Virus record (IMG/VR): IMGVR_UViG_3300048592_000721
Span: 1-59,644 of that record
DNA from: a virus
Reading direction: 5' to 3' (one strand)
Length of the DNA stretch: 59,644 nt
Under the pieces are notes generated by a model. That model saw only the letters and a program-made list of their open reading frames with translations, was not told the DNA's origin and ran no database searches. The position numbers and the translations under genes are program-made. Of this stretch, positions 1 through 59,644 are shown piece by piece (the first letter of the stretch is position 1; every line of letters starts with the position of its first letter).

Positions 1-128
1 CCAACGGTTTGCGTTACCCGCGCTGGGGCGGGCGGCGGAACGCCGTCCGACTGGGAAAATGCTGAGGCGTAGAAAAAGGCTTGGAATCGCGCCAGAATCC
101 CCAGCGTCGGGTGCACGCTTTGTTGGGT
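1..128. repeat. integron attC site (copy at the contig start)
   Basis: This is the same 127 bases as 59518-59644, so start and end are one attC site on the closed circle. The outer arms are imperfectly complementary: CCCAAC..GCGT..ACCCG.CGCTGGGG on the left against the reverse complement of the right arm, with a few unpaired bases, which is the attC fold. The right simple site GTTGGGT (122-128) matches GTTRRRY, with the recombination point expected after G122. It is exactly complementary to ACCCAAC at 842-848, at the far end of the next cassette. Confidence 0.85.
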
Positions 129-848
129 GCGGTTTTGGATTAATGAGTAAATGCAGAAACGATAAGCAATAGTAAGGGAATTGCTTTATCCGAAACTTCA
201 ACATCGTTTGAGTCGTCGCCTCTCTTGCCGCCGTGAAAAAGATTATTTCTTACAGAATATAAAACATTGACGATTTGTTTTGTTAGGGCAGAGATTTCAT
301 CCTTGCTAACCTCTTTGCCTCCAATATATCGCTCGTATATTTCGGTGTCAATCGGACTCCAGACAGGATTGTCACTTGAAACTGTACGGGCAACAACTAA
401 AACCCCATTCAATTTTTGCCCACGAACATCTTTCTCGATTGGATTACCACGCCATTTTGGAGTTCGATAAACAAAAAACTTTGTACTTTCATGTTTTATT
501 AGTTGTTCTCGTAATTCATCACTAAATTCATCAACGGCATTATCTATTTGCTCTCGCTCTGAAACCAAATCAACCTTCGGGATTAAGAATTTTCCTTCAT
601 GTTTAGTTTCTACCTTTCCGTCAGGTAAATATCGTAACCGAGCCGCTTTGCCGTTGTAGTCAGAAACAACTTGATAGATATTGTTGAAGGCTATCCAAAG
701 ATAGGAATATTTTTCAAATGGGTCGTATTCTTTTTGACTTGATTTAATATTTTTTGCTGATCGAAGCATTGAATATGCTACTTTTGTTTCAAAGGGGGAA
801 AATTGAATCATATTGATAATTCCTTTGCTTACTGGCGAAGCACCCAAC
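123..848. mobile_element. integron gene cassette III (HEPN-like gene)
   Basis: The segment begins TTGGGT after the attC of the contig start and ends ACCCAAC. These two ends are complementary, as they must be if the cassette once circularised. It holds a single minus-strand gene (140-811). The attC that should follow ACCCAAC is truncated: only about 25 bases with partial arm complementarity remain before phage backbone begins. The simple sites are symmetric, so the cassette orientation is not certain. Confidence 0.7.
140..811 (-). CDS. HEPN-like protein, cassette cargo
   Basis: Protein of 223 residues, largely helical at both ends. Near the C-terminus it reads VRNNLFHGG, which fits the R-x4-H motif of HEPN domains, a fold found in many RNases of toxin-antitoxin and abortive-infection systems; the N-terminal part (YSYLWIAFNNIY) resembles the first helices of that fold. 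I chose ATG at 811 (AAGGA about ten bases upstream) over the TTG at 847, which lies in the cassette boundary. It is the only gene of its cassette and probably has its own promoter. RNase or toxin function is inference; no antitoxin is visible within the cassette. Confidence 0.6.
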   Translation of the reverse strand: MIQFSPFETKVAYSMLRSAKNIKSSQKEYDPFEKYSYLWIAFNNIYQVVSDYNGKAARLRYLPDGKVETKHEGKFLIPKVDLVSEREQIDNAVDEFSDELREQLIKHESTKFFVYRTPKWRGNPIEKDVRGQKLNGVLVVARTVSSDNPVWSPIDTEIYERYIGGKEVSKDEISALTKQIVNVLYSVRNNLFHGGKRGDDSNDVEVSDKAIPLLLLIVSAFTH

Positions 849-866
849 TATGTATTTGGACGCCAT
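842..866. repeat. truncated attC remnant (left side)
   Basis: ACCCAAC (842-848) is a good outer simple site and complements GTTGGGT at 122-128. The following bases to about 866 can pair with the right arm of the truncated attC at 57663-57690 if G-U pairs and one bulged G are allowed, so the two remnants may be halves of one site. No matching right arm exists downstream of 866. Confidence 0.5.
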
Positions 867-950
867 ATAACCGCCGAATGACTTATCTGTCTCTTGGATT
901 CTAATGCCTAAATTAATTTAGGATTTTAGGCGGCGATAGATTAATATAAA
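849..950. other. junction of cassette array and phage backbone
   Basis: No gene is visible. The stretch is AT-rich and contains a perfect palindrome, CCTAAATTAATTTAGG (907-922), flanked by GCCTAAA and TTTAGGC. It separates the attC remnant from the first late leader module. I see no ribosome-binding site or coding bias. Confidence 0.5.
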
Positions 951-951
951 A

Positions 952-1077
952 ACCGCCACACGATTTGCGCAGGCGGTAGGATTTGTGCTATGATACTCCC
1001 TATCCGTTACGCGCCCAAATCGCGTAATTCAATTCCAAGCCTCACAGGATTGCAGTCCTGCGGGGCTGATTTTTTTA
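952..1077 (+). ncRNA. late leader module A: promoter, hairpin, terminator
   Basis: An inverted repeat ACCGCC (952-957)/GGCGGT (972-977) overlaps a -35-like TTGCGC (965-970). An extended -10 (TGC TATGAT, -10 at 989-994) follows after 18 bases. The predicted RNA has a hairpin TTACGCG (1007-1013)/CGCGTAA (1021-1027) and then an intrinsic terminator, stem AAGCC..CAGGA with TCCTG..GGGCT (1037-1067) and a T-run at 1070-1076. The same architecture and about 65% of the bases recur at 17399-17520, with compensatory changes in both stems. It is either a small RNA of about 80 nt or a terminator-controlled late leader. Confidence 0.7.
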
Positions 1078-1085
1078 TTATAGCC

Positions 1086-1230
1086 GGGAGGAGGGGGATT
1101 CGGAATAGTGTGAGGAATCACGCTTAAAGCGAGAAGCCTTGCAAACTGCAAGGCTTCAATCGTCAGTGCGTGAACTCTGGCTTCACGCTGCCGCTCGCGC
1201 GTCACTTGCCGCGAGCAAAAAATTAGTATG
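1086..1230. other. structured non-coding stretch next to tRNA-Gly
   Basis: No gene. It contains three good hairpins: a perfect 11-bp stem GAAGCCTTGCA (1133-1143)/TGCAAGGCTTC (1147-1157), GTGAA..TTCAC (about 1169-1185), and GCTCGCG (1193-1199)/CGCGAGC (1210-1216). It lies immediately 3' of the minus-strand tRNA-Gly, much as GC-rich hairpins lie 3' of the tRNA-Thr at 41.4 kb. It could be tRNA trailer or terminator structure. Confidence 0.4.
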
Positions 1231-1301
1231 AGCGGGGAGCAGGGATCGAACCTGCGCCTACTCGTTGGAAACGAGTCGTCCTACCACTGGACGACCCCCG
1301 C
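1231..1301 (-). tRNA. tRNA-Gly (anticodon TCC)
   Basis: On the minus strand a full cloverleaf can be drawn: acceptor GCGGGGG with TCCCCGC, anticodon stem ACTCG/CGAGT around the loop TTTCCAA (anticodon TCC, codon GGA), and a T arm GCAGG TTCGATC CCTGC. CCA is not encoded. It is a phage-borne tRNA transcribed away from the late operon. Confidence 0.93.
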
Positions 1302-1338
1302 ATAAATCAATTATAGCACGGCTGTTCTGTTTTGGGTT

Positions 1339-1344
1339 TATAAT
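1339..1344 (+). promoter_or_regulatory. -10 box placed for a leaderless start
   Basis: TATAAT ends only seven bases before the ATG at 1352, with no Shine-Dalgarno sequence between them. If this is the promoter, the mRNA starts at or next to the start codon (leaderless). Confidence 0.45.
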
Positions 1345-1351
1345 TCCATGC

Positions 1352-2734
1352 ATGTTTAGAGGTTCTTTACCGTCAGACGTTCAAGCGATTCTTTGTTCGG
1401 CGGCGTCCACCTGGGGCGGGCGCGACATATACGTCGGGTGCAGCGGCAATTTCACCGTGGAACGCGCCCTGGCTTCACGCGGGGATTACACCCTGCACGG
1501 CAATGATGTGACGATCTACTCGTCCATTGCCGGGGCTTTTCTTGCTGGAGAAAAAGCCAGGCTCGAAATCAAAGACGCGCGTTTCGATTGGCTTTCGCCA
1601 TTTATCGAGACGGGAGAAGGTAAAGCCGCCACCATCTTTCTCGCTTCGCGCCTGGTGGATGGGATGACCTCGACGGGGGAAGTGAAAAACAATGCCTATT
1701 ATGAGCGCATGACCAAAGCCTATAAAGCGCAGTTCCAAAGCCTGCACGAAAAGACCTGCCAGAAGATTGTCAGTCTCAAAATGCGCTTGCAGTCCTACTT
1801 CAATGGCGACGTGATGAAGTTCGTGGACATGGTTCCGCAGGATGCGGCTTTTGTCGTTTACCCGCCTTTCTATGCTGGCGACTATACCAATATGTTCGCA
1901 AAACTCAACCTGATTTTCGATTGGGATGCGCCGACCTTTGGAGAACTCGACGACTCTGTACTTGAAACTCTTTACGAGAAAGTCACGTCAAAAAGCCGAT
2001 GGCTATTCGGGACCGACACGCCACAAGAGAAGTACGCCGACTTCCTGATTGGGCTGGCACGGACAACGAATAGGGGCTTGCCGATGTATCTATATTCCAA
2101 CTCAGGTGAAAAGAAGATCGTCCAGCCCGCGCAGAAAATCGAAGCGGTAAACAATGCGCGGCTTGGCGAGGGAATGCAGATTGGCGAAAAGCTGACAATC
2201 TCAAAGTTGACCTATTCGCAGTTTCAGGCGTTGCGCTCGCAATACATGAATGCCTTTATTCGTCCGGGGCAGGCTTCCGAGGCATACGCCGCTCTGGTGG
2301 ATGGATATATGATCGGTGTATTCGCAATCTCCACGTCGCCGAATCCTGCCCAGGCTTATTTCCCCGACCATATTTATCTGTTATCTGATTTTCCTGTGTC
2401 ACCGACAAGTTACCCGAAGCTGAGTAAACTTGTGTTGTATGCCGCGCTGAGTAAAGAGGCTGTAAAACTCTTTGAGCGCGTGGCGAGAAAACGCATTCGG
2501 TATCTCTACACCACTGCTTTCAGCAACAACTATGAAAGCATGAAATACCGAGGGCTATTCAAGTTGCACAACCGTACTGAGGCGGGACCAAGTGCAACTG
2601 ACCCTTACCAGAAACGATTCAAAATCAACTATGAAGCCGAAGCGGGAAAATGGACGCTCGCAGACGGGCTGAAACTGTGGAAACAAAAACACGGAGAATA
2701 CAGCCAATATGCAAACCAGAGTTATCAGGATTGA
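1352..2734 (+). CDS. adenine-methylase-like / Mom-like DNA modification fusion
   Basis: Protein of 460 residues. The N-terminal half has an AdoMet-binding-like motif (VGCSGNF, about residues 28-34) and a catalytic-type YPPFY (about 170-174), as in N6-adenine methylases. The C-terminal third (about 265-390) has the look of a GNAT-type acyltransferase like phage Mu Mom: it ends in a region with paired tyrosines (RIRYLYTTAFSNNY). Proteins of this shape are annotated in phages as putative antirestriction adenine modification enzymes. The start at 1352 was preferred to the upstream TTG, which lies inside tRNA-Gly. It overlaps the next gene by 26 bases, so the two are translationally coupled. The likely role is modifying virion DNA against restriction; the exact chemistry is unknown. 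Confidence 0.6.
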   Translation: MFRGSLPSDVQAILCSAASTWGGRDIYVGCSGNFTVERALASRGDYTLHGNDVTIYSSIAGAFLAGEKARLEIKDARFDWLSPFIETGEGKAATIFLASRLVDGMTSTGEVKNNAYYERMTKAYKAQFQSLHEKTCQKIVSLKMRLQSYFNGDVMKFVDMVPQDAAFVVYPPFYAGDYTNMFAKLNLIFDWDAPTFGELDDSVLETLYEKVTSKSRWLFGTDTPQEKYADFLIGLARTTNRGLPMYLYSNSGEKKIVQPAQKIEAVNNARLGEGMQIGEKLTISKLTYSQFQALRSQYMNAFIRPGQASEAYAALVDGYMIGVFAISTSPNPAQAYFPDHIYLLSDFPVSPTSYPKLSKLVLYAALSKEAVKLFERVARKRIRYLYTTAFSNNYESMKYRGLFKLHNRTEAGPSATDPYQKRFKINYEAEAGKWTLADGLKLWKQKHGEYSQYANQSYQD

Positions 2735-3647
2735 CCCAAGAAAACTGAAACTGCTCGAAGTAAATGCCCATTTCATGAGGCATGAGGTATTCATGCGCCT
2801 GACCGAGAATGTGAAGGAAGACAAGGCGCTTACCTCCGTGCCGTTCTGCGCGATTTACAAATACTTCACCGCCGATGATCCTATTCAGCGACTGGAAGAC
2901 GGGAGTCCTCTGTATGAGGTGCTTTCGGGAAATCATCGCGTGAAAGGGGCGATTGCCGCCGACCTGCCAGAGATAGACGTGATGATCACAGATGACCCGC
3001 TGACGCCTGATAAACGTGCGGCGATTCAACTTTCACACAATGCGCTGATTGGCGAGGATGACCCCGCGACCTTGAAAATGATTTACGGGGGAATTCAAGA
3101 CCTGACCATGCGCCTGTATTCTGGACTCGATGACAAGCGGCTCGATATGCTGGAAAAGGTTTCGCCTGGTGCGCTCGGTGAAGCAAACCTGCAATTCCAG
3201 CCTGTGTCTTTTATGTTCCTGCCCGACGAACTCGAACAAGTCAAAGAGGTTTGGGAAATTGCCAAAAAAGAAGCGGGATCCGCGAAACTACTCTGGCTGG
3301 CGCGGATGACTGAATACGACGCCGTCATGGATGCGCTCGAGGCGACATCCTCGTCCTACGGGGTAAAGAACGTGACCACTGCCTTGATTGCGATTCTCGA
3401 AATATTCACACGTCACATCACTGACCTGAGCGATGGTTATATCACCCAGGACGGCGAGGCAATGAAGGCAATCGGCGCGGTGCCGATTGCCTCGGTGACT
3501 GGGGTGAATATCCCCGCCAAGACTGCTGCGCTGCTCAAAAGAACTCTTGAACGCACGCGCTCGACCATGCCGAAAGGGAAGACAAACATAGACGCTTTAC
3601 ACCAACTTCTTGAACAGTTTTCGGATGGACTGAACGTTAAGAGTTGA
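2709..3647 (+). CDS. ParB/sulfiredoxin-fold protein, partner of modification gene
   Basis: Protein of 312 residues. The N-terminal part carries the ParB-N/Srx-like signature (SGNHRVKGAI, about 78-87, followed by LPEIDVMI). In this family the GxHR-type motif binds nucleotide. The rest is helical with no recognisable DNA-binding HTH, so it is not a classical partition ParB. It overlaps the end of the modification enzyme by 26 bases, and ParB-like proteins often accompany phage DNA-modification genes. It may supply a nucleotide-dependent step or regulate packaging. The terminase genes follow directly. Confidence 0.6.
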   Translation: MQTRVIRIDPRKLKLLEVNAHFMRHEVFMRLTENVKEDKALTSVPFCAIYKYFTADDPIQRLEDGSPLYEVLSGNHRVKGAIAADLPEIDVMITDDPLTPDKRAAIQLSHNALIGEDDPATLKMIYGGIQDLTMRLYSGLDDKRLDMLEKVSPGALGEANLQFQPVSFMFLPDELEQVKEVWEIAKKEAGSAKLLWLARMTEYDAVMDALEATSSSYGVKNVTTALIAILEIFTRHITDLSDGYITQDGEAMKAIGAVPIASVTGVNIPAKTAALLKRTLERTRSTMPKGKTNIDALHQLLEQFSDGLNVKS

Positions 3648-3652
3648 ACATC

Positions 3653-4213
3653 ATGGCTCGCGGACTAACCAAAGAACGTGAACTGGAGATAGAGAAGCGT
3701 CGCGCCATCGTCGCCGCCAATGTGCTGGCGGGGCTGAATTACCGCGATATGGCGTCGCAATTGAATGTGTCTCTCGGCACGATTGCCAACGATGTGAAGA
3801 TCGTAGCCAGGCGATACCGTGAGGAGCAAATCAGCGAGTATGCCGACATCGTACAGTTGGAAATCCGCAGAATCGACACCGCTCTCAACGGGATTTGGGA
3901 CGGCGTCAAGGCTGGCGACAGAGATGCGGTTACTCTGCTGGTGATGCTCCAAAATCAGCGGGCGAAGTACCTTGCTTTATTCGATCCAGAATTAGACAGG
4001 CTTGGTTTGTTATTCCCGAACTTGAACAACGACCCTGACAAACAAATATCGGTAGAGGAAATACGGCGCAAACGGTGGGAACAGGTTTACCCACAATTGC
4101 AGGAAGTTATAGACGCGGAGGCTAAAGATGTCACAACCCCAAGCGAATTATCAGACGACAACTCCACAGGTGGTGAACCTGCTGGCGGAGTACCCGCAAA
4201 TTCCGCCGGATGA
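3653..4213 (+). CDS. terS: terminase small subunit (probable)
   Basis: Protein of 186 residues. An N-terminal helix-turn-helix is visible (AGLNYRDMASQLNVSLGTI), followed by a long charged helix and an acidic, Gly/Ser-rich tail, as in many small terminases that bind the pac or cos site. Its place a few genes before the large terminase supports the call. ATG at 3653 is preferred to the TTG at 3644. Its 3' end overlaps the next small gene by 86 bases in another frame. A general phage HTH protein is the alternative. Confidence 0.6.
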   Translation: MARGLTKERELEIEKRRAIVAANVLAGLNYRDMASQLNVSLGTIANDVKIVARRYREEQISEYADIVQLEIRRIDTALNGIWDGVKAGDRDAVTLLVMLQNQRAKYLALFDPELDRLGLLFPNLNNDPDKQISVEEIRRKRWEQVYPQLQEVIDAEAKDVTTPSELSDDNSTGGEPAGGVPANSAG

Positions 4214-4364
4214 CGTGCGGGAGATTTTGGACGCACTGATGGTGGTTCGTAACTCGACGGGATGGGGGCGGATCGAGTTTATTATCCTTGCCAGTAACAT
4301 CGAGGATACGAATATCCACATCACCAAGAAACGGCGACCCAAGAAGGCGGAAACTGTAAAATAG
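4128..4364 (+). CDS. small protein of unknown function
   Basis: Protein of 78 residues that begins inside the end of the small-terminase gene. A strong GGAGG-type site lies a few bases upstream of ATG 4128, which is why I accept it despite the overlap. The C-terminus is lysine/arginine-rich (TKKRRPKKAE). No family recognised. It is followed by late leader module B. Confidence 0.6.
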   Translation: MSQPQANYQTTTPQVVNLLAEYPQIPPDDVREILDALMVVRNSTGWGRIEFIILASNIEDTNIHITKKRRPKKAETVK

Positions 4365-4386
4365 AACGCACGTTTCAAAAATCATG

Positions 4387-4475
4387 TATAATGCGGTTAC
4401 AACCTAGTTAGCCCGACTGATGTCGTCGAACACGGGGCAGATTCCAGCAATGGAATTTGCCCCGTGTATTTTTTT
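4387..4475 (+). ncRNA. late leader module B: promoter, hairpin, terminator
   Basis: TATAAT at 4387-4392 is followed by a small hairpin (GGTTACAACC), a conserved core GCCCGACTGA, and a strong terminator: ACACGGGGCA (4430-4439) pairs with TGCCCCGTGT (4458-4467), with an inner TTCCA/TGGAA stem and seven Ts. It shares its core and order with module D at 17574-17680. It sits 20 bases upstream of the holin gene, so it either attenuates that operon or makes a small RNA of about 80 nt. Confidence 0.65.
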
Positions 4476-4495
4476 AACTTGATAAGGAAAAAGTC

Positions 4496-5017
4496 ATGAA
4501 ACAAATAAAAAAGTTCCTCCCTGTCCTTCTGGCTGTGATCGTGTTGGCAGCCGTGTCTGTTGTTCCTGCATTTGCTCAGGAGCCGACCCCGCCCGTTGTC
4601 GAAGTTATCGAAGTCGTTGATGTCGCGCCGCCCGTCTTTGATTGGTCGAAGATTTCCAACGCACTCGAAGACCTACTGACTGCGTTTCTGCTTCCCACCG
4701 TCGGGTTTGCCGCACGCTGGATGTGGGCGAAGGGCAATGTGGAATATTCCAAACTGACCGACTCGCAGAAAGCCAAATTCAGGGCGTATCTGGAGTCCGC
4801 CGTCTATGCTGCCGAACAGATGAAGTTGAAAGACGAAATTACCGACAAATTCGGCTATGTCATGAAAAAGGCAGAAGGATGGCTGGCGGCGAATCGTCTC
4901 AAAATTGATTTGACCGATGTCGCGCTTGAAGTCAAAGCTATCGTCGCTCACGAGTTCAACATGGGCAAGATTCTCGCCCCGAAATTGCCGAAGACGAATC
5001 CGCCCATCAACGGATAA
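4496..5017 (+). CDS. holin, LLH-like
   Basis: Protein of 173 residues with a clear signal/anchor sequence (residues 1-28, ending AFAQE), a proline-valine linker, a second hydrophobic segment (LLTAFLLPTVGFAARW, about 61-76) and a C-terminal helical region. That region has the pattern of the LLH holin superfamily: AAEQMK, a middle lysine-rich helix, and an ending VKAIVAHEFN. Holins time lysis by forming pores in the inner membrane. The site AAGGAAAAAGTC before ATG decides the start. A terminator-like hairpin follows. No endolysin was recognised nearby. Confidence 0.6.
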   Translation: MKQIKKFLPVLLAVIVLAAVSVVPAFAQEPTPPVVEVIEVVDVAPPVFDWSKISNALEDLLTAFLLPTVGFAARWMWAKGNVEYSKLTDSQKAKFRAYLESAVYAAEQMKLKDEITDKFGYVMKKAEGWLAANRLKIDLTDVALEVKAIVAHEFNMGKILAPKLPKTNPPING

Positions 5018-5037
5018 ATTCTCCCATGTGAAGAAGA

Positions 5038-5072
5038 AAGGATGAAGGGCTTTCGCCTTTCATCCTTATTTG
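5038..5072 (+). terminator. hairpin after the holin gene
   Basis: AAGGATGAA..G pairs with C..TTCATCCTT across a short loop, followed by ATTT. The T-run is weak, so it may be only partly terminating. Confidence 0.5.
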
Positions 5073-5091
5073 CCACTTATTGGTTGCCGAT

Positions 5092-5517
5092 ATGAAACCA
5101 GAAATCATCATTGCTTTAGCAACTGGAATACCGTCATTGCTTGCCGCATTGATTGCGCTTTTTGTTGCCATACGAAAGACGCCGACAGAGGTCAAAAAAA
5201 ACAAAGCCGAGTCTCACAAGGCAGATGCGGAAGCCGACAACCTGCATGCTCAGGTGGCGGATCGTTGGGCTGAGCATGTGATTGAACTACAGACTCAGGT
5301 TCGAAACCTTGATTTAGACGTGTCGCAGGTAAGACGCGAGAATGAGATGTATCGCATTGAACTTGCTGAGCGGGACCAGGTGATTGCAGACCTGAAAAAC
5401 TGGGCAGAACGCCTGCTTCGCCAACTGCGGAAACATGCGCCGACTGTAAAGCCAGAGGCATATATCAGTCATCATGCCGACATCATCGATGACGGTAGCG
5501 GCATGGCAGGCTGTTGA
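5092..5517 (+). CDS. membrane-anchored coiled-coil protein (spanin/holin-like)
   Basis: Protein of 141 residues with one N-terminal transmembrane segment (IIIALATGIPSLLAALIAL) and then a long charged coiled coil (about 35-110). It lies between the holin and the large terminase, so a second holin or inner-membrane spanin role is plausible, but no lipobox or outer-membrane partner is visible. ATG at 5092 is taken rather than a TTG 12 bases earlier. Its end overlaps the terminase start by 44 bases. Confidence 0.5.
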   Translation: MKPEIIIALATGIPSLLAALIALFVAIRKTPTEVKKNKAESHKADAEADNLHAQVADRWAEHVIELQTQVRNLDLDVSQVRRENEMYRIELAERDQVIADLKNWAERLLRQLRKHAPTVKPEAYISHHADIIDDGSGMAGC

Positions 5518-6982
5518 TGTGCAACCCAAACTTTCCGATAATCTTGTATTCCTTGTTGAGCATTTATCTCTCCCTGACGCTGTCGGCGATCCCGATGCGA
5601 ACTGGGAGAATTTTCAATTATCGCACCTTAACAACCCGTCGCTTTTAGCGATTGAATCAAAGAGCCGTCAGGTTGGCTGGTCATGGCTGGCGGCGGCTGA
5701 GAGTGTGGCAAGCGCGATCAATAACCCGCGTGTGCCGCATATCTTTGTCTCGATCAACCAGGACGAGGCAGGCGAGAAAATCCGCTATGCCAAGGCGGTC
5801 ATCGAGGCGTTGGATGCGGATGTCAGACCCAAACTAAAAACGGACAACCGCTTTGAGTTGGAATTCTCGAACGGTTCGCGCTTGATCTCTCATCCGTGCC
5901 GACCTGTGCGCGGTAAGGCAATAGCCGTCATCTACCTGGATGAATTCGCGCACTATCCGAATGACCGTGAGATTTATCAGTCTGCATTGCCTGCGATTTC
6001 AAAAGGCGGCAAGATGCGGATTGGTTCGTCACCGCTCGGCGCGCGCGGAGTATTTTGGGAGATTTTCACAGAGGCATTCCGAAAATACCCTGGCTATGTG
6101 CGTGGAATGGTTCCGTGGTGGCTCACATCCTCAATGTGCAAGGATGTCAAAATGGCGACTATGGTCGCGCCATCCTTGCCGACAGAGGACAGGGTTTATG
6201 CCTTTGGCACGCCGCGCCTGACTCAAATCTTCGAGAATATGGTACTCGATGATTTCCAGCAGGAATACGAATGCGCCTGGCTCGATGAAGCCGTTTCATG
6301 GATTGATTGGGACTTGATCAAGCGCAACCAATCTTTAGCGGCTGACGAAAAACTCTGGTATCGCAAGGTTCGCGGCGTGGACGCGGCATTGCAGGCTGTG
6401 AACGAAGTCGCTCGAATGTGCATTGAGGCGCGGATCGAGCCGACACTCGTTGGCGGCATGGACATTGGGCGCAAGCATGACACGACTGAAATTATCCTGC
6501 TTGGCAAGAATTCACACCTTTCCAGCCTCCCCTATCGTTTACATGTGTCCCTCGACCGTGTCGAGTTCGAGAAACAGGAGGCTGTGGTAGGAAAAATTCT
6601 CGATGTGCTTCCAGTGACCAATTTCCTAATAGATGATTCTGGACTTGGGACGCAACTGGCAGAAAATATTTCAGGAAAGTACCCACAGGCGCAGGGCGTG
6701 ACCTTCACCAATGATCGCAAGGAACTTTGGGCGGTGGAAGCCAAACTCCGCTGTCAGAAGGGCGAAGCGCAAATCCCTTTGGAGCGCGACCTTGCCTATC
6801 AAATCCACAGTATTCGCCGCAAAGTGACGGGAGCAAATTCGAGCACGTTCGACACAGAAGGCAACGAAAAACATCACGCGGATATGTTTTGGGCGTGGGC
6901 GCTGGCTCTGTGGGCTGGCAAGAGTGACGGCGGCGCGAAAGTCCGCGTAACACCGAACCCGCTGGCACGCAGGCGCGGGTAA
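5474..6982 (+). CDS. terL: terminase large subunit
   Basis: Protein of 502 residues, the normal length for the ATPase-nuclease motor that packages phage DNA. The ATPase domain has a Walker-A-like SRQVGWSW (64-71) and a Walker B AVIYLDEFAH (151-160). The RNase H-like nuclease has its acidic residues in GGMDIG (D330), DDSG (387-390) and HHAD (467-470). The first ATG overlaps the upstream gene by 44 bases; ATG at 5489 is an alternative. The portal gene follows after 23 bases. Confidence 0.93.
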   Translation: MPTSSMTVAAWQAVDVQPKLSDNLVFLVEHLSLPDAVGDPDANWENFQLSHLNNPSLLAIESKSRQVGWSWLAAAESVASAINNPRVPHIFVSINQDEAGEKIRYAKAVIEALDADVRPKLKTDNRFELEFSNGSRLISHPCRPVRGKAIAVIYLDEFAHYPNDREIYQSALPAISKGGKMRIGSSPLGARGVFWEIFTEAFRKYPGYVRGMVPWWLTSSMCKDVKMATMVAPSLPTEDRVYAFGTPRLTQIFENMVLDDFQQEYECAWLDEAVSWIDWDLIKRNQSLAADEKLWYRKVRGVDAALQAVNEVARMCIEARIEPTLVGGMDIGRKHDTTEIILLGKNSHLSSLPYRLHVSLDRVEFEKQEAVVGKILDVLPVTNFLIDDSGLGTQLAENISGKYPQAQGVTFTNDRKELWAVEAKLRCQKGEAQIPLERDLAYQIHSIRRKVTGANSSTFDTEGNEKHHADMFWAWALALWAGKSDGGAKVRVTPNPLARRRG

Positions 6983-7005
6983 CAGGAATACTAGCAGGAT
7001 CATCT

Positions 7006-8580
7006 ATGGCAGATACATTTTTCTCAAAACTTTGGAGAGCAACCATGAAAGGTTACAACGCTTTCCGCGCCTCTTATCTGGGCACGGATCAGGTCAACTT
7101 GCAAAACTTTGGCAACTTCGACGCGCGGAAGGTACGTTACTCATTGCTGTGGGCAATGTATGAAAACACGGCATACGATGAATTGCACAAGTGGTCAAAG
7201 TCGTACAAGGACAGCTACGGGCTTTATAACTTTATCCGCGCAATTTACAACCCGACCTACCGCATTGGCGAATTTTGGAAGAGTCACCTATGGGGCGGCT
7301 CACTCGATACTTTAGCGGGCGATGGAAAAACGATTCCCTCTGCGCTGCCAATCCTTACCGACAATGAAAGCCTGCGCCCGGCTATCGCGCAGATCTGGCA
7401 GTGGTCGAATTGGGAGATTCGCAAAGACATCTACTCGCTGTGGGGAACGGTCTTCGGGGATGGGTTTATCAAAGTCGTTGACGATCCAGATTTGAAAAAG
7501 GTGTACCTGTCCATCGTCCACCCTTCGCAGATCGCCGATTTGATTACAGACGCATGGGGCAACGTCAAGGGGTATGTGATCGAGTACGAGCGCGAAGATC
7601 CAAAAGAAAATCCGATGAAATTAACCGAGCAACCGAAGATGGTGACTTACCGCGAGGTCGCCTACCGTGATGGTCAAAGTGTGAGGTATGAAACGTATCT
7701 CAATAATGACCTGTACGCATGGAATGGCAAAGAAGCCGAGTGGGATGTGTCGCTGGGCTTTGTACCGCTGGTATTCATGAAGCACAATGATGTGGGGCTG
7801 GATTTTGGCTGGAGCGAGATCCACGCAGGGCTGCCGAAATTCCGTGAGGTGGATGATCAAGCCTCGAAACTCAATGACCAAATCCGCAAGGTGGTTGAAG
7901 GGGCGGGAATCATGGCGGGAGTCAATAAGCCGACGCCTGACGAACAAGAGCAAATGGAACTCGAAGCGCGAAAACTTGGCAGGGATGAAGCGCCGATGTA
8001 CTGGACAACAAACACGGATGCGAAGTACATCCCTTTGGTTGCGCCGTTGGATATTGCCCAGGTTGCCGCGAACATTCAGAACCTGCTCAAAGAACTGGAA
8101 CGCGATTACCCTGAATTGAACAGCGACATTCACAATATCACTGGCGATATATCGGGACGCGCCCTGCGCTTGAACCGCGCTCCCATCGAGGATAAGGTCA
8201 TGCAACGCCGACCCAACTACGATAATGCGTTGGTTCGCGCTCAAAAGATGGCGCTGTCCATCGGCGGGATGCGCGGCTACGATAACTTCAAGGGAATCAC
8301 TCTCGATAGTTTCCAAAAAGGCAATCTGGATCATTCCATTGGAGCGCGTCCAGTATTTGCCAAAGACCCGCTCGATGATCTCGAAGTCCAATCCGCGTTT
8401 TGGGCGGCTGCGGCTCAGGCAAAGAGCGCGGGGATGCCCTTGGAATCTTTTCTCGAAGAAAACGGTTGGACGAAGGATCGCATTTCCAAAGTGACCAAGA
8501 AAGTCGATGAGAACCGTAAGAAATTTGCCGCTGAAACGGACTTCTTCAACGACGACCAGAACAATCAAAATAACGAATAG
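7006..8580 (+). CDS. portal protein
   Basis: Protein of 524 residues directly after the large terminase and before the minor capsid gene, the canonical place for the portal. The N-terminal region resembles SPP1-type portals (SYKDSYGLYNFIRAIYNP), the middle carries the long helix and clip (FREVDDQASKLNDQIRKVV), and the C-terminus is acidic and Asn-rich. The portal forms the dodecameric DNA channel at one capsid vertex. Adenine-rich spacing before ATG gives only a weak ribosome site. Confidence 0.85.
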   Translation: MADTFFSKLWRATMKGYNAFRASYLGTDQVNLQNFGNFDARKVRYSLLWAMYENTAYDELHKWSKSYKDSYGLYNFIRAIYNPTYRIGEFWKSHLWGGSLDTLAGDGKTIPSALPILTDNESLRPAIAQIWQWSNWEIRKDIYSLWGTVFGDGFIKVVDDPDLKKVYLSIVHPSQIADLITDAWGNVKGYVIEYEREDPKENPMKLTEQPKMVTYREVAYRDGQSVRYETYLNNDLYAWNGKEAEWDVSLGFVPLVFMKHNDVGLDFGWSEIHAGLPKFREVDDQASKLNDQIRKVVEGAGIMAGVNKPTPDEQEQMELEARKLGRDEAPMYWTTNTDAKYIPLVAPLDIAQVAANIQNLLKELERDYPELNSDIHNITGDISGRALRLNRAPIEDKVMQRRPNYDNALVRAQKMALSIGGMRGYDNFKGITLDSFQKGNLDHSIGARPVFAKDPLDDLEVQSAFWAAAAQAKSAGMPLESFLEENGWTKDRISKVTKKVDENRKKFAAETDFFNDDQNNQNNE

Positions 8581-8588
8581 GCGGATTC

Positions 8589-9701
8589 ATGCTGCTGGCG
8601 GACGAACTCGACGCGCTGGTTGATCCCATCGTAGCGCTTTACGAGCAGTACACCCAATCGGTCATCAATGACATTGCCCGCCGACTGGCTGGCATGGATA
8701 TGACGGCGACGGCGGCATGGCAGATGCAGCGCCTGACGGAATCGGGACTGGTGTACGAAAATGCCCTCGATGAACTTGCCAGAATTACAGGCAGGTCAAA
8801 GAGGGTTTTACTCGAAGCCTTTGAAAAGGCGGGCGTGCAATCCCTGGCTTTCGATGATGCGATTTACACAGAAGCGGGGTTGAATCCGCTGCCGCTGAAT
8901 TTATCTCCCGCGATGGCGCGAGCTTTGGCGGCAGGGCTGAATAAGACTCAGGGCATTATCTCCAACTTGACCATGACCACAGCTTCGAGCGGACAACAGG
9001 CGTTTATCTCTGCGGCTGACCTGGCTTATATGCAGGTGGCAAACGGAGCGATGAGTTATGACCAGGCTATCCGCGCTGGAATCAGGCAGGTGGCGCGGGA
9101 TGGGCTTTCTGTGATTTCCTATCCCACTGGACGAGCCGACCAATTGGATGTCGCCATGCGCCGCACGGTTCTGACGGGCGTGTCTCAGACGACTGGCGTC
9201 ATGCAGATCGAGCGTATGAACGAGATGGGCGTTGACTTGGTGCAAACGTCGGCTCACATTGGCGCGAGACCAGCACACCAGTTATGGCAGGGACGGATTT
9301 TTTCGCGCTCAGGCAGGGATGGACGGTATCCCGATTTTGTTGCTGAGACAGGCTACGGGACGGGACCGGGGCTGATGGGGTGGAATTGCCGACATTCGTT
9401 TTATCCCTTCTTCGATGGGAGTTCAAAGAACGCCTACAAAAAGCGTGAGTTGGAATCGTTTTCCAATGCAGTAAAAACTTATCAGGATAAGGAAATAAGC
9501 GTGTACGACGCAACTCAAATCCAGCGCGGAATCGAACGAAAGATTCGCGCTTGGAAAAGACAGGCATATGCTTTTGAATCGGCGGGGTTGGATAATGCCC
9601 GTGAGATAGCCAAAATCAGGCTGTATCAGGCTGAGATGCGGGCTTTCATCAAGCAGACGGGTTTGAGTAGGCAGTATGTGAGGGAGAGCGTTTGTAACTA
9701 A
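8589..9701 (+). CDS. minor capsid protein (Phage_min_cap2-like), 3' end altered by a MITE
   Basis: Protein of 370 residues. The conserved block of phage minor capsid protein 2 is plain near residues 220-280: AHIGARPAHQLWQG, then GYGTG and WNCRHSFYPF. It is likely a head-assembly protein made with the portal. The last codons are foreign: a 322-bp inverted-repeat element was inserted after GTT at 9692, so the protein now ends CN and stops within the element. Without the insertion the frame would continue from the second target copy at 10015 as V-R-A and stop at 10028. Only the last few residues are lost, so function probably survives. Confidence 0.85.
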   Translation: MLLADELDALVDPIVALYEQYTQSVINDIARRLAGMDMTATAAWQMQRLTESGLVYENALDELARITGRSKRVLLEAFEKAGVQSLAFDDAIYTEAGLNPLPLNLSPAMARALAAGLNKTQGIISNLTMTTASSGQQAFISAADLAYMQVANGAMSYDQAIRAGIRQVARDGLSVISYPTGRADQLDVAMRRTVLTGVSQTTGVMQIERMNEMGVDLVQTSAHIGARPAHQLWQGRIFSRSGRDGRYPDFVAETGYGTGPGLMGWNCRHSFYPFFDGSSKNAYKKRELESFSNAVKTYQDKEISVYDATQIQRGIERKIRAWKRQAYAFESAGLDNAREIAKIRLYQAEMRAFIKQTGLSRQYVRESVCN

Positions 9702-10014
9702 AAGGATAAAGTGGCCGCAATTTAAGCATAAAGTGGCCGCATTTTAGCCTGCTGACAATGTGCAATTGAAAAAAACTGGAATAGATTTAAAGGATAAAAT
9801 GACCGCAAATTATTTTTTGAAACCATAATGTGGCCGAGAGTTTAGATTGGATTTTCTTAGTAAAAGGTTGTTTTTCGTATTGAACGTAGATATTGGCGTA
9901 TTTCGGATTTCTTGTTGAATAAAACCATACCATGTTGGGCGTCGTGCCAGTTTTTATAACTATGCTTTTAAAGGATAAAGTGGACTAAGCGGCCACTTTA
10001 TCCTTTTAGTTACA
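9693..10014. mobile_element. MITE with IS21-like ends
   Basis: A 322-bp element without a transposase. Its ends are a perfect 26-bp inverted repeat beginning TGTAACTAAAAGGATAAAGT, and it is flanked by the 5-bp direct repeat GCGTT (9688-9692 and 10015-10019). Inside the left end the unit AAGNATAAAGTGGCCGCA recurs (about 9702, 9726) with weaker copies near 9790 and 9825, as with the multiple transposase-binding sites of IS21-family elements. It must rely on a transposase elsewhere. Nothing else is coded in this gap. Confidence 0.85.
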
Positions 10015-10098
10015 GCGTTGTGAGGGCTTAAATAAAAATGCCCAAGTAGGACGAGGGGGGCGTCCAACAAGGGCAAGACGAATTATAGCAGAATTGCT

Positions 10099-10293
10099 TT
10101 ACAAGTCAAATTTGTTTTTTGCGTGTTTGATGATTTTAGAAAAAACAGGGATACTCATCACAAACACCAATATCCAAGTACCAACCCAGAAAGCAAAATC
10201 CGTCTCGTCGGGGTACTTTATTGTGAACATCCATATTGCACCAGTCACAATTGCGTCCCACAATTGCTTTGCCAAGCCTTCGCCAATTTGCAT
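10099..10293 (-). CDS. small membrane protein
   Basis: Protein of 64 residues with two hydrophobic stretches (LWDAIVTGAIWMFTI and WVGTWILVFVMSIPVF) and a lysine-rich end. ATG at 10293, preceded by GAGAGGT, is better than the GTG at 10338. It is the last gene of the minus-strand defence cargo. Family unknown; two short membrane spans would fit an effector or an accessory of the methylase-helicase pair, but that is speculation. Confidence 0.5.
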   Translation of the reverse strand: MQIGEGLAKQLWDAIVTGAIWMFTIKYPDETDFAFWVGTWILVFVMSIPVFSKIIKHAKNKFDL

Positions 10294-10343
10294 ATTTACC
10301 TCTCTATTCTTTACGAATATGAGGGCAATTTGTTTCACTCAAA

Positions 10344-10439
10344 CTACAACCTTGGTAATTGACCGACCATCTCATCAATAGCGGACTCCGTCTCGGACAT
10401 ATCCGCCCGCTGATACTCTACCTTTACCTTCGCGAGCAT
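10344..10439 (-). pseudogene. remnant of a second methylase C-terminus
   Basis: A 31-codon reading frame whose residues ADMSETESAIDEMV match the C-terminus of the neighbouring large methylase (ADTSKEESAIDELV). The DNA also matches: GCGGACTCC and TATCCGCC blocks recur at 10762-10801. It is most simply a relic of a related methylase gene or a partial duplication left when the module was rearranged. Confidence 0.55.
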
Positions 10440-10446
10440 ATCTAGT

Positions 10447-10695
10447 TTATAAGTAATCATCTGGGACTTTCCCTTCTTCAACTACAACAAATGCACCCAA
10501 CTCTTTTGTGTCATCCCCAATTACCCAAGTCACTTGGATAACCTTACCTTCCATTGCTGTGCTAGCAGTCGATGAATCGTCCAAAATAACTACATGATCT
10601 CCCACTCTAGGAATAGGTATCTTTTTATAGTCAAACCTAAAAGATTTTGTTCCATTTGCGTTAATGATGTCAAAGGAAGTTGTTTTTTTTGTCAT
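10447..10695 (-). CDS. small protein coupled to the methylase
   Basis: Protein of 82 residues, mostly beta-strand in appearance (FDYKKIPIPRVGDHVVILDD, then VIQVTWVIGD). Its ATG shares bases with the methylase stop codon (TAATG), so the two are translationally coupled and probably act together. Family not recognised. Confidence 0.65.
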   Translation of the reverse strand: MTKKTTSFDIINANGTKSFRFDYKKIPIPRVGDHVVILDDSSTASTAMEGKVIQVTWVIGDDTKELGAFVVVEEGKVPDDYL

Positions 10696-13600
10696 TATTC
10701 TTTTCCTTCCACAATCTTGACTTCTTCCTCACTCAACCCATACAACTCATACACCAACTCATCAATAGCGGACTCCTCCTTGGACGTATCCGCCTGCGGA
10801 TTCCCTCTCTTCGCCGCCAATATTTGATCTACCAGTTTGACGAAAGGTTTTTGCTTCTCGTCAGAAATTCTCCGAACGGGAATCTCTGAAAGTGGCTTTT
10901 GGTATAGTTCGAGCATTTCCCCTTTTCTTTTACCCCGATTATAGAGCCAAAGAAAATAAAGCTTTGAATTCAACAATGCCAAAATATATTTAAGGGATAC
11001 AGACGTGTCTTTTTGTGTAATGAAATATACGTCTGCACTTGCATACCAAGGTATTTCGTTATATCCAAATGTGTTTGCATAACTTCTTTGTGGCGCAACG
11101 ATTTTTGGAGTAGTGAAATCAAACTCTTTTCTTGCAGATGAGAGAGCCCACCACTTTCCTAAATTCTTTGCTTTGCTCAACTCACCACTTTCGTAGTTTC
11201 TGGATTTTATGATCGACTCGAATCTTGACAGGTGTTTATAAACATTTTTATGCTTCGGGAGATCTGTGTCTGTGGTAACTTGAATAACCCATTTGGTGTT
11301 TCGGGTGCTCGTATAAAATTTTCCTATGTCAGAATTTTTGAACCAGGGTTTTATAATTACTTTGTCGTCAAGCCTTTTTGCGGTAGCGCTATCAATGACA
11401 TAAACACCCTCGCCGTTGGTTATCTGTAATTTTGGGTGCTTTTCAAAATGCTTTTTGGATATTTTATCTATGCCAGTAACTATACCTTGGCTTATGTGGC
11501 ACAAAATTCCGAGATCTCTATAATCAACTTGCATTTTCTGCAAAATATTTTGAGTGGTATTGCTGGCATCTACTCCATTTGAATTGCTTGTTCTTATATA
11601 GTTTTGCGTACCATCGTACAAGTCAGATTGCTTTACGCTTGAGTAATTAGTTTGGCTATCTGTTTTATTTAATATTGAGTGTAATTCATCGGGGGTTACA
11701 GTTCCTGTGCGATTAGTTGACACTATTTCGCAAAGACTATTTGCTTGTGGTTTTGTTAGCATTGTTATTAAGTTGTGTTGACCCGTTGCTGATTCGAATA
11801 CAGTTATTTCTCCTAAATTTACAAGTTTAGAAATAGAGACTCGACTCTTGAAGTCAGTTCTTAATTTCACAGCACTATCTGCAGTTGAATAGTAATTCGT
11901 TGTAATAAAAATAATTGTAGAATTTTTCCCACTCAAATCAATAGCCTTATGGAAAAAATAGTAAAAAAGATCCATTCTTTCATTGTTAAATCTTTTCCCT
12001 AAAGATGTTTCCTTCATTCTTCTAAAGAATTCTTTTTGCCCACCTTTATGACCAACATATGGCGGGTTTGCAATTAGTATGTCAAACCCATTTTTGTCAT
12101 GAAAGACTTCAGAGAAATAAATGTCAAAGTCGAATTGTGCATGTCCGTTTGTTATCTGTTCAATCAAACCATCAATCTTCTTTTTGTACTCCTGCTTTTT
12201 AGTAGGGTTAGTCACGTTGAAGTATAAAGGTTTCAAGGACTCAAGTTTGGCGAATAAATGTGCGTTGAACAAATTCTTTTCAACCCCAACTAATGAATTG
12301 CCACACACAACCTTATAGTCCAAGTTGGGCAAAGGCTTGATGTTTTGCGGGTCGTCTTCATCTACCACCAACGAGAGCCACAGGCGTAGTTTGGCAATTT
12401 CCACTGCGCCTGAGTCAATATCTACACCGTAGAGCGAGTTTTCAATACACTCGCGTTTGAAGTCATACACTGTCTTTTTGATTTTCGACCATGTTTTCAG
12501 CACATTCCGCGCACGTACGATCTCGCTCATCATGCCCACGGGGAACGCACCGCTGCCCACCGCAGGGTCACATACTTTGATGTTCGCCAGTTTTTCATCG
12601 ATCAATGCCGCGTTCTTGCGGATGGATTCAGCAATAATGGGGGAATAGGTTCCAGTTTCTTTGTTAGCGGCTTGGGCTTCGTGTTCGCGTAAATCTTCAC
12701 CGTGCTGAATCAGCAAAGCAATTGCTTCCTTTGTAGGCAACTCCGCTGGTTGAGTAGGACGAGTGCTCTTCTCGTCCGTATCGAAACCAGCAGTGGGGTT
12801 TAGCTCCGTGTGCAGGTAATTGATCAAGCTCTGCTGGCACATGTAATGCACGATCTCGCGCGGGGTGTAATACACGCCATACTGCTTGTTGAACTTGCTC
12901 TCTTCGCCCTTTTTGCCGCTCTCCAATGCCTTTAGGAATTCCCCATAATTGTCGGGGCGGATGGCGTTGAACTTTTCGTATGCCTTGCCGAGCAGTTCGG
13001 GGTCGATTGCCACTTCTTTTTCGAAAGGCTCATCTTCCTTCACCGTAAAGTTATAGCGGTCAAAGATGTCCAGAATGCCGTCGCCCGTATCGCCTTCATC
13101 GGTCTTATTTTTATTCGAGAACAACTCGTTGGAAAGCAGAATTTCCGTCTTGACCCAATCGTAATTATTCATGGGGTCGAACAGTCCGCCGTTCAGGAAG
13201 GGGATCTTGCAATCGAAGAGCCTGTAATAATGGTCATCGTGACTGCGATCCATGCGCAGGGCGTCATAAAACAGAGGTTCAAGGATGTCGTTGAAGAAGT
13301 TCTTGTAATCGCCGTGCTTCTTCTCGAACAGTTCGCGCAAAAAGTTCTTCGAGCCGTCGCCCCATGCCGCCTCGGTGGGTACGCCGAACCAGCCCTTCTT
13401 TTGCAGGTAATACAAAAAGACGATCTGCCCCAGCAGTTTCTTGGCAAGGTTCACCGTGTCGATGTCCTTACTCCTGAAATCGGCTTTTGTCTTCGCGTTT
13501 TTATCAATCGTCTTATCCAGTTCATCCTTTGTCCAAATGAACAACCCGCGATACTTCTCGAAGAACTCCTTCGTCACCTTCTCGATGTTGAAGGCTTCCT

Positions 13601-14159
13601 CCAATTGCGCCAGCGTCGGGTTCTTATCGGTATCTGCCATCATCGGCACGAACTGCTTCTGCGCCGTGTGACTCTTTTCATGACTCCCCACCAGGAATGA
13701 CCAGCGCCTCGCAGGTGTAAACTCATCTTTGACCTTGATCTGCCCCTCGTCATTCGCCTCCAGCTTAACCTCCAGCTTGACCAGCGAAAAACGCCAATCC
13801 TCCCCGTTGGGCGCTACAAAAGCCACCAGAGCGGCTTTCCTGTCTTTTCTGCTCAAATACTTCGCAATGAAATTTCTCTGCATGGTGCGGGCGCGGTCAA
13901 CCGACCCATCCCGCCTCAAATGGACGATCAACACATCGATCTCATCTTCGCCGTCCGAATACTTCGCCACCCGCTCGAACAGGCTCACATGCTTATCGAA
14001 GTCATCGAAAATCAAGTTACCCTTGTATGAAAAGGTCGCGGTCGCGCTAAAATCCGCCTCATTCAACAAAGACTTGATGAACTTGATATACCCAGCCTTA
14101 TCAAACTTCGACTGGAACGTATCCTTAATAAGATCGATTGCCCATTGATTTTTATTCAT
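10695..14159 (-). CDS. Eco57I-like class IIG DNA methylase/restriction protein
   Basis: Protein of 1,154 residues. AdoMet motif I DPAVGSGAF is at about residue 530 and the catalytic NPPYVG at about 697; a C-terminal specificity-like part (ILCHISQGIVTGIDK, later EIPVRRIS) follows, the order seen in Eco57I-family adenine methylases. The N-terminal 400 residues contain no nuclease motif I can name. It is co-oriented with the PLD-helicase 14 bases upstream, and the pair makes a plausible restriction-modification or DISARM-like defence unit. Codon use differs within the gene: AT-rich in the C-terminal target-recognition half, GC-richer in the N-terminal half, suggesting a domain swap. Confidence 0.8.
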   Translation of the reverse strand: MNKNQWAIDLIKDTFQSKFDKAGYIKFIKSLLNEADFSATATFSYKGNLIFDDFDKHVSLFERVAKYSDGEDEIDVLIVHLRRDGSVDRARTMQRNFIAKYLSRKDRKAALVAFVAPNGEDWRFSLVKLEVKLEANDEGQIKVKDEFTPARRWSFLVGSHEKSHTAQKQFVPMMADTDKNPTLAQLEEAFNIEKVTKEFFEKYRGLFIWTKDELDKTIDKNAKTKADFRSKDIDTVNLAKKLLGQIVFLYYLQKKGWFGVPTEAAWGDGSKNFLRELFEKKHGDYKNFFNDILEPLFYDALRMDRSHDDHYYRLFDCKIPFLNGGLFDPMNNYDWVKTEILLSNELFSNKNKTDEGDTGDGILDIFDRYNFTVKEDEPFEKEVAIDPELLGKAYEKFNAIRPDNYGEFLKALESGKKGEESKFNKQYGVYYTPREIVHYMCQQSLINYLHTELNPTAGFDTDEKSTRPTQPAELPTKEAIALLIQHGEDLREHEAQAANKETGTYSPIIAESIRKNAALIDEKLANIKVCDPAVGSGAFPVGMMSEIVRARNVLKTWSKIKKTVYDFKRECIENSLYGVDIDSGAVEIAKLRLWLSLVVDEDDPQNIKPLPNLDYKVVCGNSLVGVEKNLFNAHLFAKLESLKPLYFNVTNPTKKQEYKKKIDGLIEQITNGHAQFDFDIYFSEVFHDKNGFDILIANPPYVGHKGGQKEFFRRMKETSLGKRFNNERMDLFYYFFHKAIDLSGKNSTIIFITTNYYSTADSAVKLRTDFKSRVSISKLVNLGEITVFESATGQHNLITMLTKPQANSLCEIVSTNRTGTVTPDELHSILNKTDSQTNYSSVKQSDLYDGTQNYIRTSNSNGVDASNTTQNILQKMQVDYRDLGILCHISQGIVTGIDKISKKHFEKHPKLQITNGEGVYVIDSATAKRLDDKVIIKPWFKNSDIGKFYTSTRNTKWVIQVTTDTDLPKHKNVYKHLSRFESIIKSRNYESGELSKAKNLGKWWALSSARKEFDFTTPKIVAPQRSYANTFGYNEIPWYASADVYFITQKDTSVSLKYILALLNSKLYFLWLYNRGKRKGEMLELYQKPLSEIPVRRISDEKQKPFVKLVDQILAAKRGNPQADTSKEESAIDELVYELYGLSEEEVKIVEGKE

Positions 14160-14173
14160 AAAATTTTCCCTTG

Positions 14174-17100
14174 TTACTTCAAATACATACTCAAAATAAC
14201 TTCACGCTTCCCCGCTGACCTCGGGTTCTCGTCCACATAATGACTTCCCAACAGCCCTGCGGGGATCGTCATTCGCAGCAGTCCCAACACTTTCAGCGGA
14301 GATGTCCAATCTGAGTTATTGGCATTCAAAGCCTTAAGCGTGGCTTTAATGGTTTGTTTGGGTAAACCGCCCACTTTCAATTTCTCGATAATGGCTTGCA
14401 CAACGGCTTCCTGTTCCTCAGTTAATTGCTTGGTGTTTTTGAATACCGCCATAAGGATTCGCAAGACTTTCTCGTCACTGCCTCTGCCTTTGCGGGTTTG
14501 CAGTGTCATCGCTTCCTCGGTGGTCGCTGCAATGAAGGCATCCTTGTTCTTATCCAGCAGGTCGTAATACGCTTCCGAGACCTTTTCTCTCTTCTCGTCA
14601 GGCGTACACGCCAGCGTCTCCGCAGCTGCGATCAAATCAAGCTCCCATGCATCAAGATTATCGCCAGCGATAAAGAACTTCTGCACCTTCCCCTTGCGGA
14701 AATATGTAATTAGTGAATTTTGCAAGGATGGGTTGCTCTTGCCTGAACGCGCTTTTCTTGGCAGGTACTTAATCTTCTCGAACAAATCCTCATCGTTGTC
14801 GCGAATATCTTTAATGATTTTCAGGTACTTCAATTCGCTGGTTTCCGAACCATCTTCGCCAGTGATCGTTTTTTTGGAAATCAAACGGTCAAATAATTCA
14901 TGCGACCCAACAGGCTCTCCCTCGGTTAACAGCGCAGCGTCTCCGCCCAACAGCGAAAGGAAAGCGTTGATCTTTGCCTCTGCCGCTTCCTTGAGCCCGA
15001 TCTCGTTATTGGCTTGTGTAGTGGGAAAGAAGTTGAAGGTATAGATCGTGTCAAACTTCGTATCCACACGGTTGATACGTCCCACACGCTGCATCATGCG
15101 CGTCGGGTTCCACGGGATGTCGTAATTAATCACCACGTTGGAACGGTGCAGGTTCACGCCTTCCGAGAGAACTTCCGTGGCAACTAGAATGCGGTAATCA
15201 TTCCTCGGGTTCTTCGCCTTTGCATCGAAATTCTTGATGATGGTCTCGCGCACCCCTTCGCCTGACCCGCCCGAAAAACAAACTGCCTGATCTTTATGCG
15301 CCTTGTTGATATTCAGTGTCAGGTATTCCGCCGTCTCTTTTGATTCGGTGAACAGGATGATCTTGTTTTCCTTCAATAGCTTATTCTTTGAAAGCTGCTT
15401 CAACAGCGCCAATAGTTTGGGGTCGCGTTCCACGGTATCCCAAAGCTTTTTCACTTTCCTGAGAATGGCAAGGTCGCTCTTGAGGTAGGTCAGTAGTTCA
15501 GGGCGGAATTCACTGCTCTTGTACTTCTCCGCCTTGCCTTCTTCGATCAGGTGTTCCACTGCATCATCATTATCATTGTCGAGATATTCGAATATTTTAT
15601 AAGTATGCTTCTTGCTGGTGTAAACATTGCCCTTTTCAAACTCCCTGATGAATAGTTCATAAGAGTGAATGAACCTGCTAATGGAATTACGGAAGGCAAA
15701 GAAACTGCTTTCCAGCCGTTTGATGAGCAATATCTTCATGAACTTTCCCATGTTCCTTTGGGATTGTTCTTCCAGTTGGTCGAGCGGCTTTTTCAAATAC
15801 AGCAGGGGCGTGTAACGCGCATACTTGAATTCCTGTGAGAGCAATTCCATTGTCGCGTTGAAGACCTTGTCCTCTTCATCGTTCAATTCATAGTAAAGAG
15901 GCTCTGGCGCGGCAACATCTGGAAAGCGCAGTCCCTGTTTCTTCATGTCCTTGCCGAAGAAGTCAATAATCTCCGCGCGGGTACGGCGCACCATCAGGTA
16001 TTTCAAGACCTTTTCGCGAATTTCCTTTGAGTTTGAGCGTACCGTAGCGAGATAGTCTTCATAATCCGCCTGTCGATCCAGATCGGTCAGGTTCTTTGCC
16101 AGCCCCTTGAAGAAGTCTTCAATATCAGGCATATTGGGAATCGTGCTTTTCTTCGAGTTCTGGAAAAGCTTAATCTCGCTCAAAATGTCCCACGGTGAGT
16201 TGTTGTATGGTGTTGCAGTTACGAGAATAACGCGCTTGTTACGGCAAATTTCCGCCAGCATTTCATACGTGCGGTTGCCTTCATTGCGGAAGCGGTGCGC
16301 TTCATCAATGATGACGTTCTTGTATTTATCGGTGTCGCGTTCAAGCAAATCTTCCAGCTTACCGATGGATTCGAAATCCGCTGCAACTCTGAAATCAGAG
16401 AAAGCGTTCGGCCACGAACCAGGGTTATCTCTGTCCAAAAGCACAGGCGGCGCAATAACTAATGTCCTGCCATCCAACTGTCCAGCCAGCAACGTGGCAA
16501 TGTACGTCTTACCCAAACCTACCACATCAGAAATAAAGACACCGCCGTATTCTTCAACGATCTTCTTGGCGTTCAGAACTGCCTGTTCCTGATATTCAAG
16601 TCTCATGAAGTTTTCAGGCGTGTAATTGACAAATACCTCATCGGTCTGGTTTAGTTCGTCCTTGAAATATTCGTACAAGAGTTTCAAGTAAAGTTCGTAC
16701 GGGCTGATATCCTGACTAAGCCATGTTTTGGTTTCGATGGTTTCAATATATTTATCGCTGATGTCAACCGCGTCCAGCCATAGTTGCTCGAACTTATCAC
16801 GCGCGAATTTATGGTCTGCGGCATTCTTGAGTTCCACATTGAATTCAAGGTTTTCCACCAATCCAGATTGTGTCAGGTTGCTTGAACCAGTAATCACCCG
16901 CCCTGTATCTCTGTCACCTTCCTTGAAGGTCACAATATAAACCTTCGCGTGAATATTTTGCGAAGGATATACCTTTATTTCCAGTTTCCCGCTTTTGATC
17001 CATTCAATGAACTTTGCAACACCCAATTCAATGTTTTTGCTGTCCAGTGAATCTTCCAATTCCTTGGTCAGTTGATTAACAAATAAATCTTTGGCTTCCT

Positions 17101-17362
17101 TGCGGGATGGGTCAGCCAGTTCAAGCTGCTTTTCCACTTTTGCTGTTTGAAACAAATCAAAGGTACTTTTATCCGTGCTAATTCCCACCAGAATTCTGAT
17201 CTTCTCCGTGCCTTCAAGCGATTGATAAATGGCATAAAACCCGCTTGTGTAAAAATAACCCGACAATACATCGAAAAAACGGGCATCCCTGATAAGGACA
17301 TTGAATCTGTCCTTTAGGCTTTGTCCGTTCTCGTTCGTAATGAAAGTGAGATCTGTGGTCAT
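14174..17362 (-). CDS. phospholipase-D nuclease / SNF2 helicase fusion
   Basis: Protein of 1,062 residues. The N-terminal domain has the HKD nuclease signature (HAKVYIV at about 143, then GSSNLTQSG). It is followed by a superfamily-2 helicase: Walker A DVVGLGKTYIA (about 280), DEAHRFRN, VTATPYNNS and a C-terminal SEGVNLH..QRVGRINR. Such fusions occur in phage-defence modules, where the helicase tracks foreign DNA. It is the first gene of the minus-strand unit; ATG at 17362 is chosen over TTG at 17368. Its promoter must lie between 17363 and about 17430, overlapping divergent leader module C. Role is inferred from domains and partner. Confidence 0.82.
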   Translation of the reverse strand: MTTDLTFITNENGQSLKDRFNVLIRDARFFDVLSGYFYTSGFYAIYQSLEGTEKIRILVGISTDKSTFDLFQTAKVEKQLELADPSRKEAKDLFVNQLTKELEDSLDSKNIELGVAKFIEWIKSGKLEIKVYPSQNIHAKVYIVTFKEGDRDTGRVITGSSNLTQSGLVENLEFNVELKNAADHKFARDKFEQLWLDAVDISDKYIETIETKTWLSQDISPYELYLKLLYEYFKDELNQTDEVFVNYTPENFMRLEYQEQAVLNAKKIVEEYGGVFISDVVGLGKTYIATLLAGQLDGRTLVIAPPVLLDRDNPGSWPNAFSDFRVAADFESIGKLEDLLERDTDKYKNVIIDEAHRFRNEGNRTYEMLAEICRNKRVILVTATPYNNSPWDILSEIKLFQNSKKSTIPNMPDIEDFFKGLAKNLTDLDRQADYEDYLATVRSNSKEIREKVLKYLMVRRTRAEIIDFFGKDMKKQGLRFPDVAAPEPLYYELNDEEDKVFNATMELLSQEFKYARYTPLLYLKKPLDQLEEQSQRNMGKFMKILLIKRLESSFFAFRNSISRFIHSYELFIREFEKGNVYTSKKHTYKIFEYLDNDNDDAVEHLIEEGKAEKYKSSEFRPELLTYLKSDLAILRKVKKLWDTVERDPKLLALLKQLSKNKLLKENKIILFTESKETAEYLTLNINKAHKDQAVCFSGGSGEGVRETIIKNFDAKAKNPRNDYRILVATEVLSEGVNLHRSNVVINYDIPWNPTRMMQRVGRINRVDTKFDTIYTFNFFPTTQANNEIGLKEAAEAKINAFLSLLGGDAALLTEGEPVGSHELFDRLISKKTITGEDGSETSELKYLKIIKDIRDNDEDLFEKIKYLPRKARSGKSNPSLQNSLITYFRKGKVQKFFIAGDNLDAWELDLIAAAETLACTPDEKREKVSEAYYDLLDKNKDAFIAATTEEAMTLQTRKGRGSDEKVLRILMAVFKNTKQLTEEQEAVVQAIIEKLKVGGLPKQTIKATLKALNANNSDWTSPLKVLGLLRMTIPAGLLGSHYVDENPRSAGKREVILSMYLK

Positions 17363-17398
17363 TATCAACCTTTATTTTTTCTATAAACGCATAAAAAA

Positions 17399-17520
17399 AC
17401 CGCCTGCACAATTTGCGGAGGCGGTAGGAATATGCTATCATCACCCTAACGACTGCGCGGCGGAATCGCGTAGTGCATTTCCAAGCCTTGTGAGATTGCC
17501 GTCTCATGAGGCTTTTTTAT
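17399..17520 (+). ncRNA. late leader module C: promoter, hairpin, terminator
   Basis: A second copy of the 952-1077 architecture: ACCGCC (17399-17404)/GGCGGT (17420-17425), -35 TTGCGG (17413-17418), 17-base spacer, extended -10 TGC TATCAT (17436-17441), hairpin ACTGCGCG/CGCGTAGT (17452-17474), and a terminator stem AAGCCT..TGAGA with TCTCA..AGGCTT (17483-17514) plus a T-run. Stem bases differ from module A on both sides while pairing is kept (loop TTGC and GTC preserved), which is evidence for a selected RNA structure. Confidence 0.7.
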
Positions 17521-17570
17521 TTCGCGCAATTATACGCCCAAACAGGTCGAAATCAAAAATAGAATAATTG

Positions 17571-17680
17571 TGCTATAATGCCGCTAATCGACATGGGCAG
17601 GTGAAAACCTATCCCACTCACGCCTGACTGAGTTCACAGAAACCGAGGCGCTCTTAATTGAGCGTCTCGGTTTTTTTTTG
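17571..17680 (+). ncRNA. late leader module D: promoter, hairpin, terminator
   Basis: Extended -10 TGCTATAAT (17571-17579), hairpin TGGG.AGGT gaaa ACCT.TCCCA (17594-17615), a conserved GCCTGACTGA core, and a strong terminator ACCGAGGCGCTC/GAGCGTCTCGGT followed by nine Ts (to 17680). It parallels module B before the holin. It precedes the scaffold-capsid-tail operon, which then has no other clear promoter, so readthrough of this terminator may control the structural genes. Confidence 0.68.
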
Positions 17681-17736
17681 TTAATTCGGCGGGACATCTA
17701 CGACGCAATGCCAGCGGCAATGGCAGGAGACTCAAA

Positions 17737-18459
17737 ATGAACAACTTACTTCTTCGACCTCGTGTGTTTTATGACGCTAACTCCAGCGGTGGTGGTGGAG
17801 GATCAAACAACGGTTCCAATGGCGACGGAGGGAACGGTCAAGGTCAACAACTTGAAGATTTATTCAAGGTGCTTGAACGCTATCCCCAAGAAGCAAAGGA
17901 CAAGGTTTTTGGCGCACGAGCAACGCAGGCACGGAACAGCGCAATTACGGATTTGCTCAAGGAATTGGGCGTAGAAAGCGCCGAATCCCTGAAAGCCGTC
18001 ATCACGAAGGCAAAAGAAGCCGACGACGCGCAGAAATCCGAACTGCAAAAGGCGCTGGACAAGGCAACTACGGCAGAGAAGGTTCTCGCCGACCAGAAGA
18101 CTGCTCACGATACCGCCCTCGCGGAACTCGAAAAGCGGATTCAGGACAGCGAGATCAAGATCGCCGCCGGGCGCGAAGTCAAGGACAAGGACGGGAAGGT
18201 TATCCGCCCGAAATTCCGTGAAGACGCTCTCGATGTGGTTCTGACCACTCTCGACCGCAAAGCCATTGTCCTGAAAGACGGCGCGTACAACGGCATCGAA
18301 GAAGCCCTGACAGAGTTGGCGACGGCAAAGACCTTCCTGCTGGAAGCGGAGCCGACGACAACCACAAAAGGCTCTCCAACGGACAACAAATTCCGCAAGC
18401 CGAATAAACCAAAATCCAATACGGAGGATGACGAAAAGCCATTCTTCCAAACACTGTAG
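17737..18459 (+). CDS. capsid scaffold protein
   Basis: Protein of 240 residues: Gly/Asn-rich N-terminus, then a long helical coiled region (about 40-140) rich in Lys, Ala and Glu, and a charged C-terminus ending FFQTL. Scaffolds with this composition lie just before the decoration and major capsid genes, as here. It guides procapsid assembly and is normally removed before DNA packaging. A GGAGA ribosome site precedes ATG. Confidence 0.8.
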   Translation: MNNLLLRPRVFYDANSSGGGGGSNNGSNGDGGNGQGQQLEDLFKVLERYPQEAKDKVFGARATQARNSAITDLLKELGVESAESLKAVITKAKEADDAQKSELQKALDKATTAEKVLADQKTAHDTALAELEKRIQDSEIKIAAGREVKDKDGKVIRPKFREDALDVVLTTLDRKAIVLKDGAYNGIEEALTELATAKTFLLEAEPTTTTKGSPTDNKFRKPNKPKSNTEDDEKPFFQTL

Positions 18460-18468
18460 GAGATTCTC

Positions 18469-18906
18469 ATGACTGACATTGCACTCGATACCAGTCGCAA
18501 AGTAAACGTGGTCTTTGCTGAGGAAGCGGAGATCCGCGACTTCAAAGAAGCCGAAACCCTCTCTGTGGGCGACTCGGTTTACATCACCGCCGCAGGCAAG
18601 GCTTTGAAAACCAATGCCGACGGCGTAGCCCCCGCGAAAGCGCAGGGGCGTGGGATCGTCACCATGCGCACCGGCTCGACCGTAAGCGTGATGAAAAAGG
18701 GATACCTTGCGGGGTATGACCTTTCAGCGCTCGATTATGACGCGCAGTTGTTCCTCAGCGAGACAGCGGGAAAACTGGCGGACGCTGCCGGGACCATCCC
18801 TGTTCCGTGTGGGCGCGTTTCGTGCCTGACCAACGACAGCCAGACCAAAATTCTGTATGTCGAATTCGACTGGATCAACCAGTTTGCCGCTCCCGAAGGA
18901 GGCTAA
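18469..18906 (+). CDS. capsid decoration protein (DUF2190-like)
   Basis: Protein of 145 residues, nearly all beta-strand, with the repeated pattern of DUF2190-type head stabilisation proteins (SVGDSVYITAAGKALKTN, then GRGIVTMRTGSTVSVMKKG). These trimerise on the capsid surface. It lies between scaffold and major capsid with only a few bases on each side, so it is co-translated. Start ATG has a GGAGA site. Confidence 0.75.
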   Translation: MTDIALDTSRKVNVVFAEEAEIRDFKEAETLSVGDSVYITAAGKALKTNADGVAPAKAQGRGIVTMRTGSTVSVMKKGYLAGYDLSALDYDAQLFLSETAGKLADAAGTIPVPCGRVSCLTNDSQTKILYVEFDWINQFAAPEGG

Positions 18907-18909
18907 CCC

Positions 18910-19989
18910 ATGCCTGCACCTACTACCATCGCCGGTATCCTCGATATTGCGGATTCCGAAAACACTTATGTAAACCAGGTTGGTCAAGTGAATGTGTACG
19001 ATGCCATTGGGGAGTACACAGCATTGCTCAACGCCAACCTCAACCTGATCACCGGTCTTTTTGTCGAGAAAACCACGACCAACGTCCAGTGGACATACCA
19101 CCTGCCCGGTAACCGCCAGTTGCAGCGTCAGGGTGGTATGGCTCGCGCTGGTGAACAGAAGTTCAAGGCTTCGTATGGCGTGGCGCTGCCCATCTTCCAA
19201 TTTGGCGACGCGCTCGGCGGAGATTGGATCAACATGGCGTATATGACCATCGCCGATGTTGACCGCCAGGTGGCTGAAATCAAACTCGGCGCACGGCGTT
19301 TGATGCGTAAGGAAATCCTCACAGCGTTATTCAACAATGCAGACCTATCCTACGATGATTTGAAATGGGATACGTTGACCATTCGCGGCTTGGCGAATGG
19401 CGACTCGGTCTACTACCCGCCTCTGCCTGGCGTGGATGATCTGGCGACTGCCAACCACTATGGCGAGACAAATTATGCAGTCAGCGCGATTGATGACGAC
19501 CACGATCCGATCAAGTGGCACGCGGACAAACTGCACGCCCGCTTCCCCGATGAAATGGACGGCTTGGTTTTCATCGCTGCAAATATGTCGCCTTATGTGA
19601 AAGAACTGACAGCGTTCCTCGAAGTTGGCGACCCGCGCATTGCGAAAGGCGGACTGGCTGACAGGCTGAACGGCTTGCCCGGTGGTTTGCCCGGACGTGT
19701 GATCGGGCGCGCGCATGAAGTTTGGGTCGTCGAGTGGGCGGACGTGCCGAGCAATTACTCGGTCAGCCTTGCGCCGTCCTACGAAAAGCCGCTGCAGAAG
19801 CGCATTGACATCCCCGAAGCGAACCTGCCGAGCGACCTGACTCTCGTCAAGGTCAGCGACAAGTTCCCGCTGGAGAAATCCGATTGGGTGTGGCGCTTCG
19901 GTCTCGGCGTGGTCAACCGTCTCAACGGCTTTGTGCTGGAATGCGGTACTGGTGGAACCTACACCGTGCCGACCAGCCTCGTTCGCTAA
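18910..19989 (+). CDS. major capsid protein
   Basis: Protein of 359 residues in the size range of HK97-fold capsid proteins. It follows scaffold and decoration genes and precedes the connector genes. A capsid-like E-loop region (QWTYHLPGNRQLQRQGG) precedes a long helix with VAEIKLGARRLMRKEILTAL and the P-domain (VFIAANMSPYVKELTAF). No protease domain is present, so the scaffold is presumably removed without a dedicated head protease, or a host protease acts. Confidence 0.85.
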   Translation: MPAPTTIAGILDIADSENTYVNQVGQVNVYDAIGEYTALLNANLNLITGLFVEKTTTNVQWTYHLPGNRQLQRQGGMARAGEQKFKASYGVALPIFQFGDALGGDWINMAYMTIADVDRQVAEIKLGARRLMRKEILTALFNNADLSYDDLKWDTLTIRGLANGDSVYYPPLPGVDDLATANHYGETNYAVSAIDDDHDPIKWHADKLHARFPDEMDGLVFIAANMSPYVKELTAFLEVGDPRIAKGGLADRLNGLPGGLPGRVIGRAHEVWVVEWADVPSNYSVSLAPSYEKPLQKRIDIPEANLPSDLTLVKVSDKFPLEKSDWVWRFGLGVVNRLNGFVLECGTGGTYTVPTSLVR

Positions 19990-19999
19990 CAGGTGACGC

Positions 20000-20239
20000 A
20001 TGGCTACCGAATTAGCAATGGCAATGCGCCGCTTGAAGGCGCAAGAAACACTGGTACGGCATGTGGCTGACCTCAATCGCAAGATGGATTTGGTCATGGC
20101 GAAACTCGGCATTGTGGAGGAAGTCCCTGGTGACTCCGTAGCGGTTGAAGCCACAGACGAAGCACCTGCCGCTGTGGTCGAACCCAAGGCGGATAAAGTC
20201 CCTGCCGTCGTGGTCGAACCGAAATCCAAGAAGAAGTAA
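20000..20239 (+). CDS. small acidic-repeat protein between capsid and connector
   Basis: Protein of 79 residues: an N-terminal helix (MAMRRLKAQETLVRHV..RKMDLVM) and a Val/Pro/Ala-rich tail with two near repeats of VVEPK ending in lysines. Composition suggests an exposed, flexible tail. No family recognised. It ends at a strong terminator. Confidence 0.65.
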   Translation: MATELAMAMRRLKAQETLVRHVADLNRKMDLVMAKLGIVEEVPGDSVAVEATDEAPAAVVEPKADKVPAVVVEPKSKKK

Positions 20240-20244
20240 CCACG

Positions 20245-20272
20245 AGCGGGACGGGATGATCCCCGTCCCGCT
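20245..20272 (+). terminator. intrinsic hairpin after the capsid genes
   Basis: AGCGGGACGGG pairs perfectly with CCCGTCCCGCT around a six-base loop; only TATT follows. It probably trims or attenuates the operon after the highly expressed capsid gene. Confidence 0.6.
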
Positions 20273-20295
20273 TATTAAATTATCTGGATAAGAAA

Positions 20296-20727
20296 ATGGC
20301 ACTTACCCGCGCACAAATCGAATCCGTATTGGTCTCGCGCTGCAAGAAGCGCATGGAGTTTGTCGAGTTTGCGATTACGACAAACGGAAGCAATACTGAC
20401 CTGAATGACCCGATCTGCACTGCGTTGCAGATCATGGGTATCAACCCCGCGAATATCGCCATCATCACTGATAGCGACCTTGTAACCGTGACGGACGCCG
20501 CGAAACTCTGTGATCTGGCTGAGGTTAGGTTGCTGGAAAATATCCTGGGAAACTCGGATAAGGTCACGCTTCAAGCTGCCAGTGGGACCGAGCATTTTAG
20601 CAATTTCAATGATGCGCTGGAAAAGATGATTGCGCGAAAGCAAGCCGAAGTCCAGAAAAAATACGGCGTAGGCTTGGGAAGCCTGCAATCTGGCAAATTA
20701 AGCATGTCCTTCCAATCAAAGCCATGA
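20296..20727 (+). CDS. head-tail connector (adaptor) protein
   Basis: Protein of 143 residues, predominantly helical, first gene after the capsid block. That is where HK97 gp6-type adaptors that extend the portal ring are found. Overlaps the next gene by four bases (ATGA). The family assignment is by position and size; the sequence shows no decisive motif. Confidence 0.55.
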   Translation: MALTRAQIESVLVSRCKKRMEFVEFAITTNGSNTDLNDPICTALQIMGINPANIAIITDSDLVTVTDAAKLCDLAEVRLLENILGNSDKVTLQAASGTEHFSNFNDALEKMIARKQAEVQKKYGVGLGSLQSGKLSMSFQSKP

Positions 20728-21131
20728 TTACCAATACCCCAATGACCGTCTACAACAAGTATGTCGAGAGCCGCGCCGAAAAATACCAGCGCACGGTGAT
20801 CTCGGCTGTGCTGTGGGACTCATCCAGCGCGACGGTCAAACGAAAGTCTGCCGACGTGCAGGATAACAAGGCGGTCATTGCCATACCGTTCTCCGTGGGT
20901 GCGGCGTACAAAACTGCCAAAGCCTGGGCTGCGCTTGTAGCCAAGACTGCAAACTGGACGCTGCAAGAGGGCGACGTGGTCGTGCGCGGAAGCGTGACAG
21001 ATGAAATTTCCAGCTTGTTTACCATGTCGGCGTTGCGTGCCAAATATGACGATGTTCTTGAAATCGTCTCGGTCAGCCGCATGGATCAGGGTTCGCCGAA
21101 TACTCATCATTGGGAGATTCTCTGCAAATGA
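20724..21131 (+). CDS. head-closure / minor capsid protein 1-like
   Basis: Protein of 135 residues with beta-rich character and a C-terminal strand typical of head-closure proteins (VLEIVSVSRMDQGSPNTHHW). It is the first of three consecutive genes matching the minor capsid 1-2-3 order of Firmicute siphophages, where they build the neck. Starts by ATGA overlap and overlaps the next start by four bases. Confidence 0.6.
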   Translation: MITNTPMTVYNKYVESRAEKYQRTVISAVLWDSSSATVKRKSADVQDNKAVIAIPFSVGAAYKTAKAWAALVAKTANWTLQEGDVVVRGSVTDEISSLFTMSALRAKYDDVLEIVSVSRMDQGSPNTHHWEILCK

Positions 21132-21523
21132 CCCCTCCGAAAATTATTATCCCTCGCGGTGCCATCTTCCAAACCAAAAGCGGCAAGGCAAAGCTGGAAT
21201 GGAATACCACCTTTCAGCGGTGGCAGGGAAACTTCTCTGCTGCTCAGCGTTTCGTTGATAGCGAAGTGCTGAGATTATCAGAACCGTATATACCGCTCTT
21301 GACCTCGATGCTCATCAAGTCGGGCATTTTGGGAACGGACATTGGCTCTGGTTTGGTCGAATGGATTGCCCCTTACGCGAAGGCGCAGTATTTCAGCAAG
21401 CGCAAGCCTGGCAGTCAAACGGGACCGCTGCGGGGTCCGCTATGGTTCGAGCGTATGAAACCTGTCCACCGTAACAGAATTGTTGCTGGTGCGCGGCGGA
21501 TTGCAGGGAGCGGCGCAAGATGA
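21128..21523 (+). CDS. minor capsid protein 2-like (neck protein)
   Basis: Protein of 131 residues. The family pattern is visible: AQRFVDSEVLRLSEPYIPLL, then SGILGTDIGSG and WIAPYAKAQYF. It matches the minor capsid 2 family, which acts at the head-tail neck. ATG at 21128 overlaps the previous stop; the longer reading frame upstream is not used. Confidence 0.7.
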   Translation: MTPPKIIIPRGAIFQTKSGKAKLEWNTTFQRWQGNFSAAQRFVDSEVLRLSEPYIPLLTSMLIKSGILGTDIGSGLVEWIAPYAKAQYFSKRKPGSQTGPLRGPLWFERMKPVHRNRIVAGARRIAGSGAR

Positions 21524-21933
21524 GCATGATTACCGCTGTGCGTAATTTCCTGCTGAATTATCCGCCTATGGCTGACAGCCTGATCCATGTGGATGCGCTT
21601 GGAGAAAACCCAACCGAATACGCCGTGATTCCGCTGCCTGGTGATCGTAAGAAAAAGCAGTATCTGGATGGCGGCTCGGATCGTGAATATCCCTTCTTGA
21701 TTCAATCCGTGGAGTCCACAGCCGACGAATTGGAGCGCCTCGAAAACAGCGGCTTTTACGAGGTGCTTGCAGATTGGCTGGAGGATCAAACCGAAGCGGG
21801 CAACCTGCCAGCCCTGAGCGCAGGCAAGACCGCAGAATCCATTGAAGCCGTTTCGTGGGGCTTTGTCTACGAACAAGGCGCAAGCGACACGGGAATCTAT
21901 CAAATCACGTGCGTTTTGAAATATGAGCAATAA
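21520..21933 (+). CDS. tail terminator / minor capsid 3-like
   Basis: Protein of 137 residues. LIHVDALGEN, then YPFLIQSV and a C-terminal YQITCVLKYE are characteristic of the minor capsid 3 / tail-completion family that caps the tail tube. It overlaps the preceding gene by four bases and directly precedes the tail tube gene. Confidence 0.7.
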   Translation: MSMITAVRNFLLNYPPMADSLIHVDALGENPTEYAVIPLPGDRKKKQYLDGGSDREYPFLIQSVESTADELERLENSGFYEVLADWLEDQTEAGNLPALSAGKTAESIEAVSWGFVYEQGASDTGIYQITCVLKYEQ

Positions 21934-21945
21934 CAGGAGTAAAGC

Positions 21946-22428
21946 ATGACTACGAAAATCAAAAGTTCACAGGTGAAAACCTTCCTCAATACCACGCCTT
22001 CCACCACAGCGACCTACAACCTAATTGGGGACGGCGTGCCCTCGCTGGAAACAGACTACAGCCCGAAGACCACCGAGGAAACCTACGTCCATCAGGACAA
22101 TGGCAGCATCAGTGTTGACAGTTACGCTCCCAAGATTTCCGTTGAACAGACTGCAAAACTTGGAGATGCCGCATTTGCCTTCATTGATGGTTTACGGCAA
22201 AGCCGCGCAGTGCAAGGCGACGCGGAAACGGATATTGTCGATGTCTGGCTCTATGAAACACCCGCAGAGGGAGCGTATCCTGCCGAGAAGCAGCCTGTCG
22301 CCATTCAAATCGACAGCATGACGCGCGAAGGCGGCGTGCCGATGAAGATTAAGTACACCATCAACTACGTCGGTGATCCCATTCTCGGCACTTTCAACCC
22401 GACCACTGGCGCGTTCACCGCTTCCTAA
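21946..22428 (+). CDS. major tail tube protein
   Basis: Protein of 160 residues, strongly beta-structured, located between tail terminator and chaperone genes. KYTINYVGDPILGTFN near the C-terminus resembles the conserved strand of siphophage tube proteins. It polymerises into the tail tube around the tape measure. AGGAGTAAAGC before ATG is a strong ribosome site, as expected for an abundant protein. Confidence 0.8.
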   Translation: MTTKIKSSQVKTFLNTTPSTTATYNLIGDGVPSLETDYSPKTTEETYVHQDNGSISVDSYAPKISVEQTAKLGDAAFAFIDGLRQSRAVQGDAETDIVDVWLYETPAEGAYPAEKQPVAIQIDSMTREGGVPMKIKYTINYVGDPILGTFNPTTGAFTAS

Positions 22429-22436
22429 CCAATAGC

Positions 22437-22464
22437 GATGAAGGATGAGTAATCATCCTTCATC
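22437..22464 (+). terminator. perfect 12-bp hairpin after the tail tube gene
   Basis: GATGAAGGATGA pairs with TCATCCTTCATC across GTAA. No T-run follows, so it may be an mRNA-stabilising or attenuating hairpin between the abundant tube gene and the scarce chaperone gene. Confidence 0.5.
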
Positions 22465-22478
22465 TGCATGAGGATCAC

Positions 22479-22928
22479 ATGGAAAAAACCCTTCAAATCA
22501 ACACTGGAATAGTAGACCTGGCGATTGTCCGCGACGGGATCAGTGTTGGCACGCTTTCATTCAATCCGACTGATACCCTGTTTGCTGAGCGCTTTTATGC
22601 CTTGCTTGGCGAACTGCAAAAGAACCTCAAAGAATATAAAGAGCGCGGCATCGAACTAAGCAAAAATGGCAATGACAAAGACGGGGTGCCGGTAAACGTA
22701 GAAGCGCATATTGCCCTACAAATCGAGTTGTGTAACTACCTCCGCGAAAAGACAGACAAGATTTTCGGCGAAGGCACTGCTCAAAAACTTTTCGGCGAAG
22801 TCCGCAATCTCGAAGTTTATCAACAGTTCTTTGACGGGATTCTTCCGTTCTTCCAGCAGGCGCGCGCTGAGAAAGTTGCGAAGTACACCACGAATGCCAG
22901 CGTAAAGCGTAACAGGAGAAAACGATGA
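22479..22928 (+). CDS. tail assembly chaperone-like protein
   Basis: Protein of 149 residues in the slot between tube and tape measure occupied by chaperones. The early part (TLSFNPTDTLFAERFYAL) and the later FGEVRNLEVYQQFFDGILPF resemble the phage chaperone family that binds the tape measure. The C-terminus is basic. Overlaps the next gene by four bases. No slippery heptamer was seen at its end. Confidence 0.65.
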   Translation: MEKTLQINTGIVDLAIVRDGISVGTLSFNPTDTLFAERFYALLGELQKNLKEYKERGIELSKNGNDKDGVPVNVEAHIALQIELCNYLREKTDKIFGEGTAQKLFGEVRNLEVYQQFFDGILPFFQQARAEKVAKYTTNASVKRNRRKR

Positions 22929-23239
22929 CAGAGTCGCCGAAATACCTTGTGACAGTTGTTTCAACGCGGGGCATGATCAGCCGTTCTGCGCCGACCCCTA
23001 CTGCGGGAAAGTCCAGAGACTTGCCTGTTGGGTCTGTTCATTTTTGTTACGAAATCACCTCTATGATGGACGGGGTTTTGTATGCGCGGCTTTCACCTGT
23101 TGGCGTAAAACCAGAATGGGCGCGGGTACAAGAGCGAGACGGCTCGATAGTCTACCTGACCTATGCGGCTTACGAAAGTGAAGCATCCCAAATTATCGCC
23201 GTGCTGAATCGGATCGCCATCGCGCTTGAAAAACAGTGA
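22925..23239 (+). CDS. small protein of unknown function in the tail operon
   Basis: Protein of 104 residues: a beta-rich first half (VHFCYEITSMMDGVLYARLS) and a helical end. Overlaps both neighbours by four bases (ATGA, GTGA), so it belongs to the chaperone group, but I recognise no family. Confidence 0.6.
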   Translation: MTESPKYLVTVVSTRGMISRSAPTPTAGKSRDLPVGSVHFCYEITSMMDGVLYARLSPVGVKPEWARVQERDGSIVYLTYAAYESEASQIIAVLNRIAIALEKQ

Positions 23240-23808
23240 ACATTCTCGTTGATAGTCTGCCTGAGACAGTCGAAATCGGCGGCAGGGTGTACCAACTCAA
23301 CACCGATTTCCGACCATGCCTAAGAACCATTATGGCGTGCGAGGATGCGAGTTTGACGGGGTACGAAAAAGCGCTGGTAATTCTTGCCAACCTTTTTCCA
23401 GAAATCCCCGACGACATCGACTCCGCGCTGGAGAAAGCCCAATGGTTTCTTGACGGCGGGGAACGCCAGCAAGAGACCGAAGAGCGACATCCACGAGTCT
23501 ATGCGTTTACGAAGGATGCGAACTTCATTTTCGCGGCGTTTCGCCAAACACACGGAATCGACCTGCAAATCGAGAACCTCCATTGGTGGAAGTTCATTGC
23601 GCTTTTTATGGATGTAGGAGGCGAAACAACCTTTAGTCAGCTTACCGCTCTCCGCAAGCGTGTAAAAACAGGCAAGGCGACAAAGGAAGAACGCGCCGCG
23701 GCGAAAGAACTGGGAGATGTCTTTGACATCGAAGACGCAGAGACTCGTACTCTGGAAGACCTCGAAGCCGAAGAAGAATTTATGAAGGCGTTGAATTTGC
23801 GCCAATAA
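23236..23808 (+). CDS. phage Gp15-family tail protein
   Basis: Protein of 190 residues starting at GTG (overlap GTGA with the previous stop). The Gp15 pattern is visible: YQLNTDFRPCLRTIMACED, later YAFTKDANFIFAAFRQTHGI and LHWWKFIALFMDV. Proteins of this family lie just upstream of the tape measure in Gram-positive-type siphophages and probably serve as a second chaperone. Confidence 0.8.
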   Translation: MNILVDSLPETVEIGGRVYQLNTDFRPCLRTIMACEDASLTGYEKALVILANLFPEIPDDIDSALEKAQWFLDGGERQQETEERHPRVYAFTKDANFIFAAFRQTHGIDLQIENLHWWKFIALFMDVGGETTFSQLTALRKRVKTGKATKEERAAAKELGDVFDIEDAETRTLEDLEAEEEFMKALNLRQ

Positions 23809-23819
23809 CAGGAAACATA

Positions 23820-26090
23820 ATGTCCGCAGGATACGACGGAAGTATCAGAATCGATACAAGCATCAACAGTAGCGGCTTTAACAAGGGCGTCAAAGGAATG
23901 ATGACCTCGTTGAAGTCTCTGGCTATTGCCATCGGAATCGCGTTCAGCATTGGCGCGGTGATCGCTTTTGGCAATGCGTCTGTTGCTGCGGCAAGCGAGA
24001 TTCAGTCTGCGTTCATCGGCTTGCAGTCCATCGTAGAAGGACAGGGTAAATCCTTCTCAGGCGCAAAAGATTACATCAACGAATATATTTCCGATGGTCT
24101 TGTTCCTGCGGCAAATGCCGTGACCGCCTACAAGAACCTGCTCATGCGCGGATATTCCACTGACCAGATCGAAACGGTCATGGGTGCGCTGAAAAACTCT
24201 GCCGCGTTTGGACGGCAGGCGTCGCTCACGATGGGTCAGGCTGTACAGAGCGCTACCGAAGGTCTCAAAAACGAAAACTCCATCCTTGTCGATAACGCGG
24301 GCGTGACCAAAAACGTCTCGATGATGTGGAAGGATTACGCCCTTTCCATCGGGACAACCGTCAACGCTCTGACCAAAGAACAGAAGATCGAAGCCGAGGT
24401 ACAGGGGATTTTGCAAGAGACCCGCTTCCAGATGGGCGATGCCGCGAAACTGGCGCAGACCTACGGCGGGCGCATGTCTGCGTTGGGCGTTTCGTTTACG
24501 AACCTCAAAGTCGCCATCGGCAATTCGATTATTCCTGTCATCAATCAGGTTGTGCCTTACATCAAAGCTGCCATTGATGCGCTGACCATCTTTTTCAATC
24601 AGGTCGCGTTGATCATGAACGCGCTATTCGGGTCGAATGTCTCGATGGCGTCTGTCGCGTCCGAAATGCAAACAGCCTCAGGAGGAATGACCGAGGTCGC
24701 CGACAGTACACAGAACGCTGCCGATGCTCAGGGCAACCTTGCCAAGAACACCGCAAAGGCGGGCAAAGCGGCAAAGGGCGCTTTGGCGGCTTTCGACCAG
24801 TTGAATGTCTTACAGCAGGATACCGAGTCATCTGGAGCGGGAGGCGGAGCAACCAATATCCCCACAACGCCCGCAGGCATTGGCGGAGGTTTGGATATCC
24901 CCGTCGGCATGGATGCTGGATTATCTGCCCTGCAGGAACGGGTCGCCGCGTTCAAAGCCAAGTTCATTACCTTTATCCAGCCTGTGAACGATGCTTTGGG
25001 ACGGCTAAAAGAGTCCCTGTTACCTCTCGGTATGACAATCTGGTCCGGGCTGAAATGGGCGTGGGATAACATTTTGGTTCCGCTCGGCGCGTGGGCAATC
25101 ACTGATTTGCTCCCTGCGTTTCTGGATCTGCTTGGTGGAGCCGCAGAATTACTCAATGGCATCCTGATTGCCTTACAGCCTATATGGATGTGGTTTTGGG
25201 AGAATGTCCTTCGCCCGCTGGCAGAATGGACAGGTGGTGCAATCGTAGACTTTATCCTGTGGCTTGCCTACGGGCTGAAAGTCCTTGGCGACTGGATCAC
25301 GCAAAACGGGACGAGTGTTTTTGCCATCGTAGGGGTAATAGCCGCGATTGTCGGAGTGCTTTGGTTGCTCAACGCTGTTGTCGGCGTGATAAATGCTGCC
25401 ATCGCAACCTATAACAGCGTCATGGCTGTTGCCGCTCTTGTAACTGGAGCGATTTCTTTGCCTATATTGGCTATCATCGCCCTAATTGTGGGCTTGGCGG
25501 TGGTCATCTATTTGCTTATCACCCGATGGGAAGAATTATCCACAACAGTAGAACAAATCGGTTTCCTCATTTCGTACTATGTCACACAGGCGGCAACGTC
25601 AATGCGTGATTCGTTCTTTGCCGCCATGGATTCAATCGAGGCGAAATTTGGAGTTTTCGGGAAAATACTAACCACAATTATCAAAGCAGTCGTAAACACC
25701 ATTATCGACCAAATCAACATAATGCTCAGCCTGTTAACCGCAGGGTTGAATCTGTTTGTTACAGGCGCGAACACACTTGGCGGCGTTGTACCTGGATTCG
25801 AAACGATTCCCGTTTTGACTGCTCCGAAAATCCCACGTCTGGCGACAGGAGCCGTCATCCCGCCCAATGCTGAATTTGCCGCGATTCTTGGAGATCAAAA
25901 ACGAGGGGTGAACATCGAAGCCCCTGCGGATCTAATCCGCCAGATCGTGCGTGAGGAAGTTGGAAGTTCAGGGACAAATATAAGCATATCTTTTGAGGGT
26001 ACGCTTGGCGCGTTGGTGCGCGAACTTCGCCCGCACATCGAAAAGGAAACCATTCGTTATGGCGGGTCGCTGGCGAAAGGGGTCTCATGA
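23820..26090 (+). CDS. tape measure protein
   Basis: Protein of 756 residues, the longest in the tail operon. The N-terminal region is typical of phage tape measures (SAFIGLQSIVEGQGKSFSGA, YKNLLMRGYS). Several hydrophobic segments lie between about 520 and 650 (FAIVGVIAAIVGVLWLL, ISLPILAIIALIVGLAV). Length sets tail length; the usual 1.5 angstrom per residue gives about 110 nm. There is no lysozyme or peptidase domain. Overlaps the following gene by four bases. Confidence 0.92.
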   Translation: MSAGYDGSIRIDTSINSSGFNKGVKGMMTSLKSLAIAIGIAFSIGAVIAFGNASVAAASEIQSAFIGLQSIVEGQGKSFSGAKDYINEYISDGLVPAANAVTAYKNLLMRGYSTDQIETVMGALKNSAAFGRQASLTMGQAVQSATEGLKNENSILVDNAGVTKNVSMMWKDYALSIGTTVNALTKEQKIEAEVQGILQETRFQMGDAAKLAQTYGGRMSALGVSFTNLKVAIGNSIIPVINQVVPYIKAAIDALTIFFNQVALIMNALFGSNVSMASVASEMQTASGGMTEVADSTQNAADAQGNLAKNTAKAGKAAKGALAAFDQLNVLQQDTESSGAGGGATNIPTTPAGIGGGLDIPVGMDAGLSALQERVAAFKAKFITFIQPVNDALGRLKESLLPLGMTIWSGLKWAWDNILVPLGAWAITDLLPAFLDLLGGAAELLNGILIALQPIWMWFWENVLRPLAEWTGGAIVDFILWLAYGLKVLGDWITQNGTSVFAIVGVIAAIVGVLWLLNAVVGVINAAIATYNSVMAVAALVTGAISLPILAIIALIVGLAVVIYLLITRWEELSTTVEQIGFLISYYVTQAATSMRDSFFAAMDSIEAKFGVFGKILTTIIKAVVNTIIDQINIMLSLLTAGLNLFVTGANTLGGVVPGFETIPVLTAPKIPRLATGAVIPPNAEFAAILGDQKRGVNIEAPADLIRQIVREEVGSSGTNISISFEGTLGALVRELRPHIEKETIRYGGSLAKGVS

Positions 26091-26455
26091 TAACGATAGA
26101 TAGCATTACCTTCAATATTCCACTCAAAGTGATCAACCGCAAAGTTGAAATGCTTTACAAACGTGCGGAGCGCACGGAAAACGGCGTGCTGCGCTCCGAA
26201 CTAATTGGCGTTTACTTCAACTACGATTTAGAGGCAGGTATGTCTGCCAGAAACGTCAGTGACTATGCGGCGCTATGGCTGAAAATCACAGAACCTGTAG
26301 AGAACCATACCATCGTAATGCCAGATGTGGGCGGATCCAGAACTTTCGAAGCATATTTCGCAAATATTCGAGACGAAGTCGCCAAAACTGGCACCACAAA
26401 CTATTTTCGGAACCTGGCATTTTCCGTGATTGCAACTTCACCGGCAAGAACATGA
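26087..26455 (+). CDS. distal tail-tip protein (DUF6711-like)
   Basis: Protein of 122 residues, ATGA-coupled to the tape measure and to the following gene. KVEMLYKRAERTENGVLRSELIGVY recalls the small beta-sandwich proteins that follow the tape measure in Firmicute siphophages. Assignment is by position and partial sequence feel. Confidence 0.6.
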   Translation: MITIDSITFNIPLKVINRKVEMLYKRAERTENGVLRSELIGVYFNYDLEAGMSARNVSDYAALWLKITEPVENHTIVMPDVGGSRTFEAYFANIRDEVAKTGTTNYFRNLAFSVIATSPART

Positions 26456-28146
26456 AAACATCTTCAAAGGTTACTTTTGGTCTGTATGACCTCGAAATTC
26501 GGCAGGACGGGACGCCCGCTTACGAAGGCGACCTGCAACCGTTTGCCAAGGTCAATGACCTGGTGACAGGGAATATCGCCTCGTTGCCCTATGCCACATT
26601 CGAGCCTGACTTCTGGCTGCTGGACGGCAGATATAAATTCATGCCGCCGACTGCCTCGATGGTCCACGTTGGAATCATGAGCCTGCACCAAAGCGGCGCG
26701 GATGGGATGTTTGCCGTTCATCCTGTTTTGACTGTGACATTCAGCGAAGCCCACACCACTGACGGGTTGATTTTGCACTTCTCTCCGCTCACGAACGATT
26801 ATGCCAGTTCCATCGAAGTTACCTATTTCAACGAGGCGGACGACGCTATCTTCTACGGTGTGTACGCGCCCAACTCTGCCGACTACGAAATTGACTTTGA
26901 CGTGACCGACTTCACGCGGCTGGAAATCAAATTCAAAGCCACGAACAAGCCGTTCCGGTATTTGCGGCTGACAGGATTGGATTATGGACAGTTGATCGAG
27001 TTTACGAGCGACGATATCAAAGCGCTGAGCATAGTCGAAGAAATCGACCCCATTAGCCTGAGAGTCCCCATCAACACCGCCGAATTGCAACTTCACTCAA
27101 ATGACGACATGTTTTCCATCTTCAATGATGAAGGCTATTACTCGCGGCTCTCGAAACGCCAGCCGCTTTCGATGTACGGAATCATCGACGGTACGCAGGT
27201 ATTCATGGGACAGTATTATCTCGACGAGTGGAAAAATAGAGGCACGAAGCACACTGAATTCTACTGTGTCGATTTGGTCGGAATTTTGGAGCGTGCGCCC
27301 TATCGTGGTGGAATGTTCAACGGAGAACTGGCGGGCGATGTAATTGACGCCATGCTCGAAGCTGCGTCCATCCCTTACGATTTAGATGAAGACCTATATG
27401 ACCTGCCACTCAGAGGCTGGATACCCTACTCCTCCTGCCGCGAGGGGTTACAGCAGATCGCCTTCGTGATCGGCGCAACGGTGGATTGTAGTCGTTCTTA
27501 CGCGCTGAAAATCTATAAATCTACGTTGGCGTTAGAGCAGACGAACCCGGCAGAACTGACACGCGCAATGCAGATGATGAATGCAACAGTTGAGTTGAAG
27601 CCGTTGGTGACTGGCGTGGAACTGACAGCACACCAATATCTCGAAGGAAATGACACGCTCAATCTGTTTGATTCAACGCTGGAATACGGACTGCACGAGA
27701 TTCAATTCAACCAGCCAGCACACACGCTTTCAGTTACTGGTGCGACGCTAGTCACAAGCGGAGTTAATTATGCAGTCGTAAGTGTGGCGAGTTCTAGCGC
27801 GACGGTAATTCTCACGGGTAAAAATTATATAGACACCACGCGGTTGTTTAGTGTATCCACTCCGGGTCTGAATAGATATGTCACCCCGAATGTACTTAAG
27901 ATAGACGATGCCACCCTGGTAAGTCCATCGAATGGCATGGCTCTGTGCCAGCGAGTCCATAACTACACACAAATGCGATACTGGCAAAAGCTCAAACTCT
28001 ATGGAGCGTTCTTCGAGGCTGGTCAGACCGTGCTTTCAGACGCGACCGCTTCGAATCAGAAGGTCAAAGGCTGTGTTGAGAAGATGACTGTAAACCTAAC
28101 AGGCGGCTTTGCGTGCAATCTCGATATTGTAGGGGTGAAAGTATGA
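26452..28146 (+). CDS. tail hub / baseplate protein
   Basis: Protein of 564 residues; I start it at ATG 26452 (overlap with TGA), because the longer open frame runs through the preceding gene. It is beta-rich, with a discoidin-like or carbohydrate-binding look in the first half (LDGRYKFMPPTASMVHVGIMS, PFRYLRLTGLDYGQL) and a hub-like second half. Position after the distal tail gene suggests the tail-associated hub or a receptor-binding baseplate protein. No peptidase motif seen. Confidence 0.6.
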   Translation: MKTSSKVTFGLYDLEIRQDGTPAYEGDLQPFAKVNDLVTGNIASLPYATFEPDFWLLDGRYKFMPPTASMVHVGIMSLHQSGADGMFAVHPVLTVTFSEAHTTDGLILHFSPLTNDYASSIEVTYFNEADDAIFYGVYAPNSADYEIDFDVTDFTRLEIKFKATNKPFRYLRLTGLDYGQLIEFTSDDIKALSIVEEIDPISLRVPINTAELQLHSNDDMFSIFNDEGYYSRLSKRQPLSMYGIIDGTQVFMGQYYLDEWKNRGTKHTEFYCVDLVGILERAPYRGGMFNGELAGDVIDAMLEAASIPYDLDEDLYDLPLRGWIPYSSCREGLQQIAFVIGATVDCSRSYALKIYKSTLALEQTNPAELTRAMQMMNATVELKPLVTGVELTAHQYLEGNDTLNLFDSTLEYGLHEIQFNQPAHTLSVTGATLVTSGVNYAVVSVASSSATVILTGKNYIDTTRLFSVSTPGLNRYVTPNVLKIDDATLVSPSNGMALCQRVHNYTQMRYWQKLKLYGAFFEAGQTVLSDATASNQKVKGCVEKMTVNLTGGFACNLDIVGVKV

Positions 28147-28715
28147 AACTGGTGTCCCCGGTTACCGATAGAACGTTCGCAGATGTGACCAACCGCACGG
28201 CGAAGGGATTTATTAATGTGTCGGACTGGATTCGCATCTACGAAAATGCGCAATTGATGAGCCTGGTCACAGCGTTTTTGTTGAATACCGAAATTCAATT
28301 TGACCAACTGGCAGAGCCAACAGCGACATCTTTTCCGACTGTGGAAGACCTCAACACCCTACTGGCAAATATCCAGCGTGCGCGAGAGGCAAGCGGATTG
28401 CCCACCATCGAGGGGCTGGACGACATCAAAACGGATTGGACGGCAGGCGTATCGAGCGCATCCCCCAATTATGTAGATGCGAATACCTGGGAGCGTGTAA
28501 CGCAATTGGTACTCACATCTGTTGTCGCATCGCTGGAATACAAAATCTATACGGGCGTCGCCAACTGCGGACAGGAGCGGTTCTATCAATGCCGCTGGCG
28601 AGTATCTAATCAGTTCGTGCCGTCCGCAGAATCGCCAACCCGTAAAGTGCGGATGGGAAACGCGCAAACGGGAACGGGATTGACCCGTCAAAACTCGTAT
28701 CGGAGGTACTCATAA
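28143..28715 (+). CDS. tail-tip protein of unknown function
   Basis: Protein of 190 residues coupled by ATGA. Central helix with FLLNTEIQFDQLAEP and a conserved-looking VNRSDWI-like N-terminus; a cysteine pair (NCGQERFYQCRW) lies near the end. Family not recognised; the operon position suggests a baseplate component. Confidence 0.55.
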   Translation: MKLVSPVTDRTFADVTNRTAKGFINVSDWIRIYENAQLMSLVTAFLLNTEIQFDQLAEPTATSFPTVEDLNTLLANIQRAREASGLPTIEGLDDIKTDWTAGVSSASPNYVDANTWERVTQLVLTSVVASLEYKIYTGVANCGQERFYQCRWRVSNQFVPSAESPTRKVRMGNAQTGTGLTRQNSYRRYS

Positions 28716-28716
28716 T

Positions 28717-29328
28717 ATGCCGTATATCCCAACTGAATGGGAAGATGAAATCCTGGCGTCTGTTCCAGCGAAATATAGGATTGTCGCTGCCGATGGAACA
28801 ATCCTAAATGACGCAGTCATAGAATTGCTTACCGAAGTGACTCCAGGCACTTCGATGAACGCGGCGAACTTCAACAAGTTGGAGTCTGCTATCCAACAGG
28901 CGGTTGCCTTGGCAGAGCAAGCAGTTGCTAATACTCTGACGCCTGCGCAGGTCGTGGACGCAATCTGGAAAGTCGGCGATCTGTACACGTCTACCTCTCC
29001 AATTTCGCCCGCCATAAAATACGGTGTGGGGACATGGGAGGCATATGGAGCGGGAAGGGTCTTTGTTGGTATCGATCCAAACGACGAGGACTTCGACACC
29101 GTCGGAAAAGAAGGCGGCGAGAAGGCTCATCCTCTTACCGTCGACGAGAATGGTCCGCACACCCACTCCGAGAGTAAAGATACCGGAATCCAGCAGGTGG
29201 AAAGCGGCACGCAACCGTCGCGTTACCCATCCAACGGCACAGGAACCACCGGGTCGTCTGGACTCGGCACCCCCCACAACAACTTGCAACCCTTCACAGT
29301 CGTTTACGCTTGGAGGAGGATCGCATGA
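28717..29328 (+). CDS. tail fibre / collar-like protein
   Basis: Protein of 203 residues. The N-terminal 60 residues form an attachment module repeated in the next gene. The C-terminal part has the tail-collar pattern: GTWEAYGAGRVFVGID, a His-rich HTHSE segment and the ending PFTVVYAWRRIA, as in baseplate Gp10-like and microcystin-dependent-like proteins. Probably binds the host surface. A GGAGG site precedes the ATG. Confidence 0.72.
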   Translation: MPYIPTEWEDEILASVPAKYRIVAADGTILNDAVIELLTEVTPGTSMNAANFNKLESAIQQAVALAEQAVANTLTPAQVVDAIWKVGDLYTSTSPISPAIKYGVGTWEAYGAGRVFVGIDPNDEDFDTVGKEGGEKAHPLTVDENGPHTHSESKDTGIQQVESGTQPSRYPSNGTGTTGSSGLGTPHNNLQPFTVVYAWRRIA

Positions 29329-30014
29329 GCTATATACCTCAGAACTGGCAGGACGAGATTCTAGTAGGTGAAGAAAAATACGTTATCAAAGACGGTGCAG
29401 GTGCGGTACTTTTGGATGACGTGAAGATTGAGATGAAAACAGAGGCGATCCAAGCTGGATCCGACGTGACCGCCGAGAGAATGAACCATCTCGAACAAGG
29501 GGTAGCGCAGGCGGGCGGAGCAGCATCGGAAACCTCTCCCGGCACAGTAGAGTTAGCGACAGCCACAGAAACTTCGGAAGGTAGCGACAATACTCGTGCT
29601 GTGACTCCTGACGGGTTGGCAGGCTCCGACTACGGGAAGCGGGTTGCCATCATCCCCGTAATAGGCAATTCGGAAGACCTGACCACGGGAGACGGAAAGC
29701 GAATAATCTCAATTCCGCAAGAGATCAACGGATGGAAACTGGTAGCGGCTCATGCGGTGGTTTACACAGTTTCTTCAAGCGGGACACCAACGGTGCAGGT
29801 CAGGAATTTGACCGACGGCGTGGATGTGCTATCGACTCGCATTACGATTGACGTTGCCCAGTACAACAGTTACGCAGCAGTGACCCAGCCTGTGATTGAT
29901 GCAACCTATAACGACGTTGCTACGGGAGATCGCATTGCCATCGACGTGGATGCGGCTGGCACAGGGACAAAGGGCTTGGATGTCATACTGACTTTTCAGA
30001 GGATCAACCCATGA
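29325..30014 (+). CDS. second tail fibre protein
   Basis: Protein of 229 residues; ATG 29325 overlaps the previous stop. Its first 55 residues (MSYIPQNWQDEIL..) copy those of the upstream fibre (MPYIPTEWEDEIL..), while the C-terminal half is an unrelated beta-rich domain (VQVRNLTDGVDVLSTRI). That is the usual sign of a shared attachment domain carrying different receptor-binding heads. Confidence 0.68.
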   Translation: MSYIPQNWQDEILVGEEKYVIKDGAGAVLLDDVKIEMKTEAIQAGSDVTAERMNHLEQGVAQAGGAASETSPGTVELATATETSEGSDNTRAVTPDGLAGSDYGKRVAIIPVIGNSEDLTTGDGKRIISIPQEINGWKLVAAHAVVYTVSSSGTPTVQVRNLTDGVDVLSTRITIDVAQYNSYAAVTQPVIDATYNDVATGDRIAIDVDAAGTGTKGLDVILTFQRINP

Positions 30015-30622
30015 TCTACAGCATAGTAGCAGACACGTCATCTACTATTTACGGGAACAACGCTACCTACTCCACTGCTAGGGCTACCGCATCGGCAATA
30101 TCAACGCCAGGACTCTCAATCGGACAACGGCGACATACAAACGGTGTCTATTATTGCTACGCGGGTTTTTTGCGCTTTAATACTTCAATAATCCCATTGG
30201 GAACACCAATCTCTAAAGTCAGCATAAGTTTAACTTTAGATGCCGACTTAAGTACTTATCAGGAGTTTGATGTTGAGATCGTCGAATGGGATTGGCGCGC
30301 CTACGATCCGCTTACAACAGGCAACCAAGACAGTGCGTATGACGGAAACAGGGGTTCTGCCGCTCCATTCATTATCAGGAACACTAGCGGAATAGCGATA
30401 AACACTCCTTACATAAGCCCCCTGCTGACTAAAACCTATCCCACTTTGGGTGGTTATACCTACTACGGACTCAGGTCTTCCCGTTGGTATGCAGGCGCAG
30501 CACCTGGCGCGGCAGGAACAAACGAGTACGTCGGCATCGCCACTCATCTTCACGTCACGGAAGCGTATCGCCCAACCCTGCTGATAGAAACAGTATCATC
30601 TTTGCCAGTGATCTGGCTATAA
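30011..30622 (+). CDS. receptor-binding beta-sandwich protein (DNRLRE-like)
   Basis: Protein of 203 residues. The pattern RFNTSIIPLGTPISKVSISL followed by FDVEIVEWDW resembles DNRLRE-type repeats found in surface and adhesion proteins. Tyrosine/aromatic-rich C-terminus. Last of the fibre genes, so probably exposed at the tail tip. Confidence 0.6.
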   Translation: MIYSIVADTSSTIYGNNATYSTARATASAISTPGLSIGQRRHTNGVYYCYAGFLRFNTSIIPLGTPISKVSISLTLDADLSTYQEFDVEIVEWDWRAYDPLTTGNQDSAYDGNRGSAAPFIIRNTSGIAINTPYISPLLTKTYPTLGGYTYYGLRSSRWYAGAAPGAAGTNEYVGIATHLHVTEAYRPTLLIETVSSLPVIWL

Positions 30623-30633
30623 GGAGAAACATA

Positions 30634-31014
30634 ATGGCTCTCGTAAAACAATATGTACAACCCAATGGCGTGACAGGCAATTACTGGCGCATAACTGACA
30701 TTGCGCAAAGCACAGTTCAGGACATTACGACTGTGCGACTTGCCTTATATCTCAACAAGGCAAAGCGGCAGGAATCAGGGCAATACACGCTACCTCATTC
30801 GGTTCTGTTTGAGTTTCGAGAAGGCGACCATCCGTTGTCGGAACTCACAACGCCAAACAATTTGCCCGACAACTCTAATGCCGCGCTCTTGAAGATGCTT
30901 TATAAACACATTCGGTCTGTCGTTGCGGCATCTAGGAACATTGAGGAAGCCAACCGTTCTCAAAACGAGCATAAAGCAATCTGGTTTGACGATGCAGATG
31001 ACGATGTTGAATAG
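30634..31014 (+). CDS. late-operon protein of unknown function
   Basis: Protein of 126 residues with a AAGGAGAAACATA ribosome site before ATG. The N-terminal half is beta-stranded (VTGNYWRITDIAQ, TVRLALYLNKA) and the C-terminus is acidic. It is the last gene of the late plus-strand operon and may be a tail accessory or fibre chaperone. Not recognised. Confidence 0.6.
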   Translation: MALVKQYVQPNGVTGNYWRITDIAQSTVQDITTVRLALYLNKAKRQESGQYTLPHSVLFEFREGDHPLSELTTPNNLPDNSNAALLKMLYKHIRSVVAASRNIEEANRSQNEHKAIWFDDADDDVE

Positions 31015-31042
31015 CAATTTTCATTCCGCCTCTTGAACGGTG

Positions 31043-31083
31043 AAACAAAAAGACCGCGCCTTCTTGGCGCGGTCTTTTTGTTT
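31043..31083. terminator. bidirectional terminator between late and early operons
   Basis: AAACAAAAAGACCGCGCC pairs with GGCGCGGTCTTTTTGTTT around TTCTT. Both arms give a T-run on their own strand, so it ends late transcription from the left and early transcription from the right. Confidence 0.9.
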
Positions 31084-31094
31084 GAGGTTGGGGG

Positions 31095-31316
31095 TTATTT
31101 GCCGACATGGACGTGGTCGTGGCTGTGCGCGTGACCGTGCCCGTGCTGGTGGACGTGCTTTTCGATTTTGACGGCTTTCGGGTCGCCAGATAGCATAGCG
31201 GCGAGTTCGGCAAGTTCGTTCAGGATAAGGGCTTCATCGGGATTCTGCGAGTTGTCGAAATTTATCGTACCGTCTGCGGAGATTTTCACTTTGATTACAC
31301 GTTTTTGCATTGCCAT
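31095..31316 (-). CDS. DUF2997-like protein with histidine-rich tail
   Basis: Protein of 73 residues. The first 45 (MQKRVIKVKISADGTINFDN) fit the DUF2997 family. The C-terminus carries ten histidines in HxH spacing, a likely metal-binding tail. It closes a three-gene set with a DUF1257 protein and a Ycf46-like ATPase, families that occur together in cyanobacteria, Chloroflexota and some phages. GAGGACAAA precedes ATG 31316. Confidence 0.7.
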   Translation of the reverse strand: MAMQKRVIKVKISADGTINFDNSQNPDEALILNELAELAAMLSGDPKAVKIEKHVHQHGHGHAHSHDHVHVGK

Positions 31317-31323
31317 TTTGTCC

Positions 31324-31659
31324 TCACTGGATTTGGTATTTGACTAATTCATATTCTCCGGGATTCTTGCCAGCGGAGAATGTGTATCCGTATTTCTTTC
31401 CAAACGCCTTGACTGTGTTCTTGGCGTAGGACATGGTTAGGGAGTCCAGCAGTTCCTCGTAATCCCATGACGAGCGACTGGTCATCAGGCGGTAGCTCTC
31501 GCCTTCGCGGGAGCGTTCGAGCGCGAGCCGCTTATCGCCTTTTTCAATCACGATGTTGTTCGGGGACAACGCTGTGACTTTGGCTCCGATTTCCTTGATC
31601 GCTTGCTGGATAATGACCAGGTTAATCAATTTGGTTTGAATGACAGAATAACAGGGCAT
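31324..31659 (-). CDS. DUF1257 (Ycf35-like) protein
   Basis: Protein of 111 residues with the DUF1257 pattern: MPCYSVIQTKLINLVIIQQA at the start and YAKNTVKAFGKKYGYTF near the end. The family is associated with Ycf46-type ATPases. GAAGGAGA lies before the ATG, and a TGAACACTTA early motif is 32 bases upstream, so this gene and the next form their own transcript after the ATPase terminator. Molecular function unknown. Confidence 0.78.
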   Translation of the reverse strand: MPCYSVIQTKLINLVIIQQAIKEIGAKVTALSPNNIVIEKGDKRLALERSREGESYRLMTSRSSWDYEELLDSLTMSYAKNTVKAFGKKYGYTFSAGKNPGEYELVKYQIQ

Positions 31660-31700
31660 TGGTTTTTCTCCTTCAAAGTATTTTTTTTCGGATAATGTAT

Positions 31701-31710
31701 TAAGTGTTCA
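31701..31710 (-). promoter_or_regulatory. early motif site 1
   Basis: Minus strand TGAACACTTA, lying between the ATPase terminator and the DUF1257 gene. The GATAAG half is degenerate here. Confidence 0.65.
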
Positions 31711-31804
31711 GGGCTTGAAAAGTACCACGATGTGATGATGGGCAATCATCAGAACGGAGGCTTGTAGAGGCTTGGGACGCTTTTGACGGGCATTGTAGAA
31801 TGGA

Positions 31805-31838
31805 GAACAAACGGCGCGGGGTTGATTCCGCGCCGTCT
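31805..31838 (-). terminator. terminator after the AAA ATPase gene
   Basis: On the minus strand ACGGCGCGG pairs with CCGCGCCGT and is followed by TTTGTT, just past the ATPase stop codon. Confidence 0.75.
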
Positions 31839-31844
31839 TTATTT

Positions 31845-33404
31845 CTATACTTCCATCGTGCGACTGGCTGCCGACTTCGCTTTCGGCTCGGCTTCGAGCG
31901 GAGCGCCAGCGATGATCGCCTTGCCTTTTGCCCACTCGCGCAGGGCTTTGATATCCTCCTTCTTGGTTTCAGAGGTTGGGACAATTTGCTTCGCGGCTTC
32001 GAGCAGGTAGGTGACATCCAAAGGCTTCTCGTCGAAAAACGCGCGCTCAACTGCGAACTTTACAACCTTCTCGATCTCGCGTCCTGAAAAACCCCATGTG
32101 GCATTGACAACGCTAACCAGTTCTTTTGAATCTAATAAGTTCGCTTTGTCGCGTTTTATCAAATGGACGCCAATGATTTCTGCGCGGCTCTGCGCATCTG
32201 GCAGATCCACGAACATCACGTCATCGAAGCGACTGAGCAACTCAGGACGCAGGGCATTCACGCTGTTGGCAGTCGCGATCACATAGACGGGCGATGTAGT
32301 TTCTTGCATCCATGTCAGGAGGGAACCAATCACGCGCATCATTACGCCGCCATCGGATGCGCCGCCGTTGTCTGCCAGCGCCTTTTCGATTTCATCCAAC
32401 CACAGGACACAGGGAGCGGTAGCCTCGGCAACTTTCAACGCTGTGGAGATATTGTTCTCGGCGGCTCCCACGCGCCCGCTTCCCAAAATCTTGCTCATGT
32501 CGAAGCGGAGTAGCGGCAGGGTTCCACCTGCGATTGCCTTTGCGCTCAGGCTCTTACCTGTGCCTGGCACGCCGACTAGCAAAACGCCTTTGGGAGCATC
32601 CACGCCAGCGGCGCGGGCTTTAGGTGACATGGCGAGACGCTTCCGTGCGGCATACTGTTTGAGGTTGTCCAACCCGCCCACGTCGCTCATGCTGACATTT
32701 GCCTCGAAGTATTCCAGCACGCCGCTCTTGCGGATGATTTGTTTTTTCTCTGCGATGATATGGGAGATAACACCGTCGCCAAGTTCGCCACAGGCTACCA
32801 CGCCAGCGGTCAGGACGTTTTCGGCTTCTTCTTCGGTCAGTCCGCGCATCGCCTGAATGACCTGGTCACGGTTGCCATTCAGGGTGACGGGAGTCGTGCT
32901 TGGCAGGTTGGATTCGGCTTTGCTCAAAATGGCTTCGAGTTCTTTCACGTCTGGTAGTGACCAATCAATCACGGCAATCTGTTTTTCAAGGTCAGGGTGT
33001 ACGTTCAGCGACGGACTGAGCAAAATCAGGTTGTGTTTGCGGGTCTGAAAACGGGCGGAAATGTCGCGCAAAAATCTAACCACCCGCACGTCATTCTCAA
33101 TTAACTTGTGCAGGTCTTTGAAAACAAACAGCGTACTTGGCGCGTTCCCTTCCTCGTCGAAGTTTGCCACCCATCCAAGCGCGGCGTTGGGGTCGGTGTA
33201 TTCATCTGCGGCAAGGTCTTCCACGCCGACCAGTCCCTGCGTGATGGTCCACTCCACGACTTGGCGCGGGACTTTCTTCCCGCTGGTGAGTCGCATTTCC
33301 TTCGAGAGTTTCTCGATGGCTTGCATGACGCGGGACTCTTCATGAGAGACGACAGCAATCAATGCGTAGCGGGCTTTTATGTAGCGTTCAAGCGGTTCTT
33401 TCAT
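31845..33404 (-). CDS. Ycf46-like AAA+ ATPase
   Basis: Protein of 519 residues. The C-terminal AAA+ core has Walker A LLVGVPGTGKSL (about 276-287), Walker B CVLWLDEIEKAL, sensor VIATANSV and the arginine-finger region LLSRFDDVMFVDLP, and the N-terminal 240 residues match the chloroplast/cyanobacterial Ycf46 layout. In cyanobacteria Ycf46 is linked to stress and carbon uptake control. Here, with DUF1257 and DUF2997 partners in an early phage operon, it may remodel a host complex. AAGGAGAACACC precedes ATG 33404. Confidence 0.82.
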   Translation of the reverse strand: MKEPLERYIKARYALIAVVSHEESRVMQAIEKLSKEMRLTSGKKVPRQVVEWTITQGLVGVEDLAADEYTDPNAALGWVANFDEEGNAPSTLFVFKDLHKLIENDVRVVRFLRDISARFQTRKHNLILLSPSLNVHPDLEKQIAVIDWSLPDVKELEAILSKAESNLPSTTPVTLNGNRDQVIQAMRGLTEEEAENVLTAGVVACGELGDGVISHIIAEKKQIIRKSGVLEYFEANVSMSDVGGLDNLKQYAARKRLAMSPKARAAGVDAPKGVLLVGVPGTGKSLSAKAIAGGTLPLLRFDMSKILGSGRVGAAENNISTALKVAEATAPCVLWLDEIEKALADNGGASDGGVMMRVIGSLLTWMQETTSPVYVIATANSVNALRPELLSRFDDVMFVDLPDAQSRAEIIGVHLIKRDKANLLDSKELVSVVNATWGFSGREIEKVVKFAVERAFFDEKPLDVTYLLEAAKQIVPTSETKKEDIKALREWAKGKAIIAGAPLEAEPKAKSAASRTMEV

Positions 33405-33434
33405 GGTGTTCTCCTTTGTATTTTCTTATCCAGT

Positions 33435-33444
33435 TAAGTGTTCA
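33435..33444 (-). promoter_or_regulatory. early motif site 2
   Basis: TGAACACTTAACTGGATAAG on the minus strand, 31-40 bases before the ATPase ATG and immediately after a terminator. Confidence 0.75.
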
Positions 33445-33451
33445 GGTAAAT

Positions 33452-33483
33452 AAAAATCCAGCCTTGTCAGGGCTGGATTTTTA
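33452..33483 (-). terminator. terminator upstream of the ATPase unit
   Basis: AAATCCAGCC/GGCTGGATTT stem with T-runs on both strands; closes the SWIM/zinc-ribbon unit just before early motif site 2. Confidence 0.85.
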
Positions 33484-33490
33484 TGCTCGT

Positions 33491-33676
33491 TTATAAACTT
33501 GGTTTTTTCCCTGCATTTGGAGTGCTGCGAGACACAGCACCATTTTTTACCCAACGCCAATATTTACCATTGCGAAAATACATACCGACAGCGCCACACT
33601 TGCAAAACGCAATAATGATTATGTCCTCGTTGTACCGAGCGCGTTTGCGGCAAAATCTGCAATAGGCTTGTCTCAT
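33491..33676 (-). CDS. small zinc-ribbon protein
   Basis: Protein of 61 residues with CRFC near the N-terminus and CKC further on, three or four cysteines able to bind zinc, and a basic aromatic C-terminus. Starts three bases after the upstream stop and ends just before a terminator. Function unknown, perhaps nucleic-acid binding. Confidence 0.5.
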   Translation of the reverse strand: MRQAYCRFCRKRARYNEDIIIIAFCKCGAVGMYFRNGKYWRWVKNGAVSRSTPNAGKKPSL

Positions 33677-33679
33677 CTG

Positions 33680-33949
33680 CTATACCTCGATTGCGGCGAA
33701 ACGATTCAGGGCTTTCTCGACTTTGGGCGTGATTGCCTTTGGCGTGAACGCTTGTATGACCTGGGATTTCATCGCCTCCGCAATATGCTTGCATGGTTTG
33801 CGCGGAGTGTGAAATATCCACGCGGGACAGGAGCATTGCCACTCGCCTTTGTCAGTTAGAACAACGGTATGCTCTTTGTCAGGATTGGAGTGGGAGGTCA
33901 CGCCGAAAACCTGCTTGTAGCGCTTGTAGGGTCCGTATCTGTTTATCAT
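33680..33949 (-). CDS. SWIM zinc-finger protein
   Basis: Protein of 89 residues with the SWIM signature CxCxnCxH: WQCSCPAWIFH, then PCKHIAEAM. SWIM fingers bind DNA or protein. Ends FAAIEV, similar to the tail AAVEI of the large coiled-coil protein two genes upstream; such shared endings suggest a common recognition tail. Upstream spacing is short, consistent with an operon. Confidence 0.75.
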   Translation of the reverse strand: MINRYGPYKRYKQVFGVTSHSNPDKEHTVVLTDKGEWQCSCPAWIFHTPRKPCKHIAEAMKSQVIQAFTPKAITPKVEKALNRFAAIEV

Positions 33950-33962
33950 TTCAACCTTTTCC

Positions 33963-34151
33963 TCATATTATTTCAATGGCTTTTTCAAGTCCTGCGATGA
34001 TCTTGGTTAAGTCATCTTCATCTACAATTCGTCCGTTTATGAGTGTGCATGTGTTGCCAAGCACGATACAAAAATCATCTTCGGATTCCATGTCGCTTTC
34101 AGCAAGCATTGGATAGATAACGGTCTCATTCTCGTCTACAACTATTTTCAT
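33963..34151 (-). CDS. small acidic protein of unknown function
   Basis: Protein of 62 residues starting MKIVVDENETVI, highly acidic (about one quarter Asp/Glu). ATG 34151 follows the upstream stop by one base and has GGAGATATAGC as its ribosome site, so the longer frame is rejected. Acidic small phage proteins can act as DNA mimics, but there is no direct evidence. Confidence 0.6.
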   Translation of the reverse strand: MKIVVDENETVIYPMLAESDMESEDDFCIVLGNTCTLINGRIVDEDDLTKIIAGLEKAIEII

Positions 34152-34152
34152 G

Positions 34153-35373
34153 CTATATCTCCACTGCGGCGAACTTGCCACCACCATCCTCGATTTCACC
34201 TGCAACGGTGTCTGAGAGTTCGACGATTTCCTGCAACTTTTCGGTAATCGCGGTCACATCGCGGGCGTCGTCCTTTGTGCCATTCTCTCCCATGAGTTTC
34301 TGCAACTCGGTCAACTTATCCACCATGCGCTCGTCAGTCAGTTCGGGAATGAGCATCATGTTATAGAACTCCAACAGTCCGCGCCCTTTCTCGGCGATTT
34401 TGCCACGCACGACGCCGCCTTTCTTGATGGTGGTAAGTAGGTCTGAGGCGCGGTCAACGCACTCGCCAAGCGCGTTCTTGTAAACCTCGACGAATGGGCT
34501 GACGGTCTCTTTGATTTGCGCGCGCGCGTGTTCGAGTTCAGCCTGGCGCATCGCTTCGATTTTGACTTCACGCTCTGCGTGCTCGTCCTGATTCTTCAAT
34601 GTAACGGTGCGGAGTTGCTCCAGCAAGAGGCGGTTTTCAAGGTCTGCCTTCTCGTTTTCGGATTCAAGTTGTTTGCGGATTTTATCGACCTCAGCAGATT
34701 CTTTCGCCGCGTCAAACTCACTGTAGACCAGGGCGGTGATGTAATCGGCTTGCAGTTTTTCTTCGATGGCTTCCACGGACGGGACGGCAGTGATCGCCTT
34801 CTCGATTACGTATGAAACAAAATCTTCCATGTCCATTTCTTCGCCAGCGATGAAGACCTTGCCGCCATCCTGTGCCGACATGGATTTCCACGCGCTCATG
34901 GCAATGCGCTCGTATTCGGCGGAGATAGTGTCAACGTATTCGTTGCGTCGTTCAATGATGTCCGCTTTGATTGCGTAGAACTCGTCGCGGAGTTCCTTCC
35001 ACTTCTCGACGAAGGCAGGGTGCGCGGTGTACGGCATCCAATTGTATGGAGAGAATCCAGCAACCTTGCGGCTATGGGCTTCAAAGACCTGGCGCATTCG
35101 GATGACCACACTTTTGAGGGGCTTCACAGCGCTTTCGGGAATGAGGTACTTCGCACCGGGCTTGATCCAGCCGTACCGCGCGTCTTTTTCGGAGTCTTGT
35201 AGAAACCCGATTTCGTCGAAACTCGCGGTCTTGGTGAACATGCCTGAGCCTGTGATCGTGAGGTCAATGAGGATTCCGTTCTCGCGCAGGATGTCCAACT
35301 GGATACGGACGGGAATTGCCTTCTTGCCTGTCACATTTTCGGCTTTCTTCTTGCGGTTCGTGGTGTCTGTCAT
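34153..35373 (-). CDS. large early coiled-coil protein, function unknown
   Basis: Protein of 406 residues: a globular N-terminal half (TGSGMFTKTASFDEIGFLQD) and a long coiled coil at about 225-290 (ENEKADLENRLLLEQL, EREVKIEAMRQAELEHARAQ), ending FAAVEI. It resembles DUF3150-type proteins loosely. First gene of its transcript, with early motif site 3 about 43 bases upstream. May be a structural or recombination accessory. Confidence 0.6.
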   Translation of the reverse strand: MTDTTNRKKKAENVTGKKAIPVRIQLDILRENGILIDLTITGSGMFTKTASFDEIGFLQDSEKDARYGWIKPGAKYLIPESAVKPLKSVVIRMRQVFEAHSRKVAGFSPYNWMPYTAHPAFVEKWKELRDEFYAIKADIIERRNEYVDTISAEYERIAMSAWKSMSAQDGGKVFIAGEEMDMEDFVSYVIEKAITAVPSVEAIEEKLQADYITALVYSEFDAAKESAEVDKIRKQLESENEKADLENRLLLEQLRTVTLKNQDEHAEREVKIEAMRQAELEHARAQIKETVSPFVEVYKNALGECVDRASDLLTTIKKGGVVRGKIAEKGRGLLEFYNMMLIPELTDERMVDKLTELQKLMGENGTKDDARDVTAITEKLQEIVELSDTVAGEIEDGGGKFAAVEI

Positions 35374-35415
35374 GGACTTTCTCCTTATTGGAAACAGAGT
35401 ATTTTCTTATCCAGA

Positions 35416-35425
35416 TAAGTGTTCA
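35416..35425 (-). promoter_or_regulatory. early motif site 3
   Basis: Minus strand TGAACACTTATCTGGATAAG; CTTATC CA GATAAG on the plus strand is a perfect two-fold palindrome, the best copy of the family. Confidence 0.8.
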
Positions 35426-35430
35426 GAAAA

Positions 35431-35457
35431 AGAAAAATCCCGCCGAAGCGGGATTAG
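35431..35457 (-). terminator. terminator before the coiled-coil gene
   Basis: AATCCCGC/GCGGGATT around CGAA with A/T-runs outside; it overlaps the stop codon of the 55-residue gene. Confidence 0.8.
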
Positions 35458-35621
35458 TTTTTTTTCAGGGAATACCAGTCGTCTATAAACTTCGTGGTTT
35501 CGGGCAGGGTGACAAACTCGCTGCGTTCCGTGCCGAGGAATATCACGAAGCCGATTCCACCTTCGATGATCTGGACGCCTTTGTAGGTGGCGTGTGGGAC
35601 GAGGGTTTTCTTGTTACTCAT
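35454..35621 (-). CDS. 55-residue early protein, function unknown
   Basis: A short gene found by reading the minus strand: ATG at 35621 overlaps the preceding stop (TAATG). The product has a convincing mixed sequence (GVQIIEGGIGFVIFLG, then FIDDWYSLKKN). Stop is inside a terminator stem. Two-strand beta-hairpin character suggests a small regulator; no family recognised. Confidence 0.65.
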   Translation of the reverse strand: MSNKKTLVPHATYKGVQIIEGGIGFVIFLGTERSEFVTLPETTKFIDDWYSLKKN

Positions 35622-35932
35622 TACACATAAACCTTGTTATTAAGAGCATCCTCAATGGCTTGCATGGCGTTTGCGCCGACTTCTGCGCCTTTGGTGTCCT
35701 GACATTTTTTGAGGTGGATATAGGCGAGTTTACAGGCATGGCGAAGTTCTCCGTTTCGCATGGCGAGTCTGTTGTTGTGCCTGTTTACGCGCTTCCCAAA
35801 TTCTCGCAAGACAAGAACATCCTTGAAGATGTGTTCGCGCTTCTCTTTGGGCGAACAAGCCTCGAAATGGTTTTCTTCTTCTTTGAGGTAGTCAAGAACT
35901 CTGTGTAGTGATTGGACTTCGTCGTTTGTCAT
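35621..35932 (-). CDS. early helical protein of unknown function
   Basis: Protein of 103 residues, nearly all helical, with Lys/Glu/His-rich segments (RVNRHNNRLAMRNGELRHAC). Follows early motif site 4 by about 30 bases and is translationally coupled to the next small gene. Not recognised. Confidence 0.6.
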   Translation of the reverse strand: MTNDEVQSLHRVLDYLKEEENHFEACSPKEKREHIFKDVLVLREFGKRVNRHNNRLAMRNGELRHACKLAYIHLKKCQDTKGAEVGANAMQAIEDALNNKVYV

Positions 35933-35962
35933 TTGATTTCTCCTTGTATTTTCTTATCCTGT

Positions 35963-35972
35963 TAAGTGTTCA
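35963..35972 (-). promoter_or_regulatory. early motif site 4
   Basis: Minus strand TGAACACTTAACAGGATAAG, between the N6-methylase-like gene and the 103-residue gene. Confidence 0.75.
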
Positions 35973-35983
35973 TCAGCCTTGAT

Positions 35984-36886
35984 TTACAGCAAAGCGGGCT
36001 GTTTCCATGCACGAATTTCCTCGGTGATCTCAACCAACCGCTCAGGATCAGCCGACTGCGCTTCACGGTAGGCAGACTTATACGGGTCGGGAATCGCTCT
36101 CAATTCGACTTCGGAGACGGCAAGAGCGCACTTAATGGAAAAGCCATTCAAGCCGTGCAGGAGGATGTTTACCTTCGCCATGTTTACGCAGGTTTGGTCA
36201 ATGTCCATACCGTAGAAGCGGACGAAATTCCAATCCAGCATCCAAGGCGGGACCGTTGACGCGGCGGCGAGAAACATCACACCGGAACCGCATGCGGGGT
36301 CAAGGACAGTGACAGGCTCAATATCGACGGCGACGGTGGGCAGGACTCTGCTGAAAAACCAATCTTCGGCTTGGGCTGAATCTTTCATTCCAAGACTGGC
36401 TATTAACATTGCTTGCGCCAGCGGATTTTCACTGCACGCGGTCTTGATGCGCTCGTGAACCAGCGCGGGGATGTCATCCATTGTCATATCTGCCATCAAT
36501 TTGGCAATGTGAAACGGCGTGAAAAATTGCCCGCTGTGTTTGTTCGCAATCCCGAACTCCATGTACACGTCGCCGATGGTGTCGTTCCAGTCATCTTCCG
36601 CGCTGAGTATCAGGTAGCCTAATGCCTCGGCGAAGCGTTCAAAGTAGATGGGTTTGCGGTAACGCTCGCGCAGACGCTGGAATCGTTTTTGTACTTCTTC
36701 CGTGTCATCTGCTGGTTTGCCTGTAGTTGCAACTGCACGGACGTGGTCTGGCAGCCTTTCGAGGGAGTCCAGCGCGAGATTCAAGAAGTCGTCAAAGATG
36801 TCATACGGACTGACGCCACTTGATGTGATGCTTTCCAGCGTCTTGATGATCTGCTTTTTGTAATCGGGTGCGCCTCTTGGTTTCAT
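35984..36886 (-). CDS. N-6 DNA methylase-like protein lacking the catalytic motif
   Basis: Protein of 300 residues with the HsdM-like AdoMet site: AEDDW..GQFFTPFHIAKLMADM and DPACGSGVMFLAA with a following GMDID. Motif IV (NPPY/F) should follow about 60-70 residues later, but the protein ends first, in RAWKQPALL. It is therefore either a truncated methylase that binds AdoMet without methylating, or it works with another subunit. ATG 36886 has early motif site 5 only eight bases upstream; the longer frame to 36925 runs through that motif. Confidence 0.7.
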   Translation of the reverse strand: MKPRGAPDYKKQIIKTLESITSSGVSPYDIFDDFLNLALDSLERLPDHVRAVATTGKPADDTEEVQKRFQRLRERYRKPIYFERFAEALGYLILSAEDDWNDTIGDVYMEFGIANKHSGQFFTPFHIAKLMADMTMDDIPALVHERIKTACSENPLAQAMLIASLGMKDSAQAEDWFFSRVLPTVAVDIEPVTVLDPACGSGVMFLAAASTVPPWMLDWNFVRFYGMDIDQTCVNMAKVNILLHGLNGFSIKCALAVSEVELRAIPDPYKSAYREAQSADPERLVEITEEIRAWKQPALL

Positions 36887-36893
36887 ACTCGAA

Positions 36894-36903
36894 CAAGTGT
36901 TCA
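36894..36903 (-). promoter_or_regulatory. early motif site 5
   Basis: TGAACACTTG on the minus strand, one base off the consensus, eight bases before the methylase ATG, so transcript leader and motif overlap. Confidence 0.55.
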
Positions 36904-36930
36904 GACACGCAAAAATCCCACGCACGAAAA

Positions 36931-37236
36931 ACGCTTGGGGCGACCTGTGAGGTGTCTTTCTCTTTGAGTCTGGGTGTTATGTGTCTGACGCTTGGAAAAT
37001 CGCTTGTAGAGCATGATCTGAAAAAAAACTCTTGGGACTTCCTTAGACGAAAAAAAACATGCAGACACTTCATTCAGTGTGCTGCATGTGCTAGTTTCGG
37101 GCTTATCGGGGCTTGTGACGCGATTTTGGAATCAGGCTTCTTGGGACGCACGGAAATCAGGAATTTGGGTAACGATATGCAGAGTTGCAGAACGGGGTCT
37201 TAGAATCGCTTGTGACGCGCTTCGTGAAATTTTGTT
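36931..37236 (-). repeat. dispersed repeat R1 with terminator
   Basis: No gene. About 300 bases shared with R3 (57381-57590) and, over its first 60 bases, with R2 (50515-50611). It contains two copies of GCTTGTGACGCG (37111, 37209), a minus-strand intrinsic terminator (37050-37089), and the block CTTTGAGTCTGGGTGTTATG also in R2. It lies upstream of the N6-methylase-like gene. Confidence 0.75.
37050..37089 (-). terminator. terminator inside R1
   Basis: Minus strand ACATGCAG..CACT pairs with AGTG..CTGCATGT, followed by eight Ts. The homologous R3 terminator keeps pairing with different inner bases. Confidence 0.85.
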
Positions 37237-37252
37237 TTTCGCTATTTCATTC

Positions 37253-38188
37253 TCAAATTCTTGCTTGGTTTTCTATCAGCCACTCGCCACGCAAGCGGGA
37301 GGCTGTACTTTGCGGAAGGGATAATGCCTGTTCGACTTCCGAGAATGACGGGACACTTCCATTAGTTTTGAAATACTCATCCATCCATTGGAAAACTCTT
37401 TCCCTGTGGGTGGATTTCCTACCCATTGTTTTGGAATTAGTTCCACCAGTTTCAGAACCAGTTTTGGAAGTTCCAGAAGTCCTCAATCCACTTTCGGAAG
37501 TTTTGGAAGTCTGCGCCCTGGCTTTTTCGAGTTTCAGAACCCGACGGGCTTCGGCGTCGAGCCGTTTTTGTTCGAGATCAAAATCAGCCTGCTTGCGCTG
37601 CGATTCGAGGGTGAGTTCTTCCTGGCGGCGTTTTGTTTCCTGATCAGCAATTTCATTTTGCTCGACTTTGATTTCTGCGGCTTCGTATGCTGCAACGCGG
37701 CGGGCGTGTTGGGAGCGGAGAGCCAGGGTGACAACGGCGGGAAGCGATAGCATAGACAACATTAATTTTACAATCCAGTCATGCCAGCCGAGATCAAGAC
37801 CAACATTAACCATAATAACTATGACGAGGTAAAAAACAACTGTTCCCGCCGAAACATAAAGTTGGGTTGTGATCTTCTGGTCTTTGTTCCTGTCGTTCCA
37901 GTCCCACAATTCGAGCGCAGTCGTTACGACACTAATCCCAAGCCCTTCGATAGATGCTGAGATAATCACGCCAACGCCAGGCGGAAGATTCAACTTCAAT
38001 TCATCCGTCGAATTTTGGTATGCAAAAAATGCAGGAACCAACGGGGCGATCCACGGAATAGTGGACGCCAGATTTCCGACAAAGGTTTTTTCTGCGATAA
38101 CCGTGAGGGCACGCCATTCATCGAGGACGAATGCGACGTTTTTTACAAAGTCACTTTGAGGTTGGACGGGTTGTTCAAATTCTGCCAA
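37253..38188 (-). CDS. membrane protein with coiled coil and winged-helix tail
   Basis: Protein of 311 residues: about four hydrophobic segments between 40 and 165 (TIPWIAPLVPAFFAY, GTVVFYLVIVIMVNVGL), a charged coiled coil (195-245), a Ser/Thr/Gly linker and a C-terminal helix-turn-helix (SVPSFSEVEQALSLPQSTASRLR). It is co-oriented with the FtsK-like translocase 29 bases upstream and may anchor DNA or the translocase to the membrane. Confidence 0.6.
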   Translation of the reverse strand: MAEFEQPVQPQSDFVKNVAFVLDEWRALTVIAEKTFVGNLASTIPWIAPLVPAFFAYQNSTDELKLNLPPGVGVIISASIEGLGISVVTTALELWDWNDRNKDQKITTQLYVSAGTVVFYLVIVIMVNVGLDLGWHDWIVKLMLSMLSLPAVVTLALRSQHARRVAAYEAAEIKVEQNEIADQETKRRQEELTLESQRKQADFDLEQKRLDAEARRVLKLEKARAQTSKTSESGLRTSGTSKTGSETGGTNSKTMGRKSTHRERVFQWMDEYFKTNGSVPSFSEVEQALSLPQSTASRLRGEWLIENQARI

Positions 38189-38217
38189 GATGCTCTCCTT
38201 TACTACGGACTACGCCA

Positions 38218-40365
38218 CTACGCGGCGAAAATGGGCTGAAAATCTTCGTTTTTGTGCGTAGTTGTGAACGTAGCACTACGCGTAGTGTCCCAACTAGCGA
38301 CCAGGCGGTCGATTTCTGCGTTTACGTCAGCCACATCAACACCCTGCAAACTGGCGACCACCCGCTTGATCTTGACCGAGCGAGCGCCGTTTTTGACCTC
38401 GCCGAAGACCGCCCGCTCCAGACCGTTCCAGCCAGACCACTTGTGCGCGTCGCGCATCGTCATCCATTCGGCGGCAATTTTTTCCTCGATGTCGGTTTCT
38501 TCGTCGCTGGATACCGACTGAGGCATCTGCGGTTTTTCTTCGGCGATGGTAGAGCCATCGACCCAACTCATTGGCTCTTGTGCTACGGCGGGACGGTCAA
38601 GCAGGAACGCTTGAATCTCGTCGTCGGTTGGGGCGAATGCTGCGCCGAGGGTGATATCGGCAGAGCCATCGCCAAAGGTGGAAAAAAAATGGCGAGAGGG
38701 CAGGTCGGTGGCGGAGGGGTCGCGCACGCCAAGTGCAATCTCGCTAGCCTTCGGTTCGCTCAACCTAAAAACCATGCGCCCCATATTTCTGCGGGCGCTG
38801 ATGTCTACGTTTGCGCCTGTGGCGTCCTGAACAACCTGAATGATGTTGATTCCGTATTTGCCGCCTTCTTGAATCAGGGCGGTGGCTATGCTGGAAACGG
38901 TATTGCCCATGCCAGTCTTGACAGCATTCAACTGGCGCACAGCGGAGGAAAATTCATCGAGAACGACATATAACTGCGGCTGCCCTGTCTGTTGCCAGAT
39001 GGACATGCGCTTATTGGTCAGGTAGTCGTCGCGTTCTTTCATCAGTCCAGCGACGCGGCGAAGGACTTCAAGGTACTTTTGCGGCTCGTTGAGTAAATCA
39101 ACGCCAACGATTTTGGCGTTAGCATGATTCTCAAACGGGTAAAAATCTACCCGCTTGCCGATGAATAAAACTTGGTATCCCATCGTCAATGCAGAGGCGG
39201 CGACGGTGCGCAGACCATAGCGGGATTTGCCTGTGCGCGTCCTGCCGACAATCAGCAAGTGTGGGTCTTCTGCTGGATCTGCTGTCAGCAACCCTCTTGA
39301 GCCGACTCCATACGGAAGTTTTTTCCCGTCCCAGTTGTTGGCGAGTGTTGACCATTCGGGTAGTGCCAATGCCGTGATGCGGTTTGACACAGGCAGGCTG
39401 ACGATAGTTTCTGCGGGCGTTTCGGGATTAGTGATTTTTATTCCGCTGGCAGACATGGCAGAATCTCTCATTTGCTTCGCCATGTCTGAAGTCAACTTTC
39501 CAGCCTGTGGCGCGAGGATACGGACGCCTTCGAGGTTGCGGGCTGACTGCACGTTGCGTAGTGCCTGTTCATCGTCGAGATCGTCTACTGTGGGGTCGAG
39601 CGCAGCGCGGTGCATGAGGTTGGGGTTCAGGAGTTTTTCGCCAGACATCAAAGAGCCTGACGTGATCAGTGGGTGGCGTCCGTTGGCATCGGGTTTCATG
39701 GCTTCGGCTTTTTGTTTGAGAATGACGGCTTTGCCGCGTTCCTCGCCCCACAAGATAAACTTATAAAGACCAAAAACAAGAACTCCAAGAAACACCAAGA
39801 AAACAAATGTCCCGCCAACGTTTGTCATCCAGACAGATACGCGCTTTGAATTCAGCGCGTCGGCTTCGACGATTTGGGTGGCTTTGATTACGGTAGCTGT
39901 AGCAGGCGCGGCGGTTTGCCAGGCTGCTTGATTTGTGCCAGCAGCTTGAGTTTGTGCTACCTGGGTTTGTGTAGCAAACTCTGTGCCGACAGCCAGGGTG
40001 ACGTCAACCCAAAACGCCTGGGTTCCGTGTGCGCTTTGGGTTTCTGCAATGGCATAGGCTGTGCTGGTTTTTGCTGATTCCGCCGTGCTGGTTGCTTTGT
40101 CTTTGGCGATGACTGCATACGCGGTGCCGACTTCATCCGTCGTGGGCGTGGTTGTGATGTATTGCGTAGGCAAGGACGACGGGCTGGTGGTCGGGAATTC
40201 TCTGCTCAGGGATGGCGTTGCAAGCGGCTCGTACATTGAGGCAGGAGCTAGATCAACACCTGCACGGTTACGGCGGGCAAGGAACACTGTCCCGGTAATC
40301 GCAAACGCGAACACGCAAAAAAGTAAGATCGTCGTGACAGGGGATTTCCTATTGTTCTTTTTCAT
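38218..40365 (-). CDS. FtsK/SpoIIIE-like DNA translocase
   Basis: Protein of 715 residues. Transmembrane segments at about 11-30 and 185-205 with a Thr/Ala-rich stretch between them. The motor domain has Walker A GRTRTGKS (about 374-381), Walker B LYVVLDEFSS (about 465-474) and later GRMVFRLSEPKASEIALG. Such membrane translocases move DNA in chromosome segregation or conjugation; in a phage they suggest a plasmid-like lifestyle. ATG 40365 is chosen because it overlaps the upstream stop; no C-terminal gamma domain is seen. Confidence 0.75.
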   Translation of the reverse strand: MKKNNRKSPVTTILLFCVFAFAITGTVFLARRNRAGVDLAPASMYEPLATPSLSREFPTTSPSSLPTQYITTTPTTDEVGTAYAVIAKDKATSTAESAKTSTAYAIAETQSAHGTQAFWVDVTLAVGTEFATQTQVAQTQAAGTNQAAWQTAAPATATVIKATQIVEADALNSKRVSVWMTNVGGTFVFLVFLGVLVFGLYKFILWGEERGKAVILKQKAEAMKPDANGRHPLITSGSLMSGEKLLNPNLMHRAALDPTVDDLDDEQALRNVQSARNLEGVRILAPQAGKLTSDMAKQMRDSAMSASGIKITNPETPAETIVSLPVSNRITALALPEWSTLANNWDGKKLPYGVGSRGLLTADPAEDPHLLIVGRTRTGKSRYGLRTVAASALTMGYQVLFIGKRVDFYPFENHANAKIVGVDLLNEPQKYLEVLRRVAGLMKERDDYLTNKRMSIWQQTGQPQLYVVLDEFSSAVRQLNAVKTGMGNTVSSIATALIQEGGKYGINIIQVVQDATGANVDISARRNMGRMVFRLSEPKASEIALGVRDPSATDLPSRHFFSTFGDGSADITLGAAFAPTDDEIQAFLLDRPAVAQEPMSWVDGSTIAEEKPQMPQSVSSDEETDIEEKIAAEWMTMRDAHKWSGWNGLERAVFGEVKNGARSVKIKRVVASLQGVDVADVNAEIDRLVASWDTTRSATFTTTHKNEDFQPIFAA

Positions 40366-40886
40366 GGGATTATCTGGTAAATGACAAAACACACCGCGCC
40401 GACAATCATCAAGAAAACGGGAATGGATACCAATTTTCCTTTTTTATCAATTGCCGCTCCTACTGATGCGACTACCCAAAATGCAATCATTGTAAGCACA
40501 ACGTACATATAATATTTTCTGCCCTGCCACCACGCCGACCAGTCAGTGGTTATGGCTGCCATTGAAATTATCAAAACAAAAAACAAACCGATTCCAATGG
40601 AGAGCCACTTTGCCCACGACGGGTCTGGTTCGCTCATTGCTTTTCTTGAATCGCTCAAAGCATTCATGTATTCTTTGTCGGTCATGGGGGGAGGGGACGG
40701 TATTCTGTCCAGCAAGGAAAATATTCCCCTATCAATCAAGTCTTCCAGACCGCCAAACAGAAACCATTTCATGAACAATAAAAAGATGATGATTGTCACA
40801 GGAATTAGAAAGAACACCTGATAGGGTTCGTTCCAGCCTTCTTCTATGGGGAGCATAATATTGAGAAGTGCATAAATCTTTTCCAT
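40362..40886 (-). CDS. four-span membrane protein next to the translocase
   Basis: Protein of 174 residues with hydrophobic segments near 25-40, 94-112, 124-143 and 150-170 and a long soluble loop (48-93). Overlaps the translocase start by four bases, so the products are probably a complex. Function unknown. Confidence 0.65.
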   Translation of the reverse strand: MEKIYALLNIMLPIEEGWNEPYQVFFLIPVTIIIFLLFMKWFLFGGLEDLIDRGIFSLLDRIPSPPPMTDKEYMNALSDSRKAMSEPDPSWAKWLSIGIGLFFVLIISMAAITTDWSAWWQGRKYYMYVVLTMIAFWVVASVGAAIDKKGKLVSIPVFLMIVGAVCFVIYQIIP

Positions 40887-40904
40887 TGTTTTGTTTTCCC
40901 TTGA

Positions 40905-41218
40905 TTAGGTTCTTACTTCAACAATGTTGATTCCGTAAATCGCTTCGACAAGTTTTTTCTTGAGTCTAAACACAGGAGTTGCCATCCCCTTAACGTCCTC
41001 CACGACACGAGTCCCGTGCGGTCTGTGTACTGAAAGTCTGCGATATATTTGCCCACCTTCTTGCCGTTGACGATAAGCGGAAAAACTGGTTGTAGGGCTA
41101 GGTTGAAAATTTCTCCAGCCCTTTCAGCCAGGATAAGTTCAGAGTACCGATGTGCTTCTGCCTTGCTTTCGAAAACAAAGCCGTCAACTTCTGTTTTTTT
41201 TGCGCCGTATTTGGACAT
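40905..41218 (-). pseudogene. DUF1064-like nuclease gene, frameshifted
   Basis: The first 70 codons match the phage DUF1064 (VRR-NUC-like) pattern: MSKYGAKKTEVDG, SKAEAHRYSEL, LQPVFPLIVNGKKVGKYIADF. After DRTGL the frame loses the family pattern (stop at 40913). The expected continuation, VVEDVKGMATPVFRLKKKLV, is intact one base out of frame and runs to a stop at 40905-40907. One deleted base near 41001-41012 restores it. Either the gene is disabled, or the base is a sequencing error. Upstream is the tRNA-Thr region. Confidence 0.75.
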
Positions 41219-41221
41219 AGT

Positions 41222-41381
41222 ATTTTTTTACTCTGATAAGCGGATATGTTCTCGACCTGAGCGGTTCACGAGCCGCCCAGGTCTTTGAGGAGGGAACACC
41301 ATGCGTACACCACATACGCAGTTTGTTCGGGAGGCTCCCGCGCCGCAGGACTTACGGCGCGGGGTGAATTTGCCTCCCAAG
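41222..41381 (-). other. hairpin-rich segment 3' of tRNA-Thr
   Basis: Three strong hairpins follow the tRNA on the minus strand: GGGAGGC..CCCGCGCCG/CGGCGCGGG..GCCTCCC (41329-41378), TGCGT/ACGCA (41302-41319), and ACCTG..GCGG/CCGC..CAGGT (41255-41282). No gene. It probably belongs to the same transcript as the large non-coding RNA and tRNA. Confidence 0.6.
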
Positions 41382-41454
41382 AGCAGATGACTGGACTTGA
41401 ACCAGTGACCTCCGAATTACGAGTTCGGTGCGCTGCCAACTGCGCCACATCCGC
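41382..41454 (-). tRNA. tRNA-Thr (anticodon CGT)
   Basis: Minus strand cloverleaf: acceptor GCGGATG with CATCTGC, D arm GCGC..GCGC, anticodon stem CCGAA/TTCGG around CTCGTAA (anticodon CGT, codon ACG), T arm ACTGG TTCAAGT CCAGT. CCA not encoded. It is embedded in the long structured non-coding region. Confidence 0.93.
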
Positions 41455-42002
41455 GTGATGCAGGATGAAGGGAGCCTATCCTGCATAGATCAAGCCTCTT
41501 AACAATAAAGTGGAGTCCGAGGCGTTGATTTCAAAAAAGTGAGTGATCCAGCCTTTGGCACTTTGCCACATCCCTGAACAATTTGCCGCTTTCGCGGAAG
41601 TCTGCATTTTTACTGTCAGGCACTCACTATTATTCGAAATTTGGAAGCCGCGCCGCTCTTATGGTTTGAGCGGAACCATTGCTCACCGCTCGCGACTTCC
41701 TGCAATTAGAGATTCGAGATAAAGGCTGGCGAAGTTCTGCGTGACAAGGCTTGCCTTGATGACACGCACCGGACTTTGTCTTTCACGGCTTCCGATTGTG
41801 CCGACCAGCATTTTTCCATCGAGCCTGTTACTCATTACCGTGGGTTCAGGCGCGCGCGAGTCTCTCTGCTCGATGGACTATGAAACGGGCGGCTGACTTG
41901 AACAGCACCTGCATCCATCCCATGAGTTCAGGACAAGACCATGACTCACTGGGCGACCCGTAACATTCGATTTTCAAGGTGATCCACGCCGCCCCATGTT
42001 TT
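41455..42002 (-). ncRNA. large structured non-coding RNA candidate (about 550 nt)
   Basis: There is no coding frame on either strand, yet the stretch is dense with stems: GTGAGTG (41539-41545)/CACTCAC (41621-41627) enclosing TGGC/GCCA and CCGC/GCGG; GGAAG.CGCG (41643)/CGCG.CTTCC enclosing CCGCTC/GAGCGG; GCGTG+CAAGGC/GCCTTG+CACGC (41739-41768); TCCATCGAG (41816-41824)/CTCGATGGA (41869-41877); CAGGAT/ATCCTG (41461-41482). Early motif site 6 sits just upstream (42013-42022) as its promoter-linked element and tRNA-Thr lies directly 3'. Size, phage context and tRNA linkage recall ROOL and GOLLD RNAs; the family match is not shown. Confidence 0.6.
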
Positions 42003-42012
42003 CTTACCCAGA

Positions 42013-42022
42013 TAAGTGTTCA
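42013..42022 (-). promoter_or_regulatory. early motif site 6 (drives the non-coding RNA)
   Basis: Minus strand TGAACACTTATCTGGGTAAG after the dnaB stop. As no protein gene follows for 800 bases, it supports transcription of the structured RNA. Confidence 0.75.
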
Positions 42023-42034
42023 AGAAACAAAAAA

Positions 42035-43396
42035 TCAACCTGTATATGCGGCATCCCTGAAAGTCGTGAATTTTTTTAGGTATTTCAGGTTTACGCTTCC
42101 GGTTGGACCGTCGCGGCGCTTGGCTACGATGCACTCGGTGTAATCCTTTTTGCCGTACTGATCGAGATATAGAAAGATGACTGTATTTGCATCCTGCTCG
42201 ATTCCGCTGGAATCTTTTAGGTCCGCAAGTGTTGGGCGTTTTTCTGTCCGTTGCTCCACGCTGCGATTAAGCTGAGCGGCAGAGATAACCGGGATGTCAA
42301 GTTCACGAGCAAGAAGTTTGTTCTGGCGTGATATGTGACCAACTTCCAATGCGCGGTTGGCGAAATTTCCACCACCGGACATCAATTGAAGGTAGTCTAC
42401 GATTACAAGGTCAAGACCATATTCACGCTGGATTTGCAAGCACTTTGCCCGAAGCGTGACTGGTGTAAGGTTGCTGATATCTGACAGGAATATTTGCCCT
42501 CTGTTTTCGTACAGTTCAATAGTTTCGTTAAAGCGGATCCACTCTTCACTGTCAAGACCGCCAGTCTTGATTTTTGTAGTTTCGATCATCGCTTCCTGAG
42601 AGATAAACCTTCTCACAACCTCTTCGCCGTTCATTTCCAGTGAGAAGATCGCGACATTTTTTCTTTGCTTCAAAACATTGTGCCTAGCAACGTCGAACAA
42701 AAACGAGGTTTTTCCTTGTCCAGGTGGTCCAGCAACGACAATATTTTCCTGGTTTTCCAATCCAAGAAGTAGCAGGTCAAGGTCGAGTAGCCCTGTCTTA
42801 ATTCCAGTGATAATTGATTCGCCTTTGGCGGTTCGCTCGGCATTGCTGGCGGCGCGGTCATATACTGCCGATATGCACGTTTTGAAAAAATCCTTGTCAT
42901 TACCTTTACTGGTCGAAATCGAAATAATCTCGCGGCTGGCTTCTTCTATCGCTTCCTCCGCTGAGAGCGTCGCTTTATAGGACAGGCTGGCTATCTTATT
43001 CGCTGCTGACAACAACTTGCGCCGAACCGAGTGACCTTCGACGATGCGCCCGTAGGATTCCGCATTCAGCGAAGACGGAACCTGGTTGATAAGCGAGGTC
43101 AGGTATGCCGACCCGCCAGCCTCCGCCAGTTGATTGACCCTTTCCATTTCCTCGGATACGGTCAGCAAATCAACGGACATCCGCTTTTCGTTGAGCCTGT
43201 CATAAGCCTGCCATACCCACTTATTGCGCTCGATGTAAAAATCATTGGCTGAAAGGAATTGCGCGATGTCGTAATAAACATCAGGGTTGATCAGCACTGC
43301 GCCGACTACTGCTTCTTCGGCTTCGCGGCTGTGCGGAACAGTCGTGCTCGTCATCTCTTCGACTTTTTCTTCTGGTGGGTAAAGTTCGTCGCTCAT
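42035..43396 (-). CDS. dnaB: replicative DNA helicase, DnaB family
   Basis: Protein of 453 residues, full length for DnaB. The N-terminal domain starts VPHSREAEEAVVGAVL; the RecA-like core has Walker A AGPPGQGKT (222-230), FSLEMNGEEVVRR, and Walker B LVIVDYLQLM followed by SAAQLNRSVEQR. It unwinds the phage replication fork as a hexamer. Its start overlaps the end of the initiator-like gene by four bases, so helicase and loader/initiator are made together. Confidence 0.93.
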   Translation of the reverse strand: MSDELYPPEEKVEEMTSTTVPHSREAEEAVVGAVLINPDVYYDIAQFLSANDFYIERNKWVWQAYDRLNEKRMSVDLLTVSEEMERVNQLAEAGGSAYLTSLINQVPSSLNAESYGRIVEGHSVRRKLLSAANKIASLSYKATLSAEEAIEEASREIISISTSKGNDKDFFKTCISAVYDRAASNAERTAKGESIITGIKTGLLDLDLLLLGLENQENIVVAGPPGQGKTSFLFDVARHNVLKQRKNVAIFSLEMNGEEVVRRFISQEAMIETTKIKTGGLDSEEWIRFNETIELYENRGQIFLSDISNLTPVTLRAKCLQIQREYGLDLVIVDYLQLMSGGGNFANRALEVGHISRQNKLLARELDIPVISAAQLNRSVEQRTEKRPTLADLKDSSGIEQDANTVIFLYLDQYGKKDYTECIVAKRRDGPTGSVNLKYLKKFTTFRDAAYTG

Positions 43397-44319
43397 AGTC
43401 TGATGTGCCTTCTCCAGTCATCGGTAGGGATTGGCGTCGGAATGACTTGCGGCGGTTTCTGCGCTTCGGAGGCGCGAAGGCTGCCAGCGGTGCCGACAAC
43501 CGAAAACGGGTCCTTGATTGTCAGACCTTCGGCGAACATCTTGGCGCAAGCCCTGGTGACATTTTCGGGTGATAAGCCAGTCCGCGCTTTCTGGTCACGG
43601 AAGGCGCTGCACCACCCGGCAACATCCTGCTTAAGCGGGAAAATCCCTGTGGCAAGGACGAACGCACGGACAAAGTCCTTGTGTTCCTGCGGGAACATTT
43701 CGACAGCATTGGCGACCTTTGCCTCCTGCAGTTCTGCTTCGGTTGGCAGTTGCACTTCCTCGACACCTGCGGCGATTTGCCAGTCGATTCCCCAAGTGAC
43801 GGGCGGGGCGGCTTTGCCGCCGTCTTCTTGTGGTGTGCGCTCTTTTGGCGCGTTCGCGCCAAGATAGTCTTTGGTAGTCTCTGCTGTAGTCTCTGTTAAT
43901 TCATCTTTAACATCGGATAAATGTGATCTGTTGGATGGGGTCAACTTGCCATCATCTGATTGGATCAATTTGATCTCATGCAACGTACACAACTTATCGT
44001 AGTCAATGCGGTAGTATTTTCGCATATCTCGCTTTTTGGCTTTCAGTTGTTCAGAGACTACAATGCCGATTTCTTCCAACCGCAGGAAGGCGCGTTTAAT
44101 CGTTGGAACAGACCAGAACGGGAAATTTTCCCGCCATTCTTCATAGGTGTTGTAAATCCATTTGACGCCGTTTTCGTCAACCTCACCTGCGACTGCTTTA
44201 TTTTCCAGCCAATAATGTAGTTGTTGTGTGATGATGGCTTCGTTGAGTCCTATCGCTTGCGCAAGCGAAGGCAGGACTTGTAGCGGTGGTTCGTTGATGA
44301 GCAGATGCGATTTTTTCAT
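43393..44319 (-). CDS. replication initiator/organiser, DnaD-like
   Basis: Protein of 308 residues. The N-terminal winged helix is of the phage replisome-organiser type: LAQAIGLNEAIITQQLHYWL, then WIYNTYEEWRENFPFW and PTIKRAFLRLEEIGIV. The C-terminal region (about 185-290) probably contacts helicase, in line with the four-base overlap with dnaB. It would bind the origin and load DnaB. Followed upstream by a small coiled-coil gene. Confidence 0.75.
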   Translation of the reverse strand: MKKSHLLINEPPLQVLPSLAQAIGLNEAIITQQLHYWLENKAVAGEVDENGVKWIYNTYEEWRENFPFWSVPTIKRAFLRLEEIGIVVSEQLKAKKRDMRKYYRIDYDKLCTLHEIKLIQSDDGKLTPSNRSHLSDVKDELTETTAETTKDYLGANAPKERTPQEDGGKAAPPVTWGIDWQIAAGVEEVQLPTEAELQEAKVANAVEMFPQEHKDFVRAFVLATGIFPLKQDVAGWCSAFRDQKARTGLSPENVTRACAKMFAEGLTIKDPFSVVGTAGSLRASEAQKPPQVIPTPIPTDDWRRHIRL

Positions 44320-44322
44320 GGC

Positions 44323-44520
44323 TTATTTTTTCGACTTATGATCTAGCTCTTGCAAAGCGTCTTTAACTTCTTTCTTTGCAATTACGAGTTCTTTTTGAAG
44401 TTCTTCGATAAGGTCGCTACGAATCCCGGCAGATTTAATGCTTGAAATTGCATCTTCGATAAACCTTTGTTTATCCATTGCTTTTTCATATAGATACAAG
44501 CGTTCAATTTCTGATTTCAT
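44323..44520 (-). CDS. small coiled-coil protein
   Basis: Protein of 65 residues, almost wholly helical and charged (KQRFIEDAISSIKSAGIR, then EVKDALQELDHKSKK). Ends three bases before the initiator start. Function unknown; perhaps a replication accessory. Confidence 0.55.
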   Translation of the reverse strand: MKSEIERLYLYEKAMDKQRFIEDAISSIKSAGIRSDLIEELQKELVIAKKEVKDALQELDHKSKK

Positions 44521-44530
44521 GAGCGTGCCT

Positions 44531-44740
44531 CTATTCCTTTGTTTTGTCTTCTTCTTTTTTGTATTTCTCCGCCTGCTTGGTGATCTGCGGAAGGTTCTCG
44601 TGAATATCTTTTGCCAGTTGTGGCGTAATAATGACGTTGCCTTCTTCGGTGTGGATAACTACCGCATTGGGCAGGGCTATCAACTGAGCGCGGGTAGAGG
44701 GCTTACGTTTTATTCCAGCGAGCCGCTTTATAAAGTCCAA
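44531..44740 (-). CDS. small early protein with TTG start
   Basis: Protein of 69 residues. I start it at TTG 44740, because TTAGGAGAAATACC lies directly before it; the longer open frame begins in the transcript leader. Mixed alpha-beta (LIALPNAVVIHTEEGNVIIT) with a Lys/Glu tail. No family recognised. Early motif site 7 lies about 60 bases upstream. Confidence 0.55.
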   Translation of the reverse strand: MDFIKRLAGIKRKPSTRAQLIALPNAVVIHTEEGNVIITPQLAKDIHENLPQITKQAEKYKKEEDKTKE

Positions 44741-44798
44741 GGTATTTCTCCTAAGTGGAATGACGCCGGGCGCAATTGCGCCCAGCAATTTATCGTGT

Positions 44799-44808
44799 TA
44801 AGTGTTCA
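44799..44808 (-). promoter_or_regulatory. early motif site 7
   Basis: TGAACACTTA on the minus strand directly after the SSB-like gene stop; the downstream GATAAG half is absent (ACGATAAA instead). Confidence 0.65.
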
Positions 44809-44810
44809 GG

Positions 44811-45701
44811 TTAGAAGGGAATGTCGTCTTCGGGCTGGAAGGGAGGTTCTTCAAACGGCACAAAATCTTCATGCGTGGAGGAATTGCCCGCCTGCGCCGC
44901 TTGTTGCATCTTCGAGAACACTTTTAACCATTCATCCGCCTGCTCGTGCAGGTCTGCCATAAATTCGGCGAGTGGTGCGCCGACGTACATGTTCTCGACC
45001 TTTTTCTCGTCCAATTCATCGGGAATGAAGGCGGTGATTGGTGTGACATATTTCTGAACGCCGCCGCGAGGCTGACCCGCTGGAACCTGTTTGCGTTCGC
45101 CGAAAGTGCCGATATACATCCAAAATAAATTCAGAACGGAATCGGAAAAGTCGGGAACGAGTTTCTTGACGTGTGGGGTGATAGCCTTCCTCCAAGTCTC
45201 AAACGACTTTTGGACATGATTGACCTGGTAGCCGCTTGCGGTAAGCATCACCGGCGACCATGCCTGTAGCTGTTTTTCTTGGTTCTTGTATCCGAGCATT
45301 CCGAGAACCTGCATACCAGGCTTTGCGCCCTTGGTGAACGGGGCGACGCGCCGCTCCACGCCGTTTACGTCCGCGACTGAGTACATGCGCATACCGATAG
45401 GCGCGAACGCAATTGAGCGAGCCGACTGGATGTAATATGGCTGCCCACTCCCGTCAGTTCGTTTGACCTCGTACAAGTTGGGGATTTTTTCCGGCACATC
45501 CCACTTCTCGGTGGCTTTCTTGATGTTTTCGTTACTGCACGCCCACCCTCCGAAATAGAGCGAGTTGTTCAGGGCTTCGAGGTCAGGATTGCCATTGATG
45601 ATGTAAAAGGCGGGCGCAGGGAATGGAAGTTCGACTGCTGAACGAGTTCTCATTGAGCCGTCGAACGCATTTTGAGCCTTTCCAGGAATTTGGATTGTCA
45701 T
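44811..45701 (-). CDS. ssDNA-binding-like early protein with SSB-type acidic tip
   Basis: Protein of 296 residues ending EPPFQPEDDIPF: an acidic, proline-rich tail whose last residues, DDIPF, match the SSB C-terminal tip that recruits replication and repair proteins. The body (MYSVADVNGVERRVAPFTKG, VQKYVTPITAFIPDE) does not look like a standard OB-fold SSB, but phages use diverse replacements. ATG 45701 with AAGGAGA is chosen over the longer frame. It lies between the replication genes and a 178-residue unknown. Confidence 0.6.
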   Translation of the reverse strand: MTIQIPGKAQNAFDGSMRTRSAVELPFPAPAFYIINGNPDLEALNNSLYFGGWACSNENIKKATEKWDVPEKIPNLYEVKRTDGSGQPYYIQSARSIAFAPIGMRMYSVADVNGVERRVAPFTKGAKPGMQVLGMLGYKNQEKQLQAWSPVMLTASGYQVNHVQKSFETWRKAITPHVKKLVPDFSDSVLNLFWMYIGTFGERKQVPAGQPRGGVQKYVTPITAFIPDELDEKKVENMYVGAPLAEFMADLHEQADEWLKVFSKMQQAAQAGNSSTHEDFVPFEEPPFQPEDDIPF

Positions 45702-45769
45702 GATTTTTTCTCCTTGTTGAAAATAAGAAACGATGAAGGTCTTGATTTTGTTTTGTCTATTTGCCTCCT

Positions 45770-46306
45770 TCAAAAGTCGTAGGCGAAGTCTGCGAAACGC
45801 TGTTCAGGAGTTGCGTTTGCCCGAAGTCTGCGCATTTCTTCTCTTGTGCGAACGGGCATGAGTTTGTTCTTCCATGCCCGTGAATGACCTTTGTTTTCGC
45901 GGACGATCCACCCGTGTTTGCGGCACCACACTATTGCCTGCTTGATCTCGTCCTCTGTTTTGATTTCATCGGACATTGGGTGGGTTGTGGCTCTCCATCC
46001 CTGCGGGTATTTTTTGATATGCCACCCATCCACCTGTTTGACAAAGTCAACGCGAGTCACTTCTCCGCGCAGGGCGCGGGCTTTGTTGGATCCACTCATG
46101 GTGATGGAAAATCCCTGGGCTTTCACTGCGGCGCAGAGTTGCGCCATGGATTCTTCTCCGCCGTTCAGCAATTCCTCGAAGTCTGGAGCGCCGGCGTCGT
46201 CAGGGTTGAATCCTTTTTTCCAGACACGGATGAAGATCGTCGTAAAGCCTGCTCGCTCGATGTCCATGCGGGCAATGACTTTGGGAAGGTTTTTCAAGTC
46301 AATCAT
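45770..46306 (-). CDS. early protein of unknown function
   Basis: Protein of 178 residues. Basic C-terminal half with HTH-like VWCRKHGWIVRENKGHSRAW and RTREEMRRLRANA; N-terminal part begins IDLKNLPKVIARMDIERAG. Position upstream of the SSB-like gene suggests a replication or recombination role. Not recognised. Early motif site 8 is about 20 bases upstream. Confidence 0.6.
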   Translation of the reverse strand: MIDLKNLPKVIARMDIERAGFTTIFIRVWKKGFNPDDAGAPDFEELLNGGEESMAQLCAAVKAQGFSITMSGSNKARALRGEVTRVDFVKQVDGWHIKKYPQGWRATTHPMSDEIKTEDEIKQAIVWCRKHGWIVRENKGHSRAWKNKLMPVRTREEMRRLRANATPEQRFADFAYDF

Positions 46307-46326
46307 GCTGTTTTCACCTACCCTGA

Positions 46327-46336
46327 TAAGTGTTCA
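46327..46336 (-). promoter_or_regulatory. early motif site 8
   Basis: TGAACACTTATCAGGGTAGG on the minus strand. The gap to 46547 otherwise holds a hairpin AGCCGCGT/ACGCGGCT near 46420 and the terminator at 46503; no gene seen. Confidence 0.75.
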
Positions 46337-46502
46337 TAAAGCGGAATTTCCGAACCAATAACCGATTGCGGAAGTACCTTTAGGATTGCCGTAGGCGTGA
46401 ATAAGGCAAGCGTAAAGCCGCGTTTGACGCGGCTCTGATGTTTAGGGTGGATTTTTGGGGAAGGGGTCTTGTAGGGCTGGAAAAATAAAAACTTATTCAG
46501 AT

Positions 46503-46537
46503 AAAAAAATACCCGTCCATTTGGACGGGTATTTTTT
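46503..46537. terminator. bidirectional terminator after the PH/SHOCT gene
   Basis: AATACCCGTCC/GGACGGGTATT with A- and T-runs on both sides. Confidence 0.88.
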
Positions 46538-46547
46538 CGTGTGTCGC

Positions 46548-47120
46548 TTAAATTCTGCTCAGCAGTTCTTCTTTCTTTTGGGTGAATTCTGTCTCTGTCA
46601 AAATCCCTTGGTCTCGCAACTCCCCTAATTTCTTTATCGCGTCAATTGCACTTTGGGGTTGGCTATTCTGCATTTGCGGTGCTTTGGCTTGTTCAATTGC
46701 CTCGGAGATCGTCCTGGATAATGTCTCCAGTTCTTTCTTGGGTAGGTCAATTTCCATCACGTTTGTTATAGATTGAATCCGAAGAACAGAGAATATCAGC
46801 CCACCTTTCGACTCAACGTTGTTGATTTTTTCCAGCGCAATTTGTTCGACCTTTGTATTGAATAATATCTTTTGACAATGCAATACCCTTTTGCTCGTGG
46901 CTAAAAATATGCCGGATGTTTTGTTCTTAATGTCAAACGGCTTAATCGTGATTGCCTCGCCAGCGGTTACTATTCCAACATTGAAAGTGCCTAGATACAA
47001 GACCTGCTCATTACCTAGTAGTTGCTTTTCCGCAAATTCATACATACCTTTTCCGACTAAGGGATTCAGCCCGCCCTTTTGTTTCGCCTCACTGTATGCT
47101 TTCTCCAAATCGTCGCGCAT
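46548..47120 (-). CDS. bacterial PH-domain protein with SHOCT tail
   Basis: Protein of 190 residues. The middle has the bPH pattern (TSGIFLATSKRVLHCQ, VEQIALEKINNVESKGG) and the C-terminus is a short SHOCT domain (KLGELRDQGILTETEFTQKK). The combination is common in bacterial genomes and in mobile elements; its role is unknown, possibly membrane or complex sensing. It stands alone between two terminators, like a moron gene. Confidence 0.78.
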   Translation of the reverse strand: MRDDLEKAYSEAKQKGGLNPLVGKGMYEFAEKQLLGNEQVLYLGTFNVGIVTAGEAITIKPFDIKNKTSGIFLATSKRVLHCQKILFNTKVEQIALEKINNVESKGGLIFSVLRIQSITNVMEIDLPKKELETLSRTISEAIEQAKAPQMQNSQPQSAIDAIKKLGELRDQGILTETEFTQKKEELLSRI

Positions 47121-47163
47121 ATTACCTCCTTGATCTTTGTTAGATTTTTGGCATTATAAGACA

Positions 47164-47193
47164 AAAACCTGCCGCATTCCTGCGGCAGGTTTT
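47164..47193. terminator. bidirectional terminator after the sigma-like gene
   Basis: AAAACCTGCCGCA/TGCGGCAGGTTTT around TTCC. Confidence 0.85.
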
Positions 47194-47207
47194 ATTGGTT
47201 TTGTTCT

Positions 47208-47900
47208 TTAGGTAAACGACGGGGAGAGTCCAAGCGTGGTTAACTGCTTTGCGATATTCTTGATTGCCGAGGAAACTGCCTGGTCGGATTTCTGCAACTT
47301 GTGAGCAATCTCGCGCTGGTTATGACCGAACGAAAGCATGGAGATAATCATCTGATATTCTTTGGGGAGAGCCGACAACTTCTGCATGATTTCGGCGACC
47401 TGCTCGCGGTGTATAAACTCTTCTTCGGCTGAGGACGACGGATAGGCGGTCATTTCAAATTCTTCGTTTTCCGCATCATGGATTTTTGTAAGCATGGCGG
47501 ATTCGTCTTCCATCATCATCGAATAGGCTCGGTACTTACGCACACAGGCTTTTGCCGCCCACATTGCGCGTGTGAGGATTCGAGAGTCTGAATCATCTGG
47601 CTTACATTTTGTCAGGATTTCTTCGACCATTGCCGCGTAAATATCGTCAGACTCAAGCGGGTCGTTGGCGTATGACCGCGCTTTGACTTGCAGTTTATTT
47701 TCAAGGTCGGCAATGCGTTTCGCGAGTTCAGGGTAGAGCGATGGAGGATTAATGACAATAATTCGTTTCCCGCCGCTTGGCACATGTGCTTTGCGGCATT
47801 CTTTACAGATACGTTGGTGTCCTGGTCCGCGTCGGTGATACTCGGTCAGCGATTTCTCGACTTTGCACTTCTTGCATTTTTGTGTGGTGTTTTCGGTCAT
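47208..47900 (-). CDS. sigma-70-like regulator with zinc ribbon
   Basis: Protein of 230 residues. An N-terminal zinc ribbon (CKKCKVEKS.., CKECRK) precedes a helical middle and a C-terminal sigma region-4-like HTH: LPKEYQMIISMLSFGHNQREIAHKLQKSDQAV (two parts). It could be a phage sigma factor or late activator, a candidate reader of the late or early motifs. ATG 47900 with AAAAGGAGTGACACC is chosen. It is divergent from the repressor gene, with a 28-bp palindrome between them. Confidence 0.65.
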   Translation of the reverse strand: MTENTTQKCKKCKVEKSLTEYHRRGPGHQRICKECRKAHVPSGGKRIIVINPPSLYPELAKRIADLENKLQVKARSYANDPLESDDIYAAMVEEILTKCKPDDSDSRILTRAMWAAKACVRKYRAYSMMMEDESAMLTKIHDAENEEFEMTAYPSSSAEEEFIHREQVAEIMQKLSALPKEYQMIISMLSFGHNQREIAHKLQKSDQAVSSAIKNIAKQLTTLGLSPSFT

Positions 47901-47940
47901 GGTGTCACTCCTTTTAGTTTTTTTCGGAAGTTGCATTCCG

Positions 47941-47968
47941 ACACTGTCATCATAAATGATGACAGTGT
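47941..47968. promoter_or_regulatory. 28-bp perfect palindrome, probable operator
   Basis: ACACTGTCATCAT AA ATGATGACAGTGT, 13-bp arms around AA, in the 119-base gap between the divergent sigma-like and repressor genes. It is placed to control both. Confidence 0.75.
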
Positions 47969-47994
47969 AGTTGTCAAGGGTGTAATCTTGCGCG

Positions 47995-48013
47995 TGAACA
48001 CTTATGTTATAAT
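47995..48013 (+). promoter_or_regulatory. early motif site 9 with -10 of the repressor gene
   Basis: Plus strand TGAACACTTA (47995-48004) overlaps the spacer of a promoter with TATAAT at 48008-48013, seven bases before ATG 48020. This is the only plus-strand copy and suggests autoregulation of the repressor. Confidence 0.75.
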
Positions 48014-48019
48014 CAAATT

Positions 48020-48241
48020 ATGAAGCAAAAGACAAAAATCACTTTCAGGCTGGACGAAATCCTAAAAGAAAAGGGGAGAGGCGTCCGCGAGGTTGCGCGG
48101 TCAACGGGATTGGGCTTGGCTACTGTGTCGCGTATTGTCAACAACAAAACGCGCGGGGTCTCGTTTGATGTGGTTGAACGTTTGTGCGACGAGTTGGATA
48201 TTGAACCCCATGAGTTTTACAAGATAATAAAAATAAAATAA
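48020..48241 (+). CDS. Cro/CI-like repressor (XRE HTH)
   Basis: Protein of 73 residues, a single XRE helix-turn-helix: VREVARSTGLGLATVSRIVN, then SFDVVERLCDELDIEP. It is the only plus-strand protein gene of good quality in the early half, next to a divergent regulator and an operator palindrome, the classic place for the immunity switch. Too short to hold a cleavable C-terminal domain, so it is Cro-size or a minimal repressor. The ATG is almost leaderless after TATAAT. Confidence 0.82.
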   Translation: MKQKTKITFRLDEILKEKGRGVREVARSTGLGLATVSRIVNNKTRGVSFDVVERLCDELDIEPHEFYKIIKIK

Positions 48242-48270
48242 CGGCGGATGTGCAACCATCCGCCGTTTTT
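48242..48270 (+). terminator. terminator after the repressor gene
   Basis: CGGCGGATG/CATCCGCCG with a loop TGCAAC and five Ts. Confidence 0.88.
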
Positions 48271-48276
48271 ACGACT

Positions 48277-48412
48277 TGCGCGTCAGTCCTGGGGAGTAAC
48301 ACCACTTTGCCAGGGACTGGCGATTAGGTCGGCGGCTGAGCGGGTCCGACAACCGCGCACAACCTAACTCTGACGCCCGTTTGCCTACGGAGAACCGACA
48401 GGCGAACGGGCG
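48277..48412. ncRNA. structured 136-nt element between repressor and integrase region
   Basis: No gene. Three consecutive stems: GTCAGTCC.TGG (48282-48292)/CCAGGGACTGGC (48310-48321), TTAGGT (48324-48329)/ACCTAA (48362-48367) with an inner GC stem, and a 13-bp CGCCCGTTTGCCT (48374-48386)/AGGCGAACGGGCG (48400-48412). CGTCAG and CTGACG can also close the first two. Strand is undecided. A small RNA or a recombination/origin structure are options. Confidence 0.5.
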
Positions 48413-48418
48413 GAAGTT

Positions 48419-48730
48419 TTATTCAAAAGCCTTCAAAAACTCAGACAATCTTGCTTCCAGCGACTTTAATTCTTCAAGATACAATTTTGAATTTACAACT
48501 TGTTCGGTATCGATTCTTATTGCGCGTTCTCCAAACAAAAGCGGAGTTTCATTTTTGGCGCTAATACGAGCGGCAAATGGAAGAACAAGACCGACGAGTT
48601 TATCGTTTGCTTCGCGGAATGTATTTGATATGCTTTTCGGGCGTTTTGCGCTGAATGCGGTTGCTGTGATTTTTGTCTTGCCTTTTGCTACAAATATCAT
48701 ACCGAAGACATTGAAGTTTTCAAGTGCCAC
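48419..48730 (-). CDS. protein of unknown function downstream of the integrase
   Basis: Protein of 103 residues: basic first half (MIFVAKGKTKITATAFSAKR) and a helical end (KSLEARLSEFLKAFE). It is separated from the integrase by the attP core, so after integration the two genes would lie at opposite ends of the prophage. Possibly an excision or attachment-associated protein. Not recognised. Confidence 0.5.
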   Translation of the reverse strand: MALENFNVFGMIFVAKGKTKITATAFSAKRPKSISNTFREANDKLVGLVLPFAARISAKNETPLLFGERAIRIDTEQVVNSKLYLEELKSLEARLSEFLKAFE

Positions 48731-48753
48731 TGGCGACCTCCAAAATTTTGAAA

Positions 48754-48796
48754 GGTGCCCCAGCCAGGAGTCGAACCCGGAACCTACTGTTATGGG
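48754..48796 (-). other. attP core: 3' half of a tRNA-Met-like gene
   Basis: Minus strand sequence runs from an anticodon loop containing CCATAA (anticodon CAT) through CAGTAGG, a T arm CCGGG TTCGACT CCTGG, to an acceptor strand CTGGGGC ACC. The 5' half of the tRNA is absent. This is the typical attP of a phage that integrates into the 3' half of a tRNA gene and rebuilds it. The integrase stop codon (48790-48792) lies inside this core. Confidence 0.78.
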
Positions 48797-49653
48797 TTCA
48801 GCTTTTCAGTTTTTGGTAGGTTTGCTATGGGTAAATATTGCCGAATCGCGTCTTCGGTGATGTTTCGGGTGTAACGATCCACCATTTCCAGATTTGACCA
48901 ACGCCCTGCCACCATAAGAGTTTTAGACGGTGCGCCGAGCAAAGTAGAGATCGTGGCAAACGTGCGTCTGGCATCGTGTGGAGAGAATTCAAAGCCGACC
49001 TTCCTGCTCCATTTGCGGAATATCATTTTGATTCCGTGTCCAGTGAGAGGTTGTCCGTTGTTCCTGTTGTTTAGAAGATTCACAAAAAGAGTATCGACAC
49101 CTTTGGCAGGTTTGCGAAATTCCAACCACGATGCTATATAAAAAGCGGTCTGTTGTGAGTATGCTCCAGTCCCCCATTGCCCTCCCTTTACAACTACTTG
49201 AAGGTTAAGTTTTTCGAGGTTCACGTCATCGAGCTTAAGCCTTGCCAGTTCTGCGCGACGGAGTCCTGTGTCTATGGCTATGGCGAGAATTGCAAGGTCA
49301 CGTGATCCAATCGCAGTGGAAGTATCAAATGATGCAAGCAACTCGACCAGTTGATCCATAGTCAGGGCGCGCTGCTTTTTAGGGTGAACGCGCTTGATCC
49401 GAGCCGACAGCGCTGGATGGACTTGACCATATCTCCAAGAAATAAATGAGCGACAAGCGCAGAGGGCAACATATTGTTGCGTGTTCTGCTGAGGATTCCC
49501 TTTGATATTTGCTTTTACAAATGACAGTAGGTCGGATGCTGTCCAAGATGGAAGGTCTTCGACTACTAGTTTTTCCAAGGTGCGGCGATACGAAACCTTT
49601 GTGGATTCGCTGTATTCTCCCGATGCAAGAAAGTCTTCTACGAGTGTTCCCAT
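48790..49653 (-). CDS. int: tyrosine site-specific recombinase (phage integrase)
   Basis: Protein of 287 residues. Core-binding domain (about 1-85), then the catalytic domain with Arg in GLRRAELARL, HDARRTF (HxxR) and GRWSNLEMVDRYTR, where Trp replaces the second His and Tyr is the nucleophile. It has no IntI-specific insertion, so it is a phage integrase and not the integron integrase. ATG 49653 (AGAGGACAAA) is chosen over the longer frame through the upstream gene end. The last codons are inside the attP core. Confidence 0.9.
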   Translation of the reverse strand: MGTLVEDFLASGEYSESTKVSYRRTLEKLVVEDLPSWTASDLLSFVKANIKGNPQQNTQQYVALCACRSFISWRYGQVHPALSARIKRVHPKKQRALTMDQLVELLASFDTSTAIGSRDLAILAIAIDTGLRRAELARLKLDDVNLEKLNLQVVVKGGQWGTGAYSQQTAFYIASWLEFRKPAKGVDTLFVNLLNNRNNGQPLTGHGIKMIFRKWSRKVGFEFSPHDARRTFATISTLLGAPSKTLMVAGRWSNLEMVDRYTRNITEDAIRQYLPIANLPKTEKLNP

Positions 49654-49666
49654 TTTGTCCTCTATG

Positions 49667-50482
49667 TTAGTGGTGTTGTTGTGTTCGCAGGGGATTTTCG
49701 TAGCCGACAGGCAGGTATTTTTGTAGGTCTTTCTTGACGTAATGCCTGACACCGAGAGATTGACATAGGTCAATCATCCTCAATGTGTAATCGCGCCAGT
49801 CCGTCGTTCTGGTGATGTCGAGATAATTCACGCGACCTATTTTATACAGGTCAACGAATTCGTGTGTAGATTTGACAATTTCCAAGCTGGCTTCAACGTT
49901 GATTGTCGGTTCGAGGGATACCCAAGTGAAAATCCCGTGCTCGTGGAACTTTTTCAGAGCGGCAATTCTATCACCTGGGAGCGCTGCTCCACGTTCCCAT
50001 TTTCGGGAGAAGTCGTCATCGAGACTGGTCAGCGTCGAGGCAAAGGCGTCGCGGTCGGGACGGAATAAATCAATATCGCGCAAGGCGCGGGTTCCGCCTT
50101 TGGTAAGGGTGCATACGCCAAGTCCATTTTCCTGCAGGACCTCAATTGCCCAACGCGTAAGAGAATTGTCGCCGGGGTGATACGGGTCCGTGGTAAACGA
50201 CAACATCACTTGTTCGGTGATTCCAGCCCGCTTGTATTTCAAAGCATCGAGAATCAATTTGCCAATAAAACCTTTGCGTGGGACAGCGCCAGCGTCGAAT
50301 TCTTTCCGCGTCATTGTTCCATGGAAAACACGCGGAACATAGCAGTATGCACACTTGTGCCCACAGCCTCTATATGGGTTTGCGGCGAGCGGAGCGTATT
50401 CGCCAGCCTGTCCTTGGGGGGCGTAAATATACTTACAGCCCTTGATTGAAATGCCATCGGGATTTACGGTAATTTTATCCAT
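49667..50482 (-). CDS. radical SAM protein, spore-photoproduct-lyase-like
   Basis: Protein of 271 residues with the cluster motif CGHKCAYC (Cx3Cx2C, about 40-47), preceded by NPYRG, and the following radical-SAM features (LSFTTDPYHPGD, GVCTLTKGGTRAL). It resembles the Rv2578c/SPL-like DNA-repair-associated group. In a phage it could repair or modify DNA. It has its own early motif (50491-50500) and ends 13 bases before the integrase start. Confidence 0.8.
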   Translation of the reverse strand: MDKITVNPDGISIKGCKYIYAPQGQAGEYAPLAANPYRGCGHKCAYCYVPRVFHGTMTRKEFDAGAVPRKGFIGKLILDALKYKRAGITEQVMLSFTTDPYHPGDNSLTRWAIEVLQENGLGVCTLTKGGTRALRDIDLFRPDRDAFASTLTSLDDDFSRKWERGAALPGDRIAALKKFHEHGIFTWVSLEPTINVEASLEIVKSTHEFVDLYKIGRVNYLDITRTTDWRDYTLRMIDLCQSLGVRHYVKKDLQKYLPVGYENPLRTQQHH

Positions 50483-50490
50483 AAAGCGTT

Positions 50491-50500
50491 AAAGTGTTCA
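50491..50500 (-). promoter_or_regulatory. early motif site 10
   Basis: TGAACACTTT on the minus strand, one base off, upstream of the radical SAM gene and at the edge of R2. Confidence 0.6.
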
Positions 50501-50514
50501 CAAATAAACTTTTC

Positions 50515-50611
50515 ACGCTTGGGACGACCTTAGAGGGGTCTTTCTCTTTGAGTCTGGATGTTATGTGTCAGGGAGATTTTGAATCCATTGGTGGGGCAGG
50601 TGACGCGGTTT
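50515..50611 (-). repeat. dispersed repeat R2
   Basis: About 60 bases match R1 (ACGCTTGGGACGACC.., CTTTCTCTTTGAGTCTGGAT, GTTATGTGTC), then a single GGCAGGTGACGCGG unit. Like R1 it lies directly upstream of an early-motif site. Confidence 0.7.
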
Positions 50612-50615
50612 TGAA

Positions 50616-50644
50616 TAAAAAATCCGCCGTGTTACTGGCGGACT
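50616..50644 (-). terminator. terminator after the 41-residue zinc ribbon gene
   Basis: TCCGCC/GGCGGA with a minus-strand T-run. Confidence 0.75.
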
Positions 50645-50770
50645 TTAGAATGGGATGCAATTATTGTGATTGCCAATGAAGAACCGCTTTCCGCAATCAG
50701 GACAGACTCCAAAGTGGTAGTGAAGCCACCAGTAAAGCGTGCGAAACGGTTTTAGTGCGGCATAGATCAT
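50645..50770 (-). CDS. 41-residue zinc-ribbon protein
   Basis: A short minus-strand gene found by eye: MIYAALKPFRTLYWWLHYHF followed by CPDCGKRF and a later C. The CxxC plus NxC pattern makes a small zinc ribbon. The stop is at the foot of a terminator. Alternative ATG at 50763. Confidence 0.55.
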   Translation of the reverse strand: MIYAALKPFRTLYWWLHYHFGVCPDCGKRFFIGNHNNCIPF

Positions 50771-50804
50771 GCCGCGATTGTATCACCGTCCTAGAAAGAA
50801 AAGG

Positions 50805-51500
50805 TCAGTTGTCTGCGTGCAGTTCGCGTTCATTTACCAACATGCCGTTCTCGAAGACTGCTTTAACTGTTTTCTCAGAGCCAGACTTGGCAACATCTAC
50901 GCCGATCTCGAATAGCGACAACTGGGGGTTATTCTTGACTTTGATGGATTCCAGTAACGTTCGCGCATCCTGTCTGCTGATCGGGGATGTGGCGAGTCCG
51001 TACCGCCGCTTGTACTCCTCGGCGACGTAGAGGCGGTGGCACTCGCTGCGCTTCCAGCAGGCGCAAATGAGGATGACGGGCTTCATTGCAAGTAAGCCAT
51101 TTAATATCATCATGCCAGATTCCACGTTTTCGAGTTCGATGCCGCCAGTTCCTTTATAGTTTGCGTTACCCAAATCGCCGACGTGAACGTAGTTTTCGCC
51201 CAGGATTTCCCTCAGGTGCTTTTGTGAAAATTCAGGGTTGCGAGTATGAGGCATGAAGCGGATGTCGGCGACAATTGCGCCGAGGGCTTCTGCGATCTGC
51301 GCGAGTTCCTCTGCCTTTTTGAGGTCGTTGTATCCGAGATCGTAGAGCGGGTGTTTTCGCGTTGTTACAATTTTATGACCGCTATGCTCTTTGAGCCATT
51401 CATCCAGGCATTCAAGCGTTGGGTTCTGCAAAGTGACTGTGCAATCCTCACACGTGTAATACACAAGTGTTTGAATTATTGAAAATTCGTTTTTATCCAT
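50805..51500 (-). CDS. DUF488-family protein
   Basis: Protein of 231 residues. The DUF488 pattern is present: VADIRFMPHTRNPEFSQKHL near 90-110 and VILICACWKRSECHR near 145-160, the cysteine being conserved. The N-terminal 50 residues (YYTCEDCTVTLQ) are additional. These proteins accompany DNA modification or repair genes; here it is directly downstream of the C5-methylase (overlapping starts and ends by 8 bases). Confidence 0.75.
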   Translation of the reverse strand: MDKNEFSIIQTLVYYTCEDCTVTLQNPTLECLDEWLKEHSGHKIVTTRKHPLYDLGYNDLKKAEELAQIAEALGAIVADIRFMPHTRNPEFSQKHLREILGENYVHVGDLGNANYKGTGGIELENVESGMMILNGLLAMKPVILICACWKRSECHRLYVAEEYKRRYGLATSPISRQDARTLLESIKVKNNPQLSLFEIGVDVAKSGSEKTVKAVFENGMLVNERELHADN

Positions 51501-53139
51501 TTGAGTCTCCTAAAAGATGCTTGCAAAGTGAATATGATAATTTTACCGGGACAGCATTCCCGATCTGCTTGACGATTTGCTCCCGCGTTCCCTGAAACTT
51601 GTACGACTTCGGGAACGACATGGCGCGGGCGAGTTCGTGAGGTTGCAACATGCGGAATCGGATATCAAGTTGGTAGACCTTGCCGTCTTGATCGCGGAGG
51701 ATGATCGGAGAAACGAGACCAAAGCGGTCTTTCCCTGTTTGAGTCTTTAGCGGTTCATCAAGCGAATATGCGCTGCCTGTGCCGTAGTATTCGACAAGGA
51801 ACGGCTCGACGAGTCCAATTGTGTCCTGACCAATAATTGTTGGGGCGGGGTCATCGAGAGAACGCGCCTGGCTGCGATTGGTGGCTGTCCAGTTGGTGGT
51901 TAGCAAAAAAGGCTGCACAAGTGCCCATGAGTCCGCGCTGGTGATGGTCGCCATAGGTTTATTTATGTCTCGAAGTGCGCCGCCCTGATCCATTTGGATG
52001 ATGAATGGCTCAGCAAGACCGAAACGCGCTTCGGCTGTTATCGTCTGCATTGGTTCTTCGATTGATCTGACCTGCTTTCCATTTGCACTGGCATGTTCGA
52101 GCGCGACAATAAAAGGCTGAGCCAGCCCAAAGCGGTTGGAGGTGTCGAGTGTAGGGAGCGGAGAGTCTACAGAGCGCGTGCGGTTCTGGGAGTTTTTGCC
52201 GTTGTGATATTCGACGATGTACGGCTCGACAAATTGTATCTTGCCTGCCCCGGTGATGGTCGAGACTGGCTTATCCACTCCGCGAGGCGCTCCGCCTGAC
52301 TGTTGGGAGAGCATGAATGATTTGCCGCCGTACTTTTGAAGCCCGGCAAAGATACGTCTCAGTGTGTTATCTGCCAGGGGTTTTTTGCGGTTGAAGATGG
52401 ATTCACCCTTGATCTTCCAGTCTATGATGTCGCGTGCCGGCTTCCAGCGCGCGGATTTACCAAACATATTTCCGCCGTTCTGGTGGTGACTTGGTTCTGG
52501 AAAATCTGCCTGCCGACCTTTGCGGCAAATGATAAACAGGCGCTTGCGAGTGGTCGGGTCCCCGTAGTCGGCGGCGACGAGCCTGCGCCATTTGACATTG
52601 TATCCAAGTTTCTCCATCTTACGGACGAAGCGATAGAAGTATTCGCCTTTGCGGTTTTGGATCGGGAGTCCATATTTGCAAGGTTTTTTGTGCTTTACTT
52701 TGATGCTCTCTCCCGCTCCGCAGGTGCATTTTCTGTGGAGTGGTCCCCAATCTTCGAACTCAGGGACGTTCTCGATCAAGACGTCCTGCACGTCAAGAGC
52801 CGACACCCACCGGATGACGTATTTGACACTGGCGCGGGATTGCTTAGACATAGGAGCGCCACCGCGAGCGTTGCTGAAATGTGTACATTCAGGCGATGCC
52901 AGGAGAAGGCGCAATTTACCAGATGGCACGACTTGGCGCGGGTCAATGTCTTTGAGGTCAGAATTGTAGTGCGCGACCTTTGGGTGGTTCTTGCTGTGTG
53001 TGGCGATGGCGATATCCCAATGGTTTACTGCGACCAGGTTTACATCCAATCCCAACTCGCGGGCGGCTTGGAGTGCTCCGGTGCTGGTGCCGCCTGCACC
53101 ACAGAATAGGTCGGCGAGGTCTTGAGTTGGTTTATTCAT
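51493..53139 (-). CDS. DNA cytosine-5 methyltransferase with tandem-repeat recognition domain
   Basis: Protein of 548 residues. Motif I DLFCGAGGTSTG (about 9-20), catalytic motif IV SPECTHFS (the Cys at about 94), motif VI IENVPEF, and C-terminal motifs with MLQPHELARAMSFP and QIGNAVPV (IX-X). Between motifs VIII and IX there are six tandem copies of about 38 residues with DxPxxTIT..GLxxPF, an unusual target-recognition region. ATG 53139 overlaps the upstream stop. It probably protects or marks phage DNA together with the small methylase-like gene upstream. Confidence 0.88.
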   Translation of the reverse strand: MNKPTQDLADLFCGAGGTSTGALQAARELGLDVNLVAVNHWDIAIATHSKNHPKVAHYNSDLKDIDPRQVVPSGKLRLLLASPECTHFSNARGGAPMSKQSRASVKYVIRWVSALDVQDVLIENVPEFEDWGPLHRKCTCGAGESIKVKHKKPCKYGLPIQNRKGEYFYRFVRKMEKLGYNVKWRRLVAADYGDPTTRKRLFIICRKGRQADFPEPSHHQNGGNMFGKSARWKPARDIIDWKIKGESIFNRKKPLADNTLRRIFAGLQKYGGKSFMLSQQSGGAPRGVDKPVSTITGAGKIQFVEPYIVEYHNGKNSQNRTRSVDSPLPTLDTSNRFGLAQPFIVALEHASANGKQVRSIEEPMQTITAEARFGLAEPFIIQMDQGGALRDINKPMATITSADSWALVQPFLLTTNWTATNRSQARSLDDPAPTIIGQDTIGLVEPFLVEYYGTGSAYSLDEPLKTQTGKDRFGLVSPIILRDQDGKVYQLDIRFRMLQPHELARAMSFPKSYKFQGTREQIVKQIGNAVPVKLSYSLCKHLLGDSNG

Positions 53140-53695
53140 GCAGTTCACCATCGGCATACATGACAAAAGGATATCCAAATGTGTGTTTTATGGTCGTGCG
53201 ATGCCAGATATGCCAAACGTAATTGTGAATCGGCTCGGCTTTGCGTTCTTCCGACCAGTACGGACGGAACAGCATTTTGATCTGACCGTAGTATAAAATT
53301 TCTTCCCTGAATAAATGCTGGCGGCTTTTGGCAAAATCGAAGTTTGCGCGTAAGAGACAGGCAAAGCCGGTCACTTTGTTATAGCGCACACGTTCAATTT
53401 GTCTCTCGATGATCAGATCAACCAGTTTTCGGTCGTAAGGCGGGTTGGTGACGATCCAGTCTGCGAAAACATTTTCCTCAAACGCATCCGGTTTGCAGAA
53501 CGAATTTTCATACCCAGTCTTTTTGAGCGTTTCAATGATTCCGCTGCCCTGCGGAGCGCACACATCAAAGATGATTTCCTTCTTGCCAATCCTGCCGTGA
53601 TGTAAAAGCGCATACACACAGCGCTCATCGATGGTCGGATAGTAGTCGCCGGGGACTCGCGGATAATTGCTTTTGACGAAGGGAGGTTGAGGCAT
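53132..53695 (-). CDS. small N6-methylase-like protein
   Basis: Protein of 187 residues with DVCAPQGSGI in the place of motif I and TNPPYDRK as motif IV, so an adenine methylase or Dam-like fold; the AdoMet motif is degenerate (CAPQ rather than PFxG). Overlaps both neighbours by eight and one bases. It likely acts with the C5-methylase in the same operon. Confidence 0.72.
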   Translation of the reverse strand: MPQPPFVKSNYPRVPGDYYPTIDERCVYALLHHGRIGKKEIIFDVCAPQGSGIIETLKKTGYENSFCKPDAFEENVFADWIVTNPPYDRKLVDLIIERQIERVRYNKVTGFACLLRANFDFAKSRQHLFREEILYYGQIKMLFRPYWSEERKAEPIHNYVWHIWHRTTIKHTFGYPFVMYADGELHE

Positions 53696-54021
53696 TAGTT
53701 CACCCCTGCAAGTTGTTTTATTTCGCCAATCGTGATGTCAAGCGGAAGTTTCCCGGCGTCGAACGCAGATTCCAGGCATTCAGCGAAACCAAGGATTTTC
53801 GGGTATGTCTTTTGAATGGCGGCGATTAACTCTATGTTGGCTTTGGCTTCGAGTTTGCAGATGCTCTTTGAGCGCTCTTTGCCGTTTTCATAGACGTAGG
53901 TCACGGTACGCAGGTCGAAGGCGCTGGCGTAACTGGCGGGCTGCCAGTACACGATACCAGTGTTGCCGAAAGCGTCTGAAATTTTTGCGCGGAGGGATTT
54001 ACTGATTTTGATTTCTTTCAT
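53695..54021 (-). CDS. early protein of unknown function
   Basis: Protein of 108 residues: KISKSLRAKISDAFGNTGIV, TVTYVYENGKERSKSICKL, and a helical end (ILGFAECLESAFDAGKL). AGGAGAATACCC precedes ATG 54021 and early motif site 11 lies 20 bases upstream. No family recognised. Confidence 0.55.
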   Translation of the reverse strand: MKEIKISKSLRAKISDAFGNTGIVYWQPASYASAFDLRTVTYVYENGKERSKSICKLEAKANIELIAAIQKTYPKILGFAECLESAFDAGKLPLDITIGEIKQLAGVN

Positions 54022-54040
54022 GGGTATTCTCCTATCCTTT

Positions 54041-54050
54041 TAAGTGTTCA
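54041..54050 (-). promoter_or_regulatory. early motif site 11
   Basis: TGAACACTTA on the minus strand, followed by AAAGGATAGG in place of the usual spacer and GATAAG. Confidence 0.72.
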
Positions 54051-54098
54051 AGAGTGTTTTTTTACTTGGATAAGTTTTTGTTTTGGTAAAATCCATTC

Positions 54099-54239
54099 AT
54101 GGATGCAATGGAAGAAGCCGCGCGTGAGATTATTGGGTTGTTCGTTGTTCTTTCCCTTTGGGTGATAGGGTGGTCTTTGCTTGGTGCAATCGTTTTTGCG
54201 TTTTTTTTCGTCCTCACAAACATTGTCTCTATGTTTTGA
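54099..54239 (+). CDS. 46-residue plus-strand membrane peptide
   Basis: ATG 54099 opens a 46-codon frame that is mostly one transmembrane segment (GLFVVLSLWVIGW) with a second hydrophobic run. A weak promoter (TTGGAT, TAAAAT) sits just upstream. It runs opposite to its neighbours and overlaps the 3' end of parB by 11 bases. A holin- or toxin-like peptide is possible; support is limited. Confidence 0.35.
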   Translation: MDAMEEAAREIIGLFVVLSLWVIGWSLLGAIVFAFFFVLTNIVSMF

Positions 54240-55107
54240 TTACCGCCCGTGTCGGGAGGTAGGTATAGCGGTACTTGCACAGGAACGCGAGTAGCCGACC
54301 TATGGCGGCGGCTTCGCGGTGATGCCCCTGCGCTTGGAGTTCGAGGACGTAAGCCAGCGTGATTGCGCCCGTATGGTGTTCAGGTGTGATGAACGGATCG
54401 GGAAGGTCGGCGGCAATCGGGTAGGTATCCTTGGTGGTTTCAATGCTGACTTTGGGGGATTCCAAAGCACCACCGAACAGGGCAAGATCGAATAAACTCT
54501 CCTGGCTTTGCTGAGCAAAGAGGGCGTCCACGATCTCGCGGAACTGGCGAAAGTTGACCGCCTTTCCCTCGATGATGGGACGGGCGGCGATCATCTGGCG
54601 GTTATGATCCAGCACGGACAGCGTTTCTGCGTGCCCGATGGGGAATGCTCCACGGCGAACGTGGTAAAGGATATCCTCACGAACGTTGCCGAGCATGAGT
54701 CGCTTTTCCACGAGCTTTTTCGAGACGCCGCATTTCTTGGAAATTTTTTCAATGCTCCATCCCATAGCGAGACGCTTTTTATACGCAAGCATTTCATCAA
54801 CGGGGTCGAGATCGCGCCGCCCCACGTTCTCGGCAAGCATGATGGCGCTGGCTTCCTCGTCAGTCAGTTCGCGCACAATGCAATCAATTGTTTCAAGTTT
54901 GAGAACCTGCGAGACTGCTCGGAATCGGCGTTCGCCTGCGACGATTTGGTATCTTTCCGCAAACGGGCGGACGGTGATCGGCTGAGCGAGTCCGTGCTCG
55001 CCAATAGATGCCGCGAGTTCCTCCAGACCGTCATTGTCAAAGACGGTGCGGTCATTGTCGCCAGCGGTAATAAGGTGGCATGGGATTTGCTGAATCGCTT
55101 GTGTCAT
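54229..55107 (-). CDS. parB: ParB-family DNA-binding protein
   Basis: Protein of 292 residues. ParB N-terminal box: DGLEELAASIGEHGLAQPIT, QIVAGERRFRAV, TDEEASAIMLAENVGRRDL, then the KorB-like HTH (WSIEKISKKCGVSKKLVEKR). The C-terminus ends in a cysteine/basic patch. No ParA partner was found, so it may be a transcriptional or replication regulator (KorB style) or use a host ParA. Distinct from the ParB/Srx protein at 2.7 kb. Overlaps the next gene by four bases. Confidence 0.85.
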   Translation of the reverse strand: MTQAIQQIPCHLITAGDNDRTVFDNDGLEELAASIGEHGLAQPITVRPFAERYQIVAGERRFRAVSQVLKLETIDCIVRELTDEEASAIMLAENVGRRDLDPVDEMLAYKKRLAMGWSIEKISKKCGVSKKLVEKRLMLGNVREDILYHVRRGAFPIGHAETLSVLDHNRQMIAARPIIEGKAVNFRQFREIVDALFAQQSQESLFDLALFGGALESPKVSIETTKDTYPIAADLPDPFITPEHHTGAITLAYVLELQAQGHHREAAAIGRLLAFLCKYRYTYLPTRAVIKT

Positions 55108-55556
55108 GCCTTTTTCTCCATCAGTAGTAGTTTGATTTGCTTTTGAATGGGACGAGGCTTATAACTCTCTGTAGCCACCTTGACGGGGCTATTTGAAAAT
55201 AATGGCAGATCTTCGCCTGACTGAAACATATTTGCCTGGGTCGGCTTTTGCTTTGGTTCCATCGGTTCAAGTGATAATGCCTGTTTGATTTCCTCCTCGT
55301 GTTTTTCGTAAATCTTTCGTAGTCCGTGTGGCAATCCCGCCCATGTGCCATCATGCGTGTTGTATTTTGGGTGTTCGGTTTCTTTGCGCCATTCCGCAGT
55401 GTCACGTCTCCATAGGTAACGAGTAAAACGCGCGGCTCCTATTTCCCACACGTCAGGGGATGGATGCGTCAGTGCGTCATCCTTCTCGAACACAATCAAC
55501 ATCCATTCCGTGTTCCCGATTCTGTAGGCAGGAGTTTCGTAGATCAAAGTTTCCAT
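55104..55556 (-). CDS. early protein of unknown function
   Basis: Protein of 150 residues: aromatic-rich first half (FTRYLWRRDTAEWRKETEH) and a Lys/Pro-rich C-terminus. ATG 55556 is one base after the upstream stop. Coupled with parB by four-base overlap, so it probably acts in the same process. No family recognised. Confidence 0.55.
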   Translation of the reverse strand: METLIYETPAYRIGNTEWMLIVFEKDDALTHPSPDVWEIGAARFTRYLWRRDTAEWRKETEHPKYNTHDGTWAGLPHGLRKIYEKHEEEIKQALSLEPMEPKQKPTQANMFQSGEDLPLFSNSPVKVATESYKPRPIQKQIKLLLMEKKA

Positions 55557-55557
55557 C

Positions 55558-55962
55558 CTATATCTCCACCAGCGCGAGACGCTTCGCAAAATTCGGATTG
55601 ACTTCGGTCACGAATGGCGCTTCGGCTGGAATTGGCTCTTGCTCTGCTTGCGGCGCGTTCAGTTCCTTGACCTGGCACCGGCAGAAAACATACACGCGGG
55701 TTGGGGTTGTGATTTCTTTCTTCGAGCCATCTCCTTTCTGCTTATCATCCACTATGCGCTTTTGAAACGACATCAGGCGAACGCCATGTTCCCCTTTCTT
55801 CACGCACTTGCCTTGCGCGATCCAGCGGTCGAAGGTAAACCAGTCTACATAGGGCTGGCAATTGCACCCGCGCTCGCGGGTGGCGGCTTCGAGGATTTGC
55901 GCTGAGGTTTCTGAGGTCTGCTCAAACTGTACGGCTTGCTGTGGTGTCATCTTTTGTTTCAT
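55558..55962 (-). CDS. ArdC-like N-terminal domain protein
   Basis: Protein of 134 residues. WFTFDRWIAQGKCVKKGEHGV matches the ssDNA-binding ArdC-like N domain, with RVYVFCRCQVKEL following. The metallopeptidase domain that completes ArdC is missing, so it is a stand-alone domain that may protect entering DNA from restriction. Preceded by early motif site 12. Confidence 0.7.
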   Translation of the reverse strand: MKQKMTPQQAVQFEQTSETSAQILEAATRERGCNCQPYVDWFTFDRWIAQGKCVKKGEHGVRLMSFQKRIVDDKQKGDGSKKEITTPTRVYVFCRCQVKELNAPQAEQEPIPAEAPFVTEVNPNFAKRLALVEI

Positions 55963-55991
55963 GGTTTGCTCCTTCTATTTTCTTATCCTGT

Positions 55992-56001
55992 TAAGTGTTT
56001 A
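55992..56001 (-). promoter_or_regulatory. early motif site 12
   Basis: TAAACACTTA (one mismatch) followed by ACAGGATAAG on the minus strand, next to a terminator. Confidence 0.65.
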
Positions 56002-56148
56002 CTCAAAAAGAAATCCCGCCTCTGCTTTCGCTTCGGCGGGATTTGCGCGGTGGGTGACTTCTCGGTATTCATACCATGCTGTCGGGGGGAGATTCCGCGC
56101 TTGATTGCGACGCTGATCATGATGTCGGATAACTCGCTTGATGCTCAT
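55999..56148 (-). CDS. 49-residue early protein (low support)
   Basis: ATG 56148 opens a basic, arginine-rich 49-codon frame ending in FLFE. It overlaps the terminator stem and early motif, which is unusual for a gene and lowers confidence. AGGTCG in front is a weak ribosome site. Confidence 0.35.
   Translation of the reverse strand: MSIKRVIRHHDQRRNQARNLPPTAWYEYREVTHRANPAEAKAEAGFLFE
56005..56044 (-). terminator. terminator before the ArdC-like gene
   Basis: AAATCCCGCC/GGCGGGATTT, A-rich on the plus side, so it terminates minus-strand transcription coming from radC. Confidence 0.75.
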
Positions 56149-56187
56149 GGTAACGACCTGCAAGGATTTCACGCGCACACCAACGGG

Positions 56188-56853
56188 TTAGAAGCCTAAC
56201 CCGCGTTCTTTCAACGAAACCCATCTGGCTTGACCAATCACGATATGGTCCAAAATTTCCACGTCCATGAGTTTGCCAGCTTGGACAATGGCGCGGGTGA
56301 CTGCCACGTCATCCGGTGATGGGGTCGGGTCGCCCGATGGGTGGTTGTGACAGATAACAATGGCTGAGGCTTGTTCGCGCAGGGCGTCTTTGAAAAGTTC
56401 GCCGACACGGACTTGCGAGGATGAAACGCTTCCCTTGTAAACCATCACGATTTTGATAACTTCATTGCGACGGTTTAGCAGGATGACGCGCAATTGTTCA
56501 TGGTCAAGCGACTGCATCTCATATTGCACCAGCGCGGCGGCATCTGCAGGGGAGTTGACGTGTGCCTTCTCGCGTGGATTTGCCATTGCCTGGCGGCGTG
56601 CGATTTCTGCGATTGCCAGTATCATGTCGGCTGTTTTGTCGCCGACGCGGTTGATTTCTTTCACGCGGTCACGCGGGATTTTGACCAGTAGGTTATCGTA
56701 CTCATTCAGCAACTGGCTCAATTGGACTGCGGAGTCTGTGTCGGGGAGCATCAGCGCGACGCTGAGCAACTCGGTGGTATTGAGGGCGGGAGCTCCAAGT
56801 TCGCGGAGTCTGTGCGCGGGTTGTTCGGATTGGGGAAGTTCGGCATATTTCAT
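56188..56853 (-). CDS. radC: RadC-family protein (JAB1/MPN domain)
   Basis: Protein of 221 residues with the RadC motif: the HNHPSGDPTPSPDD zinc site of the JAB domain (about 155-168) and an N-terminal helix-hairpin-helix (VGDKTADMILAIAEIARRQA). RadC proteins in mobile elements may assist recombination or counter host defences; the enzyme's substrate is unknown. ATG 56853 has an AGGAGGATGTC site; the longer frame is rejected. Confidence 0.85.
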   Translation of the reverse strand: MKYAELPQSEQPAHRLRELGAPALNTTELLSVALMLPDTDSAVQLSQLLNEYDNLLVKIPRDRVKEINRVGDKTADMILAIAEIARRQAMANPREKAHVNSPADAAALVQYEMQSLDHEQLRVILLNRRNEVIKIVMVYKGSVSSSQVRVGELFKDALREQASAIVICHNHPSGDPTPSPDDVAVTRAIVQAGKLMDVEILDHIVIGQARWVSLKERGLGF

Positions 56854-56866
56854 GACATCCTCCTGT

Positions 56867-57250
56867 TTAAAAGTCAAAGGCGAAGGTCTTTTTACCTTCG
56901 CCTTTGAACTCGGTGCGGAACCTTTGTTCCACCAGTTCGATGTTTGTGATTGTTGCTGGCTTTTTCCTTCTGTCGCAGAAAATGCGGAGCACTTCATCAA
57001 AATCCGCCTCTCCATTTTGTTCGTATCCAATCTCAACAATATCGGCGACATAGTCGGAGAGGTCAATAACTTCCTCTGCCTCGTATATCTTGAGGCTCAT
57101 TGTGTAGGTTCCGAGTGGCGCATGGAGTCTTTCGACCTCAACATCCTTGCCCTGGCTTTCTGCTTCGATCAAAACCTTTTCCATCCATTCAGGAACGATT
57201 GTTTGCAGGTCACGTACTTCCTGGGGCTTCATTACTTGCGTGGTGTTCAT
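56867..57250 (-). CDS. first early-operon protein, function unknown
   Basis: Protein of 127 residues, acidic, mixed alpha-beta (LKIYEAEEVIDLSDYVADIV). AGGAGAACACT precedes ATG 57250. It is the first gene after repeat R3 and therefore probably the first expressed in the early phase. C-terminus ends FAFDF. No family recognised. Confidence 0.6.
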   Translation of the reverse strand: MNTTQVMKPQEVRDLQTIVPEWMEKVLIEAESQGKDVEVERLHAPLGTYTMSLKIYEAEEVIDLSDYVADIVEIGYEQNGEADFDEVLRIFCDRRKKPATITNIELVEQRFRTEFKGEGKKTFAFDF

Positions 57251-57380
57251 AGTGTTCTCCTGTTTTTTGATTTGGTGTAATGTCGGTTACACAAAACAAA
57301 TCCTACATTCTGAACTTTTGACCGTCAAGGGAAAATTCCAAGAAAAAACTTTTATAAACTTTTTTGCAATGAATTTGCAA

Positions 57381-57590
57381 TGCGTCTCTTGGGGCGACTT
57401 TAGACGAAAAAAAACATGCAGCCACTTCATTTGTGGTGCTGCATGTGCTAGTTTTGGGCTTATCGGGGCTTGTGACGTTTTTTTGGAATCGTGATTCTTA
57501 GGACGCACGGAAATCAGGAATCTGAGTAACGATATGCTAAGTCACAGAACGGGGTCTTAGAATGGCTGGTGACGCGCTTTGTGAAATTTG
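57381..57590 (-). repeat. dispersed repeat R3 (head of early operon)
   Basis: About 210 bases matching R1: a minus-strand terminator (57407-57446), GGCTTGTGACG (57467) and GGCTGGTGACGCG (57564), and the blocks GGACGCACGGAAATCAGGAA and GAACGGGGTCTTAGAAT. It ends at the junction with the truncated attC. No gene in 57251-57595. Confidence 0.78.
57407..57446 (-). terminator. terminator inside R3
   Basis: Minus strand ACATGCAG.CACCAC..GTGG.CTGCATGT then eight Ts; compared with R1 (CACT..AGTG) both sides changed and pairing held. Confidence 0.85.
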
Positions 57591-57595
57591 AAACG

Positions 57596-57692
57596 GGCGT
57601 GGATTCTGCTTGGGAGCAGGAAAAATCCGAAGCCAGAAAAATGCTTGAAAATGCCGCCGAATCCCCAGCGTCGGATGCACGCTTTATTAGGC
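57596..57692. repeat. truncated attC at the start of the cassette array
   Basis: The right arm is complete (AATCCCCAGCGTCGG.TGCACGC) and ends ATTAGGC (57686-57692, first G of GTTRRRY is A). Bases from GGAAAAAT (57628) onward align with the loop region of the full attC at about 75%. The left arm is replaced by R3 sequence. ATTAGGC complements GCCTAAC at 58309-58315. Confidence 0.75.
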
Positions 57693-58432
57693 GCGGTTTT
57701 ATGAAACTTTGACTCCATGCTTGTTAAAGTTTTACTTCTGATAAGTCATCCAACAATTTCTTTACTCGTACTCTTAATGATGGTTCAGGGTCATTATCTC
57801 TATAGGTGTCATTGAGCGTACAAATAGCCTTTATTTCGCCCAACCACACACCAAAACGATTAGGCGTTAACGGGTTAGTTGAAACGGCTGCTATATATTC
57901 AGCAATGAGACTATTAAGATAAACAGTTTGCTGTAAGTAATCATGCAGTTTTGATTGTATTTCTGGTTTAATAGAAAGTGATGATGTCGTCTCAAATAAA
58001 TGCCGTTCTACATTTGCTGTGCCAATGGGCGTTAAAGCCTTGTTTGGCAATTCCTTGCTGTCAATTCTGTCATGATTGTATCCGATGAGCCAAAGAGCAT
58101 GGAGGAGTTCTTGTTTTAATGCGTTTATCTGAGTCGTTTTCTCCCGCTTCTTATCGTTTTCTGCTTTTTGCCAATTCATGACTGAATTGAAAATAGCCGC
58201 TGAGAGACCGCCCGTAAGCGCACCCAACAACCACGGAAACCAAACAGGAAATGATTCAGGCATAATTTTCTCCAGTCTAAAGGTTCAAAGTAATTTTTAT
58301 TTGAAAGCGCCTAACAGTTTGCGTTACCCGCGCTGGGGCGGACGGCGGAACGCCATCCAACTGGAAAAATGCTGAGGCGTAGAAAAAGGCTTGGAATCAC
58401 GCCAGAATCCCCAGCGTCGGGTGCACGCTTTG
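57687..58432. mobile_element. integron gene cassette I
   Basis: A 746-bp cassette from TTAGGC to the G of the attC at 58309-58438. Its two simple sites are complementary (TTAGGC with GCCTAAC). It holds one minus-strand gene (57724-58263). Confidence 0.8.
57724..58263 (-). CDS. cassette protein with membrane anchor
   Basis: Protein of 179 residues. An N-terminal hydrophobic segment with FPWLLGALTGGLSAAIF, then a helical cytoplasmic region (QINALKQELLHALWLIGY, LHDYLQQTVYLNSLIAEYI). No family recognised. Several defence effectors have one N-terminal span and a helical domain, but that is only a comparison. ATG 58263 follows a GGAGAAAATTATG site. Confidence 0.6.
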   Translation of the reverse strand: MPESFPVWFPWLLGALTGGLSAAIFNSVMNWQKAENDKKREKTTQINALKQELLHALWLIGYNHDRIDSKELPNKALTPIGTANVERHLFETTSSLSIKPEIQSKLHDYLQQTVYLNSLIAEYIAAVSTNPLTPNRFGVWLGEIKAICTLNDTYRDNDPEPSLRVRVKKLLDDLSEVKL

Positions 58433-58438
58433 TTGGCA
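58309..58438. repeat. integron attC site (complete)
   Basis: GCCTAAC (58309-58315) ... GTTGGCA (58432-58438). Arms pair with a few extrahelical bases. About 94% identical to the terminal attC but different at ten positions, so a member of a repeated family. Recombination point expected after G58432. Confidence 0.85.
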
Positions 58439-58448
58439 CGCTCTAAGT

Positions 58449-58982
58449 TTACGGAGAACAACCTTTTGTATTGAAAAAACACAATATGTTTGGTTCTGAA
58501 TAAATTAAGCCAAGAGGAATTGACACAATTAATAAAAAGGTAATTAGACCAATTAGCCAATGAGATATTTTTATTGCCTTTTCTTTTACGATTGAACTTT
58601 TTTGTATTTCTTTAATGAATATTGAATGGTCTAGTATTGCTTGCATAAGAGCAAAGTTTTCAGAAGTATCATAATATTGTCTCTTGATTTCATCAAGGCT
58701 TGCACTAATTGGAAGTGAAAATTCACTGGGGGATAATCCTCTCAAGATTACTATAAAATTGATTATATAAAGAACTAGAACAATAGCAACAACTCCCCAA
58801 AAAATCATTCCTACCTTATCATATAAAGAAGATGCCATTACAGTTAAAGCGATTGAGATTATAATGCTTGAGTAATTCAATAAATTTTGTAGTTTCTCAT
58901 CACATAGGTTTGTAGCGTCATAAACCTTGTCAAATGCGAGGCGAAGACTTTCTAAAGCAATTTTTTTACTATTCTTTGTCAT
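58449..58982 (-). CDS. cassette membrane protein (SLATT/DUF4231-like in shape)
   Basis: Protein of 177 residues: an N-terminal helix (RLAFDKVYDATNLCDEKL), two adjacent transmembrane segments (IIISIALTVMASSLY, MIFWGVVAIVLVLYIINFIVI) and a third near the C-terminus (LIGLITFLLIVSIPLGLIY). The layout resembles SLATT-type defence membrane effectors, but no motif proves it. It is divergent from two small genes across a 27-base gap. Confidence 0.6.
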   Translation of the reverse strand: MTKNSKKIALESLRLAFDKVYDATNLCDEKLQNLLNYSSIIISIALTVMASSLYDKVGMIFWGVVAIVLVLYIINFIVILRGLSPSEFSLPISASLDEIKRQYYDTSENFALMQAILDHSIFIKEIQKSSIVKEKAIKISHWLIGLITFLLIVSIPLGLIYSEPNILCFFNTKGCSP

Positions 58983-59009
58983 ATATAAAAGTCCTTTGGA
59001 GGTAATAAA

Positions 59010-59174
59010 ATGTCAGATGAAGATAAAAAGAAAAGCGAAACCAAGAAAATAGAAGAAACAAAGAAAATAGATTTTTCAGTTCCGCCAGAAAAGCCAATAA
59101 TAAGAAGTAAAGACCCAGAACCAAAGCCAACAGAAACCCCAATAAAAGTTCATAAAAAAGATGATAGTGGGTAA
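59010..59174 (+). CDS. 54-residue highly charged protein
   Basis: Found by reading the plus strand: ATG 59010 with GGAGGTAATAAA upstream. The product is almost all Lys, Glu, Asp and Pro (SETKKIEETKKIDFSVPPEK), so intrinsically disordered. It is divergent from the membrane protein; a regulator or inhibitor of it is possible. Confidence 0.6.
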   Translation: MSDEDKKKSETKKIEETKKIDFSVPPEKPIIRSKDPEPKPTETPIKVHKKDDSG

Positions 59175-59197
59175 ACAATAAAACAAGGAGAAATAAA

Positions 59198-59410
59198 ATG
59201 ACCGAATTAGATGAGTTTTTAGAAAAAAGCAAGAATGGTGGAATTGGAGTATACATCATGACTCCTTCAGGGCTTTTTAGCGGAAACGTAAAAGTCCATA
59301 ATACGGAAGTCTTGAGATTAGAACCTGCTTTTTTTCATACAAACAACGGAAACTCGAAAATAGAATTCCTAATCATATCTAAAGAAAGTGTTGTTGGATA
59401 TGGAAAATAA
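59198..59410 (+). CDS. small beta-barrel protein, Sm-like in appearance
   Basis: Protein of 70 residues with a CAAGGAGAAATAAA site before ATG. A short helix (ELDEFLEKS) is followed by five probable strands (GVYIMTP, FSGNVKVHN, VLRLEPAFF, KIEFLIIS, SVVGYGK), the size and order of Hfq/Sm-like folds, though key RNA-binding residues cannot be confirmed. It ends 100 bases before the attC. Confidence 0.5.
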   Translation: MTELDEFLEKSKNGGIGVYIMTPSGLFSGNVKVHNTEVLRLEPAFFHTNNGNSKIEFLIISKESVVGYGK

Positions 59411-59515
59411 GTATTTATCCTAAAATAAATTCTTGCTAAATAATTACTATGCTTTCCCAAAAGACAATCTGTTTTGGATTGTCTTTTTCTTTTTACGCTA
59501 ATTCTGCAAGGGGCG

Positions 59516-59644
59516 TGCCAACGGTTTGCGTTACCCGCGCTGGGGCGGGCGGCGGAACGCCGTCCGACTGGGAAAATGCTGAGGCGTAGAAAAAGGCTTG
59601 GAATCGCGCCAGAATCCCCAGCGTCGGGTGCACGCTTTGTTGGG
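59516..59644. repeat. integron attC site (contig end; same as 1-128)
   Basis: TGCCAAC (59516-59522) ... GTTGGG at the end. The last 127 bases are identical to the first 127, so this is one site on the circle. See the start copy for structure. Confidence 0.88.

What the first reader, a model, noticed from the sequence alone, without database searches (positions are those of the whole stretch)
41222..42022. Large structured non-coding RNA with an embedded tRNA-Thr
About 550 bases without a coding frame contain at least six good stems, including long-range pairs of 7 and 9 bp, and are preceded by the phage early motif as if transcribed on purpose. tRNA-Thr follows and then three GC-rich hairpins, giving a possible transcript of about 780 nt. 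ROOL and GOLLD are large phage RNAs often linked to tRNAs; this could be one of them or a new class.
Basis: partly seen in the sequence, partly recalled or inferred. Interest (0 to 1): 0.85.

Follow-up and report, generated by a model that had tools for sequence, protein, structure and literature searches.

The report
New large phage RNA holding tRNA
A phage of Chloroflexi-type bacteria carries a roughly 780-nucleotide stretch that makes no protein but folds into a conserved RNA with a tRNA set inside it; a related prophage keeps the same folds through compensating mutations, and the RNA matches no catalogued RNA family.

Summary
On the minus strand, between dnaB (42035-43396) and a DUF1064 gene (41218-40913), lie about 780 nt of non-coding sequence: a promoter/operator-like motif (42003-42018), about 540 nt of helices, tRNA-Thr(CGT) (41454-41381) and three GC-rich hairpins (41378-41254). 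I found one homologue, in a colinear prophage of a Chloroflexi MAG (JACRBJ010000078.1, called R), about 1,280 nt long. Three blocks are 92-94% identical, against 79.5% for the adjoining dnaB block. Across 19 helices 31 pairs differ: 20 changed on both sides, 10 on one side (all G-U in the minus-strand RNA), 1 broken. RNAalifold z for the 3' domain is -9.3 (minus) and -2.8 (plus). R has extra helical domains, and its tRNA slot holds a tRNA-shaped element rather than a recognisable tRNA. Rfam gives only the tRNA; ROOL is not matched although the same search finds a known ROOL; GOLLD is not matched, without a positive control. Best reading: a new two-member family of large phage RNA, built like GOLLD (variable 5' part, tRNA in a linker, conserved 3' part). 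That it works as an RNA scaffold or cage is inferred by analogy. Transcription is untested.

The parts
41994..42023 (-). Promoter/operator-like motif TTGAACACTTATCTGGGTAAGAAAACA at the head of the RNA; core 42003-42018; palindromic centre CTTATC-NG-GRTAAG
   Evidence: 10 matches vs 0.8 expected; same motif ahead of minus genes starting 33404, 35373, 41218, 46306, 55962 and in the prophage relative
41880..41966 (-). Domain 1: helix P1 (AUG-UU-ACGGGU 41966-41956 with GCCCGU-UU-CAU 41890-41880) enclosing P2 (41948-41944 / 41927-41923)
   Evidence: Block 94% identical in the relative; 36-nt P1 block and its partner GCCCGTTTCAT duplicated in the relative, where U-G becomes C-G
41816..41876 (-). Variable hairpin P3 (41876-41868 / 41824-41816)
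   Evidence: Three two-sided compensatory pairs, one outer pair broken
41725..41809 (-). Domain 2: P4 closing helix with P5, P6, P7
   Evidence: 93% identical block; two G-U-type changes in P5
41643..41700 (-). Domain 3: 10-bp P8 with hairpin P9; loop CCGCUC complementary to two GAGCGG stretches (possible pseudoknot, inferred)
   Evidence: alifold z -5.2 minus, -2.0 plus; three G-U-type changes in P8/P9
41539..41627 (-). Domain 4: P10 (GUGAGUG/CACUCAC) enclosing P11 and P12 (GAAA tetraloop), followed by U6 linker UUUUUUGAAAU
   Evidence: P11 has three two-sided compensatory pairs; CM R2
41459..41523 (-). P13 (41523-41519 / 41498-41494) and P14 (41485-41478 / 41466-41459), immediately 5' of the tRNA
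   Evidence: One two-sided compensatory pair in each
41381..41454 (-). tRNA-Thr, anticodon CGT, complete cloverleaf, no encoded CCA; replaced in the relative by a tRNA-shaped element
   Evidence: 68.8 bits; relative:
41329..41378 (-). 3' domain, P15 (GGGAGGC/GCCUCCC) enclosing P16 (9 bp, loop UAAGUCCUG conserved)
   Evidence: P16: one two-sided and three G-U-type changes
41302..41320 (-). 3' domain, P17, conserved loop GUGGUG
   Evidence: Three two-sided compensatory pairs
41254..41283 (-). 3' domain, terminal hairpin P18, 11 bp, conserved loop CUCGUGAA
   Evidence: Four two-sided and one G-U-type change, none broken
41227..41242 (-). Second, weaker copy of the motif (3 mismatches), ahead of the DUF1064 gene 41218-40913

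Best explanation
The region encodes a large structured non-coding RNA of a temperate Chloroflexi phage, read leftward (minus strand) from just after dnaB. It is a string of independent helical domains joined by short A/U-rich linkers, then a tRNA or tRNA-shaped element, then a conserved three-hairpin 3' domain. Shown here: conservation of the structure by compensating change, the coding strand, gain and loss of whole domains, and the swap of the tRNA slot. Inferred: transcription from its own phage promoter early in infection; that the RNA itself is the product; and that it acts as an architectural RNA like GOLLD and ROOL, folding and probably self-associating so that the linker-borne tRNA is displayed or held.
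For: One homologue at the same locus of a colinear prophage. Non-coding blocks 92-94% identical versus 79.5% for the adjoining dnaB block. Of 31 varying pairs, 20 two-sided, 10 one-sided, 1 broken; all one-sided changes are G-U on the minus strand and would be A-C on the plus strand. 3' domain: all 27 pairs kept in both sequences, slid controls 36-51% paired. alifold z on minus: 3' domain -9.3, pre-tRNA domain -5.5, domain 3 -5.2, each 0 of 200 shuffles. Domain duplication in the relative. Promoter-like motif directly upstream in the window. No protein-family hit in small frames. GOLLD is reported to carry tRNAs in its linker (PMC12286853) and to contain a pseudo-tRNA in Mycobacterium (PMC6582537), the same two states seen here.
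Against: Only two sequences, both from one phage lineage; no RNA data; no terminator, so it could be part of a longer transcript. A processed tRNA would cut the RNA in two at the slot. Domains 1 and 2 are too conserved to show covariation (alifold z -1.0 and -1.6). Self-assembly rests on analogy alone. In R the motif lies ahead of a small ORF, not directly at the RNA.
Confidence: 0.55

Rival explanations
1. A long structured 5' leader or attenuator of the downstream operon (DUF1064, FtsK-like), with the tRNA serving as a processing point.
For: No terminator after P18 on the minus strand and the RNA runs straight toward the next genes; P10 is followed by U6 and its counterparts in the relative by U7.
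Against: Downstream genes have their own motif copy (41227-41242) and differ between the phages (in R the RNA is followed directly by the FtsK-like gene); the conserved part is far larger than usual leaders; no known riboswitch or leader in Rfam.
Confidence: 0.17
2. A tRNA-mimicking decoy or helper against host tRNA-cutting defences: the embedded tRNA-Thr or tRNA-shaped element is the active part and the rest stabilises it.
For: The slot holds a real tRNA in one phage and a tRNA-shaped element with a long anticodon arm in the other. ACG use is alike in both phages (13.9 and 14.0 per 1000) although only one has the tRNA-Thr here, so decoding need does not explain it.
Against: No defence target or experiment; most of the conservation lies outside the slot.
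Confidence: 0.1
3. A very divergent GOLLD that the Rfam model no longer recognises.
For: Same architecture: variable 5' part, tRNA or pseudo-tRNA in a linker, conserved 3' part, phage location.
Against: No match to RF02032 in the window or the relative; the part 3' of the tRNA here is about 130 nt against a 416-position GOLLD model. No GOLLD positive control was run.
Confidence: 0.1
4. Only the tRNA matters; the flanking hairpins are precursor sequence or a decayed gene.
For: The tRNA is complete.
Against: In R the tRNA is not intact while the flanks are 76-94% identical with 16 two-sided compensatory pairs outside it; no coding remnant.
Confidence: 0.03

Closest known systems
GOLLD RNA (Rfam RF02032)
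   Same: Large phage or prophage RNA; conserved 3' and variable 5' part; tRNA sometimes in the linker and a pseudo-tRNA in Mycobacterium (PMC12286853, PMC6582537)
   Different: No covariance-model match in the window or relative; only about 130 nt 3' of the tRNA; found only in a Chloroflexi phage lineage
ROOL RNA (Rfam RF03087)
   Same: Large structured phage RNA often near tRNAs (PMC12286853)
   Different: No match although the same search finds real ROOL; tRNA is inside, not merely nearby
Phage tRNA genes
   Same: The slot in the window holds an ordinary, complete tRNA-Thr(CGT)
   Different: Sits within about 670 nt of conserved structured RNA; the relative has a non-standard tRNA-shaped element there

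Membership tests
ROOL (RF03087) | Match to the Rfam covariance model (574 positions, gathering score 99.1) | tested here: not met
   positive control (130.4 bits)
ROOL (RF03087) | Octameric RNA cage | not testable with these tools
   Needs cryo-EM or mass photometry (PMC12286853)
GOLLD (RF02032) | Match to the Rfam covariance model (416 positions, gathering score 150) | tested here: not met
   no positive control rang
GOLLD (RF02032) | Phage or prophage location with tRNA in or near the RNA | tested here: met
GOLLD (RF02032) | Variable 5' part and conserved 3' part | tested here: met
   5' length about 540 vs 1,040 nt with extra domains; 3' domain colinear with all tested pairs kept; two sequences only
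GOLLD (RF02032) | 14-mer RNA cage | not testable with these tools
   Needs experiment
tRNA (RF00005) | Cloverleaf with decodable anticodon in the slot | tested here: met
   Window: 68.8 bits. Not met in the relative, whose best tRNA-clan match is tRNA-Sec, 15 bits, E 0.72
Conserved structured RNA in general | Compensatory change in homologues, strand-specific | tested here: met

The most novel reading that the evidence does not exclude
A third family of large phage architectural RNAs, unrelated in sequence to GOLLD and ROOL, that grows and shrinks by whole helical domains and carries an exchangeable tRNA or tRNA-like cargo in a fixed slot.
Probability: 0.45. Interest if true: 0.85.

Novelty: new variant of a known kind. 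Interest (0 to 1): 0.68.

Why it matters
GOLLD and ROOL form RNA-only cages of unknown function, and why tRNAs sit in or near them is open. A family unrelated by Rfam models with the tRNA inside, and a natural homologue in which that place holds a tRNA-shaped element instead, would give an independent test of whether the tRNA is cargo, structural part or decoy, and would extend such RNAs to a Chloroflexi phage lineage.

Tried and rejected
ROOL, GOLLD and other Rfam families. RF01998 was searched by mistake for GOLLD; it is group-II-D1D4-1 and gave no hit. Decayed gene: no family in the small frames. The plus-strand RBS-like GGAGGG-AACACC-ATG near 41288-41302 is not a conserved gene: its frame shifts between the two phages (read). 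Apparent resemblance to the 16S rRNA 3' end (GGATCACC) near 41980 is not kept in the relative. More homologues: close relatives of DnaB in viral contigs (none), early genes, terminase, DNA and covariance-model searches of 396 genomes of the class (38, 58, 63) and DNA search of 400 of the phylum, IMG/VR patterns (39, 40, 96, checked in 42, 98-100), phages and plasmids: none beyond R. Weak hits of model R1 in class genomes are mostly a dispersed GC-rich palindrome resembling P18. L006 hits are coding coincidences.

Full report
What was checked. The finding lies on the minus strand of a virus record. The interval 42034-41219 separates dnaB (Pfam DnaB N and C domains) from a DUF1064 gene. It holds no plausible protein gene and one tRNA-Thr(CGT) at 41454-41381. 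The folding energy is better than that of shuffled sequence: z -3.1 for the 580 nt upstream of the tRNA and -6.8 for the three hairpins downstream. Energy alone would be weak evidence for 580 nt, and the plus strand scores -2.2, so homologues were needed.

Finding a homologue. The dnaB protein found no close relative in viral contigs. The terminase did, and an alignment of terminases found a prophage in a Chloroflexi MAG, JACRBJ010000078.1, with 93% protein identity. A DNA search of that genome with the window's RNA region hit the same locus. The two phages are colinear over most of the genome. The relative, R, has the RNA at G020:C67 72735-71460 minus (L191).

What the comparison shows. R's region is about 1,280 nt against about 800. 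Three blocks are 92-94% identical, more than the adjoining dnaB block (79.5%), and between them lie stretches of different length and sequence. R holds a second copy of the 36-nt P1 block with its 11-nt partner, and further helical domains joined by linkers like UUGAAAAUYGAAUG and UUUUUUUGAAAU. Helix by helix, 97 pairs are identical, 20 changed on both sides and still pair, 10 changed on one side and still pair as G-U, 1 is broken, and 2 are U-U in both. Sixteen two-sided changes lie outside the tRNA acceptor stem. Some helices in that list were named with both sequences in view, so the count leans towards the structure. The tool's count on the 3' domain shows all 27 pairs kept and five two-sided pairs, while partners slid by 1-3 columns pair in only 36-51% of cells; for the pre-tRNA domain two two-sided pairs, slid controls 30-43%. 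RNAalifold on column-shuffled alignments gives z -9.3 (minus) versus -2.8 (plus) for the 3' domain, -5.5 versus -4.6 for the pre-tRNA domain, -5.2 versus -2.0 for domain 3; domains 1 and 2 are too conserved to tell. The one-sided changes form G-U only on the minus strand, so selection acted on a minus-strand RNA.

The tRNA slot. In the window it is a complete tRNA. In R the same place folds as a cloverleaf with a 7-bp acceptor stem, a tRNA-like T arm (GGUUCGAUCC) and an 8-bp anticodon arm with an 18-nt loop; ARAGORN does not call it and its best Rfam match is tRNA-Sec at 15 bits, E 0.72, with a weak folding energy (z -0.8). I call it tRNA-shaped, not a tRNA. ACG codon use is the same in both phages, so the tRNA is not obviously there for decoding.

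Expression. The upstream motif TGAACACTTAWCWGGRTAAGAAAATAC recurs ahead of several minus-strand genes, sometimes straight after a terminator-like hairpin with a T-run, and has a palindromic core as an operator would. That it is a promoter is inference. In R it precedes a small ORF upstream of the RNA, and one R gene's start codon overlaps it. No terminator follows the RNA.

Relation to known RNAs. Rfam gives nothing but tRNAs in the window at gathering scores and only sub-threshold chance matches at E <= 10. The same method finds the published ROOL of L. salivarius (PMC5643018), so absence of ROOL is meaningful. GOLLD was searched directly without a match, but no positive control for GOLLD was found. 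GOLLD is described as a phage RNA with a variable 5' and conserved 3' part and sometimes a tRNA in its linker (PMC12286853), and in Mycobacterium with a pseudo-tRNA inside (PMC6582537). The present RNA shares that plan but not the sequence model. I therefore file it as working like GOLLD/ROOL (inferred) and not as a member.

Distribution. No third member was found in 396 genomes of the class, 400 of the phylum, the phage and plasmid collections, or by patterns in IMG/VR. Patterns and BLAST miss diverged RNAs and metagenome contigs could not be scanned, so rarity is not shown.

Noticed in passing
window 33425, 35406, 35953, 41227, 42003, 46317, 55982 (minus): A recurring 27-nt palindromic promoter/operator-like motif, TGAACACTTAWCWGGRTAAGAAAATAC, ahead of leftward genes; a likely phage regulon.
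   Followed up: partly
window 48698-48789; L191 12985-13058: Window sequence beside the integrase gene matches R sequence that overlaps tRNA-Arg(TCG): probable attP and attB in tRNA-Arg, so the phage is temperate.
   Followed up: no
window 10695-17368 (minus): A Type IIG restriction enzyme-methyltransferase and a HKD/Snf2 helicase gene form a defence-like cassette between structural genes; no BLAST match to R there.
   Followed up: partly
window 1230-1301 (minus): A tRNA-Gly(TCC) near the window's left end is kept at the same place in R.
   Followed up: no
L222, L223, L224, L226, L227: Class genomes carry dispersed GTAGGGGCGGCTCGYGAGCCGCCCCTAC palindromes resembling the terminal hairpin P18.
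   Followed up: partly
L191 6280-6480: R has a small ORF between the promoter-like motif after dnaB and the RNA that the window lacks.
   Followed up: no
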